Shown one piece after another: positions 1-64,000 of a stretch of DNA of 64,000 nt. Where the stretch lies: positions 1-64,000 of the forward strand of contig JAICJH010000010.1 in assembly GCA_025928545.1 (NCBI GenBank). The letters run 5' to 3'. Position 1 is the stretch's first letter, and every line of letters begins with the position of its first letter. The DNA comes from Bryobacteraceae bacterium. Lineage in GTDB: Bacteria; Acidobacteriota; Terriglobia; Bryobacterales; Bryobacteraceae. The notes under the pieces are model-generated. The model did no database searches, had not been told where the DNA came from, and saw only the letters and a program-made list of their open reading frames with translations. Made by a program: the position numbers and the translations under genes.

Positions 1-452
1 ACGCGGCGATCCGAAAGCGCCACCAGCTCAATATGTTCGAGTTGCTGGGAAGAAAACGGTAGTGCGCTGGCAATGCCCACGTTGTGGGTGAATTCCGTGA
101 GGACGCTGGACGCTGTGGCCAGACGGTCTTCGAGCGAATCGGCGGATTGCATCCGCGCATAGATACGCTGGCGCTCCGCCGGAGGCATGGGCCGCGCCGG
201 CACACTCGCCGCGAAATCGCGAAAAGCTTTATCGGTCGGGACGCGCCCGGCCGAGGCGTGGGGTTGAGCCAGATAGCCGTCTTCGGCCAGATCGGCCATC
301 ACATTGCGAATGGTTGCGGGGCTGAGAGAAAGGTGACGCAGGCGGGCAAGCGTCCGGGAGCCGACCGGTTCACCGGATTCGATATGGGCGCCAACGATCT
401 GATGAAGGATCGCTCGCTCCCGCGCCGTAAGTTGTCTTGATGCCGGCTGCAT
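1..452 (-). CDS. hrcA: Heat-inducible transcription repressor HrcA, N-terminal part (runs off window start)
   Basis: Reverse strand from ATG at 452 reads MQPASRQLTARERAILHQIVGAHIESGEPVGSRTLARLRHLSLSPATIRNVMADLAEDGYLAQPHASAGRVPTDKAFRDF, a typical HrcA wHTH. Absent from the ORF track because it has no stop in the window. Confidence 0.93.
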   Translation of the reverse strand, partial: MQPASRQLTARERAILHQIVGAHIESGEPVGSRTLARLRHLSLSPATIRNVMADLAEDGYLAQPHASAGRVPTDKAFRDFAASVPARPMPPAERQRIYARMQSADSLEDRLATASSVLTEFTHNVGIASALPFSSQQLEHIELVALSDRR

Positions 453-535
453 GCCTGAACGCCTGATTTCAATATATAACGAGCGTCCGCGCTGCGAAAA
501 CTATTTACTTGCGAAAATGGAGGTTTGAGGTGGGC

Positions 536-1612
536 ATGAAAGTCAGGACAGGCTGGGTTTTCCTTTTGCTCGCGGCGAATATCGCATTTGCAGATCAGGT
601 CACGCTGAAGAACGGCGACCGCGTGACAGGGGCAATCGTCAAGAAGGATGGCAACGATCTGACGATCAAATCCGATTTGATGGGTGTCATCAAGGTTGCC
701 TGGGATCAGGTAACCGATATCAAATCGAACGAGCCGCTGAGCGTGGTTTTGGCTGGGCAAACGGCTGAAAAACCCGCGGTAACGAAGGCGACAATCACGT
801 CCAGCGGCGGACAGATCACGCTGTCGGGTGGTCCGGCCGGAACGAAAACGGTGGCCCCGGCCGAGATCGCAGCCATTCGCGATAATTCCGAGGAGAGCGC
901 TTATGAACGACTGCTGAACCCCGGGCTATTTCAGCTGTGGACGGGAAACGCAACTCTGGGCCTGGCGGGAACCGCGGGCAACGCCGTGACCAGTACTTTC
1001 ACGTTTGGCGTGAATACCTCGCGAATCACACGGCATGACAAGATCGGGCTCTATTTCAATTCGGTGAAATCATCGGCCACCGTGAATCATGTCAGCGCCG
1101 GGACGGCACAGGCGATTCGCGGCGGGTGGAAATACGACCGGAAGTTCGGCTCACGCATGGAAGTGAATACCTTCAACGACTATGAATACGACCGGTTTCA
1201 GAGCCTCGATCTGCGCTTTGTCATCGGCGGAGGTTTGGGGTATCGCGCGTGGAAGAGTTCACGCGGCGCTCTTGCCCTCCAGGCCGGCCTCGATTACGAT
1301 CACGATAAATTCTCTCCCGCGGCACCTGCCGTTGCTTTCTCGCGAAACGGGTCGGAAGGCTACTGGGGCGATGATTTCGACTACAAGCTCAACAGCACGA
1401 CAAGCATCGTCCAGGGCTTCAGGATGTTTGACAGTCTTTCCGATGTGGGCGCCTACCGCGCGAACTTCGATCTTTCGTCGAATACAAAACTCCGCAAGTG
1501 GCTGGTTTGGAATTTGAGTTTCAGCGACAGGTATCTGAATGATCCGGTGCCTGGTCGGAAGAGAAATGATGTGCTGTACACGACTGGCCTGGGCGTCACC
1601 TTCGGGCATTAA
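536..1612 (+). CDS. DUF481 / YdiY-like outer membrane protein with signal peptide
   Basis: ATG at 536 after GGAGG; signal peptide MKVRTGWVFLLLAANIAFA; LKNGDRVTGAIVKKDGNDLTIKSDLMGVIKVAWDQV repeat, then a beta-barrel-like C-terminus. Confidence 0.8.
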   Translation: MKVRTGWVFLLLAANIAFADQVTLKNGDRVTGAIVKKDGNDLTIKSDLMGVIKVAWDQVTDIKSNEPLSVVLAGQTAEKPAVTKATITSSGGQITLSGGPAGTKTVAPAEIAAIRDNSEESAYERLLNPGLFQLWTGNATLGLAGTAGNAVTSTFTFGVNTSRITRHDKIGLYFNSVKSSATVNHVSAGTAQAIRGGWKYDRKFGSRMEVNTFNDYEYDRFQSLDLRFVIGGGLGYRAWKSSRGALALQAGLDYDHDKFSPAAPAVAFSRNGSEGYWGDDFDYKLNSTTSIVQGFRMFDSLSDVGAYRANFDLSSNTKLRKWLVWNLSFSDRYLNDPVPGRKRNDVLYTTGLGVTFGH

Positions 1613-1623
1613 CTAACGTCGAG

Positions 1624-2577
1624 TTAATTTTCCAGCGGCGTCTTTTCCGCCTTGTCGATTACGACGATATCGACCGGAATGCTTGCAACCTTCACAAGCC
1701 TGAGCCCAAGCTGCTTTTCAACTGCGTTGAAAATGTTCGGGAGGCCGCTTCCGGGATCGCTCGCAGTCTCCGGGGTGGGAGCATCACCGCCTCCTCCCCT
1801 GCCTGCGAGTAGGGGCATATTCGCACGCATCGCCGGCGTGATCCCAACACAGCCGGGGCAATCGACGTCCAGATTGAAGTCATACCTCCCGGTTAGACCG
1901 GTCTTATCGACAACGCGCGGCTGAACTACGCTCGCATCGTTTCCGAGCGCACGCGACACCATGAATCCCAGGCGCTCCAGAATTTCCGCCATCGAACGGT
2001 CCTGAAACTGAGCTCGCATCGCTCCCCCGCCCATACCGATCACCGATTGCGGTCCCGGGGGCAGAATGGCTTTGCCATCGGGCCCGAGCTTCGGTGGCGT
2101 CGGAGGGAAGGTGCGTTCCGGGGCTACCGCTTCCGCTGCCTGCATGGTTGGTTTGAGATTCGGCCCCGCCGCCGCGACGACTAACTCGTAGCCAGGGAAA
2201 GGCCGGGTTTCATGATGAACTTTCATCTGAAATCGCTCAATCAATAACTGCTGCAGCATGAGTTGAAACTGCTGCGTCGTGGTGGTCGGCGGCATGGTGG
2301 CAATGACGGTGAACAGACTGCTGTTTGGCGCTGTGAGCCAGGGTGGTCCGGAGATCTGGTCTGCGTGAACGTCATACGCTCTGATCAGCAGGGTGATTAG
2401 CGGCAGTTGAGTATACGTGATGCGGCCGGGATCGCTTGTGCCCGGCCCGCCTTTCGCCAGAAAAGAAGACCCGGGGACTATTTCGTTGCTGGCCGGCTTC
2501 ACCGATGCCGCATCGAATGCTGGTTGGGCGATTGCCGACAGGGAGAGAAGCAGAGATACAGACAGATTGCGAAGCAT
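1624..2577 (-). CDS. TIGR03435 family protein (Acidobacteria-specific, function unknown)
   Basis: MLRNLSVSLLLSLSAIAQPAFDAASVKPASN...LIRAYDVHADQISGPPWL...LLQQLLIERFQMKVHHETRPFPGYELVVA...VVDKTGLTGRYDFNLDV...EKQLGLRLVKVASIPVDIVVIDKAEKTPLEN. The track ORF is over-extended upstream; start set at ATG 2577. Confidence 0.88.
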   Translation of the reverse strand: MLRNLSVSLLLSLSAIAQPAFDAASVKPASNEIVPGSSFLAKGGPGTSDPGRITYTQLPLITLLIRAYDVHADQISGPPWLTAPNSSLFTVIATMPPTTTTQQFQLMLQQLLIERFQMKVHHETRPFPGYELVVAAAGPNLKPTMQAAEAVAPERTFPPTPPKLGPDGKAILPPGPQSVIGMGGGAMRAQFQDRSMAEILERLGFMVSRALGNDASVVQPRVVDKTGLTGRYDFNLDVDCPGCVGITPAMRANMPLLAGRGGGGDAPTPETASDPGSGLPNIFNAVEKQLGLRLVKVASIPVDIVVIDKAEKTPLEN

Positions 2578-2590
2578 TTTTCGGTCAACC

Positions 2591-3064
2591 TCATTCGAGA
2601 AACATTTCCATATACAGGTCCGACCGCGCATAAGGCGAGCGGCGAACCCGTTCCGGCGGCAGGTGCGCAAATCCGGCCGATTCATACAGGTGAATCGCGT
2701 TCGGAAGTTTGGTGCTGGTCTCCAGATAAAGCCTGCGCGCGCCCATTTCCTGCCCGCGTTCGATGACGCGGGCCAGCAGCTGCTTCCCAATTCCGCGGCC
2801 ACGAAATTCTTCCGCCACCGCCATCTTGCCGATTTCATACGAGCTGTCCGGCATGGCCAGCAAAGCGCAGCAACCGATCGCGCGGTGATCGTTCATTGCC
2901 ATGATGATTTCTCCACCCGGCTTCAGAATGTACTTCACCGGATCGCCGAGTACTTCCAGATCTTTTGACTCGACAGTGAAGAACTGCCTGATCCAGGCCT
3001 CGTTCAGTTCGCGAAAAGCAATTTCATCGCCGGCCTCGAAGGGCCGGAAGGTCACGGATATCAT
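2591..3064 (-). CDS. GNAT family N-acetyltransferase
   Basis: MAVAEEFRGRGIGKQLLARVIERGQEMGARRLYLETSTKLPNAIHLYESAGF: acetyl-CoA binding motif of GNAT proteins. Confidence 0.88.
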   Translation of the reverse strand: MISVTFRPFEAGDEIAFRELNEAWIRQFFTVESKDLEVLGDPVKYILKPGGEIIMAMNDHRAIGCCALLAMPDSSYEIGKMAVAEEFRGRGIGKQLLARVIERGQEMGARRLYLETSTKLPNAIHLYESAGFAHLPPERVRRSPYARSDLYMEMFLE

Positions 3065-3104
3065 CGGGTCTGTTGCTATTCAATCTACCCGATGAACCGG
3101 GAGC

Positions 3105-5219
3105 TTATTGCGCGGCAGGGGACGGGCCACCGTCGGACAGGGTGAAATTAACGTCGATCGTCGTCAACACTTCGACGGCGTTTCCGTTCAACAGCGTGGG
3201 CTTGTACTGCCATTGCTTCACTGCCTCCAATGCGGCAGGAATCAGCAGCGGCGGTCCTGAGATCACCTTGAGATCCTCAATGTACCCTTCCTTCGCGATA
3301 GTCGCTTCGAATTTAACCGTGCCCTGCTGGCGCGCCATTTTTGCGAGCGGTGGATAGACCGGCTTTACCGCGCTGAGGAGGTTTGCCGCCTGGACGTTGC
3401 CGCCGATCCGCTGGGGACCATTGGTGGCGTTGCCCGAAAACTGTGTTGCCGCGGGAATAAGACTGCCCATCATTTGACCAGGCGCTCCACTGGCGATGAC
3501 GGTCTGCGGCGCTGTAATTCGAAGTTCCGAAGTGTTATTCCCCATAGTCGCGAATGAGGCTGCCAGGTGCGAATCAAACGCCTTCGCGACCTCGATCGAT
3601 TTGACGGCGAGTTCGTACGACCATGGATCGCCCGGACGAAACGGAATCTGTGCGATGAGCTGATCGCGCGTCGAATCGGAAAGGCCGGCAACAACGATGT
3701 TGCCGAATTTCCGGGACTGCATCTGCTGGGCTGCGGCCAGTTCCTGCAGCTTCTTCTGCATTTCATTGAGGAGTGCTGTCCCTGCGGGATCTGATCCGTC
3801 CGCCTGCTTTTTCTTCAGCTCCGACAACTGGTTCAACATGAAGTTTTCAAGCGCCGGATTGGATTGTTGAACAACTGCCGGAGTCGGCCCCGCGCCGCCG
3901 CGCCCACCGGGCGCCGGACGTGCTGGAGCAATTGGCACCTGTGCCTGAACCGAGGCAGGCACAGGCGAGTTCGCGCCCACCGGTTTCACGAAATCAATAT
4001 TCACCACTCGCGTAGCCCCGCCCGCGCTCTTATCGAAATGCCAGTTCAACACAGCCTGCTGCACGCCTTTACGCAGGTCATCCGGTCCGCTGAGAATGGC
4101 ATCGTCAATTACCTCGCCGTTTGCATCCAGCCTGACCTGAACAACCACCGTACCTTCCACGCCCTTCATCAAAGCGTCCACTGGATAAGAAACAGGCGTC
4201 CGGTGCATCAACTGCGAGCCGTTCATGTTCACGCTGACACCTGGTCCATCCACCATCATCTGCGCCTGCGCATGCAACGGAACCACACTGGTGATGAACC
4301 AGCACGCGACAGCCATCGTGCACAGGGCCGCCACCTGACCCATAACCAAACGCTTCTTCGACATCCTGGCCTCGCGGACAATCCCCATCACTCTCTGCTT
4401 CAAATGGCGGCGGCGGAGAAACAGCGGCGCCGGCGCCAGGTCCAGTTCGGCGGTTACTCCGGCCATAGCCAGCAAAGTATCTACGTACGGCCCGCGAGCC
4501 TGCGTCATATCGATGACCGCCTGATCCACGGTCTGCTCACGCGATAGCTGAATCTCGCCCAACACCCACCAGATCGCCGGATGAAACCAGAAGACGGCCC
4601 GTACGATTTCCTCTCCCAGCGTGAACAGCCAGTCGCGCCGCTCAACGTGAAGCAATTCGTGGAACAAAATTGCATCACGCATAGCGTCGGACATAGTTGG
4701 AAAGTTCGCGGGCAACAGAACCACGGGGCGGAAGAAGCCAAATGTCACCGGACCACTGATCTGATCAGACAACAGAAGCCTGGTGTCGCGTGCCGAGTTG
4801 CTCCATTCGGCGGGCAGCGGGATGGCTTGCCCGTGTCGGCGGTATCCGGCGAGTTTCAACAAACCGGTTGCCAGCCAGAGCAGGCGCAATGCGACGCCAG
4901 CCAGTAAAAGCCACAATGCGATGGACGTCACCGGCGGAAACACGGGCCGCACGGCTGCGTTCATGCCGACATGCTCAGCCATTTTCACCGCCACAATCGG
5001 CGCGTTCGCCATCACGATGACTTCCGAGCGCCAGGCTCGCATCCACGGCAGCGCCAGGCAGGCAACCAGCAACACCTGCCAGTAAAGGAGCCGCGCGGCG
5101 GGCGCTTTGCCTCCGCCGCTCAGACGCAGCAGCGCCGGCAGCGCCGCGCCGATTCCGACCAGCAGGCCAATCTGCAATACGTAAGCAATGATGTTCGTCC
5201 AGACCTGTGTCGTATCCAT
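3105..5219 (-). CDS. M56 family metallopeptidase with two TonB-C-like domains (paralog 1)
   Basis: N-terminal TM helices, HELLHVERRDW zinc motif, IWWVLGEIQLSREQTVDQAV; then SYPVDALMKGVEGTVVVQVRL and VYPPLAKMARQQGTVKFEATIAKEG TonB-C-like repeats. Confidence 0.88.
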   Translation of the reverse strand: MDTTQVWTNIIAYVLQIGLLVGIGAALPALLRLSGGGKAPAARLLYWQVLLVACLALPWMRAWRSEVIVMANAPIVAVKMAEHVGMNAAVRPVFPPVTSIALWLLLAGVALRLLWLATGLLKLAGYRRHGQAIPLPAEWSNSARDTRLLLSDQISGPVTFGFFRPVVLLPANFPTMSDAMRDAILFHELLHVERRDWLFTLGEEIVRAVFWFHPAIWWVLGEIQLSREQTVDQAVIDMTQARGPYVDTLLAMAGVTAELDLAPAPLFLRRRHLKQRVMGIVREARMSKKRLVMGQVAALCTMAVACWFITSVVPLHAQAQMMVDGPGVSVNMNGSQLMHRTPVSYPVDALMKGVEGTVVVQVRLDANGEVIDDAILSGPDDLRKGVQQAVLNWHFDKSAGGATRVVNIDFVKPVGANSPVPASVQAQVPIAPARPAPGGRGGAGPTPAVVQQSNPALENFMLNQLSELKKKQADGSDPAGTALLNEMQKKLQELAAAQQMQSRKFGNIVVAGLSDSTRDQLIAQIPFRPGDPWSYELAVKSIEVAKAFDSHLAASFATMGNNTSELRITAPQTVIASGAPGQMMGSLIPAATQFSGNATNGPQRIGGNVQAANLLSAVKPVYPPLAKMARQQGTVKFEATIAKEGYIEDLKVISGPPLLIPAALEAVKQWQYKPTLLNGNAVEVLTTIDVNFTLSDGGPSPAAQ

Positions 5220-5232
5220 ATCGATTCCTTTT

Positions 5233-7194
5233 CTAAAGCAACCTGAAACTGAAAATCACCTGAGTTTGAACGCTGACCGGAGCGCCGTCTTTGGAGCCTG
5301 GCCTGAAACGCCAGCGCGCGAGAGCGTCGGTGGCCGCCCGGTCAAGCCCGGGATCCAGCGAGCCGATCACTTGAACATTCCGCGCCAGGCCGTCCGCACC
5401 GACCACCATCGACACCGTGACCGAACCGGATAGTCCAGCCTTCTTCGCACCATCCGTGTACACCGGGTCGTACTTCATAATCACCGCGGGAGGCGTGACG
5501 CCATTGCCTGCCTGGTATACGTCCGCAGGCAAAGGCGCGGGCGTTATGAGCGGCTGCTGCGCCGGGTTAAAAGCAGGCCCGATCCAGAGGCTCCAACGCT
5601 GCGGGTCGAAATTATTGACGAGCTCGATCTCAAGATTCGAATCGAAATCGTTCACAATCTGCCTGACCACTGCGGCGGCTGCGGCAGTCCACGTCGCACC
5701 GGCTTTCACCGGCAAACGCGATCGCAATTGGTTCGCGGCCCCTTCGGAGAGGCCGGCGATCCGGATTCCGTCCAACGCATGGCCGAGCGCACTGGATATT
5801 GTCGGCTGTAAGGTATTCACGTAAGCGCCGTCCATCCATATCGTGCGCGCCACAAATGTGGGTACGCTTCGCGGTGCGGCGTTCGTATTGATTCCAGGCG
5901 CAGCAGGAAAACTGGCCTGTGCATAAATTGGATTCACGAAATCGATACTGAGGGATCGTTTGGTATTCGCCTGCGTTGCGTCGAACTGCCAGTTCGGCAG
6001 GGAATCCACTGCCGCCTGGCAAAGCTCGCGAGGGCACCGGACCACCGTTTCATCGCTCAATTGGCCATCCGCACCGATTGTTGCCTCAACGATGATGCGC
6101 CCCTCAACGCCGCGCAAGAGCGCTTCCGCGGGATATGAAATCGGCGTCCGATAGACCAGCTTCGCGTTGCCCGCATTAACCGAAACTCCGGTCGCATCGG
6201 TTATTCGTTGCGGTGCGGCAGCGAGCGGGAGCGCTTCGCTGACAACCCAGGCAACTCCGGCGATTGCCGTGAGCGCGGCCGCCTGGCTGAATATCAGACG
6301 CATCTTCGAAAGCCTTCTCATCCGAACCTCCTGAACCAGTTCCAGCACGCGCCGCCGGAAATGGCGTCGCCGCAGGAACAGCGGAGCGGGTGCCAGATCC
6401 AGATGATTGCTTTCGGGCACAGGACTCGCCATTGCGAGCAACGCATCGACATAGCTTCCGCGTGCGTTGGTAATCTCAACCACAGTCTGATCCACCGTCT
6501 GTTCGCGAGCCAGCTGAATTTCGCCGAGAACCCACCAAATAGCTGGATGGAACCAAAATGCGGCGCGAACGATTTCTTCCGCGAAAGTGAAGAGCCAATC
6601 ACGGCGCTCCACATGCACCAGTTCATGACAGAGAATTGCGTCGCGCAGTTCCCCACGCAGATCTGGAAAACGCGCGGGCAACAGCACCACGGGATCGCGC
6701 CAGCCAAACGTCACCGGGCTGGCGATTTCATCCGAAACCAGCCAGCGGGCGCTGGTGGCGGTTGCAATTCTGAAAACCGGATCGGATTGCAGCGTCTGAC
6801 CGCGTCGCCGATAGCCGGCCAATCGGATCAGCCCCACCGCAAGCCACACGAGGCGGATCGCAATGCCCGCGGCGAGTAGCCACAAAATGATCTCGGCGAA
6901 AGAATATGGCCGCCGCAAAGAGACTGTAACAGCATTCCGGGAAGCTGGAGCCAGCGCTGACACTGGCGCCTGCACGGCCGGAAGGGTCTCGCTGGTTGCA
7001 TTGATGACTTCCTGCCGCCACGGCTGCACCCAGGGCAGGATCAGACAAGCCGCCAGCAACGTTTGCCAGAACAGCAACCTCGCGCGCGGGGTCCGGATTC
7101 GCAATAGCGGCGGAGCCAGTGCGCCCACTCCGACCAGCAGCCCCACCTGAAGCGCATACGCGATGATGTTGTTCCAGAGCTGTGCAGTATTCAT
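5233..7194 (-). CDS. M56 family metallopeptidase with two TonB-C-like domains (paralog 2)
   Basis: HELVHVERRDW, EIQLAREQTVDQTV; SYPAEALLRGVEGRIIVEATIGADG and VYTDGAKKAGLSGSVTVSMVVGADG. Confidence 0.88.
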   Translation of the reverse strand: MNTAQLWNNIIAYALQVGLLVGVGALAPPLLRIRTPRARLLFWQTLLAACLILPWVQPWRQEVINATSETLPAVQAPVSALAPASRNAVTVSLRRPYSFAEIILWLLAAGIAIRLVWLAVGLIRLAGYRRRGQTLQSDPVFRIATATSARWLVSDEIASPVTFGWRDPVVLLPARFPDLRGELRDAILCHELVHVERRDWLFTFAEEIVRAAFWFHPAIWWVLGEIQLAREQTVDQTVVEITNARGSYVDALLAMASPVPESNHLDLAPAPLFLRRRHFRRRVLELVQEVRMRRLSKMRLIFSQAAALTAIAGVAWVVSEALPLAAAPQRITDATGVSVNAGNAKLVYRTPISYPAEALLRGVEGRIIVEATIGADGQLSDETVVRCPRELCQAAVDSLPNWQFDATQANTKRSLSIDFVNPIYAQASFPAAPGINTNAAPRSVPTFVARTIWMDGAYVNTLQPTISSALGHALDGIRIAGLSEGAANQLRSRLPVKAGATWTAAAAAVVRQIVNDFDSNLEIELVNNFDPQRWSLWIGPAFNPAQQPLITPAPLPADVYQAGNGVTPPAVIMKYDPVYTDGAKKAGLSGSVTVSMVVGADGLARNVQVIGSLDPGLDRAATDALARWRFRPGSKDGAPVSVQTQVIFSFRLL

Positions 7195-7195
7195 G

Positions 7196-8023
7196 TCAGT
7201 TCTCCGTTGGAACTCTTTCCGCGTGATCTACGATCAGACTCTCGATCGGCGCCTTGCGTTTTTCAAGCGTCAGACCGAGTTTCTGAACCGACGAGAAGAT
7301 TGATACGACGTCCTGGTGATCTGCCGGCGGTTCAACGGGCAGGCTCGCGCGGTTCCTCGCGCCGGCCAGCGTAAGCGGAACATCCAGGCGGACATGATAC
7401 GGAACTTTGATGCCCGTCATATTGACCACGGGCAATTCCAGATACGGCGTCAGAGTGCGCGCGAACTCGGCCATGGTGATTCTGGGGGCGTCGAAGGTTC
7501 GTACTCCGTCTGGATTTGATCTTTCCGATGAAATCGTCCAAAAACCATCGCCTCCCTCGGTGCTGATCTTCTGTAGCATCGTCCGTCCAGTCATGTACTG
7601 CGTGTCTGGTTGGTTGTCGAGGGCGGCGTCATTCAGCTTTGGACCATCCTTGCCTGGCAGCAGAGCGTAAATTTGTTGCTCTCTTGCCTCGCGATGCAGG
7701 ACCAAACCGAAGCGATCCGCCAATAGTGCCTGAAGCATCACCGGTATCTGCTCTTTGGTTGCGCCCTCCGGCGGCTTCGCCATTAGACTGAAACCAGTTT
7801 TGGTAATCCAGTCCGGGCCGGAGACTTGAAACGCTTCCACCTTATATGCCAGCTGTATCAGATACTTCAGATTCACGGGCGAAAGATTGACGCGACTTTC
7901 CCCAATCGTTGAAGCGAAGACCGGTGGTGCTCCTGCCAGTTTGACTGACGCGACCTCGAACTGCGGCGCCGGCTGCGCATGGCAGATTCCGGCAACAACG
8001 GCGATGATGAGAGCGATCCGCAC
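7196..8023 (-). CDS. TIGR03435 family protein
   Basis: PAPQFEVASVKLAG...LAYKVEAFQVSGPDWI...MLQALLADRFGLVLHREAREQQIYALL...VQKLGLTLEKRKAPIESLIVDHAERVPTEN. Confidence 0.88.
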   Translation of the reverse strand: MRIALIIAVVAGICHAQPAPQFEVASVKLAGAPPVFASTIGESRVNLSPVNLKYLIQLAYKVEAFQVSGPDWITKTGFSLMAKPPEGATKEQIPVMLQALLADRFGLVLHREAREQQIYALLPGKDGPKLNDAALDNQPDTQYMTGRTMLQKISTEGGDGFWTISSERSNPDGVRTFDAPRITMAEFARTLTPYLELPVVNMTGIKVPYHVRLDVPLTLAGARNRASLPVEPPADHQDVVSIFSSVQKLGLTLEKRKAPIESLIVDHAERVPTEN

Positions 8024-8032
8024 GATAATCTT

Positions 8033-9973
8033 TCACAACAGCCGGAAATTCACTTCGATCTGTGCCCTGACCTTCACCGGGACGCCCCTGTTAGCACCCG
8101 GCCTGAACCTCCATTGCTGAACACATTCAACCGCTTTTTCGTCGAGACCCATGCCGAGACTCCTGACGACCTTGATGTCCTCGGCTTTTCCTTCCGTGTT
8201 GACGACCACGGAAAGCATCACGGAGCCGCTGTACTTCGCCTGGCGCGCTTCTTCGGTGTAAATCGGGTCGGTTTTGGAAAGCACCGCGGGCGGCGCCGTA
8301 CCGTTTCCCACGCTGAAAACGTCGTCCTGCGCCTGCGCGGTGAAAACCGGCGCCGGGCCGCCGGACCCGAATCCCTGTCCTACGCCACCGCCCTGACCTA
8401 TTCCAACTCCCCGCCCGGCGGCCGTGAACACCGGTGCCGCGCCCGGCAGAGTGACATGGATTTCAAACCCTCCGCCAGTTGTGCGGGCCAGCATTGTGGT
8501 CAGATGTGAATCGAAATCCTTCGCGGCCTTCGTCACAGACGCAAGCGCCTGAGCGGACCAGTCGTCGCCTGCATGGACCGGAAGTTTCGACAGCAATTCG
8601 TCGCGCGCTGAATCGGATAATCCACTCACGACGACGCGATCGATCCTGCCCGTCGTGAAAGCCCGGGCCAAACCACCTGAAGCGCCAACCGCTGAAACAC
8701 CGCTGCGCGACGCTATGGCAGGCATGGCCGGTCTCGCTCCGGACGGTCGCGCAAAACTGATATTCACCGTGCGGGTCGTCAGCGCCTCCGTTTTGTCGAA
8801 GTGCCAGTCCAGCACCGACTGCAAAACCGTTTTGCGCAGTTCATCCGGACCGCTCAGAATCATCGCGTCGGAAACTTCGCCGTTCGCGTTGAGCTTCAGT
8901 TGCACGACCACCATACCTTCGATGCCCTTCGATGACGCGTCCGCCGGATAGGGCACCGATGAGCGGTGCATCAGCGACGAGCCGTTCGTATTCACTGCCA
9001 CTCCCGGACCGTCGTTCACCACCTGCGGCGCAGCCATCAGGGGAAAGGCTCCCGTCGCCAGCCAGCAGGCAGCGGCCATCATCATGAACGCCCCGCCCAT
9101 CAGACACACCCAACGCGTTTTCGACATTGTTGACATACTTACCTCTTTCACCACTTCCATCAATCTCTTCTTCAGATGACGCCGGCGCAGAAACATCGGA
9201 GCCGGCGCCATCTCCACGGCGCCTGACGCGCTGGCCATCAGCAACAAAGTGTCAACGTAAGATCCGCGCGCGCGAGTTGTGTCGACCACTATCTGATCCA
9301 CCGTCTGCTCCCGGGCGAGTTGGATTTCTCCCAGCACCCACCAGATCGCCGGGTGGAACCACAGCACAGCGCGTACCAGTTCCTCGCCGATCGTGAACAG
9401 CCAGTCGCGACGCTCCACGTGGAGTAACTCATGGCAAAGGATGGCGTCGCGCATCTCCGGAGCCAGTGCGGGAAAATTGCCAGGCAGCAGGATGACCGGT
9501 TCGCGCCAACCGAATGTCACCGGACCGGTAACATCTCCGGAGACCAGCATTTGAGCACTCACCAATGAACCGGGCGGTCGCAATTCACGAGGTAATTCCT
9601 CACCACGCCCGCGGTATACGCTCAGCCGGACAAACCCCGTAACCAGCAGGATGAGACGAATGAAAATACCCGCCGCCAGAATCCAAAGTGCAACTGCCGC
9701 CACGGGGATGGCGACATGCGCCGGGCTTGACGACACCGGCGCGACAGCCGTGATCGTAGTGCTCACCTGTATCGCGCCGCCCACAACTTCCTGCCTCCAG
9801 CTTCGAATCCACGGCAACGCCAGGCAAGCGACCAGCAGAACCTGCCAGTACATCAGCCGCGCCCGCGGCATCCGAATCCGGAGCAAGGTTGGGGCGAGCG
9901 CACCCAGACCGACCATCAGGCCGATCTGGAGCGAGTAAGCCAGCGTATTGCTCCACGCCAGTGTGGTGCTCAT
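8033..9973 (-). CDS. M56 family metallopeptidase with two TonB-C-like domains (paralog 3)
   Basis: HELLHVERRDW, EIQLAREQTVDQIV; PYPADASSKGIEGMVVVQLKLNANG and IYTEEARQAKYSGSVMLSVVVNTEG. Confidence 0.88.
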   Translation of the reverse strand: MSTTLAWSNTLAYSLQIGLMVGLGALAPTLLRIRMPRARLMYWQVLLVACLALPWIRSWRQEVVGGAIQVSTTITAVAPVSSSPAHVAIPVAAVALWILAAGIFIRLILLVTGFVRLSVYRGRGEELPRELRPPGSLVSAQMLVSGDVTGPVTFGWREPVILLPGNFPALAPEMRDAILCHELLHVERRDWLFTIGEELVRAVLWFHPAIWWVLGEIQLAREQTVDQIVVDTTRARGSYVDTLLLMASASGAVEMAPAPMFLRRRHLKKRLMEVVKEVSMSTMSKTRWVCLMGGAFMMMAAACWLATGAFPLMAAPQVVNDGPGVAVNTNGSSLMHRSSVPYPADASSKGIEGMVVVQLKLNANGEVSDAMILSGPDELRKTVLQSVLDWHFDKTEALTTRTVNISFARPSGARPAMPAIASRSGVSAVGASGGLARAFTTGRIDRVVVSGLSDSARDELLSKLPVHAGDDWSAQALASVTKAAKDFDSHLTTMLARTTGGGFEIHVTLPGAAPVFTAAGRGVGIGQGGGVGQGFGSGGPAPVFTAQAQDDVFSVGNGTAPPAVLSKTDPIYTEEARQAKYSGSVMLSVVVNTEGKAEDIKVVRSLGMGLDEKAVECVQQWRFRPGANRGVPVKVRAQIEVNFRLL

Positions 9974-9975
9974 GG

Positions 9976-10365
9976 CTAGTCCTTGTCTTTTTCCGTCTTT
10001 TCCGTCCGCATGCGCGCGATCTCTTCCAGATCTTCACGGGAAAGATCGTGCTCTTCCACCAGATGAACCAGCAGCGGCTCGGCCGAACCGTTGAACACGC
10101 GGTTCACGAAGTCGCGAACCATGGCGCTGATGACCTTGACCTTCGGTTGTGCCGGCCGGTAAACGTGCGCGCGGTCCGTCTGATTTTTCTTGAGGTATTT
10201 CTTCTGTTCCAGGATTTTCATCATGGTCATCACGGTCGTGTAAGCTACCTTACGGCGCTTCAGCAGCGTTTCGTAGACTTCACGAACCGTGACCGTATCG
10301 TGTTCCCATACGACTTTCATGATTTCCAGTTCCTGTTGAGTGAGGATAGTGCTCTTGCGACGCAT
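9976..10365 (-). CDS. BlaI/MecI/CopY family transcriptional regulator
   Basis: LTQQELEIMKVVWEHDTVTVREVYETLLKRRKVAYTTVMTMMKILEQKKYLKKNQTDRAHVYRP: BlaI wHTH; directly upstream of M56 gene 3. Confidence 0.93.
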   Translation of the reverse strand: MRRKSTILTQQELEIMKVVWEHDTVTVREVYETLLKRRKVAYTTVMTMMKILEQKKYLKKNQTDRAHVYRPAQPKVKVISAMVRDFVNRVFNGSAEPLLVHLVEEHDLSREDLEEIARMRTEKTEKDKD

Positions 10366-10380
10366 ACTAACTATTTAGTA
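10365..10380. promoter_or_regulatory. Putative BlaI operator (perfect inverted repeat overlapping the blaI start)
   Basis: TACTAA-CTAT-TTAGTA: 6-bp perfect arms with 4-bp spacer; left arm begins on the last base of the reverse start codon. Confidence 0.6.
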
Positions 10381-10413
10381 CTATCATGAGCGCGTTTGCA
10401 AGTAAAATCTTTT

Positions 10414-11565
10414 ATGACCATGTCCCGAAAGTCACTTCCCCACTTCCTGGTGGCCGGTCTGGCGCTATGGATTTGCGGTTGCGCTCACCAGCCTGTCACT
10501 TTTCGGCTGCTGCCTCCCGCCCCCGGGCCGGGCGCCCTCCCCACCCTGATTCCTCCTCAGGCGAAAGACGTTACGCTCGCCCGGGCCACCGTACCGATCG
10601 GCCGGATTCCCCGAAAAATCCTCTGCGAAGCCTCCCCGCATGGTCTTGCCGTCGAGCGCAAAGGTCCTACGGGAGCCCGGATCGTCGTGACGAGGGACAC
10701 CATTGCCGAAACCACCGCCGCCGAACTATTCTCCTGGACTCTGGCGCTCGAAAAAGCGGGCTGTCTGGCTCCTAATATGGCTTTCCAGACCGCGGAAAAC
10801 ATCGTGGACGCGCTGCCACTGACTCTGGCAAAGCGAGCCCAACTGCTCCAGGGGCGCGGCGACCTCAAACCGGTGAACTCCCTTCGCGTGGTTTCACCCG
10901 TCCTGAAGCCCGGCGAATCGGGCCCTCTCGCCGATGTTCAGTCGGTATCGCAGGGTGCCAATCCAGGCAGTCTGGACGTGTCCGTGAAAACCAATCCCGC
11001 GGTCATCGGCTATGAGATCGACTGGTACGACTTCTTCCCCCAGGATGGCGGCCCCGGTTACCGGATCTCCCCGCGCGACGCGGAAATCCATGTAAATGGG
11101 AATGTGGCGCATGCCGCGGCGCCCACCACGGACCGTTTCTATTTTGGCCCCGCCGCACGTTGGTACGAGCTCTACATGATGACTAAAGTCTCCGAAAACG
11201 ACTTTGATTTCGTCGTGTTCTCTGCCCGGACGTCCGACGAACTCAATAACTCAGTCGCGGCGTTCCAGAAGGATGCCGCGGCTTTCCTCAAAACCGCCGA
11301 TCCTGCAACCTACACGGTACTTCCGCACGGCAGCGGGATCAACGCCTATATCCGGGTGAAAGTGAATGGCGTCTGGCTGGATTTGCCGAAGGGCAATACG
11401 GTCAGGCAGGCCGTTTCACAGGCCGGCAATGCCCCCAGCCCCTTGCTCCCGCGCCTGAAAATACGCAAACTGCACGACGGGAAACTTTATCCGGTGGAAT
11501 TCGATCGCGCGACCGATCAGGTCCTGTCGCTGCCGCTTGAGGGCGGAGAAGAGATCGATTGGTAA
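10414..11565 (+). CDS. Hypothetical lipoprotein
   Basis: Long ORF with high GC3; N-terminus MTMSRKSLPHFLVAGLALWICGCAHQ has a lipobox-like IC-G-C; divergent from blaI. Confidence 0.6.
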   Translation: MTMSRKSLPHFLVAGLALWICGCAHQPVTFRLLPPAPGPGALPTLIPPQAKDVTLARATVPIGRIPRKILCEASPHGLAVERKGPTGARIVVTRDTIAETTAAELFSWTLALEKAGCLAPNMAFQTAENIVDALPLTLAKRAQLLQGRGDLKPVNSLRVVSPVLKPGESGPLADVQSVSQGANPGSLDVSVKTNPAVIGYEIDWYDFFPQDGGPGYRISPRDAEIHVNGNVAHAAAPTTDRFYFGPAARWYELYMMTKVSENDFDFVVFSARTSDELNNSVAAFQKDAAAFLKTADPATYTVLPHGSGINAYIRVKVNGVWLDLPKGNTVRQAVSQAGNAPSPLLPRLKIRKLHDGKLYPVEFDRATDQVLSLPLEGGEEIDW

Positions 11566-11594
11566 AGTTGGGTCCGCTGAATTCGGGTGAGCAG

Positions 11595-12725
11595 TTACTT
11601 CAATTGCTTAAGGAACTGTACCGCGGCTGACCGCTGCCCCGGATCGCCGCTCTCCGCAGCTGAAGCAAGTTCACGCCTCGCATCATCCAGCGCGCCGGCA
11701 TTGGCATAGAGTACTCCCAATTCCAAAGGTGAATTATGCAAAGTCGTGCGTGCTTCGGACAGTCGCCGGGCGGCGGTTTCATCCAGCACTGCGAAGCGTG
11801 CCTCCGGCTGAGTCGGCGAAGGCGCTCTGTCTACGTGCTTGCCTTTCACCGCGCGCACTTCCCAGCGGTAAACAGCACCGCGCGCCAACGGTACTTCCGG
11901 ACGCCATGCCGGAGCTGTCAAAGCCGAAGCGCTGGCCACGGCCCGAAACTGATCGTCGTAGATCGCAACATCGTAAGTGGCCCCTTCCACCGGCGTCCAG
12001 CGAAGAACCGGAGCATCTTCCACCACGGCCGTGGCAAGCGGTGAAATCACATGGAAAGCAGGCGTCTTGGCTGCATCCACCGAACGGAGCTGAATCGGGC
12101 CTGCCGTCATTTCGGAAATGGACGACGGAATTCGCAGGTGGCCGGAGTCGATGGCCGTCTTTACCTCACTCTGATAGGCGGAAGGAAGATTGGCCGCAAT
12201 CTGCGGAATTGCTTCGGGTACCGGAATTCGTGCAGCCTCGTTGCTCGATTGATGCCTGTGAATCGCGAGCCAGGCGGTAGCTCCCAGGGCCGTAATCGCC
12301 AGACCCGCCGCCATGGGTCGCAGCCAGACTCTGCCCGGCCGAATCGCAACGGGGGCGCTTGCTCCCGACCTGACCACAGGAACAGCCGGAGCGCGATTTT
12401 CATCGGCAAACCGTCGCAGATCGTCGGCATCGGCGTGGCATACCCCACATTGATCCAGATGCTGCATGAGATCGGCGGAAAGTGGCTTATGGGCTGCGAA
12501 ATCATCGAGTTGCGCCTCTGTCAGATGGTCCGAAGCAAGCTCTCTGTGAAGCGCGTCGATCGCGGTCGCCGTCCGGTCGTTGCCAGATACATCCGGACTT
12601 CCGAACACCAGCGACCGGCATTCCGCACATTCGGCCAGATGGTCGTCCAGGCGCAGAATTTCTTCCGCGTCTGAAACGCCCGACCGCCAGTCGGTCACTT
12701 CTTTAGATGTAAGGTGCTCTTTCAT
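11595..12725 (-). CDS. Zinc-finger (zf-HC2) anti-sigma-like membrane protein
   Basis: LDDHLAECAECRSLVF and LMQHLDQCGVCHADADDLRRF (two HxxxCxxC motifs), TM segment AAGLAITALGATAWLAI. Confidence 0.7.
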   Translation of the reverse strand: MKEHLTSKEVTDWRSGVSDAEEILRLDDHLAECAECRSLVFGSPDVSGNDRTATAIDALHRELASDHLTEAQLDDFAAHKPLSADLMQHLDQCGVCHADADDLRRFADENRAPAVPVVRSGASAPVAIRPGRVWLRPMAAGLAITALGATAWLAIHRHQSSNEAARIPVPEAIPQIAANLPSAYQSEVKTAIDSGHLRIPSSISEMTAGPIQLRSVDAAKTPAFHVISPLATAVVEDAPVLRWTPVEGATYDVAIYDDQFRAVASASALTAPAWRPEVPLARGAVYRWEVRAVKGKHVDRAPSPTQPEARFAVLDETAARRLSEARTTLHNSPLELGVLYANAGALDDARRELASAAESGDPGQRSAAVQFLKQLK

Positions 12726-12773
12726 CTATTTCAGGTGAGGGGTGAAATCCATCCAATATTACCGCTTGATGTA

Positions 12774-13781
12774 TTACCTTCGAACTCCCACCCGGCGAGT
12801 CAGCCGATCCCGGGCCGATTTTCTCAAATTTACGACCTGCTGACGGGTTAACGCCAGCATCCCGGCTATTTGCAGATCATCGATCGGTAACTGCCGCCAA
12901 ATCCCGGCGAGCGCCTCCGGTGCCATCTCAAGCACCCCTGCTATCTGACGAATCGTCGCAATTCCTGCCCCCGGAATCAGCCGCAGCGCCGAATCGCCGA
13001 TATGGTCGCGCAGGTTCAGCAGCAGCGCCACCCGTTGATTTCGGGGCAGCTCCGCGATCTCGCTCCATAAATGGCCGAGCCAGGCCCGCCGATCCATCTG
13101 GTCGGCAAGGTTAGACGACGGCACCGCGGATGCAGCCTCGAACTCCTCCTCGCGGGCGAACCCACCCAGCGCCGCGCCGATATATCCGGTGAGGTGATCC
13201 AGAAGTACCGGCGCGCCCAGGCCCGACAAAATGAGCTCCGTTAACCTCGCCAGCGGCATGCCTGACGCTCCAGGCGGAACGGCCAGGGAGGCCAATTGCT
13301 CCTCCCCGGCCACAGCGATCTGCGACCGTCCTTCCTCGTGCCATGCGCAAAGCGACGCCACCCGCCGGCCCAGTTCGTCCTCCGTCAGCGTAAACACCGG
13401 ATTTATTTTCAGCAAATACCGAATGCGATTGCGCAGCCGATACCGCTCGGGATTCGCGCGGCGCAGGATGAAACCCGCTGCCCGCCGCGCGGCCGAAGCC
13501 ACGTACGCCCGAAAATTACGGATGGAAGATTCGCCCCCGGCGCCCGCCTCTGTCTGCCCCTCGCGCATTCGCCGCAAATGCGATGTCAGATCGAGCAGAA
13601 CCTCCTGCGCGGCATCGCTGGTTTCCGCCTGGTGCGCTCCGCGTAAGTTCGCAGCTACAACCATACGCGCATGCGGCGCCGCAATGTCGACAATCAAAAT
13701 ATGGAGAAGCCGCCCGGCCGCCGATTCATCGGGTTCGGCCAGGTAGGACGCAAGTATCTCGTCGGCATTCGGAGATTCCAT
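12774..13781 (-). CDS. Divergent RNA polymerase sigma factor-like protein
   Basis: SDAAQEVLLDLTSHLRRMR region-2-like; SEIAELPRNQRVALLLNLRDHIGDSALRL and DLQIAGMLALTRQQVVNLRKSARDRL region-4-like; upstream of the anti-sigma gene. Confidence 0.6.
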   Translation of the reverse strand: MESPNADEILASYLAEPDESAAGRLLHILIVDIAAPHARMVVAANLRGAHQAETSDAAQEVLLDLTSHLRRMREGQTEAGAGGESSIRNFRAYVASAARRAAGFILRRANPERYRLRNRIRYLLKINPVFTLTEDELGRRVASLCAWHEEGRSQIAVAGEEQLASLAVPPGASGMPLARLTELILSGLGAPVLLDHLTGYIGAALGGFAREEEFEAASAVPSSNLADQMDRRAWLGHLWSEIAELPRNQRVALLLNLRDHIGDSALRLIPGAGIATIRQIAGVLEMAPEALAGIWRQLPIDDLQIAGMLALTRQQVVNLRKSARDRLTRRVGVRR

Positions 13782-13857
13782 GAATGGCGGATGCGGCGCT
13801 CAGGCGGGCCCGCGCAGCAATGCCAATTCTAGCGAATCGGGCAGTTTGAATTTGTTT

Positions 13858-15081
13858 TTAATACTTCGCCAGGTCCGCCACCAGCGCGGCCAGACCTTGC
13901 TTGGCGTAGATATCCAGCAGCCGCTGTTCCTCAGTGGATGGAGACATCGTGCGCAGCAGCGGAGACGAATCCAGATCCTTGCGGGAAGGCACCCATACCT
14001 TGCCATCCGCAAACTGCACCTGGCTCACAAAACCCGTCATGCTCTGGATTCCGATCGGCCGGCCCGAGTGCGAAAACTTCAGCGTCGAGTCGGGTTCAAG
14101 ACGTCCCCGTTGATTGGGCAGAATCACAGAGCCCTGTGGCCCGCCCGAGGTATTCAGCGCCGCAACACCCGAACCTGGCACGGATCCCGCCAGATATTCG
14201 TTGCCTTCGGTATCTCTGACAACCCAGCCGATCTCCACGTATTGCACCGGCTTCTTCGACATGTTCTGCACTTCGATCCAGGGCGCGCGAACTTCATTAG
14301 CCGAGATCATGGCCTGACCCTGTACCGGAAGCACCGGTGAATCCGGCATTCGCAGAAACGCAAAGTGCGCCTGATCCGCCGTCGCGCCGCTCTCGGAACT
14401 GACCGCCGATCCTACAGCCCGACCGCCGTGCGACAGTGCCACGTCCAGTTGCGGACGGTCGCCCGCTTTCGCCATGCTGCTCAGCACTTCTTTGCGTAAG
14501 CCGTCTTCGCCCTTTGCCTGCAGAACCTGCTTGTAATAAGTGCGATCCCGCTGCGCCTCCACTTCCCACAGCGTCAGATCCCGCTGCGAAGATTTCAGCC
14601 GGTTCGGACCGTAGAAGCTCAGATCGTCGAAAACTACTCCATCCAACTGCACATGCACCAGCGGACCACTGGCCTGCTGAACCGGCTTCACCAGCCGGAT
14701 CTCGATCGGTACCGTGAAATTCTGTCCGGCCGGAACGTCGATACACGGCCGCGCCACGGCGCCTTTACCGCCCGGCGTAAATTCCTGCGCGGTAATCAGC
14801 AGCGAAACGCCACGCACGCTGCGGGCGCCTGAATTACGCAGCGTCAGAGACATGTGGAGATCGAGCATCAGCATGCCGCCACGCGGAGTTACCCGCGATT
14901 GGCCTGTGCTCGCCGAAATCAGCGTCACTGGAGAATCCGCCGGCAGATCGATTTTCACCGAACTGGAGGCATCGCTCCCGGCGCTCAGCGACGTCTGCTG
15001 CGCAAGCAGCGTGGGCGCGGCCAATGTGATTGCCACCAGGCCAGTCAACAACGCAGTCGTTCTGGCGCTGTTATTCCACAT
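13858..15081 (-). CDS. Hypothetical exported protein
   Basis: Signal peptide ARTTALLTGLVAITLAAPTLLA; overlaps the end of the anti-sigma gene by about 11 bp. Confidence 0.65.
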   Translation of the reverse strand: MWNNSARTTALLTGLVAITLAAPTLLAQQTSLSAGSDASSSVKIDLPADSPVTLISASTGQSRVTPRGGMLMLDLHMSLTLRNSGARSVRGVSLLITAQEFTPGGKGAVARPCIDVPAGQNFTVPIEIRLVKPVQQASGPLVHVQLDGVVFDDLSFYGPNRLKSSQRDLTLWEVEAQRDRTYYKQVLQAKGEDGLRKEVLSSMAKAGDRPQLDVALSHGGRAVGSAVSSESGATADQAHFAFLRMPDSPVLPVQGQAMISANEVRAPWIEVQNMSKKPVQYVEIGWVVRDTEGNEYLAGSVPGSGVAALNTSGGPQGSVILPNQRGRLEPDSTLKFSHSGRPIGIQSMTGFVSQVQFADGKVWVPSRKDLDSSPLLRTMSPSTEEQRLLDIYAKQGLAALVADLAKY

Positions 15082-15670
15082 AAACGCTCGTCACCGTCAC
15101 TGTCCCCGTATTGCCATCCACGTAACTTGCCCGAATCGCACCCTGCGAAGTGACTGTCTGGTTGCCAGCCGAATCGCCGCCATTCAGCAGAGTCATACTG
15201 CCGCGGTCGGTTCGCACTTCAACGCCCGCGCCGCTCGATTCCACCACGGCTGCATGTACCACCGCCGGCAAATCTCCATGCGGAAGCAGCCCCCGCAGGA
15301 ACAACCCCGCACCGGCCAGCAGCACCACGCCGGCCATGCCGACTGCCAAACGTCGCGAGGCTAAACCCAGCGAAAAATTCCTGGGCCGCGACTGCTCCGG
15401 AGCCGAACCGATACACTCTCCCGCCGCCAGACCCAGCCGAATATTCGCGCGCATCTCGCCCGCCATCCGGTTCCAGCCCGCTTCATTGGCCAATGCGTCC
15501 GGTAGCGGCACCTCTTGCAACGCGGTGCGCACCTCGCCGTAAGATGCAACCGTATCCCGGCAATCGCCGCATCGCGAAACATGCCGCTTCAACTGCAGCT
15601 CGCGCAGCCAGCCGGAATCTCCGCTGGCGAACATCGCGAGGTCGGCTTCAGATGGATGCCGGTCCCTCAT
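15071..15670 (-). CDS. Zinc-finger anti-sigma factor
   Basis: MRDRHPSEADLAMFASGDSGWLRELQLKRHVSRCGDCRDTVASYGEVRTAL (HxxxCxxC), TM GMAGVVLLAGAGLFLRGLL; overlaps the sigma gene end. Confidence 0.75.
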   Translation of the reverse strand: MRDRHPSEADLAMFASGDSGWLRELQLKRHVSRCGDCRDTVASYGEVRTALQEVPLPDALANEAGWNRMAGEMRANIRLGLAAGECIGSAPEQSRPRNFSLGLASRRLAVGMAGVVLLAGAGLFLRGLLPHGDLPAVVHAAVVESSGAGVEVRTDRGSMTLLNGGDSAGNQTVTSQGAIRASYVDGNTGTVTVTSVYVE

Positions 15671-16269
15671 CGCTGTCCTCCCCGGCTGTCGGCATACTTC
15701 CGAATCTTGATCCGCGCATTGGCGATGTGAGAGCGTACCGTTGCACGCGAACAACCCAATCGCCGCGCTACTTCTTCGGCAGGCAGATCTTCCACATCCC
15801 GCAGCACCAGCGCAGCCCGTTCCCGTGGCGTAAGCCGTTCCAGACCCGCAGCCAGCCAGTCGCGCTGCTCGCCCCGCAACAGCGAATCCTCAGCCGATTC
15901 CAGATGCCTCTCCGGCGCTTCCCCAAGTTCCACGAAAGCCACACGCCTGCCGCGCCTCAGAAAATCGAGCGCAGTGTTGGTGGCGATTCGGGATAGCCAG
16001 TGTGCCGCTTTTTGTTCATCCTTCAGCTGGTCTTGTCGCTGCAGCGCCTTAATGAAAGCTTCCTGGGTCAGGTCCTGAGCGTCGTGAACGCTGCCGACCA
16101 TTCGGTAAATCTGGAGGAAAACGCGGCGCAGGTGTTCGGTAACGAAAGCCTCGCGGAGACCGCTGGCGGCGTCGGCGCGGGCCAGAGTTTCCGGGCCCGG
16201 GTCTTCCGGTGATCGATAGTGGTCCGTCATTACCGCCGCTCGCGTCAACGCAGGAACTCCCTTAAACAA
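15667..16269 (-). CDS. ECF RNA polymerase sigma factor (RpoE-like)
   Basis: VGSVHDAQDLTQEAFIKALQRQDQLKDEQKAAHWLSRIATNTALDFLRRGRR ... LTPRERAALVLRDVEDLPAEEVARRLGCSRATVRSHIANARIKIRKY. True start may be MTDHYRS, slightly downstream. Confidence 0.92.
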   Translation of the reverse strand: MFKGVPALTRAAVMTDHYRSPEDPGPETLARADAASGLREAFVTEHLRRVFLQIYRMVGSVHDAQDLTQEAFIKALQRQDQLKDEQKAAHWLSRIATNTALDFLRRGRRVAFVELGEAPERHLESAEDSLLRGEQRDWLAAGLERLTPRERAALVLRDVEDLPAEEVARRLGCSRATVRSHIANARIKIRKYADSRGGQR

Positions 16270-16363
16270 AGATGACGCTCGCTTTGCTCAAACGTGCAAG
16301 CCAAACGTCTCAGGGATTTCGCGCTCCGCCTCTCCAGTATAAGGCGAACTGATTCGAGAGCAC

Positions 16364-16924
16364 TTACCTGTAAGCGCCGCGCAGGAAGGCGTCAACTACC
16401 TGATCCGCGAACTGCGCCGGCACCTGCCCGACCGCGAATCTTCGGTGCATAATGGGGCCCACCAGCAGGTCCATCGCAAAGCCCGGGTCGATTCCCGCCG
16501 GAATTTCCCCCCGCTCCGCCCCCTCCGCCAGAATTCGGGCAATCTGTGCCCGCCGCGGTCCAAACGAATGCTCCTGTAGTGCGTGAGCGAAATTCGGATT
16601 AGCGATGGCGTACCCAATGATCTTCGGCCAGATCTTCATCAGTCGATCCGGCTTATCCGCCTGCGACAGATATCCCAGAAAATCGATCAGGTCGCGCCGC
16701 GCATCTCCCGAGCGAAACTCCGGCGGCGCTGCCCGAAGCCCGCCGATCACATCGATGCACAGCGCTTCTTTATCTTTCCAGTGCTTGTAAACCGTCGCCT
16801 TGCTGACCCCCGACAGCTGCGCAATGGCATCCATACTGGTGCCCTCAATGCCGCGTTCTTCAATCAATTGCATCGCGGCCTCAAGCACCTTCTCGTGTGC
16901 CGCCGCACTCGGGGTTCGCGCCAC
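16364..16924 (-). CDS. TetR family transcriptional regulator
   Basis: EKVLEAAMQLIEERGIEGTSMDAIAQLSGVSKATVYKHWKDKEALCIDVI. Confidence 0.93.
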   Translation of the reverse strand: MARTPSAAAHEKVLEAAMQLIEERGIEGTSMDAIAQLSGVSKATVYKHWKDKEALCIDVIGGLRAAPPEFRSGDARRDLIDFLGYLSQADKPDRLMKIWPKIIGYAIANPNFAHALQEHSFGPRRAQIARILAEGAERGEIPAGIDPGFAMDLLVGPIMHRRFAVGQVPAQFADQVVDAFLRGAYR

Positions 16925-16931
16925 TTTTCCG

Positions 16932-17693
16932 TCAGGCCTCGATCCGTGAGAACTGCCGGGCGCCGATGGCCAAAAACGCCAGCGTCAACACGCTCAGCAC
17001 CGTAACATCCACCAGCCCGCCGAAATGTGAAACTCCAATCAGCGCCCCGCGGACACCGTCCACCCCGTACGAAAGCGGATCGATGGACGCGAAGAACTTC
17101 ATCACGGTCGGGATGTTCGTCAGCGGGAACAAAGCGCCCGAGAGGAAGTAGATCGGCATCACCAGAAAATTCATCACCATCTGGAAGCCCTGCATGTCCG
17201 TCAGTGTGCATGCAATCGCCGTTCCCAGCGCCGTGAACAGCACTGAAATCAAAATCATGTAACCGAACGCGATCGGGATGCCGGAAATGCTCGTGGGCCG
17301 GAACCCCGCCAGCATGCACACCGCGACCACGATCAGTCCCTGAAAAATCGCCGTCGTCGCGCCCCCCAGTGTGCGTCCGATCATCAAGAGCAGCCGCGGT
17401 TGCGGCGCCACCAGCATTTCCTTCAGGAAGCCGAACTGCCGATCGAACATCAGCTCGATCCCGGAGAAAATCGACGTGAACAGAATCGTCATCCCGATCA
17501 TCCCCGGCGCCAGAAACTGAATATAGTTCCCCTGCCCGGCTTTGGCGAAAATTGCCCCGAAGCCGAATCCGAAGCTAAGCAGATAAAGCAGCGGCTGGCC
17601 AAGCGAAGCGATGATGCGCGGCTTCGAACGCAGATAGCGCTTCACCTGCCGCAACCACAGCACGTAAATTGTCATCATCGTTTTTTCCTCCAC
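16932..17693 (-). CDS. ABC-2 type transporter permease (DrrB-like)
   Basis: SKPRIIASLGQPLLYLLSFGFGFGAIF...FLAPGMIGMTILFTSIFSGIELMFDRQFGFLKEMLVAPQPR. Confidence 0.92.
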   Translation of the reverse strand: MEEKTMMTIYVLWLRQVKRYLRSKPRIIASLGQPLLYLLSFGFGFGAIFAKAGQGNYIQFLAPGMIGMTILFTSIFSGIELMFDRQFGFLKEMLVAPQPRLLLMIGRTLGGATTAIFQGLIVVAVCMLAGFRPTSISGIPIAFGYMILISVLFTALGTAIACTLTDMQGFQMVMNFLVMPIYFLSGALFPLTNIPTVMKFFASIDPLSYGVDGVRGALIGVSHFGGLVDVTVLSVLTLAFLAIGARQFSRIEA

Positions 17694-18466
17694 ATTTGCG
17701 CCATATTCTTGAGGCTTTGATTTGCATCCGCGCTTTCTTCCCGAATGCTGTTGCCCGTCAGGGCGAGAAATGCGGCTTCCAGCGTTTCCGAATTCGTCTG
17801 CTGTTTCAGTTCCGCCGGAGTGCCCTGCGCCACGATCGTCCCGTGGTCGATGATGGCCACGCGATGAGCCACACGGTCCGCCTCGTCCATGTAGTGCGTC
17901 GTCAGGAATACCGTGACCCGTTCTTCTTCGTTGAGCTTCTTGACCTGCGCCCAGAGTTGATTGCGCGTCTGCGGGTCCAGACCGAGCGTCGGCTCATCCA
18001 GAAAGATGATTTTCGGAACATGGAGCAAACTGCGGGCGATTTCGAGCCGCCGCCGCATGCCGCCGGAAAATTGCTTCACCGGATCGTTCCGCCTGTCCCA
18101 AAGTTCGAAAAGTTTCAGCAGGCTTTCACTGCGCTCCACGCTGACCTTGTGAGGCACCTCGTAAAGCGCGCCGTGCAGTTCCAGATTCTCCAGCGCCGTC
18201 AGTTCATCGTCCAGACTCGGATCCTGAAAAACAATCCCGAAGCGCTTACGGACTTCATTCTGTTTGGTCGCCGGGTCCAGCCCATCGATTTCGATCTTGC
18301 CGCCAGTCGGACGCAACAGCGTCGTCAGCATTTTGATGGTCGTAGTCTTCCCCGCGCCGTTTGGCCCGAGGAACGCGAAGATTTCACCCATCCCGACTTC
18401 GAAACTAACGTCGCGAACGGCCTTGATCTCCCCAAAAGTTTTCGTCAGATTTTCGACGCGGATCAT
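17675..18466 (-). CDS. ABC transporter ATP-binding protein (DrrA-like)
   Basis: Walker A GPNGAGKTTTIKML, signature FSGGMRRRLEIARSLLH, Walker B IIFLDEPTLGLDPQTR. Confidence 0.95.
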   Translation of the reverse strand: MIRVENLTKTFGEIKAVRDVSFEVGMGEIFAFLGPNGAGKTTTIKMLTTLLRPTGGKIEIDGLDPATKQNEVRKRFGIVFQDPSLDDELTALENLELHGALYEVPHKVSVERSESLLKLFELWDRRNDPVKQFSGGMRRRLEIARSLLHVPKIIFLDEPTLGLDPQTRNQLWAQVKKLNEEERVTVFLTTHYMDEADRVAHRVAIIDHGTIVAQGTPAELKQQTNSETLEAAFLALTGNSIREESADANQSLKNMAQMWRKKR

Positions 18467-18472
18467 GAAAGT

Positions 18473-18498
18473 AATACTAAACTGAACCGTTTAGTATT
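18473..18498. promoter_or_regulatory. Perfect inverted-repeat operator, probably for the operon-encoded TetR
   Basis: AATACTAAAC-TGAACC-GTTTAGTATT (10-bp exact arms); overlaps reverse-strand promoter TTGACA (18503-18498), N18, TAGTAT (18479-18474). Confidence 0.75.
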
Positions 18499-18616
18499 GT
18501 CAAGAGGAAAGTCTACCCCCTTCCACTGAAGGAGATACCTCCTGAAAATTGCGGAGAGGAATTGTCTCCGGCCCTAAAGTTCTGATACTCTCCCGATCAG
18601 TTCTTCATCCGGCATC

Positions 18617-19117
18617 TTGCTTCAAGCCTACCGCCCGGACGATCCTCGCCCCGCAGGGTTGGATCGATCCGGCAAATGCCCCGCAGCCGGGCCGTACCCC
18701 TCACATTTCAGTCTTTTCGTTGGAGTTTTAACGCTTCTGGTCACAGCAGCCAGCTTGCCGGGTTCGCCCCTTGACGAGATCCCCACGCCGGAAATGTCCT
18801 TGCTGGACGAACAGCTTCAGGACAAAGTCAGCATCATTTGTCCCGATTCGGAACCCGAATTGGGACTGACCGCCGACCAGGGTGACATTTGGGATGCAGT
18901 CCCGCCTCAACAAATAGACAATTCGTCGGACGTATCCGTATCTCCGGAACTTGTCGAGGCCGGCGTGAAAGACTTCCGAACTCTGGAAAGCACCGCCGTA
19001 CCCTCAACCACGCCGGGAATCTGGTTTGTGGCCTTCACACCGCTGATCGGAGCAATCCTGAGATGGCAAGTCCGCCCACCCCAACGAAATCGACGGCGAA
19101 GACATCGGCGAGTCTGA
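18617..19117 (+). CDS. Hypothetical protein (uncertain)
   Basis: Open frame with a hydrophobic segment SLFVGVLTLLVTAASLPGSPL; no recognised motif; could be spurious. Confidence 0.3.
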   Translation: MLQAYRPDDPRPAGLDRSGKCPAAGPYPSHFSLFVGVLTLLVTAASLPGSPLDEIPTPEMSLLDEQLQDKVSIICPDSEPELGLTADQGDIWDAVPPQQIDNSSDVSVSPELVEAGVKDFRTLESTAVPSTTPGIWFVAFTPLIGAILRWQVRPPQRNRRRRHRRV

Positions 19118-19154
19118 TCGGCGTGAATCGCGGTTCATCGGGCGGCCATTTAGG
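19116..19154 (-). repeat. 10-bp-period intergenic repeat, copy 1 of 4
   Basis: Plus strand GATCGGCGTGAATCGCGGTTCATCGGGCGGCCATTTAGG, 3' of the minus-strand anti-sigma gene. Confidence 0.55.
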
Positions 19155-19173
19155 TTTTTTCTGGCCGCAGCGC

Positions 19174-19422
19174 TTATTCGGGTTTCTTCCCAGCCGCAAT
19201 CTTACGTTCCACCGCGGCCATGAGCCGCGCATGCACATCCTCGGGAATTGTGCAGCTTTCCATCCCCTTATAAACCTGGATGGTCTTCTTCGTCGTATCG
19301 CAGATCACCCAGCAATTCGGGCATTCCGTGATATGACGCTGCAACTTGTCCCGAACCTCGATGCTGGTCTTTTCGTCCAGGTAGTCGGTGAGCTCAGTCA
19401 GGAATTCTTTACAGGTAAGCAA
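19174..19422 (-). CDS. Small zf-HC2 anti-sigma factor
   Basis: MLTCKEFLTELTDYLDEKTSIEVRDKLQRHITECPNCWVICDTTKKTIQVYKG: HxxxCxxC; overlaps the upstream sigma gene. Confidence 0.85.
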   Translation of the reverse strand: MLTCKEFLTELTDYLDEKTSIEVRDKLQRHITECPNCWVICDTTKKTIQVYKGMESCTIPEDVHARLMAAVERKIAAGKKPE

Positions 19423-20155
19423 AGGCGTCGTCTCCTTTGCGTTTGAAAAAACGCGTGAGTTTATCGCGCAGTTGCAGCCGCGCGCGCAGCAGGCGGCTCT
19501 TCACTGCCGGCACCGTAAGGTCCAGCGCCTCGGCCGTCTCTTCCGTCGAGAGACCATCCACATCCCGAAGTGTAAAAACGGTCCGGTAGATCGGCAGCAA
19601 CCCGTCGATCGCCTCCGTCAGAATCGTGTTCATCTCTTCCCGCGAGAACTGCTCTTCCGGATCCGGATCCCAGGCCGCCACTTCGCGGACCACCATGTCT
19701 TCGCCCGTATCAATCTGTTCATCGAGTGAAATCGTCTTGTCGCTCTTGCGCTTGCGCAGCTTCATCAGCGCCTGATTGACCGCGATGCGAACGATCCACG
19801 TATAGAACTTCGAATTGCCCTGGAACTGATCCAGGTGCTCGTACGCCTTAAAAAACGCTTCCTGGAGCACATCCTCGGCATCTTCCCGATTCTGTGTAAT
19901 ATTCATCGCCAGGCGGAATATCTTGCCTTCATACCGGTTGATCAGGACCGAAAAAGCGGCCCCGTCACCCGCTTTCGCACGCGCCACCAGCTCCAACTCA
20001 TCGCTGGGTGCCTCCGTTGGCGCTGCTGGAATTGTTTCAATTGCCATTTCGCGCAATGCTCCATTCTCCCATGCATGCCCGGAGACGTAACCCGGCCCCG
20101 CGCCAAAACCCGGATGAAAGCCAGGGCCGCCGGATTGGGCTGATGCAAGGATCAT
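19409..20155 (-). CDS. ECF RNA polymerase sigma factor (RpoE-like)
   Basis: NREDAEDVLQEAFFKAYEHLDQFQGNSKFYTWIVRIAVNQALMKLRKRK ... VFTLRDVDGLSTEETAEALDLTVPAVKSRLLRARLQLRDKL. Confidence 0.95.
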   Translation of the reverse strand: MILASAQSGGPGFHPGFGAGPGYVSGHAWENGALREMAIETIPAAPTEAPSDELELVARAKAGDGAAFSVLINRYEGKIFRLAMNITQNREDAEDVLQEAFFKAYEHLDQFQGNSKFYTWIVRIAVNQALMKLRKRKSDKTISLDEQIDTGEDMVVREVAAWDPDPEEQFSREEMNTILTEAIDGLLPIYRTVFTLRDVDGLSTEETAEALDLTVPAVKSRLLRARLQLRDKLTRFFKRKGDDAFAYL

Positions 20156-20209
20156 CCCGTTTTGGATGACTCAGCCGCCCAAAAGTTTCAGATTTGCCGC
20201 CCGGCAGCT

Positions 20210-20902
20210 CTACTTCGGAACAGGCGGTGGGTTCCAGGCCTTCAAAACCCGCAGGATGTACTCCCGCGTCTCGCGATACGGTGGAACCCCGTGGTACTTC
20301 TCCACTGCGGCAGGACCGGCATTATAGGCCGCCAGCGCCAGCACCACCTGGTCCGGTTTGTCTTCGTACAGCGCCAGCAGGTCTCTCAGGTACCGCGCCC
20401 CGCCGTCCGCATTGTCCGAAGGCTTCGCTGCATCCACCCCAAGATCTTTCGCCGTCGCGGGCATCAGTTGCATCAAGCCCACCGCGCCTTTCGGCGAGAC
20501 AGCAGCGGGATTGAAACCCGATTCCGTCTTCATCACGCCCGATACGAAACCGGAAGGCAGCGAGTATTTCAGAGCAACAGCCTCGGCCAGTTGCGCAGGC
20601 GTCAACGCCGCGGGAACCACCGGAGCCTGCCGGGGCGGGTCCGCCTCCGCAACAACCGGAGCCGCATCCACAACAACCGAAGCTGGCGCAGGCGCAGCCG
20701 GAGATTCCGTCTGCTCCACCCGCGATACCAACTCCAGCGCCATCTCCGTCACGCCATCGCCCGAAAAAATCCGGATCCTGCTGCCCACCACTTCGTGCCG
20801 GTCGGCCGCCATCTCATACCCGGTCCGCAGCACGATCCTCTCGTTTGCGAAAGTCGGCAATGCCAGCACGCCCAGCCCGATAATATATAGGAACCTATTC
20901 AT
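20210..20902 (-). CDS. Lytic transglycosylase (SLT domain)
   Basis: MNRFLYIIGLGVLALPTFA signal; VALKYSLPSGFVSGVMKTESGFNPAAVSPKGAVGLMQLMPATAKDLGV...ALAAYNAGPAAVEKYHGVPPYRETREYILRVL. Confidence 0.92.
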   Translation of the reverse strand: MNRFLYIIGLGVLALPTFANERIVLRTGYEMAADRHEVVGSRIRIFSGDGVTEMALELVSRVEQTESPAAPAPASVVVDAAPVVAEADPPRQAPVVPAALTPAQLAEAVALKYSLPSGFVSGVMKTESGFNPAAVSPKGAVGLMQLMPATAKDLGVDAAKPSDNADGGARYLRDLLALYEDKPDQVVLALAAYNAGPAAVEKYHGVPPYRETREYILRVLKAWNPPPVPK

Positions 20903-22133
20903 GCCCCAAACCTGTCTGACGCATCTCGAGTGCAGCCTGTGCAGCAAAATATTCGAAGCCGGTCGTACCTGGAACCTGTGCGAATGCGGTGGACCCCTGC
21001 TCGTTCGCTACGACCTGGCTCGTCTGAAAGCCGAATGGCCCCGTGAATCCCTAAGCTCCGCCGCCAACTCCATGTGGCGTTACGGACCCGCTCTGCCTGT
21101 CCGCGATAGAACCTCCATTGTCTCACTCGGCGAAGGCATGACGCCGCTGTTGCCCGCCCGCCGCACCGGCGCCCGTATCGGAGCGCACAATCTCCTGATT
21201 AAAGACGAAGGCCTCAATCCGACCGGCTCCTTCAAAGCCCGCGGTCTCTCCTGCGCCATCTCCATGTGTGTCGAACTCGGAGTCAAAATCCTGGCCATTC
21301 CCTCGGCAGGCAATGCCGCCAGCGCCCTTTCGGCCTACGCCGCCGCAGCCAGCCTCGAAGCTCACATCTTCATGCCCGCCGATGTCCCCCAGGCCAATTT
21401 CATCGAATGCAAAGCCTACGGCGCTCACGTCACCCTGGTGGATGGCCTCATCAGCGATTGCGGCCGCATCGTCGGCGAAAATTGCAAAAAACACGGCTGG
21501 TTTGACATCAGCACCCTCAAAGAGCCGTACCGCATCGAAGGCAAGAAAACGATGGGCTACGAAGTCGCTGAGCAACTCAACTGGACTCTTCCCGACGCCA
21601 TCCTTTACCCTGCCGGCGGTGGCGTCGGCATGATCGGCATGTGGAAAGCTTTCGCCGAAATGGAAGCTCTCGGCTGGATTTCCTCAAAGCGCCCCAAAAT
21701 GATCGCCGTCCAGTCCACCGGCTGCCAGCCCATCGTCCGCGCTTTTGAAGAAGGCGAAGATGCCAGCCGCTTCTGGGATGGCGCCTCCACCGTTGCCGCC
21801 GGTCTGCGCGTACCAAAACCGCTCGGCGACCGCCTCACGCTAAAAGCCGTCCGCGAAAGTTCCGGCTGCGCCATCGCCGTGCCCGATCGCGATTTGATGG
21901 ACGCCGGCATCCGCCTCGCCTCCGAAGAAGGCATCTTCGCTGCGCCCGAAGGTGCCGCCTGCGTAGCCGCCGCCGAACGCCTCCTCCGCGAAGGCTTCCT
22001 CAAGCCCGACGACCAGATCGTCATCTACAACACCGGCTCCGGCCTCAAGTATCTGGAAGCGTATTCCGTCCGCTTCCCGCGCACCGCCGCCGGTCAGACC
22101 GACAAACTCGGCGGTCTCATCACGCCCCGCTGA
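20901..22133 (+). CDS. thrC: Threonine synthase
   Basis: N-terminal Cys4 ribbon CSLCSKIFEAGRTWNLCECGG; LLIKDEGLNPTGSFKARGLSCAIS PLP-lysine motif; IPSAGNAASALSAYAA. The track ORF is over-extended upstream. Confidence 0.92.
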   Translation: MPQTCLTHLECSLCSKIFEAGRTWNLCECGGPLLVRYDLARLKAEWPRESLSSAANSMWRYGPALPVRDRTSIVSLGEGMTPLLPARRTGARIGAHNLLIKDEGLNPTGSFKARGLSCAISMCVELGVKILAIPSAGNAASALSAYAAAASLEAHIFMPADVPQANFIECKAYGAHVTLVDGLISDCGRIVGENCKKHGWFDISTLKEPYRIEGKKTMGYEVAEQLNWTLPDAILYPAGGGVGMIGMWKAFAEMEALGWISSKRPKMIAVQSTGCQPIVRAFEEGEDASRFWDGASTVAAGLRVPKPLGDRLTLKAVRESSGCAIAVPDRDLMDAGIRLASEEGIFAAPEGAACVAAAERLLREGFLKPDDQIVIYNTGSGLKYLEAYSVRFPRTAAGQTDKLGGLITPR

Positions 22134-22238
22134 GTATTCCCGGCCTCACAGCCGCTGACGCCACAGTATGATGAGTTTAAGTGCTCCGCGGAATCTCCGC
22201 GAGCTCCCGCGTCATCGAAAGTAATTGAAAGGTCACGA

Positions 22239-22865
22239 ATGAATAACTCCGTTCTAGTCCCCATGGTTGTGGAGCAGACCTCGCGAGGCGAACGCGCCTA
22301 CGATATCTACTCGCGTCTCCTGAAAGAAAACATCATCTTCCTCGGTACGCCGGTCGACGACAATGTCGCCAACCTGATCATTGCCCAGTTGCTGTTCCTT
22401 GAAGCCGAAGACCCGGAGCGCGACATTTCCATCTACATCAATTCCCCCGGTGGTTCCATCACCGCGGGTCTTGCGATTCTGGACACGATGGCTTTCGTTC
22501 GCCCCAATATCGTGACCATTTGCGTCGGCCAGGCTGCCTCCATGGCCGCCGTGCTGCTCGCAGCCGGTACCAAAGGCAAGCGCTTCAGTCTGCCGAATTC
22601 GCGCATCATGATCCACCAGCCCTCCATGCAGGGGCTGGCCGGACAGGCTGCCGATATTGATATTTACGCCAAAGAAATTCTGCGCATGCGCGAGATTTTG
22701 AACAAAATTCTCGCCGACGCCAGCGGCCAGCCCCTCGAGCGCGTCGCCCGCGACGTCGACCGCGATTACATCATGAGTTCGGATCAGGCTGTGGATTACG
22801 GCATCATCGATCGCGTCATCTCAAGCCGCGAACTGGCGCCGACGCCGGTTTCCAAGCCCGCGTAG
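22239..22865 (+). CDS. clpP: ATP-dependent Clp protease proteolytic subunit
   Basis: [55 protein letters not shown]: Ser/His catalytic motifs. Confidence 0.97.
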
Positions 22866-22876
22866 CCAACTGCGTG

Positions 22877-22924
22877 TGCCACCTATGCCGTTTGGCGCGA
22901 AGCTCGCAAACGGCATAGGCGGCA
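22877..22924. terminator. Long stem-loop between convergent genes (bidirectional terminator-like)
   Basis: TGCCACCTATGCCGTTTG / CAAACGGCATAGGCGGCA: 18-bp stem with one mismatch, 12-nt loop; lies between clpP and the 22929 gene. No T-tract. Confidence 0.6.
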
Positions 22925-22928
22925 CCGC

Positions 22929-23612
22929 CTACTTATCCTTAGTCCCTGAAAACGTCCCCGTCACTCCGGCCACGGCAATATCGCCCTTCATCGAAGTTCC
23001 CGCCGCGTCCAAAGTAGCCGTATACGTCAAATCATAGGGCTGTTCCCGCACCACGTGATTCTGGAGTGTCACTTTGTTCCCCGCAAAACTCCCCGTCGTG
23101 GGGCTGTTGCCGAGATCCTTGTAAGCGCAATTGCCGGAAACCTTTTCTCCATCCCGCGTCAACACGCATTTCATATCGATGACGTTGCCCACCACATCGC
23201 CTGTGATCGACCAGGTGCCGGCAATATCGGCCGCGCCGGCAGACGGAGCTGCCGCGGCCGGGGACGAAGTCTTCTTCGCCGAAAACGTACCTGTAACTCC
23301 GGCCACCGCGATCTCTCCCTCCATCGAGTTGCCCGACGCATCCAGCGCACCCGTATACGTCAATTGATAATCGCCAAAAGTATTTGAAAACGTCACCTTA
23401 TCGGCGGTGACCGAGCCGCTCGTTTCCGACGAACCCTGCGCCATTCCGCATGTTCCTGTCACCTTCGCGTCGGCCTGTTTAAAAGTACAGGTCATATTGA
23501 CGGCATTCCCCACAATGTCCCCGCTCACCGTCCAGGCGCCCGAGATGTCGGCTGCCACCCCAGGCAGCGCGCACATGGCGGCCGCAAACGCGGCCATTAC
23601 GATTTTTTTCAT
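22929..23612 (-). CDS. Exported protein made of two tandem homologous domains
   Basis: MKKIVMAAFAAAMCALPGVAA signal; repeats GAWTVSGDIVGNAVNMTCTFKQADAKVTGTC... and GTWSITGDVVGNVIDMKCVLTRDGEKVSGNC.... Confidence 0.8.
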   Translation of the reverse strand: MKKIVMAAFAAAMCALPGVAADISGAWTVSGDIVGNAVNMTCTFKQADAKVTGTCGMAQGSSETSGSVTADKVTFSNTFGDYQLTYTGALDASGNSMEGEIAVAGVTGTFSAKKTSSPAAAAPSAGAADIAGTWSITGDVVGNVIDMKCVLTRDGEKVSGNCAYKDLGNSPTTGSFAGNKVTLQNHVVREQPYDLTYTATLDAAGTSMKGDIAVAGVTGTFSGTKDK

Positions 23613-23665
23613 GGCTCGATTATATTGCATTTTGAGAATCCCCCCGTCGCCACCGCCCGCGCCAC

Positions 23666-25426
23666 CTACCGGAACTCGAACGAGAACGGCATCATCCGCA
23701 TCATGCCGCCATGCATCCACACCCGCAGCCGGCTATCGCGCAGCGCCGCGCGCACAGGCTCCAGCCCGGCGCGGCCGGCAAGGGCAGCCAGTGCGTCTGA
23801 TCCGTCATCGCTCCCCGCCGCCTGCATAATATAATCCAGCAGCGATTTCTTCGCCGGATACAGCACCAGATTCACGTGGCTCGAAGCGGGAATCTTCGCC
23901 ATTTCCCGCGCCTTCTGCACCGCGGCATCGATACCGCCCATATCGTCCACCAAACCCTTGTCCTTCGCCTGATTCCCCAGCCATACCCGACCCTGTGCCA
24001 CAGGCTCAACATCGCTGACCGGCTTGTTCCGCGCCTTCGAAACTTTATCCAGAAAGTCGTCGTACGTCGCGTCGATACCCTGCTTCAGCTTGGCCCGCTC
24101 ATCCGGCGTCAGCGATGAATAATCCGAATCGATCATCGCGTATTTCCCGCGGCTCACCGTGTCTTTCGTGACCCCCAGCTTGTCGTAAAGCCCATGCAGA
24201 TTCGGCTTCCCGAACACCACGCCGATCGACCCCGTGATCGTCCCCGGATACGCCACGATCGGGCTCCCCGTCATCGCCATGTAATATCCGCCGGAAGCCG
24301 CCTCATCGCCCATCGAAATCACCATGGGCTTCTTCGCCTTCAATCGGTTCATCGCGCGCCACATATCGTCGGAAGCCACCACTTCGCCCCCCGGCGAGTT
24401 GATCCGCACGATCGCCGCCTTCACCGAACTGTCATTCTCAATCTTTTCCAGCATGCGGTCGAACGCACCCGATTCCAGTCCGCTCGCGTCGGAATCGTCC
24501 CCGCGCGCAATCGTGCCTTCCCCCACCACAAACGCAATCTGAGCGCTGTTCGCGCCCGAGCCGCCCATCCCCGCCGAGGCGTCCGTGACGCGCGCATAAT
24601 CTTTTTCAGAGGCCTTCTTCAGTTCCGATTGGTGCAGCGTCGTCTTCAACTCTCCGAAGACTTCGTCCTCGTACCGCAGGTCGTCCACCAGTCCCGACTC
24701 CTTGGCCTGCTTAGCAAGAAACGGCCCCTGATCGATAATGCTCCGAACCGCCCCCGCATCCTTACCGCGCCCTTTCACAATCGTGTCGATCAGATCGCCA
24801 TACAGCCCGTCCGCCAGGCTGTTCATGACTTCCCTCGTCTCCGGGCTCATGGACGCGCGCGTAAACTGATCGCCATAATCCTTATAAGCGCCGGCGTGTT
24901 CCACATCCACCTGAACGCCCAGCTTGTCCAGCGTGTTCTTGAAATAGATCATCTGGAACCCGATGCCTTTCAGGTTCAGCATGTCGCTCGGCGGCATGTA
25001 GATTTTCGATGCCGCTGTCGCCATGTAGTAATCGCGCAGGGTGGGCGATTTCAAAAACGCCACCAGCGGTTTACCCGACTTGCGGAAGTTCTCGAGATCC
25101 GCGCGAATCTCCTGCATGGTGGCCCAGCCCACGCTCGCGCCCTCCGGCTCGAACACAACCGCCTTCACGCGCGAATCCGCCGCCGCCCGTCGCAGCATGC
25201 TCCACACATTCTCCACCGTGATGGAACTGCGTTCGCCCAGCCCCGGAATGGAAAACTCCACTGGCGGCTTCTCGGGCACATCGCCCGATACATGCAGAAT
25301 CAGCGTCGAGCCATCGGCAATCGTCGCCGGCTTCGACCGCAGCGACGCGATCGCGAAAAATCCAATAACCCCGATCAGGACAACAAGGATCGCGCCAGTC
25401 AAAAGACCCAGCAGAAATTTACCCAT
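23666..25426 (-). CDS. sppA: Signal peptide peptidase SppA, 67K type
   Basis: Two S49 halves; VRINSPGGEVVASDDMW, MGDEAASGGYYMAMTGSPIVAYPGTITGSIGVVFGK; N-terminal TM. Confidence 0.94.
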   Translation of the reverse strand: MGKFLLGLLTGAILVVLIGVIGFFAIASLRSKPATIADGSTLILHVSGDVPEKPPVEFSIPGLGERSSITVENVWSMLRRAAADSRVKAVVFEPEGASVGWATMQEIRADLENFRKSGKPLVAFLKSPTLRDYYMATAASKIYMPPSDMLNLKGIGFQMIYFKNTLDKLGVQVDVEHAGAYKDYGDQFTRASMSPETREVMNSLADGLYGDLIDTIVKGRGKDAGAVRSIIDQGPFLAKQAKESGLVDDLRYEDEVFGELKTTLHQSELKKASEKDYARVTDASAGMGGSGANSAQIAFVVGEGTIARGDDSDASGLESGAFDRMLEKIENDSSVKAAIVRINSPGGEVVASDDMWRAMNRLKAKKPMVISMGDEAASGGYYMAMTGSPIVAYPGTITGSIGVVFGKPNLHGLYDKLGVTKDTVSRGKYAMIDSDYSSLTPDERAKLKQGIDATYDDFLDKVSKARNKPVSDVEPVAQGRVWLGNQAKDKGLVDDMGGIDAAVQKAREMAKIPASSHVNLVLYPAKKSLLDYIMQAAGSDDGSDALAALAGRAGLEPVRAALRDSRLRVWMHGGMMRMMPFSFEFR

Positions 25427-25525
25427 GGTCGGACATGCTCCTCACAGTTCGAAAGTAGCATGCACGGCACAATTGCAATTCCGCGCTCGCCCCTGGCAGG
25501 ATGCTGAAAAACCTGAAAACAAGAC

Positions 25526-25565
25526 CTTATCAGCGTGAATCGGCGTTCATCAGCGGCTATTCGGG
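25526..25565 (-). repeat. 10-bp-period intergenic repeat (gene-3'-end element), copy 2 of 4
   Basis: Minus strand GAATAGCCGCTGATGAACGCCGATTCACGCTGATAAG, tandem units of about 10 bp CGCYGATNNA; related copies at 19116-19154, 28444-28470, 31821-31860. Confidence 0.65.
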
Positions 25566-26560
25566 TTTCCCAGCTTCAGCGCCTCGATAGCCGCCCCCCG
25601 CGCCCCGGCCGTATCCCCGTTGGGCATTATCCGGATCGGAATATCCGCCTGCTCCACCCTTTGTCCAGGCATTCCCGCGCGTATCTGCTCCACAAACCAA
25701 TCCTGAAATTCCTTGCCCGTCTCTATCGCGCCGCCACCCACAATCAACGCGTCCGGATCGAACGTATTCACCATCTCATCGAAGAACAACCCCAGCGCAT
25801 TCGCCTGCACACGAAAAATTTCCCGGCACATCGCGTCCCCGCGCTCAGCCATCCCGCGTACCCTTTTCGACGCACCCGGACCCGCCTTCGCCAATTCATG
25901 TTCCGGATTCCGCTTCAAATAATACGGCAGCAAAGTCCCTTCAATCGCGGTCAGCGAGCACAACGATTCCAGATCCCCCGTACGCCCGCAATTACACGCA
26001 GGCCGCATCCCTTCAATACCGGGGATACTCTGGTACGGAATCAGCACGTGCCCCAGTTCACCGCCGAAGCCCTTCCGTCCCGTCACCACGCGCCCTTCCA
26101 CAATCACACCGCCGCCCAGACCCGTTCCGATAATCGCCGACACCGAACTCGCCGTCGCACTCGTGCCGAAAATCGTAAAGTGCCCCCACAGCGCGCCCGC
26201 ATTTCCATCGTTCAGGTACGAAACCGGAATCCCGAGCTTCGCTTCCAGGCCAGCCCGGATGTCGTAGCTGCACCAGTCCGCGTGCACGAAATTCGTTGAC
26301 CCGCGCGCGCTGAAAACGCCACCCCCGCTCGCCGGACCCGGCGTATCCAGGCCCGCCGCGGTGATTTCGCTCATCTTCAGCCCCGCCTTCGCCGCCGCCA
26401 TCTCCAGCCCGTCGGCAATCTGCTGGAGGCAGATCCCAGGACCTTCCTTCGATCGTGCCGGATGTTCACACAACCCGTCGATCAGGAATTCTTCCCGCTC
26501 GTTCAGAAATGTATAGTTAACCGCTGTACCACCCAGATCGATTCCCGCTATGATGCGCAT
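25550..26560 (-). CDS. ROK family sugar kinase/regulator
   Basis: MRIIAGIDLGGTAVNYTFLNE; SAIIGTGLGGGVIVEGRVVTGRKGFGGELGHVLI; zinc motif CNCGRTGDLES. Confidence 0.92.
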   Translation of the reverse strand: MRIIAGIDLGGTAVNYTFLNEREEFLIDGLCEHPARSKEGPGICLQQIADGLEMAAAKAGLKMSEITAAGLDTPGPASGGGVFSARGSTNFVHADWCSYDIRAGLEAKLGIPVSYLNDGNAGALWGHFTIFGTSATASSVSAIIGTGLGGGVIVEGRVVTGRKGFGGELGHVLIPYQSIPGIEGMRPACNCGRTGDLESLCSLTAIEGTLLPYYLKRNPEHELAKAGPGASKRVRGMAERGDAMCREIFRVQANALGLFFDEMVNTFDPDALIVGGGAIETGKEFQDWFVEQIRAGMPGQRVEQADIPIRIMPNGDTAGARGAAIEALKLGNPNSR

Positions 26561-26758
26561 CGGCTCTAGAATATACCTGTCGCTCCTGCCACCGCGCCGG
26601 TACCCAACGGCAAAGCAAACGCGTGCATGATCTCGGTGGCGCCAGGAATCACCTGATTGGCTTCAAGATCGGATTGGCTGCACCAATGGCTTTCTTCTCT
26701 TTCAATGTTTGGAAGAAATTCTTCTTCTGTTAGCGAATCCGGACTTACAATAGACGTA

Positions 26759-27520
26759 ATGAAACCACTGCTGGCGCGGCTTGTCGGAATGTTGCTTGTC
26801 GGAACTTTTCTTTACGCTCAGGCGCCTGCGCCAACCGTGGCATCTCTTACCGCCGAACTCACTGCGGCTCGCAAGAAGCTCGTCGATTGGGCCGGCCTCG
26901 TGGTCTACGGCAGCGACGATACCGAAGTCCCCGCGCCCAGGGCCGGTGAAAATCGCGTGGTCTTTCTCGGCGATTCCGTTACCGCCAATTGGGGCAAAGG
27001 CAAAACGCCATTCTTCCCCGGCAAGCCGTATTTGAACCGTGGTATCGCGGAGCAGACCACACCCCAGATGCTTGTGCGTTTTCGTCAGGACGTAGTGTCC
27101 CTGCAACCCAAAGTGGTGATCATCCAGGGAGGCCTGAACGACATCGGCATGGTCATGGGCCCGGGCAGTGAAGGCACCATATCCGATCACCTCCACTCGA
27201 TGATCGACATCGCCAAGGCGCACGGCATCAAAGTGGTGATTGCCTCACTAACGCCGATCTGCGATTGCTACAACTCCAGCCAAACGAGAATCCGTCCGGT
27301 AGGCAAGATCGCGGCCATCAACGGAACCCTGAGGGACATCGCGTCAGAGACAGGTTCCGTCTATCTCAATTACTACTCAGTGCTGGTCGACACAGCCGCC
27401 GGAACACGTCAGTTGAAAAAGGAACTGACCAACAACGGCATCGATCCCAACGACGCAGCCTACGTCCTGATGGCGCCCTTAGCCGAAAAAGCTATAGCCG
27501 ACGCTCTGGCATCGAAGTAA
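26759..27520 (+). CDS. SGNH/GDSL hydrolase family protein
   Basis: VVFLGDSVTANWGKG (block I), VVIIQGGLNDIG (block III); signal peptide MKPLLARLVGMLLVGTFLYAQA. Confidence 0.88.
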   Translation: MKPLLARLVGMLLVGTFLYAQAPAPTVASLTAELTAARKKLVDWAGLVVYGSDDTEVPAPRAGENRVVFLGDSVTANWGKGKTPFFPGKPYLNRGIAEQTTPQMLVRFRQDVVSLQPKVVIIQGGLNDIGMVMGPGSEGTISDHLHSMIDIAKAHGIKVVIASLTPICDCYNSSQTRIRPVGKIAAINGTLRDIASETGSVYLNYYSVLVDTAAGTRQLKKELTNNGIDPNDAAYVLMAPLAEKAIADALASK

Positions 27521-27594
27521 GTCATGCTCGACTCGGCGGCGATTGGAAAGTCGTAATTACGCAGAGTTCTGTGCACCGGGCGGAGCCAGCTCGA

Positions 27595-28176
27595 TTATTT
27601 GACAAACTCCTGTGATGGCACGCGGAACACGCCCTTTATGCATTGAGGGTTGCGGACCGCAATCTGCACATGTGTTTTCTCGCGAAATCCCGAACCTGGG
27701 TACAGAGGATCTCCCTCGGTAAAAACCCCCTTCAGCGTGTCGATCACGGGGAGTTTCTCGGCATCCAGAATGCTGTGCAGCCGCCGAATCACGGCGCAGT
27801 CGAGATTCCGCTTCAATTGGTCTTTGCTATTCGTTGGCAGGGGCAATCCCGCAGATATCGTCACCTTGAGAAAACTGTCATGGGCGATACGTACCCAGTC
27901 AAGTCCGATTGAAGTTGTTAGGTCAAAACAAAGACCGAGATCGATAATTGCACCGATGACAAACGGTCTTGAAATACCTGTACCTTTTCGGTTGGCTGTC
28001 TCGGTCGCGAACTCGAGAGCGCGTCTCGGATTGGCCTCCCAGAAATATATTCCGGGTCCCAGCCAGTCATAATCGTTGTCGCTTGGTTTAAAAGCTGCGC
28101 CTTCCAGGAGGCGCTCTCCGACTTTCCGATCACAACCGTGGTAACCGAGTATGAAGCTGGATGATAAACGATGCAA
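27595..28176 (-). CDS. PARP/ADP-ribosyltransferase-like protein (candidate toxin)
   Basis: GYHGCDRKVGERLLEG ... DYDWLGPGIYFWEANPRRALEFA: YHG and G-x-YF motifs like PARP/DUF3990 ART folds; C-terminal KTHVQIAVRNPQCIKGVFRV. Start probably TTG 28176, 5 nt after the upstream stop. Confidence 0.6.
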   Translation of the reverse strand: MHRLSSSFILGYHGCDRKVGERLLEGAAFKPSDNDYDWLGPGIYFWEANPRRALEFATETANRKGTGISRPFVIGAIIDLGLCFDLTTSIGLDWVRIAHDSFLKVTISAGLPLPTNSKDQLKRNLDCAVIRRLHSILDAEKLPVIDTLKGVFTEGDPLYPGSGFREKTHVQIAVRNPQCIKGVFRVPSQEFVK

Positions 28177-28181
28177 AGAAA

Positions 28182-28370
28182 TCAGCTATAACGCCGGGAG
28201 AGCCTTCCGGAATTGGTGTAGATGCCTTCGTCAATGAGGGTTTGGCGGGCTCTTGCGGGAGACTTGGTCACTCGCGTTGTGAAGGCATGAGCGGCCCTTC
28301 GGAAACGCTCAACCGCCTCATGCGAACTCAACTCGCCCTTTGGTCCCGATACTTTAGCGTTCAACTTCAC
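28182..28370 (-). CDS. Small 62-aa protein, candidate antitoxin partner
   Basis: MKLNAKVSGPKGELSSHEAVERFRRAAHAFTTRVTKSPARARQTLIDEGIYTNSGRLSRRYS; stop 5 nt upstream of the ART-like ORF. Confidence 0.6.
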   Translation of the reverse strand: MKLNAKVSGPKGELSSHEAVERFRRAAHAFTTRVTKSPARARQTLIDEGIYTNSGRLSRRYS

Positions 28371-28443
28371 ATCCTTAAGCTAGCATGCGATGTGATTCTG
28401 ACGTAAACAATGACCTCGCCGAACGCCGACACCCTGCCAGGTA

Positions 28444-28470
28444 GGCCATCGGTGTGCATCGGCGGCGATT
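28444..28470 (-). repeat. 10-bp-period intergenic repeat, copy 3 of 4 (short)
   Basis: Plus strand GGCCATCGGTGTGCATCGGCGGCGATT, abutting the stop of the minus-strand PQQ gene. Confidence 0.5.
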
Positions 28471-28471
28471 C

Positions 28472-30037
28472 CTACTTCGGCAAACCAAAAGCCCAGAACG
28501 TCCCGTCGTAAGTTCCCAGATAAATCTTCCCGTTCGCAATCGACAACCCCGCAAAGTGATTAAACGAAGTAATCGTATCGCCACTCGACCACAACTCTTT
28601 CCCGGTCTGCCCATCCAGCGCATAAATCGTAGCGTGACCCGACTCCGCCGCCCGCAGCGATGAATCGAAATTCAACCCGCGCTCCGGCGTAGCCTGCTTC
28701 GTAAATTCCCCGCTGCCGAACCCGTAAACAACCCCATTCGCAATCACCGGAGGATACCCGCGGTGCATATCGCGCGAAACCCACGCCGGCACCAACTCAA
28801 GCTTTCCACCCACTTCCTGCAGCTTGAAAGCAGCCACGCCGCCTTCTTTCGCCACCGGCGTATTTGTAACCGGGAACTTAAACGCCGGATGCGCCGGTCC
28901 CCAGAACGGAGCCAGTATCCAACGCGTGCCGGAAGCGTCTTCCCATGTCGAAAGCGCACCCCAGCTGCCCTGGTCCTGGAAGTCCGCATCTTCATTGCAG
29001 AACAGCGGTGTCTTATACAGAGGCGTGTGATGATCCGCGCCGCCCGGGCTCTTCGGATCCAGCAAAAACACCCGGCATTCTTTCCCCGAGGCAACCATCA
29101 GTTCACGGCCCTTGTAATTGAAAATCGTCGCCGTGTTATTCGGATCCAGATCGCGCTTCCACAGCCAGTACCAATTCGCCGGAGTGAAGTAATCCTTCAC
29201 CTTCACGTGGTCGCCGTCAATCGTAAAACCAACCATGCTGTTCGCGATAATCAGATTCTTCGGGTCGCTTTCGTCCACACTGCCGTCCCCCGTTGTGGAC
29301 CACACTGTTCCGGTCGAATCCACAGCCGCCCCCCGCAAGCCCCAAAGGCCGCCGCTCCTGCCCATACCTTCGGTCAGATAAATATGATGCGTCGGATCGT
29401 CCAGCTTCGTCGCTCCCATGAACCCATTGATTGGAGCCCACAGCGTATTCCCCACCAGCTGCAGCGCAAACTTGCTGTTCCCGAACTTAAACGGCGGCGT
29501 AATATCTTCGCCATTCACCGTGTCCAGCGAATGCAGCATCCCGCCGCCGTCTGTCATGTAAATAGGACGATGGCCATTCGGCCCGGGAGGTCCGATAACC
29601 GGAGTATCCGTACTGCCGCCCGGACCCAGAAACCCCAGATGCGCCGGATCGACATTGGCGTTATTACCGCCGCGTCCGGCGGGCGCTTCGTAGGTGAAAT
29701 GCTTTTTCCAGACGATCTTTCCGGTCTCCGCCTCGACGGCGTACAGGTTATCCGAAGCTCCGACAAAATACGCCATCTCCTTAGTCCCGCCGTTGGCCGG
29801 CACATTCAGAATCAGCGCGGGCGTGAACGAAAACAAGGCGCGCGTCACGTTGTCCGTCTTCAGCTTCCAGAGCAGTTTCAGATTCTTGACATTATCCTTG
29901 TTCAGAATCTTTTCGTCGCGCTGCCAGCCGGTTCTCTGGGCATCGCCGCCGTCCGTCGTCCACTCGGCCGCCCAACCCAGCCCGCAAAACGCCGCGCAAC
30001 CCAAAGTCGCAATCGCAATATAGATTAGTTTTCGCAT
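28472..30037 (-). CDS. PQQ-binding-like beta-propeller protein
   Basis: Signal peptide; WKLKTDNVTRALFSFTPALIL, LYAVEAETGKIVWKKHF, IYALDGQTGKELWSSGDTI blade motifs. Confidence 0.85.
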   Translation of the reverse strand: MRKLIYIAIATLGCAAFCGLGWAAEWTTDGGDAQRTGWQRDEKILNKDNVKNLKLLWKLKTDNVTRALFSFTPALILNVPANGGTKEMAYFVGASDNLYAVEAETGKIVWKKHFTYEAPAGRGGNNANVDPAHLGFLGPGGSTDTPVIGPPGPNGHRPIYMTDGGGMLHSLDTVNGEDITPPFKFGNSKFALQLVGNTLWAPINGFMGATKLDDPTHHIYLTEGMGRSGGLWGLRGAAVDSTGTVWSTTGDGSVDESDPKNLIIANSMVGFTIDGDHVKVKDYFTPANWYWLWKRDLDPNNTATIFNYKGRELMVASGKECRVFLLDPKSPGGADHHTPLYKTPLFCNEDADFQDQGSWGALSTWEDASGTRWILAPFWGPAHPAFKFPVTNTPVAKEGGVAAFKLQEVGGKLELVPAWVSRDMHRGYPPVIANGVVYGFGSGEFTKQATPERGLNFDSSLRAAESGHATIYALDGQTGKELWSSGDTITSFNHFAGLSIANGKIYLGTYDGTFWAFGLPK

Positions 30038-30058
30038 CTTAATCTCTCTTGAATCTGT

Positions 30059-31696
30059 CTAGAAAAGAATCGGAATCCCGTAAGCATGCACCTGGCTGTC
30101 GTGCGTCGTGAATAACACAATCGATGCATCGATCGCCAGCCCGCCCGTTGCATAGCTTGTCGCCGTCTGACCGCTGGACCAGATCTCCTTGCCTGTCGAC
30201 GAATCGAGCGCGTACAGTACCGCGTTCTTAGGCGTCTTGCCCTGGCCTGTCGAGAGCGCGAATACCAGGCCATTCGTCACCGCCGGAGCAGCCGGTGAGA
30301 CCATATCCCGCGAACTCCACACCGGGACCAGCGAGGGCTTGCCGCCCTGATCCACCACCTTGAAAGCCACGATGGATCCCGTCGGAGCGGCGCCGTTCGA
30401 TGTGCCGAACTTCAGCGGAGACGCACCGGATATCGACGCATAAATCCATCTCGTCCCCGGCGCGGAAGGTGGCGGCGGGGCCCCTCGGCCCGCCGCACCA
30501 CGACCTTGCGGAGGAGGTGGTGCATCGTCCCATGTCGCGAACGCATTCCAGATGCCGTTGACGCCATCCGCGGCCGCAAAAACCTCGCTCTGCGCAAGCG
30601 GCGTGTGGTGGTCGCTGCCACCGAGCGAAGCTGAATCGAGCAGATAAATCCGTCCATCCGTGCCACCGCTCACGATCACTTCTTTGCCGTTCCACTCGAA
30701 CACCGCGGGCGTTGCGCCAGGTACTTCCGCGCCTTTCTTAACAGCTGCGGCGGCTCCTGACGGAGTGAAGTAATCCTTCACAACAAGATCTTTCGCCCCC
30801 AGCGCGACAACCGTGTTGTTGTACTTGCCGGCCACGGTTCCCTGTCCCTCGGGAATCAATCCGTAAATCGTGCTGTCATCCGTGGCGGCCGCAACGCCGG
30901 CCGAACCCGCAAATCCGCTCCCATTCGTCGGAAACGAAATCACCTTCTTCTCTGGCGTCGAAAGATCAATCGCATAAAGAGCGTTCGGATTCCCGCCGCA
31001 CTCGTTCTGCGTCGCCGCATACACGACGTTGTCCACGATGTTGAGATCGCTGACCCGCGAATTGGCCGGAACAAACTTCACCGGTGCGGTCGCTTTGTTG
31101 TCGCCATCCTGCTCACGCAACGTCTGCAGATTTCCATCGGCGTCTACAACCCAGACATTGGCCCCGGCGCCACGTCCGCCGCCGCCACCTCCGCCTCCTC
31201 CGCCGCGCGCCGCGCCAGATGCCCCGGCCGCGCCGCGTCCACCACCTCCGCCGCCGCCACCGCGGGCAGGACCCCGGCCGCCCCCGCTCCCGCCGTTGAT
31301 CACCGCCGAACCCGTAATTCCTCCCGGGCAAGTCGCTGTTGCGGCAGTCGTCTGAGCAGCACTATTGATGTGTGTTTTGAAGTAAGGCTTGCCGGTCCAG
31401 AAATCGACCGAGTAGACATCGGAATTGCCAGGCACGAACAGCAGAGCCTTGAATCCCTTCCAGCCGATGATATTGCCGAGCAACACCGGCGTCCCCATCC
31501 TCTGGGCTTTGGCATCCACTTTATAGGAATAGAGCAGCTTGATATCGCCCTTGGCTGCGCTCTCTCGCGAAAGCTTAAACTCAGCCCGCTGCCACCCGTC
31601 GCGCTGCGGATTTCCGCTCGAACTCGCCCAGTCGCCGCTAAGTAAAAAAGCGCCCGCAATCCCGACTGTGATCCCAATAAATAGTGCTCTCTTCAT
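30059..31696 (-). CDS. PQQ-binding-like beta-propeller protein with Gly/Arg-rich insert
   Basis: LYALDSSTGKEIWSSGQTATSYATGGLAID parallels the neighbour; insert GGGSGGGRGPARGGGGGGGGRGAAGASGAARGGGGGGGGGGRGAG. Confidence 0.85.
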   Translation of the reverse strand: MKRALFIGITVGIAGAFLLSGDWASSSGNPQRDGWQRAEFKLSRESAAKGDIKLLYSYKVDAKAQRMGTPVLLGNIIGWKGFKALLFVPGNSDVYSVDFWTGKPYFKTHINSAAQTTAATATCPGGITGSAVINGGSGGGRGPARGGGGGGGGRGAAGASGAARGGGGGGGGGGRGAGANVWVVDADGNLQTLREQDGDNKATAPVKFVPANSRVSDLNIVDNVVYAATQNECGGNPNALYAIDLSTPEKKVISFPTNGSGFAGSAGVAAATDDSTIYGLIPEGQGTVAGKYNNTVVALGAKDLVVKDYFTPSGAAAAVKKGAEVPGATPAVFEWNGKEVIVSGGTDGRIYLLDSASLGGSDHHTPLAQSEVFAAADGVNGIWNAFATWDDAPPPPQGRGAAGRGAPPPPSAPGTRWIYASISGASPLKFGTSNGAAPTGSIVAFKVVDQGGKPSLVPVWSSRDMVSPAAPAVTNGLVFALSTGQGKTPKNAVLYALDSSTGKEIWSSGQTATSYATGGLAIDASIVLFTTHDSQVHAYGIPILF

Positions 31697-31820
31697 TCGA
31701 AGAACCTCCCATGCCTCTCAGATGATATAGCAAATCGGGAAGGTAAGTCGAGAACGAAAGTGCGTTTTTATCCTTTAAAATCAATGCCTAACGCAACTAT
31801 TGGTCGGACCCATTAAATTC

Positions 31821-31860
31821 TTATCGGCGTGAACCGGCGTGCATCGGTGGCCATTCTCCG
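31821..31860 (-). repeat. 10-bp-period intergenic repeat, copy 4 of 4
   Basis: Plus strand TTATCGGCGTGAACCGGCGTGCATCGGTGGCCATTCTCCG, just 3' of the minus-strand VWA gene. Confidence 0.65.
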
Positions 31861-31874
31861 TTTTTCAAGGAACC

Positions 31875-32867
31875 CTACTGAGCCGCCACCGCGTAATAGC
31901 CCTTACGAACCTGCACCTTCTGATCCTTCTCATGCGTCTTCAAATCAATCTTGCGGAACGTACCGTCTTTTTTAGAATTCGTAGGCGTGTACCCGATCAA
32001 ATACTGACTCCGCATCTCCTGCTGAATCTGATCGAAAATCACCGGCAGCGAATTCTTCCCGCTCACCGTAAACAAACGGCCCCCGGTCTCTTCCGACAGT
32101 TGCTTGAGCGCACCCTCTCCGCTGTACCCGATATTGAACCCGCCGTAGAATTGCCGATCAACATATAGAACCGAATAAATGATTGAATCGGCTTTCTGCG
32201 CCGCCTCGATCGCGTCTTTGATCTTCAGCTTGCTGCCTTCATCTTCGCCATCCGTGATCAGCACAATCGCTTTCCGCCCGCTTTCGTGCGCCAGCATGTC
32301 GTGCGCCGCCAGATACACCGCGTCATACAAAACCGTTCCGCGCTGCTTATTCATCGTCGGCACCGGCCCCGATGTCGGTCCTGAATATCCTGTATTCAGC
32401 TTCAAACGGTTCAACCCCTGTTGCAGCAGACGAGGCGTGCCGGTAATATCCTGGAGTAAATCCGAATCCGCGCCGAAACTGATAAGAAACGCCACATCCT
32501 TTGCCCGCAGCACGCTGTTGAAAAACTGTGTTCCCGCCTGACGCTCCGGCTCAATCATGCTCGCCTGGCTTCCCGACACGTCGATCAGCAATCCGATCGT
32601 CAGCGGAATATCCGTTTCCCGGCTGAAATATTTGATCGTCTGAGGCTTCCCGTCTTCCGCGAGATCGAAGTCGTTCTTCGTAAGCGAACCCACCAGCCCG
32701 TTTTGCTTGTTGTGCACCGTGCAGTAAAGGCTGACGACATCCACGTCCACCTTTAAGGTCGCCCCCAGGTCCTCATCCTTGGATTGGGCCGCCATGCGCG
32801 ACGGCACGCCAGGCAGAATCATCAGGGCCGCCAGAGCGACGCCGGCAATCTTCACGGAAGGTTTCAT
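31875..32867 (-). CDS. VWA domain protein, TIGR03436 (acidobacterial VWFA-related)
   Basis: VDVDVVSLYCTVHNKQNGLVGSLTKNDFDLAEDGKPQTIKYFSRETDIPLTIGLLIDVSGSQ: MIDAS DxSGS; start set at MKPSVKIAGVALAALM signal. Confidence 0.88.
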   Translation of the reverse strand: MKPSVKIAGVALAALMILPGVPSRMAAQSKDEDLGATLKVDVDVVSLYCTVHNKQNGLVGSLTKNDFDLAEDGKPQTIKYFSRETDIPLTIGLLIDVSGSQASMIEPERQAGTQFFNSVLRAKDVAFLISFGADSDLLQDITGTPRLLQQGLNRLKLNTGYSGPTSGPVPTMNKQRGTVLYDAVYLAAHDMLAHESGRKAIVLITDGEDEGSKLKIKDAIEAAQKADSIIYSVLYVDRQFYGGFNIGYSGEGALKQLSEETGGRLFTVSGKNSLPVIFDQIQQEMRSQYLIGYTPTNSKKDGTFRKIDLKTHEKDQKVQVRKGYYAVAAQ

Positions 32868-32952
32868 ACAATCGGAAATGCGCATAGGCCTTTTTAGACG
32901 ACTGTTTAAATGACGTGCGCCGAAATGAGTCTGTTTCACCAGGCTGAATAAC

Positions 32953-33546
32953 ATGCGTGCCGCCCTTCTCCATCTCAAAAAAGACCCCGTCCTCAGCGTC
33001 ATCATCCGCCGCCATGGCAAATTCGCCATGGATTACAAGGAGCCCGTTTTCGAAACGCTCGTCAGATCTATTGTCTACCAACAATTAAGTGGACGTGTAG
33101 CCAGCGTCATCTTCGGCCGTCTCAAAGCTGCTCTGGGGGATGGCCCCATCACCCCCGAAGGCATCCTGAAACTACGCACGGACCGCATGCGCCGCCTCGG
33201 CCTTTCCGGCCAGAAGACCCTCTACATCCGCGAGTTGGCGAAGCACACGAAGAAAGGCTCGGTTGTTTTCGAGCGCCTTTCAGAAATGGACGATGCCGCA
33301 GTCGTGGAGCATCTCACCCAGGTAAAAGGGATCGGCGTCTGGACCGCCCACATGTTCCTGATGTTCGCCCTCCGCCGGCCGGACGTACTGCCCACGGGCG
33401 ACCTTGGCATCCGCATGGCCATGCAAAAGGCATGGAATCTGGACCACCTCCCCACGCCCCAGGAGATGGAAGAACTCGCAGCAAAATGGCGGCCCTGGGC
33501 GTCTGTGGCCAGTTGGTACCTCTGGCGAAGCCTCGACAATGAATAA
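32953..33546 (+). CDS. DNA-3-methyladenine glycosylase family (AlkA-like HhH-GPD)
   Basis: FETLVRSIVYQQLSGRVASVIFGRL ... LTQVKGIGVWTAHMFLMFALRRPDVLPTGDLGIRMAMQ: HhH-GPD with catalytic Asp. Confidence 0.93.
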   Translation: MRAALLHLKKDPVLSVIIRRHGKFAMDYKEPVFETLVRSIVYQQLSGRVASVIFGRLKAALGDGPITPEGILKLRTDRMRRLGLSGQKTLYIRELAKHTKKGSVVFERLSEMDDAAVVEHLTQVKGIGVWTAHMFLMFALRRPDVLPTGDLGIRMAMQKAWNLDHLPTPQEMEELAAKWRPWASVASWYLWRSLDNE

Positions 33547-33603
33547 CACAAACGAAGCAACCTGACATGCCAGCCTGCATATAATGGTCGCCGAAGGGAC
33601 TAC

Positions 33604-34461
33604 ATGAACCTGCCAATCGGTCCGACTAGACGCGCCGTCCTCCTCGCTGCCGCCAGCGCCGTGTTACCCACCTTCGCGAAAGTCGGCGGCATCGAACTCG
33701 GGGTCTGCGAAAAACCATCCGAGTGGGCCAAATGCGAACAACTGGGCTACGACTATCTGGAGCCCAGTGCCACCACAATCGCCGGTATGACAGATGCGGC
33801 CTTTACCGCGTTTCGAGACCAGCTCAAAGCATCGAAAATATATTGCCGCAGCGCCAATGTCCTGCTCTCCGGCCCCGCGCTCAAAGTAGTCGGTCCCGAC
33901 GTCAATCTCGATGCCGTTGCGAAATTTCTCGACACCACCTTCGACCGCTGCAAAGCTCTGGGCACGAAAGTCATCGTATGGGGAAGCTCCGGCTCGCGCC
34001 GCGTCCCTGACGGCTATTCCCGCGATACCGCCTGGGATCAGATCAAAACCTACCTCGCCCGCGCCGGAGAGATCGCGAAAGCCAAAGGCGTCGTTATCGG
34101 CATCGAGCCGCTCCGCAAGCAGGAGAGCAATATTATCAACACCGGTGCGGAGGCGCTCAAACTCCTGACCGAGGTCAATCATCCCAACGTCCAGATGATC
34201 ATCGACTACTACCATATGTCGGTCGAGCAGGAAGATCCGCAGATCGTCCGGACGGCGAAGGACCACATCGTCCACATGCATTTCGCCAACCCCGCGGGAC
34301 GCCGCTGGCCGCATTCCGCCGATGAAGATCCCGGCTATGCCAAATTTTTCCAGGCAGTGAAGGACATCCGCTACCAGGGCGGCCTTTCCATTGAAGGAAC
34401 CGGCACCTTCGATGCCGATGGCGCCGCCAGCATGGCCTTTTTCAGGAGTTTCCTCGGCTGA
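33604..34461 (+). CDS. Sugar phosphate isomerase/epimerase family (TIM barrel)
   Basis: IGIEPLRKQESNIINTGAEALKLLTEVNHPNVQMIIDYYHMSVEQ: AP-endonuclease-2-type metal ligands. Confidence 0.87.
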   Translation: MNLPIGPTRRAVLLAAASAVLPTFAKVGGIELGVCEKPSEWAKCEQLGYDYLEPSATTIAGMTDAAFTAFRDQLKASKIYCRSANVLLSGPALKVVGPDVNLDAVAKFLDTTFDRCKALGTKVIVWGSSGSRRVPDGYSRDTAWDQIKTYLARAGEIAKAKGVVIGIEPLRKQESNIINTGAEALKLLTEVNHPNVQMIIDYYHMSVEQEDPQIVRTAKDHIVHMHFANPAGRRWPHSADEDPGYAKFFQAVKDIRYQGGLSIEGTGTFDADGAASMAFFRSFLG

Positions 34462-34464
34462 GCC

Positions 34465-35160
34465 TTACCCCTGCCGCCACACCGGAATTTTCAAACGGTG
34501 CCCGCGCGCCCGCCGGATCATTTCTTCCATCCCTCCGGTCTCCAGCCCCTCCAGCAACTTCCGCCCCAGAGTCTTGCGGGCCCGGTCGTTCGAATCTTCC
34601 GCCGCGATCCGAAGATACTGCTCGGCCGTGGAGTCGCTCATCTCCATCACTTGCGACAGGAAAACCCGTTCCATCTCACGCTGGCGTGAAATCCGTTCGA
34701 ATGCTCCCTGTGTATCCGGCCCCTCGAACCCGCCGTTCTCCCAGACTACGCAGTCGATCGAAGCCCGTATATCCAGCATGCGGCGCAGATTATCCAGATT
34801 ATTCCGGCCACGGCTGCTCAGGTCGTCTCCCTGTCGCAGCAGCAGCGACGTATATGAGGGCTCTGCGCTGATAAAGCGTCTCGCTCCCGGCAAAAAGTCG
34901 CCTTTTTCCGGATTGCGCAGTGTGTCGGAATAATGGATGACGGAATAAGGCTTGCCCCGCGGCCCGGTCATGTCGAACCGCACCCCCAGTAATGCAATAG
35001 CGCGGGCCGCGTCGTTTAAAACAATCACCGAATACGGCAAAGCAGGCGCGATCAGTATGCGCGGCGCCCTGCCCAGCAACTCGGACAATGCCTGCTCGAA
35101 CCCCTGCGATTCAAGACCCAGCAAACCGATGCCGGCAATATTACAGGGCGTGATCTGCAT
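34465..35160 (-). CDS. Hypothetical protein
   Basis: 231-aa ORF with consistent high GC3 and tight packing between neighbours. Confidence 0.65.
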   Translation of the reverse strand: MQITPCNIAGIGLLGLESQGFEQALSELLGRAPRILIAPALPYSVIVLNDAARAIALLGVRFDMTGPRGKPYSVIHYSDTLRNPEKGDFLPGARRFISAEPSYTSLLLRQGDDLSSRGRNNLDNLRRMLDIRASIDCVVWENGGFEGPDTQGAFERISRQREMERVFLSQVMEMSDSTAEQYLRIAAEDSNDRARKTLGRKLLEGLETGGMEEMIRRARGHRLKIPVWRQG

Positions 35161-35171
35161 TGAGGTGTCTT

Positions 35172-35900
35172 ATGATTGTAGACGAATTGAACAGCCAACC
35201 CGAGTTACCGGATCCCCTTATTTTTGCCCTCGATTTTGATTCTGCCGCCGAGGCGGACAAACTCGTCGACGCGCTGGGCGATGCCGGCGGTTTTTACAAG
35301 GTCGGCATGGAACTATTCGCCGCGGCAGGGCCCGACTACGTCCGGAGCCTGACAGGCCGAGGCAAGCGCGTTTTCCTCGACATGAAGTACTACGATATCG
35401 GGGAGACCGTCAGGCGCGCCGTAGCTGTGGCCGCGAAATCCGGCGCGACATTTTTGACGGTCCACGCTGTAGGCCAGGTCATGCGCGCCGCTATCGAAGG
35501 CCGCGGCGACTCTCCCATGAAACTGCTGGCCGTGACCGTGCTGACCAGTCTCGACGACAATGACCTGCACGACATGGGACACTCGTGCACAGTCAGTGAG
35601 CTGGTGGCGAAGCGTGTTGCGCAGGCGCGCGACCTCGGCATCGAAGGTATAGTAGCCTCTCCGCTGGAAGCCCGCTCCATCCGGCAAATCGCCGGCCCCG
35701 GCGCCGTCCTGGTAACGCCCGGCGTCCGTTCGCGCGGTGCCAGCCAGGGCGATCAGAAGCGCGTCGCCACCCCAGCGGACGCGATCCGCGACGGCGCCAG
35801 TTATCTGGTGATCGGCCGTCAGGTGACCCGCGCAGCCGACCCCGTGGCGGCAGTAGCAGCCATCCGCGATGAGTTGAGCGGAATTCTGTGCACCAGGTAG
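35172..35900 (+). CDS. pyrF: Orotidine 5'-phosphate decarboxylase
   Basis: IFALDFDSAAEADKLVDAL, RVFLDMKYYDIGETV (DxKxxDI), VTPGVRSRGASQGDQKRVATPADAIRDGASYLVIGRQVTRAADPVAAV. Confidence 0.95.
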   Translation: MIVDELNSQPELPDPLIFALDFDSAAEADKLVDALGDAGGFYKVGMELFAAAGPDYVRSLTGRGKRVFLDMKYYDIGETVRRAVAVAAKSGATFLTVHAVGQVMRAAIEGRGDSPMKLLAVTVLTSLDDNDLHDMGHSCTVSELVAKRVAQARDLGIEGIVASPLEARSIRQIAGPGAVLVTPGVRSRGASQGDQKRVATPADAIRDGASYLVIGRQVTRAADPVAAVAAIRDELSGILCTR

Positions 35901-36475
35901 ATCAGTTCCTCGCAGCCTACGGCTATTTCGCCTTGTTCGGGTTGCTCATGTTGGGTATTGTCGGTCCCCTGATACCCGATGAAACGATCCTGGTCCTCGC
36001 CGGGATCGCCATCCACCGCGGCCAGATGCACCCTGTCGCCGCACTCTGCGTTGCCACCGCCGGAAGCCTGTGCGGCATTACCCTCAGCTACCTGCTGGGT
36101 CGCACCGGCGTGGTGTATGCGCTGCATAAATTTCCTTTTCTCGATCGGCACGTCGCCAGTCATCTTCCCGAGGCCCATAAGTGGTTTGACCGGTTCGGCA
36201 AATGGACCCTCTTTTTCGGCTATTTCATCGCCGGCGTCCGGCATTTCACCGCGCTGGTGGCCGGAACCAGCGGGCTGGACCCGAAGACGTTCGCCATGTA
36301 CGCCTATCCGGGAGGCTGCATCTGGGTGGCGTGTTTTCTCGCCATGGGCTACTACCTGGGCGAAGAATGGCAAAGTCTCGCCCATAACCTCGATACCGCG
36401 GCAATCGTCGTGGCCGCCGCAGTCGCCATCGCGGCCGCAGCCTGGTGGCTGTGGAAAAGGCGCCACATTAATTAA
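35888..36475 (+). CDS. DedA family membrane protein
   Basis: YGYFALFGLLMLGIVGPLIPDETILVLAG...FGYFIAGVRHFTALVAGTSGLDPKTFAMYAYPGGCIWVACFLAMGYYLG; GTG start overlaps the pyrF end. Confidence 0.9.
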   Translation: MHQVDQFLAAYGYFALFGLLMLGIVGPLIPDETILVLAGIAIHRGQMHPVAALCVATAGSLCGITLSYLLGRTGVVYALHKFPFLDRHVASHLPEAHKWFDRFGKWTLFFGYFIAGVRHFTALVAGTSGLDPKTFAMYAYPGGCIWVACFLAMGYYLGEEWQSLAHNLDTAAIVVAAAVAIAAAAWWLWKRRHIN

Positions 36476-36536
36476 TAAATACCTTATTGTTTTTTTAGCA
36501 ACTTATCTCCTGAGAATGCGTTAATTAATCAGGAAC

Positions 36537-37400
36537 ATGTCCATTGATGTAACCGTGATGGCGCGGAAGATGCGTTTTGTAGTGGTTCACTACCACATCT
36601 TCAAGAACGCGGGCACAACGGTGGAGCGCGTTCTCGAACGCGAATTTGCCGGCCGATTCGCCCGAATACACGGGCCCACGCCGGACGCTGTTCTCGATGC
36701 GGAAGATCTTACGGCCTTCCTGAACGATCACCCGAATGTTCAGGCAATCACGAGCCATCATCTTCGTTATCCCGTTCCGCAGATGAGAAATGTCGTGATT
36801 TTCGACTGTTGTTTTCTGCGGCACCCGCTGGACCGGATCGATTCCCTGTACAGTTATTATCGAAAAATCGATTCCATGGATCCGCTCTCCCGCAGCGCTC
36901 ACCGGCTTACTGCCGCGGATTTTGTCCGGCAATTACTGAATCATTCGCCGGAACAGATCTCGAATGTTCAGCTGACATATCTCGCGAACCGCGGCGCGTT
37001 TACCCGGCCCGCCAACAAAGGCGACCTCCGGCGCGCGGTTCAGACCGTCCGCAATATGGCCCTGCCCGGGGTGGTGGAGATGTTTCGCGAAAGCATGGTG
37101 GCGGCCGAATACTTCCTGCGGCCGGCATTTCCTTCCATTTGCCTGGCCGCCTTGCCGGCCAACGTCAGCCGGCCGATGCTGCCGAGCGTCACCGACCGCC
37201 AAAGCCGCTTAATCCAACTCTGGGGCCGGGGGCTTTACGAAGAACTGAAGCGGCTCAACGAGCTCGACCTGCAACTGGTGGCGCACGCCGAAGAAGAGAT
37301 TCGCCGAAGACTGTTACTTGTTCCGGCCGTTCCCGACCGGTTAAAGGAATTCGCAGGCCGCACCATGGCGCTGGCTACAGCCGCCGCTACGACGGCTTGA
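36537..37400 (+). CDS. Sulfotransferase-like protein
   Basis: VVHYHIFKNAGTTVERVLEREF: P-loop-like 5'-PSB motif of Sulfotransfer_2; FLRHPLDRIDSLYSYYR 3'-PB motif. Confidence 0.78.
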   Translation: MSIDVTVMARKMRFVVVHYHIFKNAGTTVERVLEREFAGRFARIHGPTPDAVLDAEDLTAFLNDHPNVQAITSHHLRYPVPQMRNVVIFDCCFLRHPLDRIDSLYSYYRKIDSMDPLSRSAHRLTAADFVRQLLNHSPEQISNVQLTYLANRGAFTRPANKGDLRRAVQTVRNMALPGVVEMFRESMVAAEYFLRPAFPSICLAALPANVSRPMLPSVTDRQSRLIQLWGRGLYEELKRLNELDLQLVAHAEEEIRRRLLLVPAVPDRLKEFAGRTMALATAAATTA

Positions 37401-37563
37401 TATTGATCAGCCCGCTGCCTTCTTCCTCTTCTTCCCCATCGAACTCCTGAGCCTCATAGTCGGGAGCGAGGATCGAGTAGATGGCATCGAGCTTATCCTG
37501 CAACTCGTTGTTCTGCTCCTCGAGTTGGCGGATCCGCTCCAAAAGTTCCTGTTCGCTCGGCAT
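37387..37563 (-). CDS. 58-aa acidic coiled-coil protein (below ORF-track length cutoff)
   Basis: ATG at 37563: MPSEQELLERIRQLEEQNNELQDKLDAIYSILAPDYEAQEFDGEEEEEGSGLINIKPS*; high GC3 and heptad pattern. Confidence 0.65.
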   Translation of the reverse strand: MPSEQELLERIRQLEEQNNELQDKLDAIYSILAPDYEAQEFDGEEEEEGSGLINIKPS

Positions 37564-37567
37564 GTTT

Positions 37568-38916
37568 CTACTCTACGGCACCCCCACATAGTCGAACCCT
37601 GCCCTCACCCTGAATAGTCAGGTTGTTCTCCTCGGCGCGTGCCAGCACTGCCTTTCCGACCACCTCGCCAGCGAGGATCACCGATACCGTTTCGGTTCGC
37701 CGCCGGGGTCCATACCCGGAGAGAAAGAATTGAATCGGCCGGGAATAGGTCGAATTTGTACCTGAGCCCTGAAACCGGGTAAGCGATATGGTCAGCACGC
37801 TGGATATCGAAGTTTCGGCCTGGAGCATAATCCTGCAGGATGTTGAGCCGGATGGACTCCGCGATATTTCGGCGGTCCAGTTCCACGTAGGTATCCTCCG
37901 CGGTCGTGAACACATGATCGAATTCCATGCGGTCCGGCTGTTGTTCGGGCGGGCCCTTGAGGCGGAATACCTGAATCTGCGGGTCGCCGTAGAGAAGGCG
38001 CAGAACGAACATCGAGTCATAGCCATTGCCCGACGGATAGTCGTCCGCAAAGAGTATCCGGGCTCCCGGCTTCATGGTTGGGTATGCTCGCTGTACCTTG
38101 TCGGCCAGCCGCCATTCGGGCGAATCGCGGACCCGCCAAGGTTCCGGCCAGTGACTGGCATGGACCCACACCATGAGTGCCGTCAATGCGCCGAGCACGG
38201 CCAGGTGCTGCGAGGCCAGTCCGATCAGCGCCGCAAAGTAAAGACCCAGCCCGAGGTAAGGAACGCAGCACCGCACGGTTGCTAAGCAAGACCGCGATCA
38301 GCATCATCAAAACCAGCGTGATCGCGGCGGCAGCTGCCGTGAAGCGGACCTGCCGGTAGAACAGGAGGCTCATGTATTCAGTCACGTTCTTCAGCCAGAA
38401 CCCGAAATCGACGTGCGGCCTGTAGGAGGAGTGGTCGAGGAAGCCGGGGATGCCACGCAACCGGCCCAGGACGAATAAGCCCAGAATGATGGCAAGCGCG
38501 CCATAGAGCCGTATCGTGGAACGGGTCCATTGCCTTGCCTGATGGCCATGAATTCGAAAGAAAGCGGCGCCGCCGTCCCGGTAATCCTGTTCTGTTACGA
38601 ATGCACTTACCGCATCGGTCGTACTCAGGTAGAGGTCCTGGAAATTCCCGTGCACCACAGAAGCAGACGGGGCCAGCGCCCTGAAGAATCGCCATGCCAT
38701 GAACACGTTTCCGACGAGCAGCAGCCAGGAAAGAACGTAGAGAGGCAGCGGGTGAAAGCCGAAGATGCTGTAGACCACCCGGCACACTGCGGTGCCCAGC
38801 GGGCGCGATATGGGCATCCACGGAAGTATCTGGGCTTTCCAGATCTTCAGCGCGGGCGTGGTCCAGGCGTAGAACGCGAGGATGGCTACGCAATAGAATT
38901 CAATTCGGCGGGTCAT
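37568..38916 (-). pseudogene. Multi-TM glycosyltransferase-like/hypothetical membrane protein split over three reading frames
   Basis: Sensible peptide runs from 38916 to about 38260 (...LVLMMLIAVLLSNRAVLR), continues in another frame (CCVPYLGLGLYFAALIGLASQHLAVLGALTALMVW...RYKFDLFPADSI), then a third (IQFFLSGYGPRRRTETVSVILAGEVVGKAVLARAEENNLTIQGEGRVRLCGGAVE*). Confidence 0.65.
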
Positions 38917-40475
38917 CCAAAGCCGCCGCCGCCCGGCGTGGAGATCCGCAGGACACTGTCGCGTGGGGCGGTGACTCTGGTCTTCGCCGGCAGCTTTCGC
39001 GGCTTTCCCTTCTCCACGAGTTCGTTCACTCCGGGCGAACCGGCCTTTCCGCCGGCAAGGCCATAGGGGCCACGATCACGCCGATCTGACAAGATCGTCA
39101 CGTCCGCTTCTTCCAGAAAACGCAGCTCGCGGACGATGCCGTCGCCCCCGGAATGCTTCCCCTGGCCGCCAGATCCGGTCCGAATCCGGTACGACCGAAC
39201 CTGCACCGGATAATCGTGCTCGAACGCTTCCACAGGAGTGTTCCAGCTGTTGGTCATGTGGGTATGGATGGCTGAGCGGCCATCGCGAGCCGAAGCACCC
39301 ATTCCGCCGGCGATGGTTTCGTAATACGAGAACGGCCGGTTACGCAATGTATCCCAGCCACCGAAACTGATGTTGTTCATCGTGCCGGAACTGGCCGCGG
39401 GAATCCGGTCCGGCACCGCCTGCGCGAGAGCGCCAAGGATGACATCCGTGATGCGCTGCGACGTTTCCACATTGCCGGCCGCCATCGCCGCCGGTAATCC
39501 AGCATTGACGATGCTGCGTTCCGGGGCGATGATGCGGATGGGCCGCAACAAACCCGCGTTGTAAGGAACATCGGCCGGAATGAGGCAGCGGAAACAATAC
39601 ATCGCAGCCGCCACTGCGATTGCGTAGTTCGCATTGACGCAGCCAGCCACCTGCGGACTCGAGCCCGTGAAATCGACTTCGGCCCGATCCCCTTTGATCC
39701 GGATGCAGACCACGATTGGAACCGGTTCACCGCCTATTCCGTCGTTATCGAGGAAGTCCTGAAATCGGTATTCTCCGTCGGGAATTCCACGCAGCATTTC
39801 GCGGGTGACTCGCTCGGAGTAGTCCACCAGGGCGGCAGCGTTTTTTCGCGTGCGGGCAGCACCGTAGCGGGAGACAATCTCACGCAACCGCTCTTCTCCG
39901 CGGCGGTTCGCCATCGTCTGCGCGAGCAGGTCGCCGCGGCGCTCATCGGGTGTGCGGACATTGGCCAGCACCAGATTCATTACGTCCGTCTGGACCTTGC
40001 CGCCCCGGATCAACATGACCGGAGGAATTCGCAGGCCTTCCTGATAAATCTCCCGCGCCATCGGCATTGAGCCCGGGCTCATACCGCCGACATCGGCGTG
40101 ATGAGCGCGGTTCGCCACAAAAAAGGCGGGCTTTTTCCCGCCGGCGAACACGGCTGACACCGCGGTGATATCGGGAAGATGAGTGCCGCCACGAAACGGA
40201 TCGTTGACAATCGCGACGTCGCCCGGCGTCAGTTCGAATTCCGCCAAAATATGCTGGACAGAGAGCGGCATCGCTCCCAGGTGGACGGGCATGTGGTCGC
40301 CCATGGCGATGGTCTGACCGGCGGCATCATAGACGGCGCAGGAATAATCGCGACGTTCCTTGATATTGGCGCTGAAGGCGGTGCGGCGCAGGACGGCGCC
40401 CATTTCTTCGGCAATGGAGACGAACAGATTGCGGAAGACCTCCAGGTCTCCGTGGGTAGACGGCTTATTTCGCAT
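38913..40475 (-). CDS. Hydantoinase B/oxoprolinase family protein
   Basis: IAEEMGAVLRRTAFSANIKERRDYSCAVYDAAGQTIAMGDHMPVHLGAMPLSV...VAIVNDPFRGGTHLPDITAVSAVF. Confidence 0.94.
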   Translation of the reverse strand: MRNKPSTHGDLEVFRNLFVSIAEEMGAVLRRTAFSANIKERRDYSCAVYDAAGQTIAMGDHMPVHLGAMPLSVQHILAEFELTPGDVAIVNDPFRGGTHLPDITAVSAVFAGGKKPAFFVANRAHHADVGGMSPGSMPMAREIYQEGLRIPPVMLIRGGKVQTDVMNLVLANVRTPDERRGDLLAQTMANRRGEERLREIVSRYGAARTRKNAAALVDYSERVTREMLRGIPDGEYRFQDFLDNDGIGGEPVPIVVCIRIKGDRAEVDFTGSSPQVAGCVNANYAIAVAAAMYCFRCLIPADVPYNAGLLRPIRIIAPERSIVNAGLPAAMAAGNVETSQRITDVILGALAQAVPDRIPAASSGTMNNISFGGWDTLRNRPFSYYETIAGGMGASARDGRSAIHTHMTNSWNTPVEAFEHDYPVQVRSYRIRTGSGGQGKHSGGDGIVRELRFLEEADVTILSDRRDRGPYGLAGGKAGSPGVNELVEKGKPRKLPAKTRVTAPRDSVLRISTPGGGGFG

Positions 40476-41259
40476 CCTGCCTCACTTCCGGCGCCGGGGG
40501 CTCCGGTTCCGGTGGAGGTGGTGGCGATCCGCAGGCTGCGATTTGAACGGGGAAAGAAGCTATCCTGGTCCACTTTTCGCCGTCGCGTTTTTCGACGATG
40601 TAGGCGTGGGTCCTGCTGTCCGTGCCGATCCGGTAGTCGATATTCTCAACGGCGGGAGCGCGGCGCAGGCGCGGCGGCTGTGCGGTCTGGCTGACGATCG
40701 TCCAGCTGTCTCCGCCGGTGTGCGTTTCGTACAGGTGGTAGCGGCCGCCTTCGGCCGACCGGCCGGCATCGACAATCAGTTCTCCGTGATCGGCTGAATC
40801 AAACCAAAATCGCTGGACATAGCCGGGACCACCCTCTTCCGTAATCTGCTTCCTGCGCCACGTGGCTCCGCCATCGGTGGTGATCAGGATGAAAGGATCG
40901 CGCGCCAGGGGAATCTGCACTTCACCCGCGGCCCATGAGTGGGTGGCGTCGAACAGCTGTACCTGATCGAGTGCGGCGCCTGGTGCGTGAGGAAGCTGCT
41001 CTTTCCAGGTCTTGCCTCCGTCGCCGCTGAAGAACAGGAGCGATGCAAGGGTGGCGGAGGGTCCGTGAAAGTTGCCGGCCACGGCGAGCTTTCCCGAGGC
41101 GCCGGACGCGGAGATTGCGCTGAGTTCGAGATAGACGGGGCAGGGATCGGAATCGGAACAGGTCATGCCCGCTGCGATCAGTTCTTCCTGAATACAGTCG
41201 AACCTGAGTCTGGTGGCATCCTGCGCAAATACGCCGCAGGCGACCGACAGGAAGACCAT
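40465..41259 (-). CDS. Exported protein with BNR/Asp-box repeats
   Basis: SGDGGKTWKEQ, TTDGGATWRRK, THTGGDSW; signal MVFLSVACGVFAQ. The track ORF is over-extended upstream. Confidence 0.75.
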   Translation of the reverse strand: MVFLSVACGVFAQDATRLRFDCIQEELIAAGMTCSDSDPCPVYLELSAISASGASGKLAVAGNFHGPSATLASLLFFSGDGGKTWKEQLPHAPGAALDQVQLFDATHSWAAGEVQIPLARDPFILITTDGGATWRRKQITEEGGPGYVQRFWFDSADHGELIVDAGRSAEGGRYHLYETHTGGDSWTIVSQTAQPPRLRRAPAVENIDYRIGTDSRTHAYIVEKRDGEKWTRIASFPVQIAACGSPPPPPEPEPPAPEVRQDAK

Positions 41260-41319
41260 GAGAAGTCGCGACCGCACTCTAGTTGGCAATTTTACACACC
41301 CTGCACCGATAATAAAGGA

Positions 41320-41943
41320 ATGGCGCGCCTGCTCCCGCTCTTCCCGCTCCAACTGGTCGTCTTTCCGGGGAGCGCCACACCCCTGCACATTTTCGAACAG
41401 CGCTATCGCGAGATGGTCGGCGAGGCGGAAGCCGAGGGGACGGAATTCGGCATTGTTCGCACCGTCGTCCGTGGCGAGGAGAGCGGTCTGGCCAATACCG
41501 GATGTACGGTCACGGTGGAATCGATCGTCGAACGTTATCCGGACGGCCGCTTCGACGTGATCACTCGCGGGCATCGGCGCTTTCAGCTTGTGTCGCTCGA
41601 CGACGACAAAGATTACCTGCGCGGCACGGTGGATTATTTCGACGATGAACAGGCGGAGCCGATTCCGGACGATCTGATGGACCGCGCGATGGCCGCCTAT
41701 GCGCGCCTGAACGAAGGCGCCGCTACTCTGCCGCGATCGGCCCACAATCTCAGTTTTCGGCTGGCTGACGGCATCGACGATCTCGATTTTCGCAGCATGA
41801 TGCTCCAGACCCGCTCCGAAATGCAGCGGCTGCGTTCGTTCACCGAATTTGTCGACGTATATATTTCGCGGCGGCAGTATGTCAACCTGATGAAGAAGAA
41901 GGCGCCCACAAACGGGTCGGGGCACAAACGGCCGGGAGTCTGA
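41320..41943 (+). CDS. LON peptidase substrate-binding domain-containing protein
   Basis: MARLLPLFPLQLVVFPGSATPLHIFEQRYREMVGEAEAEGTEFGIV ... GCTVTVESIVERYPDGRFDVITRGHRRFQL. Confidence 0.93.
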   Translation: MARLLPLFPLQLVVFPGSATPLHIFEQRYREMVGEAEAEGTEFGIVRTVVRGEESGLANTGCTVTVESIVERYPDGRFDVITRGHRRFQLVSLDDDKDYLRGTVDYFDDEQAEPIPDDLMDRAMAAYARLNEGAATLPRSAHNLSFRLADGIDDLDFRSMMLQTRSEMQRLRSFTEFVDVYISRRQYVNLMKKKAPTNGSGHKRPGV

Positions 41944-41946
41944 AGC

Positions 41947-43452
41947 ATGCGGAAGCCGCAGGCGCTTGCGATTTCGTTTACACTGCACGTTGCCACCTTT
42001 CTGGCGCTCATGTATGCGCCACCAATCAGCCTTCCAACCCTGCCACCTCCCTCACCCAGCGAATACCAACAGGCCTTCGCCGGTAAAGAAGACAAAATCG
42101 TCTGGTACAAGTTCAAGGAGCTGCCGGACATTACACCTCCCGACGCGCCCAAAGCCCGCCGGCCGTTGAAGGCGGTGAGCGAAGCGAAGCAGGCGGTGGT
42201 TTCATCGCCGAAAGCGGCTCCGAAACGCCAGCAGGTTGTGATCGCTCCTCTGCCCGAGATCGAGACACCGCCGCTCGATCTGCCGAACCTGATCGCCGTT
42301 AAACTACCTCCGAAAACTTTTACAACTCCTCCCGACCTGGTGAAGCCGGAGGCACCCCGGATCGAAATGCCGCAGGCGCCGGAAAGCGCGCCCGCTCCGC
42401 TTGACGCGGCAAAGCTGCCTTCCGATCGTCTACCTCCTAAAACCTACGTTCCTCCGGCTCCGGCCGCCAAACCGAGTCTGGCGAAAATCGAAACACCAAC
42501 CGCCGCGACCGTTTTTCAGACGCCATCGCCGCAGGCGACCAGGCTGCCGGAAGTGCGGCTGCCGGCCCGTGCTTATGTTCCACCGCCGCAGCAGTCCGCT
42601 GCTCCGCGGCGGACCATCGGAGCGGCCACCGAAGTTCAGAACGTGCCGGTGAACGCTCCAATGGCCACGGCAGTGCCGGGCGTCAAGTTGCCCGTGCGCG
42701 CTATTGCGGTACCGCAAATCGACGGACCCGCTGGCGATGTGACGATCGCCATCGCCGGGCTGAATCCGTCCACAACTCCCGTCGCGCTTCCGGCAGCATC
42801 GAGCCCCGCCGAGTTCTCCGCAGGCCCCAAAATTCGACCGGACGGCGCGACATCCGATGGCGCCGGGAAGGGAATCGTGGCCGAGAGTTTGTATGCTCGC
42901 TCGACCGCCGAATCGAGGCCCGAACTACTGGCGAAGGCCATGGCTCCTGCGAGTACGAAAGCCCTCATCGACGAATCGCTCAGGCGCGGATCTACTCCTG
43001 CGGGGCCGTCACTTTCGGCTACCCACGTTACGAGCGCGCCCGATCCGCGGTTCAACGGGCGGGACGTTTACATGCTGGCCATCCAGATGTCGAACCTGAC
43101 CAGCTATTCCGGCAGCTGGCTCATGTGGTACGCCGACCGGACATTCCGCTCCGCCTCGCTCCAGCCGATCTCGGCTCCGGTGCCGCACCGTAAGGTGGAT
43201 CCAAAGTACATCGCTTCCGCGGTTTCGGAGCACGTTCAGGGACGGGTTCAGCTTTACTGCGTGATCGGGCGCGAGGGAAACGTGACGTCGATCGAACTGC
43301 TGCGGGGCGCCGACGACCGGCTCAACAAGAGCGCGATGGAGGCACTGTCAAAATGGGAGTTCTACCCGGCGCTGCGCAACGGCGAACCCGTCGATGTGGA
43401 CGTCGTGGTTGAAATCCCTTTTGTACTGGCACCGCCCGCGATCTCCAAATGA
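41947..43452 (+). CDS. Energy transducer TonB-like protein
   Basis: N-terminal ISFTLHVATFLALMYAPP TM, long Pro-rich linker, C-terminal VDPKYIASAVSEHVQGRVQLYCVIGREGNVTSIELLRGADDRLNKSAMEALSKWEFYPALRNGEPVDVDVVVEIPFVL. Confidence 0.88.
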   Translation: MRKPQALAISFTLHVATFLALMYAPPISLPTLPPPSPSEYQQAFAGKEDKIVWYKFKELPDITPPDAPKARRPLKAVSEAKQAVVSSPKAAPKRQQVVIAPLPEIETPPLDLPNLIAVKLPPKTFTTPPDLVKPEAPRIEMPQAPESAPAPLDAAKLPSDRLPPKTYVPPAPAAKPSLAKIETPTAATVFQTPSPQATRLPEVRLPARAYVPPPQQSAAPRRTIGAATEVQNVPVNAPMATAVPGVKLPVRAIAVPQIDGPAGDVTIAIAGLNPSTTPVALPAASSPAEFSAGPKIRPDGATSDGAGKGIVAESLYARSTAESRPELLAKAMAPASTKALIDESLRRGSTPAGPSLSATHVTSAPDPRFNGRDVYMLAIQMSNLTSYSGSWLMWYADRTFRSASLQPISAPVPHRKVDPKYIASAVSEHVQGRVQLYCVIGREGNVTSIELLRGADDRLNKSAMEALSKWEFYPALRNGEPVDVDVVVEIPFVLAPPAISK

Positions 43453-44138
43453 CCCGGCAACATCTGATTTTCGACGCTGACGACACGCTCTGGGAAAACA
43501 ATATTTACTTCGAGCGAGCGTTCGATGAGTTTTGCGAATACCTGAATCATTCATCGCTGACTCCCGATGAAATACGGGAGATCCTCGATGAGATCGAGAT
43601 TGCGAATAACAAGGTCCACGGCTACGGCGCGGTGAACTTCGGGCGGAATCTGAGCCAGTGTTATTTGCGGCTGGCCGAGCGCGCTGTCGAGGAGCACGAT
43701 CTTCAGAAAGTCAAAGACATGGCTCATCGGATTCTGGAGCAGTCTGTCGACCTGATGCCCGGGGTTGCGGAGACGCTTCCTTTTCTGGCCGAGCGGCATG
43801 AGCTTACCTTGTTTACAAAGGGACATCCGGATGAACAGAACCGGAAGATCGATCTATCCGGACTTCGTCCGTTATTCGCTCATTGTGAAGTTGTCAAAGA
43901 AAAGAACCGGGAGGCCTATGAGTTGCTGGCCTCGGTTCGCGGATTCGATCACCGGCATACGTGGATGATCGGGAACAGCCCGAAGTCGGATATCAATCCG
44001 GCTTTGGCCGCGGGGTTACGCGCGGTGTTTGTGCCGCACGAGCGGACATGGACTCTGGAGCGCGAGGACATTCGGGATGTCGACGGGCGGGTTGAGGTGA
44101 TTTCGCGGTTTAGCGATTTACTTCAGTTGTTCGGTTAA
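43449..44138 (+). CDS. HAD family hydrolase
   Basis: HLIFDADDTLWENN (DxDxT), LTLFTKGHPDEQNRKI, WMIGNSPKSDINPALAAGLRAVFV. Confidence 0.92.
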   Translation: MTRQHLIFDADDTLWENNIYFERAFDEFCEYLNHSSLTPDEIREILDEIEIANNKVHGYGAVNFGRNLSQCYLRLAERAVEEHDLQKVKDMAHRILEQSVDLMPGVAETLPFLAERHELTLFTKGHPDEQNRKIDLSGLRPLFAHCEVVKEKNREAYELLASVRGFDHRHTWMIGNSPKSDINPALAAGLRAVFVPHERTWTLEREDIRDVDGRVEVISRFSDLLQLFG

Positions 44139-44629
44139 GCCGCGGCAATTTCGACCCGAAATAAGTCGCGTGGTTCGCCGACTCGTTTCAGGGTTGAGTT
44201 CGGAAAGTATTTTTTCAGTTCCGGCTCTACCGCTTTCCAGGTGTCTTCGTTGTTCGGCGCCAGCAGGCGATCGTTAATGAAGACTTCGAGTTTCTTGCGG
44301 TCGAACTTCACGTTCATCTCTTTTTCGAGACGGTCGCAGGCGGCCAGTGCCGCTTTGTGAGCCTGCGCGAGGCGCTGCTGGAACGTACCTTCGACCGCGC
44401 CCTTGCGATTGTAGAGGAGGCCCAGGCGATTGTCCTTTTCGTCCAGGCTGTAGTTTGCTTCGTGACCGATCAATAAGACTCCGGGACCGGCCGGGACGTG
44501 GCGGTATTCAGCTACGTCGATCAGCATTTCCGGCATCAGGGTGTCTTTGATCCAGCGGTGGAAAACCGGGATCGCTTCTCCCAGATCCGCTGAGCCTGCC
44601 GCGAAAATTTTTACGTTGATATGTTGCAT
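44135..44629 (-). CDS. Hypothetical protein coupled to the nitrite/sulfite reductase
   Basis: MQHINVKIFAAGSADLGEAIPVFHRWIKDTLMPEMLIDVAEYRHVPAGPGVLLIGHEANYSLDEKDNRLGLLYNRKG; abuts the reductase stop. Confidence 0.75.
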   Translation of the reverse strand: MQHINVKIFAAGSADLGEAIPVFHRWIKDTLMPEMLIDVAEYRHVPAGPGVLLIGHEANYSLDEKDNRLGLLYNRKGAVEGTFQQRLAQAHKAALAACDRLEKEMNVKFDRKKLEVFINDRLLAPNNEDTWKAVEPELKKYFPNSTLKRVGEPRDLFRVEIAAA

Positions 44630-46897
<2,268 letters not shown>

Positions 46898-46988
46898 CTA
46901 TACACCCTTAAGTATATCGGAATCGGGATATTTCGTATTATAGCAAGGGTCCGCTGGGTACTTTCGGCCTTTGACATAGAGTGACCCG

Positions 46989-47768
46989 TCAGGCAGCTTT
47001 GTTGTCGCGCCAGTTGGTGGTATTTTGCGGTTTTTCCGGGGTCGAGACTGTGACGTTCGGGGTTCCGGCACCGGCGCCGGCGAACTGGACCTTGTAATCG
47101 GTGCGCCGCAGTGTGTTTTTTGCGACCTCGAGGGTGGTGAGACGGTTGGCGGCAGTGAGGATTTCGTTATTCGAAAAAACCGACCCATTCAGAGTGGGAG
47201 TGGCCGGGGCCTGGTAGGTTAAACCGATGATATCGCTGTATCTTGCGATGGCGACTTCCTGAGCGCGGTCCTGCTTGAAATTGCGGATACGTTCGGCCTG
47301 GAGTTCGCGGAGGGTGGCGAGATTCTTGTGCAGGGAGCGATTCAGGCGCTGCTCATAGAGGCTCATGAGCGCGAACTTGTGAGCTTCACTGGAAAACGTG
47401 AGAGCGCAGGAGAGGGCGGTCTGGAGTTCGGGAGTTTCGGTCTCGACGGTGGTGCCAGGGGTCTGGGTGCCGAGGGCGTACATGTTCTCTTCGACGGCGC
47501 GAAGGCGATTGAGACGCCACGTGTCCCAGGCGATGGCGTGGGCGAGGCTGAGTTCGATGGTGGTTTTGGCGGCGAGGTCTTTCACGAGATCCTTTCGGAA
47601 TTGCTCGAAGACGGGGCGGTCCTCGTCTGAGAGGGAAGTGACCTGACCGGTAAAGCCATCGCGCATCGCGTTGAGGCGGGTTTTGTTGCGGCCATCTTCG
47701 GAGGTGGGGCCGGTTGAGAGTTGGGCGTTAAGTCGATTTGCTTCGATTTGCTTTTGTGATGCTGGCAT
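46989..47768 (-). CDS. Hypothetical protein of the IEANRLNAQLSTGPTSEDGR family
   Basis: MPASQKQIEANRLNAQLSTGPTSEDGRNKTRLNAMRDGFTGQ N-terminal motif, then helical region. Confidence 0.75.
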   Translation of the reverse strand: MPASQKQIEANRLNAQLSTGPTSEDGRNKTRLNAMRDGFTGQVTSLSDEDRPVFEQFRKDLVKDLAAKTTIELSLAHAIAWDTWRLNRLRAVEENMYALGTQTPGTTVETETPELQTALSCALTFSSEAHKFALMSLYEQRLNRSLHKNLATLRELQAERIRNFKQDRAQEVAIARYSDIIGLTYQAPATPTLNGSVFSNNEILTAANRLTTLEVAKNTLRRTDYKVQFAGAGAGTPNVTVSTPEKPQNTTNWRDNKAA

Positions 47769-48280
47769 GGTTGTGATCTCCGGTTTAAGAGATAGCACGG
47801 GGTGTCAAGGGTTGAGGGGTTATGTTGTTGAAAACATTGAGAAAGAAAGTTGTGACCGGAAATTTTGGATTTGCGGGAAACGGCTTTTTGCCGTGGGTGA
47901 GTTTTCCCAGTGTGCTGTGGCGGCTTCGTGGAGCGCGGGTGCGTATTCGGCAAATCGCGCGCATGATAGCGGTTAGCTGGAGAAGCTTCACCGATCTTGC
48001 CGATCCCGTGATAATCACCGGAACTCGCGCGGGTTTTGGTCAAGAGCCGTCTTGTACGTCGTGATCGGCGTCGGAGCGCGTACGCTGATCTACATTCCTG
48101 TCCAGACTCCTGCGGCGCAGGCGGAGAGCAGAAGTGCTCTGCCTGCAATTTTCATCGGTGACTGCATGGTCATCCGCTGATCGCGCGCTGTCGCCATCCC
48201 TCCCTGGCAGGTTTCCCGGAGCGTTCCGAATCTATTCAGGATCCAGGTCCTGCACAAAGGGCTTGCATTCGATTTTGTTT

Positions 48281-48309
48281 GATAGTAGTATTACAAACGA
48301 AGATAGTAG
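48281..48309. promoter_or_regulatory. Putative promoter and BlaI-binding direct repeats
   Basis: GATAGTAG at 48281-48288 and 48302-48309 (21-bp spacing); TTGCAT (48263-48268), N17, TAGTAT (48286-48291). Confidence 0.45.
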
Positions 48310-48314
48310 ATAAA

Positions 48315-48698
48315 ATGACGTTACCTAAACTTACCCGGCTCGAGATGAGCATCATGGACGCCCTCTGGAACAACGGGCCTCTCGCGATTCGCGAAATCCA
48401 GGAAGCCTTTCCCGCGAAGAAACAGCCAACTTACACCACTATCCAGACCACAGTCTACAGGCTGGAGGCCAAGGGCGTGCTGAGGCGCAAGCGCAAGATC
48501 GGCAATGCCCACATCTTCGAGGCGTTGGTCACTCGCGAGGCGGCGCGCGGACGCCTGATTGACGATCTCCTGAGCATATTCGGAGGGCGGACCCTGCCGA
48601 TGATGGCGCACCTTGTCGAATCCGGAAAACTGACGGCGGAAGATTTACGCGAAACCGATGAAATGCTGCGAAAGCTGCGGACACGGAAGGAGAGCTAA
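48315..48698 (+). CDS. BlaI/MecI/CopY family transcriptional regulator
   Basis: LTRLEMSIMDALWNNGPLAIREIQEAFPAKKQPTYTTIQTTVYRLEAKGVLRRKRKIGNAHIFE. Confidence 0.94.
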   Translation: MTLPKLTRLEMSIMDALWNNGPLAIREIQEAFPAKKQPTYTTIQTTVYRLEAKGVLRRKRKIGNAHIFEALVTREAARGRLIDDLLSIFGGRTLPMMAHLVESGKLTAEDLRETDEMLRKLRTRKES

Positions 48699-48700
48699 AA

Positions 48701-50572
48701 ATGATCACAGTGAACTGGCAGGAAACGGGCAATCATCTCTGGCAATCCACCGCCTTTGCCGCGCTCATCGCTTTGGCGAGTCTATTTCTCCGCAGGAACC
48801 GCGCGCAGATCCGATACGCCCTGTGGTTCGCGGCCTCGGTCAAATTCCTGATTCCCTTTGCCGCGCTGACCGCAGTCGGCCATCAGTTTGAATGGCGTGC
48901 CGCGCCCGCCGTTGCTGTATCCCAGGCTGTACAGCATGCCGCGAGCCCCTTCGATACTCTCATTGCGCAATCTACGGTGACGGCGGCACCCACGCGGTTT
49001 CAGTCAGGGAAAACCGGCCGGCTCACCATTCTGTCGACTGTAGCCGTCGCGACATGGGCACTCGGGGTCGTATGGCTCACAGTCATCTGGACGGTCCGAT
49101 GGCGGCGAATACGCGCGAATCTGAGATCGGGCAGACAACTCGAGATCGACGCGCCAGTCCCCGTGCTTGTTTCTCCTACGCTGATTGAACCGGGAATTTT
49201 CGGAGTGATTCATCCGGTGCTGCTGCTGCCGGAAGGAATTTTCCGCCGGTTAACCCAGCCTGAGTTCGCCGCTGTTCTCGCGCATGAAATGTGCCACGTG
49301 CGGCGACGCGACAATCTGACCGGCCTGATACAGATGGTGTCTTCGACCCTGTTCTGGTTCCATCCTCTGGTTTGGTGGATTGGAAAGCGAATGATCGACG
49401 AACGTGAGAACGCATGTGACGAGGAAGTACTAAGGATGGGCAACTCGCCCGACATCTATGCGGACAGCATTATGGCCGTCTGCCGCTTCTACGTGGAAGC
49501 GCCGCTGGCGTGCACGTCCGGCGTTTCGGGCGCGGATTTGCGAAAACGCATCGAAGCAATCACAGCCAACTGTGAGCGTTTCGAGTTGACTACCCTACAT
49601 AAGTTGCTATTGGGGACAACGGCCGCCTTCGTGATCGCAGGTCCGATCGCAATCGGTGTACGTGCGGCCCCTGCCGGTGAATCGCACGTCGTCCGTGGCG
49701 AACATGCTGTATTGATCGCGCAGAATAATCCAATCCGTCAGGCTCCGGTTGAGAGGTCCGCGCCGCCCCCACCTTCACCATCGGAAGCCGCGCCGTATCC
49801 CGCAACTCCACCTCCGCCTCCTCGATTGGAATTCGACGCAGCGTCCATAAAGCCCGGGGATCCATCTCTCAACGGCTGGAGCATGAATTCGCCCGCTGGA
49901 TTCCTTACGGCCGAAGGTGCCCCGTTAATGAATCTGATCCAGACGGCTTTCGGCATTCAGGCGGCTTACATCGTCGGCCCCGACTGGCTGAATTCGGCGA
50001 AGTTCACTATTCAGGCAAGATCCGAAGGAGCTTCAAGAGCACAGATTAACCTCATGCTCCGCAGTCTTCTCGAAGACCGCTTTGGATTGAAGTACCACCG
50101 CGAGCAGGTGGAGCGCCCTGTCTACAACCTCATAGTCGCGCCCGGGGGCCCGAAGCTCGAAAAGGACGACGGAGGGCCCGGAGGTTCAAGACCCGGAAAG
50201 GATGATGGAGCACCCTCCAACACACCAGCGGGCAGCGGTGGAGGAGGTGGTGCAGGTGGAGCAGGCAGTGGATCCCCCGGATCCCCCGGTCGTCCGTCCA
50301 GAGGTGCGACATTGAATGGTGCGGGCACGCTTCAGTCGCTTGCGGATTCGCTTGCGCGCAATCTCGACCGCCCGGTGGTGGACAAGACCGGGCTGGCGGG
50401 GAGCTATAAACTATCGTTCTCAGGGTTTTCCTGGCCTTCAGAGAAGCAATCGGACTTTCCGTCAATCTTTACCGTGCTGCCGCAGCAATTGGGTCTGCGC
50501 CTCGAAGCCGGAAAAGGCATGGTCACAATTCTTGTAATCGACTATATCGAGCGCGCTCCGACGGACAACTAG
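48701..50572 (+). CDS. M56 metallopeptidase fused to a C-terminal TIGR03435 domain
   Basis: LAHEMCHVRRRDN zinc motif and VWWIGKRMIDERENACDEEVL (M56); C-terminal LEFDAASIKPGDPSLNGW...LLEDRFGLKYHREQVERPVYNLIVA...VVDKTGLAGSYKLSFSGF...LPQQLGLRLEAGKGMVTILVIDYIERAPTDN. Confidence 0.93.
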   Translation: MITVNWQETGNHLWQSTAFAALIALASLFLRRNRAQIRYALWFAASVKFLIPFAALTAVGHQFEWRAAPAVAVSQAVQHAASPFDTLIAQSTVTAAPTRFQSGKTGRLTILSTVAVATWALGVVWLTVIWTVRWRRIRANLRSGRQLEIDAPVPVLVSPTLIEPGIFGVIHPVLLLPEGIFRRLTQPEFAAVLAHEMCHVRRRDNLTGLIQMVSSTLFWFHPLVWWIGKRMIDERENACDEEVLRMGNSPDIYADSIMAVCRFYVEAPLACTSGVSGADLRKRIEAITANCERFELTTLHKLLLGTTAAFVIAGPIAIGVRAAPAGESHVVRGEHAVLIAQNNPIRQAPVERSAPPPPSPSEAAPYPATPPPPPRLEFDAASIKPGDPSLNGWSMNSPAGFLTAEGAPLMNLIQTAFGIQAAYIVGPDWLNSAKFTIQARSEGASRAQINLMLRSLLEDRFGLKYHREQVERPVYNLIVAPGGPKLEKDDGGPGGSRPGKDDGAPSNTPAGSGGGGGAGGAGSGSPGSPGRPSRGATLNGAGTLQSLADSLARNLDRPVVDKTGLAGSYKLSFSGFSWPSEKQSDFPSIFTVLPQQLGLRLEAGKGMVTILVIDYIERAPTDN

Positions 50573-50627
50573 ACTGAGGTTTGTTTTACCCAAAAAATCT
50601 ATTTCCCGGCGAACTAATAATCGGGCG

Positions 50628-50661
50628 CGGGGCAGGCGTTTAGAATCGTGAAGAAGCCGGA
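50628..50661. repeat. 34-bp dispersed repeat A, copy 1
   Basis: CGGGGCAGGCGTTTAGAATCGTGAAGAAGCCGGA; 31/34 identical to 55649-55682, with the last 22 bp exact. Confidence 0.8.
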
Positions 50662-50672
50662 GTGGCGTTCAC

Positions 50673-51743
50673 ATGCGCAAGATTATTGCCTACATCGCGA
50701 CTAGTGCGGGTAAAATTTGCGAGCTGTACCTCAAGTTGCCGTTGCCGTTTGTGTTCCGCGTGACGGGGGCAAGCCTCAGTAAGAGAATCGAGGAAATCGT
50801 GTCGCGCCGCGTCGGGACGAGGGTGAGTTTCGCTAAGAAGATCGCACTAACGGTTGCCGGTGCGGTGGTTGCAACCGTGCCGATAGTAGTGGGCATCCTG
50901 AACACACCGGCAGCGCGGGCTCAGCAGCGTCCGGAATCAGCTACCGGATCGGCATCGAAATTCGAGGCCGCCTCCGTCAAGCGAAGCCAGGGAGACAACA
51001 CCTACATGGGTGTCCGGCGGTTGTCGCATGGACTGGTGGTTATTGAAAATATGCCGCTGAAGGCGCTGATGGGAGTCGCGTACCAACGCAGGGAGGGATG
51101 GTTCGAGATTTCAGGAGCTCCCGGTTGGATGGACTCCGAGGGATACGAAATTTCCGCCAGGGCGGCTGGCGATGCGTCGAACGAACAGATGTACCCCATG
51201 CTGCAGGCGCTGCTCAGAGACAGATTCCAGTTGAAGCTGCATCGCGAAACCAGGAATCTTCCCTTATATGCGCTCGTGGTGGCAAAGGGAGGACTGAAGC
51301 TTCGGAATCCAAAACCGGGGAACTGTTTCGCGGGAGCCGCTGGCACCGAGCCGCCACCTGTTCCGGGTGCGCCCCTCGTTTTGCCCTGCGGCAGCATTAC
51401 CGTAAGCCTTGCTCCGTTCGGATTGCAGATCAAAGGGAATCGAACATCGATGCAAAGTTTGGCGCTGATCCTCGCGGGCGTGCTTGGCCGAACTGTTGTG
51501 GATAGAACGCAGTTCAGCGGGACCTTCGACATTGATCTGGAATTCACTCCTGACGATGCGGTCGCCGGTATTCCGGGTCGCGGAATGCCTGGATCCCTTC
51601 CGACGGCTCTGCCTTCCGGAGATTCCGCCGGGCCTTCACTTTTCAGCGCCATGCAGGAACGCGTTGGGCTCAGACTCGAATCGGCGAGGGGTCCCGTCAC
51701 GGTGTTTGTGATCGATCACGTGGAGCAACCTTCCCCGAACTAG
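50673..51743 (+). CDS. TIGR03435 protein with remnant M56 C-terminal segment (no protease domain)
   Basis: N-term ICELYLKLPLPFVFRVTGASLSKRIEEIVSRRVGTRVSFAKKIALTVAGAVVATVPIVVGILNTPAARA aligns with the M56 fusion's VCRFYVEAPLACTSGVSGADLRKRIEAITANCERF...; then FEAASVKRSQGDN.... Confidence 0.85.
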   Translation: MRKIIAYIATSAGKICELYLKLPLPFVFRVTGASLSKRIEEIVSRRVGTRVSFAKKIALTVAGAVVATVPIVVGILNTPAARAQQRPESATGSASKFEAASVKRSQGDNTYMGVRRLSHGLVVIENMPLKALMGVAYQRREGWFEISGAPGWMDSEGYEISARAAGDASNEQMYPMLQALLRDRFQLKLHRETRNLPLYALVVAKGGLKLRNPKPGNCFAGAAGTEPPPVPGAPLVLPCGSITVSLAPFGLQIKGNRTSMQSLALILAGVLGRTVVDRTQFSGTFDIDLEFTPDDAVAGIPGRGMPGSLPTALPSGDSAGPSLFSAMQERVGLRLESARGPVTVFVIDHVEQPSPN

Positions 51744-51774
51744 CCGCTTCACACCGCGTCGTTAAAAATCAGTC

Positions 51775-51850
51775 GTGATTGTTCATGCGGTTCGTCTCAT
51801 TTCCCAGCTGGATTATTTTCCAGGGTGGTGAGATCCGAGAGCGATATATC
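51775..51850. repeat. Dispersed repeat B, copy 1
   Basis: GTGATTGTTCATGCGGTTCGTCTC...TTTTCCAGGGTGGTGAGATCCGAGAGCGATATATC; diverged copy at 57481-57557. Confidence 0.7.
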
Positions 51851-52334
51851 GATTGCGGCGATAACTACCCTGCGTTTGTCAGTGGCGCGTAGCAGCCACC
51901 TCCGTCCTCGCTGGAATTCCCCTATTAATTTCTAGACGCCAGTTTCCAACTGACGTACTACATGAAAGTGAGGCTAGATTATGGCCGAAATACAGAGAAA
52001 TCCTCGAAACAATGAAATCCGGGGGGCTGCTTATGGGTGGGCGAGACGATTATGGTCGCCCATTCCGACTGGAGCACTGCGAAACGGAATCATGACGTAT
52101 CGGTTGATATTGCCCTGAGCCCTGTCGAAACCGTGCTGATCGTGAAGTTCGACGATCAAGGTTATAGTCGGATCCCTAGCTGTGCACGGCGATCCTGTAC
52201 TAGTCAGTGGCGGCTAAACTTCGAAGTTTGATACAGAGTTGCTTGCAAAAAGGTTTGAAAAGCAGGGAGTTTATACTCATCTCTGGACACTTAGAACGGG
52301 CATCTCACATTCCAGAGATTTCGATTTCACGACT

Positions 52335-53264
52335 TCACCATTTCGTTCCAGCGTTACCGCTTATGGGAACTCTTCGGAACGCCGAGATCCTCCGAATGGA
52401 AATTGTCGCGAATAAGGAAAAGAGTATCAGAACGAAAGTAGCTGGTTCGGGCGTCGCTGATTGAACTGCGACTGAGGAGGCGTTCCCAAGGCCAGAGGCG
52501 AATACCTGCTGACCGCCGTCCGGAGCAACTTCGTACACCTTCCCGCCGCTTCCATCAGCTACGAAAAGGTTGCCCAACGAATCAAACGCGAGGCCACCGA
52601 TAGCAACTCCATCTGGGTCAACTATTGTCGTGAAAAGACTGCGTTGCCCGTCTGCTTGGATTCTATAGATGAGCCCACCGTTATATTGCGACGCAAACAG
52701 ATCGCCTTCGGCATCGAATGCCAGAGCCCATGGAAGGAATCCAGTGGCAAACACCGTCCGGGTGCCGCCCGCGCTGAATTTGTAAATATTTCCATATGTA
52801 CTATCAGCGGAAAACAGGTCACCTAAAGAGTTGAAAGCCAGACCGGCTTGGTAAACAGTGCTGTCGTCGAAGTTGCCGGTGACGAATGTGCTCACCTCCC
52901 CATTGGGTGTGATCTCATAAATATTCGTTGCCGCGGAGAATAGGTTTCCGTTACTGTCAATTGCGAGCCCGCCGCCGGAAACGCCCGCAAAGAGACTCTC
53001 TGTCCCCGAAACAGATCGCTTGTAAATGTCGCCGCCGAACAACGACATAAAGACATCGCCGGAACTATCGCTGGCAAGAGCTTTAATCGGCCCCGGAGAA
53101 GCGAGCGTCTGCTTGCTACCGTCGCTCTGGAACTCATATAAAGCTGCGCCAGCGCTTTCGCCTACGAAAATAGTGGCGGCAAAATTCACAGAAGGGAACG
53201 CCAAGCAGACCGTCGTCCAGGTAATCGCAAAAAATATTGGGTTAGACTTTCCGCTCATTCTCAT
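52335..53264 (-). CDS. NHL/SMP-30-like beta-propeller protein with PEP-CTERM-like sorting tail
   Basis: Repeated GLAFDSLGNLFVADGSGGKVYEVAPDG blades; C-terminus ATPEPATFVLILFSLFATISIRRISAFRR. Confidence 0.8.
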   Translation of the reverse strand: MRMSGKSNPIFFAITWTTVCLAFPSVNFAATIFVGESAGAALYEFQSDGSKQTLASPGPIKALASDSSGDVFMSLFGGDIYKRSVSGTESLFAGVSGGGLAIDSNGNLFSAATNIYEITPNGEVSTFVTGNFDDSTVYQAGLAFNSLGDLFSADSTYGNIYKFSAGGTRTVFATGFLPWALAFDAEGDLFASQYNGGLIYRIQADGQRSLFTTIVDPDGVAIGGLAFDSLGNLFVADGSGGKVYEVAPDGGQQVFASGLGNASSVAVQSATPEPATFVLILFSLFATISIRRISAFRRVPISGNAGTKW

Positions 53265-53609
53265 TCCTTTTGTCCGGACTAAACTCTCGCAGATCTCAAA
53301 TAGTGCTAATTGTAACACTCAATCGCCCCTGGCCCATGGTGGTCGCTTGCCGGTCCTTGTTTGCTTTGTCGTGTGGCTTCGTGTTTGATGGTTTAGTCAC
53401 ACCTATTTACTGACGAACCGATCAGTCAAGTTGTCGAATAACGCCCGACCGTGAGATCTGTCCTGCATACGCGAATTCAAGTCCCGTCGCCCGTCTTAAC
53501 CTATCAACGACCACGGATTCATCTAACGAGGCATTATAGGAACAGTCGCCGTTCCTGCGCCCCGAAACGAATTACCTAACCCTCTGGCCCGGCTTCTTTC
53601 CCTGCAAAC

Positions 53610-53644
53610 ATGAGTACACTCATGTATATTATGAGTGTACTCAT
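53610..53644. promoter_or_regulatory. Perfect inverted-repeat operator for TetR regulator
   Basis: ATGAGTACACTCAT-GTATATT-ATGAGTGTACTCAT: 14-bp exact arms, 7-bp spacer; each arm is itself a near-palindrome; TetR ATG at 53647. Confidence 0.8.
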
Positions 53645-53646
53645 TT

Positions 53647-54306
53647 ATGCCAACGACAACCCGAAAGCGAGCTCCGCGCAAAACAGAGCCCAAAAAGCCT
53701 CCGAACCGCATGCAAAAGAAAGAAGCGGTCAAGGCCAGGATTGTCGCCGCAGCGCTGGCCTTGTTTCAGAGCAAAGGCTTTGATGCGACGACCACGAAAT
53801 CGATCTCGGTCAAAGCCCATATTGCGGAAGGGACGATTTTCAATTATTTCCCGACCAAAGAAGACATCGCACTTTATTTTTTCGAGCAGGAAGTGGATCA
53901 TGCGATCGAAGCGGTCCGATCGAATGCGCGGTTGCGCAAAGCCCCGCTTAACGAGAAGTTATTCGCGCTGATTATGACGCAGCTGGATTTTCTGGAGCCT
54001 CACCAGCGTTTTATCGGAGCGGCCTTTATTCAGGCGCTGAAGCCCGGATCAAAACTTGGGGTGTTCAGTCCTTCCGCGGAGGCGCTCCGGTACCGCTATC
54101 TCGCGTTCGTGCAGGAGCTTCTCGACGACTCCATACGGCGCAAGGAGCTTCCGGCGGCGGTGTGGTGGACGCCACACGTGTTCTGGGTCTACTACCTGGG
54201 AATACTGCTCTACTGGCTGCACGACGAATCCGACGGCAAACAACAGACGCTTGCATTTCTCGACCGTTCATTAAAAGCAGGAATAGCGTTGCTGAGGCAG
54301 AAATGA
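53647..54306 (+). CDS. TetR family transcriptional regulator
   Basis: KARIVAAALALFQSKGFDATTTKSISVKAHIAEGTIFNYFPTKEDIALYFF. Confidence 0.93.
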   Translation: MPTTTRKRAPRKTEPKKPPNRMQKKEAVKARIVAAALALFQSKGFDATTTKSISVKAHIAEGTIFNYFPTKEDIALYFFEQEVDHAIEAVRSNARLRKAPLNEKLFALIMTQLDFLEPHQRFIGAAFIQALKPGSKLGVFSPSAEALRYRYLAFVQELLDDSIRRKELPAAVWWTPHVFWVYYLGILLYWLHDESDGKQQTLAFLDRSLKAGIALLRQK

Positions 54307-55664
54307 CAAACAAGAGCACACCACCCGAACAGTCAGCGGGCACGTTCGCAACCACGGGCGGACTCGGCCGCGCCCTCCGGTTCGCGAGTTTGACAGCGGG
54401 CCTCACCGGAAGCTATGCAGGGTACTTGATGCAACGGGCGGTGCTCGGGGAGGAAAGCAGCAAGACCCGGCGCAGCGCAATGCATGCGAAGGTGGGGAGC
54501 CAGATCAAGGATGAGTTGCTGAGGATGCGCGGGCCGGCTATGAAAATCGGTCAGACCATGAGCATTCATACCGATCTGATGCCGGGCGAATTGCTCGCCG
54601 AAATTTCAAAGCTGCAGATGGAGGCGCCGGGGATGCACCCCTCGCTCACGGCGGCGCAATTCAAGGCGAGCACCGGGCGCACTCCCGACAGCATGTTCAG
54701 GAAGTTTGAGGCTGAGCCGTTCGCAGCGGCGTCTCTGGGGCAGGTTCACAGGGCCGTGCTCAACGACGGGACGAGGGTGGCTGTCAAGATCCAGTATCCC
54801 GGCATGCGGGCCGCGATTGAAAACGACTTTCGCATGCTGCGGAGCGTCACGCTGCCGGCCCGCGCGACCGGTCATATTCCGAAGGACTCGCTCGATGAAA
54901 TGGAAACGCAGATCAGCGCAGAGACCGATTACGTCCGGGAAGCGGCGAACATGGATTTCTTCCGCGAGGGTCTGAGACCGCTTGGTTATGTGCATGTTCC
55001 CGAGGTATTTCGGGAGTACTCGACAGACCGCGTGCTTACGATGTCATTCATGTCCGGGCAGCATCTGGACGCGCTTCTTGCGAAGCGGCCGGCGCAGAGT
55101 CTTCGGGATCTGATTGGCGAGCGCTTATTCGAAATGTTCTATTTTCAGGTGCTGCGCCTGCATACGCTGCATGCAGATCCGCACTGGGGAAACTATCTGT
55201 TCCATGACGATGGCTCGATTGGTTTAATCGACTTCGGGTGCGTGAAGAGGCTGGGGGCTACGGTGGTGTCGAGCCTGCGACGGTCCTTCCTCTACGCGGG
55301 GCCTTACGATTCGCCGGAGTTTCAGCAAATCATCCGGGACCAATTCGCGCGGCCCGGGAACGGGCTGAAGCCGGCAACCAGACGCGCAATAGTGGCGTTC
55401 TCGCAGAATTTTTACAGGAAGGTTTATCCGCCGGACGCCGGGGCCAGGCGATTCGACTTCGCCGACCCGGTGTTCCTGCGCGACTATATGAAGGCCGCGC
55501 AGGATCTCGCTAACGCCAAAGCCTCGCAGCCGCACTATATCTTTTTTGCGAGAGCAGAGATGGGTTTGTATGCGGCGCTGCATCGTCTGCGCGCGCGTGT
55601 GAGTACTACGGCAATATTGCAGCGTTTGCTGAAGGAATCGGCTGCCGGCGGGGCAGACACTTAG
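54303..55664 (+). CDS. AarF/ABC1/UbiB family kinase-like protein
   Basis: MKIGQTMSIHTDLMPGELLAEISKLQ (KxGQ), FAAASLGQVHRAVLNDGTRVAVKIQYPG (A-rich loop, VAVK), HADPHWGNYLFHDDGSIGLIDFG; ATGA overlap with tetR. Confidence 0.94.
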   Translation: MTNKSTPPEQSAGTFATTGGLGRALRFASLTAGLTGSYAGYLMQRAVLGEESSKTRRSAMHAKVGSQIKDELLRMRGPAMKIGQTMSIHTDLMPGELLAEISKLQMEAPGMHPSLTAAQFKASTGRTPDSMFRKFEAEPFAAASLGQVHRAVLNDGTRVAVKIQYPGMRAAIENDFRMLRSVTLPARATGHIPKDSLDEMETQISAETDYVREAANMDFFREGLRPLGYVHVPEVFREYSTDRVLTMSFMSGQHLDALLAKRPAQSLRDLIGERLFEMFYFQVLRLHTLHADPHWGNYLFHDDGSIGLIDFGCVKRLGATVVSSLRRSFLYAGPYDSPEFQQIIRDQFARPGNGLKPATRRAIVAFSQNFYRKVYPPDAGARRFDFADPVFLRDYMKAAQDLANAKASQPHYIFFARAEMGLYAALHRLRARVSTTAILQRLLKESAAGGADT

Positions 55665-55682
55665 AATCGTGAAGAAGCCGGA
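55649..55682. repeat. 34-bp dispersed repeat A, copy 2
   Basis: CGGGGCAGACACTTAGAATCGTGAAGAAGCCGGA; see copy 1 at 50628-50661. Confidence 0.8.
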
Positions 55683-55684
55683 AT

Positions 55685-57304
55685 TTACTGAAGCTTCCGG
55701 AGTCTCGCTTTTTCTTCGGACAGAAATGACTCTCTTGCCGCCGGATCGAGGAGCGCATCGCCGGGCGCGAGAACAATGGCCCGTTGGATCGCCCTTGCTG
55801 CTTCCTCTTTGTCTCCGACTGCCAGATAGCCGTCTGCGAGACTGTCCTGTGCGTTCGCCGACCCCGGATGGGCCCACGCGTTTAATTGAAACATGGCGAG
55901 ACCAGCCCTGGGCTGCTGCTGGCCGAGCAGGTTGTACCCCCAATTGTTGAAGCGATCGATGTCCATGCACGAGGCGACGGAGTTCGCTCCGCAACTCGTG
56001 ACAAACGCTCTCTTCGCGGCATCGAGGCCCTGCGCGCCTGCCAACGCCGCAGCTTCAGAGGGCGAGGGCGGCGGTGGAATTGCAGTCTCATGCCGCAGGT
56101 TCAGACCATTCCCTGGCATGGCCTCGCGATCCATTGCGGTTATCGCTTCGGATTTCGACCGCAGGTTGGCGTCCAGGAAGGCCCGAACGATTCTGCATGC
56201 CCGTTCGTATCCGTCACGTCCGGTTTCGCGGTTCCATCCATTGAGTGGATAGTCTGTGGGCAGGGGAACATGGAACTGCGCTCCGAGCGTGGCGAAAGAC
56301 GTAAAGTCGCTGTGGTGGATTTTTTCCATGGTGATCAAGGTTCGGTCGGAGTGACGGAAGGACTCTACCACCGTGAAGTCCAGCGGGTCGTTTCCCTGCG
56401 CGCCCTGCGCGCGCCTGAGATCCAGAAAAGCCGACCGCATTTTGTCGGGCGCGTATCCGCCGGCGTGCGTGAGCACAGTGGAGAGTCCGGGAAACCCGTA
56501 CGTGCCGTCGAGCCCGATCACCGCGGAAATGTTGGCATTTCGCATACCGAGAAGGATCGCCTCCATAGCACCGACACTGTGTCCCATTACCGCTAATGTG
56601 GCCCGATCGACGTCCGGCGCATCCTGCAACACCGACCAGGCAAATTCCATATCCCGGACGGACGCCTCCAGATCGTCCGCGGTTCGCGATTGAGAGGGCT
56701 GGTCGCCGGAGGAGCCGATCAGAGATATGCCGGCGACCACGTATCCGTAGCTGGCGAGATATTCCGCGAGAATGACATTTGCGTTGATCTGAGCGTTCAG
56801 ACCTCCGAAATACAGGACCACCGGGAAACGTCCAGGTGCGGATGGCGCGTCGCGACGAGCGCTCATTCCGGCCGACAGGAGTGCCGGAATTTCGGCGCGA
56901 GGAACCGATCCCGTGGCATCGTCGCGATTGCGCTGTCTCATGATTTCGTTGAACTTCCCGAAGGTATCCGGGGCGGTCTGATCCACGTAATCCGCAAAGG
57001 TCATCTGGCGCGTGGAACTTGCTGCCAGTGCGGGATACCAGACGTTGACCTGTATGGGCCGCCCCGCGAGATCCGGTGAAAACGCGCCGTCGTATGTGCG
57101 GGTGGGCTGCCAGGTGCGGGAACGATCATACAGGAATAAGGTGCGAAAGCCTACCTCATGACTTCCGGAGTGCAGGTTTCCCCAGAGCGACGGAGCCGTG
57201 GGCACTTGCGATCCGGCAGTCACACTTCCCGCCTGGCCGTATGAGCAGGGCGGTGCGGCCACAACACAAAGAAGGGCCAATATAAGCGTTCCCGATTGCT
57301 TCAC
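55685..57304 (-). CDS. Exported alpha/beta hydrolase with C-terminal TPR-like segment
   Basis: FPVVLYFGGLNAQINANVILAEYLASYGYVVAGIS; LAVMGHSVGAMEAILLGMRN nucleophile elbow-like; C-term GLAMFQLNAWAHPGSANAQDSLADGYLAVGDKEEAARAIQRAIVLAPGD. Confidence 0.82.
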   Translation of the reverse strand: MKQSGTLILALLCVVAAPPCSYGQAGSVTAGSQVPTAPSLWGNLHSGSHEVGFRTLFLYDRSRTWQPTRTYDGAFSPDLAGRPIQVNVWYPALAASSTRQMTFADYVDQTAPDTFGKFNEIMRQRNRDDATGSVPRAEIPALLSAGMSARRDAPSAPGRFPVVLYFGGLNAQINANVILAEYLASYGYVVAGISLIGSSGDQPSQSRTADDLEASVRDMEFAWSVLQDAPDVDRATLAVMGHSVGAMEAILLGMRNANISAVIGLDGTYGFPGLSTVLTHAGGYAPDKMRSAFLDLRRAQGAQGNDPLDFTVVESFRHSDRTLITMEKIHHSDFTSFATLGAQFHVPLPTDYPLNGWNRETGRDGYERACRIVRAFLDANLRSKSEAITAMDREAMPGNGLNLRHETAIPPPPSPSEAAALAGAQGLDAAKRAFVTSCGANSVASCMDIDRFNNWGYNLLGQQQPRAGLAMFQLNAWAHPGSANAQDSLADGYLAVGDKEEAARAIQRAIVLAPGDALLDPAARESFLSEEKARLRKLQ

Positions 57305-57480
57305 GTCTCATCGTACGAGTGAGGCCCTTCCGTAGTTCAAAAAAAGAAAAGTCTGCTCGCGCACACTATTCGAAGATCGGCCTGCCAGAACTTCTCCGAT
57401 CAGTGCGGCGCGGCAGCGCTCGCCAGCCGGCCAGCGTTGGCTGCTTCACAAAGCAGCGCAGGTTGAAATCCGAATCGGTG

Positions 57481-57557
57481 GTGATCGTTTATGGGGTTCG
57501 GCTCGTATTACAACTGGATGAGTTTTCCAGGGTGGTGAGATCCGAGGGCGAAATATC
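57481..57557. repeat. Dispersed repeat B, copy 2
   Basis: GTGATCGTTTATGGGGTTCGGCTC...TTTTCCAGGGTGGTGAGATCCGAGGGCGAAATATC. Confidence 0.7.
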
Positions 57558-57686
57558 CGGTCCACCGAAATCCAATTGAACGAGGGTCGCTCTGCCCCGT
57601 TCAGCATTTTCGCCCGGCGGGCCGGATCCAGGGATTCCCAGCGCAGAGTGGGCAATAAACCTGATAACGTAATGGGAACTGAAATT

Positions 57687-58556
57687 ATGAAGAAACCAAT
57701 AAAGCGGGCCGCAGCAGTGACATCGGGCGCAATAGCGATTATCCTGAGCATCGCCGCAATCGGAGTATGGGGGCAAACAAAGGCGGAGCAACCGAAGACA
57801 GTAAGACTCTACGTTTTCGATCTCGGCAAGCTCACCAACAACAATCCCGCACAATACCGGTTCCAGAAAGATGAACTTGCCGTCACGGATCTCGCGGTGG
57901 CCGGCTATCTGATCGTGCATCCACGCGGCACGCTGATATGGGACACCGGTGTAGTGCCGGACAGCCAGGTCGGTAGCGGAGCCCGCGGCGCGAATCGCGC
58001 GGGGAAGCGCACCCTGAAGGACCAACTGGCTGAGATCGGGTACGCGCCCAAAGACATTAACTTTCTGGGTTTGTCACACTATCACTTCGATCATACGGGT
58101 AACGCGAACGAATTCCAGGATTCGACATGGCTGGTGCGACAAGAAGAGCGCGACGCCATGTTCGCCGAGAAACAACCACCGGGGGTCAGCGTTTTGACTC
58201 AATACAACCTGCTGAAGGACAGTAAGACAGTCATTCTGGACAAGGACGAGTATGACGTGTTCGGGGACGGCACGGTGATCCTGAAAGCTGCTGTAGGGCA
58301 TACTCCGGGTCATCAGGTGCTCATGGTCAAGCTGGCTAAGTTCGGGCCAGTAATTCTGGCCGGCGATCTTTATCATTACCGGGAAGAGAGGGAGCTGCGC
58401 GACCGTACTCCAACTTTCGAATTCAATAGTGAGCAAACTATTGCGTCCCGCGAGAAGATCGAGGCCTATGCCAAAAAGATCGGTGCGCAGCTGTGGATTG
58501 AGCACGATCTCACCCATACGGAGAGTCTGAAGAAGTCGCCGGAATATTACGAATAA
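57687..58556 (+). CDS. Exported metallo-beta-lactamase fold protein, N-acyl homoserine lactonase-like
   Basis: Signal MKKPIKRAAAVTSGAIAIILSIAAIGVWGQ; LGLSHYHFDHTGNANEF (HxHxDH); AAVGHTPGHQVLMV; ILAGDLYHYRE. Confidence 0.87.
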   Translation: MKKPIKRAAAVTSGAIAIILSIAAIGVWGQTKAEQPKTVRLYVFDLGKLTNNNPAQYRFQKDELAVTDLAVAGYLIVHPRGTLIWDTGVVPDSQVGSGARGANRAGKRTLKDQLAEIGYAPKDINFLGLSHYHFDHTGNANEFQDSTWLVRQEERDAMFAEKQPPGVSVLTQYNLLKDSKTVILDKDEYDVFGDGTVILKAAVGHTPGHQVLMVKLAKFGPVILAGDLYHYREERELRDRTPTFEFNSEQTIASREKIEAYAKKIGAQLWIEHDLTHTESLKKSPEYYE

Positions 58557-58845
58557 CGGCCAGCCTTCATGCTGCGCCCCGCGAAATCCCGTGACTGGCT
58601 CGACGCAGGATGTCATTGGCTCGCCGGATTTGAGAAGAAGAATCTCGGATAAACCTGGGGCACGATAAGCGGCCTCCATCGCAGCGAGCGCGAGCGCAGG
58701 TTCATATGGATGACTGGCCGGCGGGTCCGCAGAATCACGCTCTTCCATTCATGGCACGCTTGCGGGTGATTGGGGAATTCCACGCGGCGAGCCATTCCCG
58801 AGGCCCCACTCTATAATCAAAATATCCCCGTTTTTAAGGACTCCC

Positions 58846-61496
58846 GTGACAGGTAATCAAATCCGCCAGCGGTTTCTCGATTTTTTCAACGCCCGCGGCC
58901 ATCGCATCGTTCGCAGCAGTTCCCTCGTGCCCGGCAATGACCCCACCCTGCTGTTCACCAACGCAGGCATGAACCAGTTCAAAGAGGTGTTCCAGGGTCT
59001 GGAAACCCGCGATTACACCCGTGCCACCACTTCGCAGAAATGCGTCCGCGCCGGCGGTAAGCACAACGATCTGGAGAACGTCGGCTACACGCGCCGCCAT
59101 CACACGTTCTTCGAAATGCTGGGCAACTTTTCCTTCGGCGACTACTTCAAGGCCGAAGCCATCGAATTCGCCTGGGACCTCGTCACCAAAGAATACGGCC
59201 TTTCCAAAGACAAGCTCTACATCACCGTTTTCCGCGAGGACGACGACGCCGAAGAGCTCTGGCAAAAGGTCGCCGGCGTTCCGAAAAGCCGCATCTTCCG
59301 TCTGGATGAAAAAGATAATTTCTGGCAGATGGGCGATACCGGCCCGTGCGGTCCGTGCTCCGAAATTCACTACGACCTGGGTCCCGAAGCGGCCGAGCCC
59401 GGCCGTGAACATGAAGAGTTCCCGCTCGATGGCGGTGGCCGCTTTGTCGAAATCTGGAATCTCGTCTTCATGCAGTTCAACCGCGATTCACAGGGCAACA
59501 TGCCTCCGCTGCCGCGTCCCTCGATCGATACCGGGATGGGGCTCGAACGCGTTGCCGCCATCCTCCAGGGCAAGCTCACCAACTACGAAACCGATCTGAT
59601 TTTCCCTATCATCGAGCGCGCCGGTGAACTCTGCAACACATCTTATGGCGTCGATCCCCGCATCGATACAGCTCTGCGCATCAATGCCGATCATGCCCGC
59701 GCCACAGCGTTCCTGGTGAACGATGGAGTTCTGCCGTCCAACGAAGGCCGCGGCTACGTGCTTCGCAAAATCATGCGCCGGGCCATGCGCAACGCCCGTC
59801 TGATCGGCAAGCAGGAGCCGTACCTGCATCTGCTCACCGGGTTCGTTGCCGAACACATGCGCGAAGCGTATCCGGAAATGATGGAATCTGTCCAGCGTGT
59901 CGCGCGCATCGTTAAGGACGAAGAGCATCGCTATGCCACAACGTTCCTGGTGGCCGAGAAAGTCTTCCACGATGAGCTGGCCAACCTGACTGGCACCGCC
60001 GTGCCCGGCGCGACTTCGTTCAAGCTTTACGACACCTACGGCCTGGCGCTGGACGAGCAGGAAGAGATGGCGCGCGAGCGCGGTTTCGAAATCGACCGCG
60101 ATGCCTTCGAAGCGGAGATGAAGCAGCAGCGCGACCGGGCGCGCGCCAGCTGGAAGGGCGGCGACAAGGGCAATATCGCGCCGGCTTATCAGGAACTGCT
60201 GGCGAGGGGCCGCACCAAATTCCTCGGTTATAACGAATTGCAGGCCACGTCGAAGACAGTGGGCTTGTTGGTCAAACAGCCGGGCGGAGTTGTAGCGATG
60301 TCTGACATGCTCCCCGCCGGTATCGATGCGGAAATCGTTCTGGACCAGACGCCGTTTTACGCTGAAACCGGCGGACAGGTTGGTGACAACGGTTCCCTGT
60401 TCGACGTCGCGTCAGGCGAAAAAGTGGCGACGGTGCTCGATACATATCCCGCCGTGCCCGGTCTGACGGTGCACAAGATCCACACGCTCGCGACCATCGC
60501 TGTCGGCGATGAATTGCGGGCCGAAGTCACTGTCAGCGAGCGGCTCGCCACGGAGCGCAATCACACGGCTACTCACCTCCTTCACGCGGCTCTTCGCCAG
60601 GTGCTGGGACCGCACGTCAAACAGGCGGGCAGCGTCGTTGAGCCGCCGCGGCTGCGCTTCGATTTCAGCCATTACGCCGCGGTTGATCCGGCCGAGATCG
60701 TAGAAATCGAACGCCTGGTCAATGAGCAGATTCTCCGCAATACGGAGGTGACCACCAACATCATGGGGATCGATCAGGCCGTTGCGACCGGAGCGATGGC
60801 CTTGTTTGGTGAAAAATACGGCGCCGAAGTTCGCGTCGTCATGATTCCCGATTTCAGCAAGGAACTCTGCGGCGGCACCCACGTCAGCCGCACGGGGGAT
60901 ATCGGCAGTTGCAAGATCGTTTCGGAAAGCAGCATCGCGGCCGGCGTACGCCGGATTGAGGCGATCACCGGAGAAAACGCGGTCCGTCAATATCAGGAAT
61001 CGAGCGAGGCGCTGCACCGCATGTCGAATATGCTGCGCGTCGGTGAACCCGAACTGGTGGATCAGGTTACTCGCCTGCTCGAAGAGAAGCGCGAGCAGGA
61101 GCGCCAGATCCACCAGCTGAAGACGAAGATTGCTCAGTCGGCGGCGAAAGATCTGGAGAGCCAGTCGAAAGAGAAGAACGGAGTTCGCTACCTGACGGCG
61201 AAGACCGAAGGTCTGGATCGCCAGCAGATGCGCGAACTGGCCGATGCGCTGCGAAATAAATGGAAGAGCGCGGTCGTCGTCCTCACGGGCGTGGATGACG
61301 GGGCCGTGTCGATTGTGGCGGCAGTCACCAAAGACCTCACCTCGAAGCTCCAGGCCGGCAAGCTCGTGGGCAGTCTCGCCCAGGCAATGGGGGGCAAAGG
61401 CGGAGGGCGTCCGGACATGGCGGAAGGCGGAGGCAAAGATCCGAGCCAGCTCCCGCAGGCGCTGGCCGGGATTGCCGCGGAAGTGGAAAGCAAGCT

Positions 61497-61500
<4 letters not shown>
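58846..61500 (+). CDS. alaS: Alanyl-tRNA synthetase
   Basis: IRQRFLDFFNARGHRIVRSSSLVPGNDPTLLFTNAGMNQFKEVFQGLETRDYTRATTSQKCVRAGGKHNDLENVG; HTATHLLHAALRQVLG; CGGTHVSRTGDIG. GTG start. Confidence 0.98.
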
Positions 61501-63628
<2,128 letters not shown>

Positions 63629-63636
63629 ACCGACGC

Positions 63637-64000
63637 ATGAAGAACGTCTCCAGGCGGGACCTCCTCCGACAATCGACCGTGGCTGCCGCAAGCGCGCTGC
63701 TATCGGGCACTGCCAAGAGCCAGTCCGCGACTGACGCTCCTATGGCGGGTTCGGCATCGCGAGGCGTACAGGCGCAGCCGAGGCCGAAACCATCCGGAAT
63801 CCCGTTCCTCGCGCAGTTTACCGACGTTGCCGCGGCCGCGGGCCTCACCCACCCGGTCATCTACGGCCCCACCGACCATGCGGATTACATCCTGGAAGCC
63901 ACCGGCTGCGGTGTCGCTTTCTTCGATTACGATAACGACGGCTGGCTCGATATCTTCGTGCTGAACGGCAGCCGCCTCGATGCGGCGTCAATCCCGGCGG
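63637..64000 (+). CDS. CRTAC1/FG-GAP repeat protein with Tat-like signal, partial (runs off window end)
   Basis: MKNVSRRDLLRQSTVAAASALLSG ... FTDVAAAAGLTHPVIYGPTDHADYILEATGCGVAFFDYDNDGWLDIFVLNGSRL; absent from the track because it has no stop in the window. Confidence 0.85.
   Translation, partial: MKNVSRRDLLRQSTVAAASALLSGTAKSQSATDAPMAGSASRGVQAQPRPKPSGIPFLAQFTDVAAAAGLTHPVIYGPTDHADYILEATGCGVAFFDYDNDGWLDIFVLNGSRLDAASIPA

What the first reader, a model, noticed from the sequence alone, without database searches (positions are those of the whole stretch)
27595..28370. Candidate undescribed toxin-antitoxin module: 62-aa protein plus PARP/ART-like protein
Seen in sequence: two minus-strand ORFs 5 nt apart, isolated between unrelated genes. 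The 193-aa ORF has GYHGCD (YHG, ART motif I position) and DWLGPGIYFWEANPRRALEFA (G-x-YF...A, motif II as in PARP and DUF3990-type folds). A late KTHVQIAVRNPQ strand could supply the third catalytic position as Q or E. Upstream is a small charged protein ending GIYTNSGRLSRRYS. Established knowledge: several ART-fold toxins (e.g. DarT, ParT/Res) are encoded next to small antitoxins. Inference: this pair is a TA or defence module. I cannot assign it to a named TA family.
Basis: partly seen in the sequence, partly recalled or inferred. Interest (0 to 1): 0.8.

Follow-up and report, generated by a model that had tools for sequence, protein, structure and literature searches.

The report
ADP-ribosylating toxin with tiny antitoxin
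Two neighbouring genes in this acidobacterium form a mobile pair found in several bacterial phyla: a predicted NAD-using toxin and a tiny protein that almost never leaves its side, which together look like an undescribed toxin-antitoxin system.

Summary
Window 27595-28176 (-) encodes a 193-aa protein with a predicted ART fold (AlphaFold2 pLDDT 95.9; solved-structure matches are ART proteins, but weak) and a conserved H13-Y44-Q171 triad. A 62-aa ORF ends 5 nt before it. A profile of the small protein finds it directly upstream of the toxin in 107 of 111 homologous loci and almost nowhere else; in 396 genomes of the phylum both occur in the same 7 genomes. Both genes are under purifying selection. 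The pair fills a 951-bp gap between genes about 61 bp apart in a sister genome, and also occurs on conjugative plasmids and viral contigs. Six loci have a broken toxin with the small gene kept; one toxin lacks it. Neither protein has a Pfam or NCBIfam family. The toxin N-terminus weakly matches CmdT, the mRNA ADP-ribosyltransferase of CmdTAC, but there is no SecB chaperone, gene order is reversed and the antitoxin is unrelated. Best reading: an undescribed two-gene type II-like toxin-antitoxin family. Toxicity, target and neutralisation are untested.

The parts
27595..28176 (-). Toxin gene: 193-aa predicted ADP-ribosyltransferase-like protein, TTG start
   Evidence: ORF; AF2 pLDDT 95.9 and ART-like beta-strand order; Foldseek matches to ART proteins; PADLOC PD-T4-9_A (CmdT) E 2.4e-5 over residues 8-59; phrog_14664, function unknown, E 1.5e-20
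28182..28370 (-). Antitoxin candidate gene: 62 aa from GTG 28370, probably 60 aa from TTG 28364
   Evidence: Profile found directly upstream of the toxin in 107/111 loci (110 at E below 0.2) and hardly elsewhere; same 7 of 396 genomes as the toxin; dN/dS 0.05-0.38 where estimable
28138..28140 (-). Codon of H13 (motif I, YHG)
   Evidence: 95/95 homologues; lies on strand 8-16
28045..28047 (-). Codon of Y44 (motif II, GxYFWE)
   Evidence: 95/95 homologues; lies on strand 42-47
27664..27666 (-). Codon of Q171 (third catalytic position, THxQI)
   Evidence: 93/95 homologues; lies on strand 169-174, where the PARP/DTX catalytic Glu sits (position from general knowledge)
27715..27717 (-). Codon of E154, invariant acidic residue just before the last strands
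   Evidence: 95/95 homologues; role unknown
28188..28250 (-). Conserved C-terminal motif of the small protein (AxxxLxxxGIxTxxGxLxxxY)
   Evidence: A41, L45, G49, G55 and Y61 at least 90% conserved in 45 diverse members
27521..28471 (.). Inserted segment carrying only the two genes; the same gap is about 61 bp in sister genome G407
   Evidence: blastn/tblastn against L131

Best explanation
The two genes are a compact, mobile, two-gene toxin-antitoxin module. The 193-aa protein is an NAD+-dependent ADP-ribosyltransferase with an H-Y-Q active site. When free, it modifies a cellular macromolecule and stops growth; the most likely target is RNA, by kinship with CmdT. The ~60-aa protein is made first from the same transcript and binds the toxin directly, keeping it off, probably with its conserved GIxTxxGxLxxxY tail at or near the NAD+ cleft. 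Loss of the small protein, through plasmid loss or phage takeover, would release the toxin, giving addiction or abortive infection. Shown here: gene pairing, conservation, predicted fold, catalytic residues, mobility and selection. Inferred: toxicity, ADP-ribosylation, the RNA target, direct neutralisation and the trigger.
For: ART-like fold by AF2 (pLDDT 95.9, pTM 0.90). Foldseek PDB hits NatT 8qnl (prob 0.93), AcrIF11 6kyf (0.84), PARP4 8swy (0.75), RES 9r35 and tankyrase; phage ART-PolyVal-type models at E down to 8e-7, six below 0.001. H13 and Y44 95/95, Q171 93/95, matching the HY-[E,D,Q] triad reported for CmdT. PADLOC CmdT model hits 100/100 members. Small ORF upstream in 107/111 loci, gap -10 to +43 nt; same 7 of 396 genomes. 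Toxin and antitoxin distances correlate, rho 0.53, 0 of 999 permutations as high. Clean insertion versus a sister genome. Patchy: 4 of 19 genomes of the genus. On 64 plasmid records, 35 conjugative, and 19 viral contigs. Broken toxin with antitoxin kept: L021, L035, L051, L080, L142 and phage S-B28; the reverse only in L109.
Against: No toxicity or binding data exist. PDB fold matches are weak (E 0.007 at best, TM about 0.4). The CmdT match covers only residues 8-59. The joint toxin/small-protein model gives no interface output: its pTM of 0.82 suggests, but does not prove, a defined placement, and the short artificial linker could bias it. The small protein has no recognisable DNA-binding domain or known antitoxin homologue. 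Four frameshifted toxins are in draft or MAG contigs and may be sequencing errors.
Confidence: 0.7

Rival explanations
1. The small protein is a folding partner or activator rather than a plain antitoxin, so the active species is the complex, and a separate event (phage protein, protease) controls it, as CmdA helps CmdT fold.
For: [quoted passage not shown] NatT is degraded without NatR. The obligate pairing fits either role.
Against: No chaperone gene: no SecB in the genome and no Pfam family shared by more than 4 of 85 downstream neighbours. Six loci keep the small gene after the toxin broke, as expected of an antitoxin and not of an activator.
Confidence: 0.2
2. The ART protein does not modify a macromolecule but degrades NAD+, as RES toxins (NatT, ParT, MbcT) do, causing stasis.
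For: Best PDB fold hits include NatT and RES. The third residue is Q, not E, so transferase chemistry is not assured.
Against: The active-site residues are of the H-Y-Q type, not the RES set. Sequence kinship is to CmdT, a transferase.
Confidence: 0.2
3. It is a phage- or plasmid-derived counter-defence or transfer enzyme (AcrIF11-like ART) and its helper protein, not a toxin.
For: Fold similarity to AcrIF11 and phage ARTs; presence near tra genes of plasmids and on viral contigs.
Against: Most fetched loci come from bacterial genome contigs, with unrelated, often housekeeping neighbours, and the pair stands alone between chromosomal genes here. AcrIF11 needs no obligate partner of this kind (general knowledge).
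Confidence: 0.08
4. It is a divergent CmdTAC system that has lost, or encodes elsewhere, its chaperone.
For: PADLOC PD-T4-9_A matches all 100 members.
Against: No SecB in the genome. The antitoxin precedes the toxin, whereas cmdTAC is ordered T-A-C. The small protein has no PADLOC match. The CmdT match is limited to about 50 residues.
Confidence: 0.1

Closest known systems
CmdTAC (PD-T4-9), mRNA ADP-ribosyltransferase toxin-antitoxin-chaperone system of E. coli
   Same: ART toxin of about 190 aa with an H-Y-[E,D,Q] active site; small partner protein; adjacent genes; sporadic distribution
   Different: No SecB-like chaperone, reverse gene order (antitoxin first), small protein without a match to the CmdTAC models, homology limited to motif I-II (residues 8-59)
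RES-Xre / NatRT / MbcTA / ParTS
   Same: Antitoxin gene upstream of an ART-fold toxin; weak fold similarity (8qnl, 9r35)
   Different: RES active-site residues differ; their antitoxins are HTH/Xre proteins, whereas here it is about 60 aa with no HTH family match
DarTG
   Same: Two-gene ART toxin module
   Different: The DarG antitoxin is a macrodomain hydrolase; here the partner is far too small to be an ADP-ribosylhydrolase and no DarT match was found
phrog_14664 (PHROGs, unknown function)
   Same: All 100 family members match; the window protein matches over residues 9-186
   Different: Not a described function; this work links it to a toxin-antitoxin pairing
AcrIF11 and phage ART-PolyVal proteins
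   Same: ART-like fold
   Different: Phage-encoded and acting against a host target; no obligate small partner known (general knowledge)

Membership tests
ADP-ribosyltransferase (ART) superfamily, H-Y group | ART fold (split beta-sheet with catalytic residues on the first, second and fifth strands) | tested here: met
   AF2 pLDDT 95.9 with strands 8-16, 42-47, 71-79, 147-152, 169-174, 180-185; the top PDB hits (ranks 1-4) are ARTs, though all E above 0.001; phage ARTs E below 0.001
ADP-ribosyltransferase (ART) superfamily, H-Y group | H-Y-[E/D/Q] catalytic triad | tested here: met
   H13 95/95, Y44 95/95, Q171 93/95
ADP-ribosyltransferase (ART) superfamily, H-Y group | NAD+-dependent ADP-ribosyl transfer | not testable with these tools
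   Needs biochemistry
CmdTAC | CmdT-homologous toxin | tested here: inconclusive
   PD-T4-9_A E 2.4e-5, residues 8-59 only
CmdTAC | SecB-like chaperone gene | tested here: not met
   No SecB in the genome; no recurrent downstream neighbour
CmdTAC | Antitoxin CmdA downstream of the toxin, with a chaperone-addiction C-terminus | tested here: not met
   Small gene is upstream; in the window it ends one residue after the conserved Y61, leaving no long disordered tail; no PADLOC match
Type II toxin-antitoxin module | Two adjacent co-oriented genes, small partner obligately linked | tested here: met
   107/111 loci; same 7/396 genomes
Type II toxin-antitoxin module | Toxic alone, neutralised by protein-protein binding | not testable with these tools
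   Only the decay asymmetry and distance correlation bear on it
RES-Xre | RES active-site set and HTH/Xre antitoxin | tested here: not met
   H-Y-Q motif; no Pfam match of the small protein; residues of RES from PMC11535050
DarTG | DarT sequence match and macrodomain antitoxin | tested here: not met
   No Pfam, NCBIfam or PADLOC DarT match; partner is 62 aa

The most novel reading that the evidence does not exclude
A cross-phylum, chaperone-free family of RNA-targeting ADP-ribosyltransferase toxins controlled by a new ~60-aa antitoxin family, acting as an anti-phage abortive-infection system. Phages counter it by carrying the antitoxin: cyanophage S-B28 keeps the small gene intact beside a toxin cut off after about 90 residues.
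Probability: 0.3. Interest if true: 0.78.

Novelty: new variant of a known kind. Interest (0 to 1): 0.62.

Why it matters
ART toxins paired with antitoxins are known (DarTG, RES-Xre, CmdTAC), but this pair has its own, apparently unclassified antitoxin family and no chaperone. It spans at least Acidobacteriota, Pseudomonadota, Nitrospinota, Myxococcota, Binatota, Vulcanimicrobiota (Eremiobacterota), Lentisphaerota and Campylobacterota. Hundreds of loci now annotated 'hypothetical protein' would gain a testable function, and a scanner that scores CmdT alone would mislabel them as CmdTAC. It offers a minimal system for asking how a 60-residue protein controls an ART, and whether mRNA ADP-ribosylation is a wider theme in plasmid addiction and phage defence.

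Tried and rejected
Single-protein Pfam and NCBIfam scans gave nothing for either protein. phmmer against the PDB gave only chance hits, and the profile search hit aminotransferases at E 0.06, rejected as chance. A second antitoxin-like hit beside a Fic gene (L008 4985-5182, E 0.037) suggested a shared antitoxin, but it looks like a decayed duplicate of the neighbouring antitoxin. The Fic-antitoxin motif [ST]xxxE[GN] (recalled from general knowledge) fits the window protein (TLIDEG) but is not conserved in the family, so rejected. A 603-aa 'fusion' (L068) looks like a frameshift join to a D-Ala-D-Ala ligase. Inverted-repeat and promoter scans near the operon gave nothing convincing. Toxin and small-protein profiles share no homology. 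Literature searches found no description of this pair; the library lacks most subscription journals, so prior naming elsewhere is not excluded.

Full report
OBSERVATION. The quoted motifs are exact. The small ORF is better started at TTG 28364, which has AAGGA at 7-nt spacing (sequence; inference).

FAMILY. Pfam and NCBIfam have no model for either protein (in Pfam, 3 of 100 relatives of the toxin reach the PARP catalytic domain weakly). The large protein belongs to phrog_14664, of unknown function, and its first 60 residues match PADLOC PD-T4-9_A, i.e. CmdT of CmdTAC (E 2.4e-5; 100/100 relatives). Relatives: 7 of 396 genomes of the phylum, 64 plasmid records, 482 stretches of genome contigs and 19 viral contigs, from several phyla.

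PAIRING. A profile of the small protein was run over all 14,668 ORFs of 111 loci. It hits directly upstream of the toxin in 107 loci at E below 1e-3 (110 below 0.2), with a gap of -10 to +43 nt, and gives only one other hit below 0.5. The profile was built from these same upstream ORFs, so the count alone is partly circular. The absence of other hits, and the genome search in which the small protein turns up only in the same 7 of 396 genomes as the toxin, are the stronger tests (that search scored at most 15 candidates per genome). Toxin and small-protein distances correlate (Spearman 0.53, best of 999 permutations 0.17). dN/dS is 0.05-0.38 for both genes in close pairs where dS is not saturated.

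FOLD AND ACTIVE SITE. AlphaFold2 on 95 relatives gives pLDDT 95.9 and pTM 0.90, with the strand order of an ART. The best solved relatives are ART proteins (NatT, AcrIF11, PARP4, RES, tankyrase), but no PDB hit is below E 0.001; six phage proteins are, including an ART-PolyVal-like one. H13, Y44 and Q171 fall on the first, second and fifth main strands and are conserved in 95, 95 and 93 of 95, fitting the HY-[E,D,Q] triad reported for CmdT (PMC11618068). E154 is invariant, of unknown role.

SMALL PROTEIN. About 60 aa: a variable N-terminus, a helix pair and the tail AxxxLxxxGIxTxxGxLxxxY. In loci where the two genes are in frame, the stop codon was read as glycine and the pair modelled as one chain (L025). 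The small protein was modelled with confidence (block pLDDT 89-94 for residues 21-60) and overall pTM was 0.82. I read this as suggesting a defined placement on the toxin, but no interface or coordinates were available and the short linker may bias it.

MOBILITY AND DECAY. In a sister genome (G407, L131) the flanking genes are only about 61 bp apart; here 951 bp holding just the two genes lie between them. In G396 (L133) the same gap holds about 2.3 kb of other genes, so the site is variable. Within the genus 4 of 19 genomes have the toxin or a remnant, and the copies in G399 and G409 sit beside other genes. Downstream neighbours of 85 loci are unrelated to each other; a few are defence genes such as SoFic, a TIR effector, Leo and SAVED. 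Six loci have a broken toxin with the small gene kept: L021, L035, L051, L080, L142 (internal deletion) and phage S-B28. One, L109, has the toxin without it. This asymmetry is what toxin-antitoxin decay predicts, though frameshifts in draft contigs can be errors.

MECHANISM. Most likely an NAD+-dependent ADP-ribosyltransferase toxin held off by direct binding of the small protein. The RNA target is inferred from kinship with CmdT and is the weakest step. Weak toxin start codons (TTG 37, GTG 26, ATG 22) and the tight spacing fit translational coupling that keeps antitoxin in excess (inference).

COMPARISON. It works like CmdTAC or RES-Xre but fails membership in both: no SecB in the genome, reversed gene order, an unrelated antitoxin, and a non-RES active site. 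All six PD-T4-9_A hits in the phylum are this family, so automated annotation would mislabel it. I found no paper describing the pair; subscription literature was not covered.

VERDICT. A real, conserved, apparently undescribed two-gene module, very probably toxin-antitoxin. New variant of a known kind. Function awaits a simple expression test.

Noticed in passing
L143 1272-1487 and 1468-1821 (Synechococcus phage S-B28): Unannotated intact small-protein ORF directly upstream of a toxin cut off after about 90 residues; possibly a phage-borne antitoxin.
   Followed up: partly
L142 (sister genome G403): Toxin with residues about 82-170 deleted while the antitoxin ORF is kept.
   Followed up: yes
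L133 2690-3001: In a sister genome the same intergenic site holds a Barstar-like ORF (recognised by eye, no search run) and two paralogous ORFs instead of the module; the site may be an insertion hotspot.
   Followed up: no
L008 4985-5182: Second, probably decayed, antitoxin-like ORF between the ART toxin and a Fic gene on a Komagataeibacter plasmid.
   Followed up: partly
L097 upstream ORF (ends about 1 nt before 909): Antitoxin ORF with a long Ala/Lys/Pro repeat N-terminus, on a viral contig.
   Followed up: no
window 28472-31696 and elsewhere in G000: Large expansion of PQQ-dehydrogenase-like genes: 39 matches in this genome.
   Followed up: no
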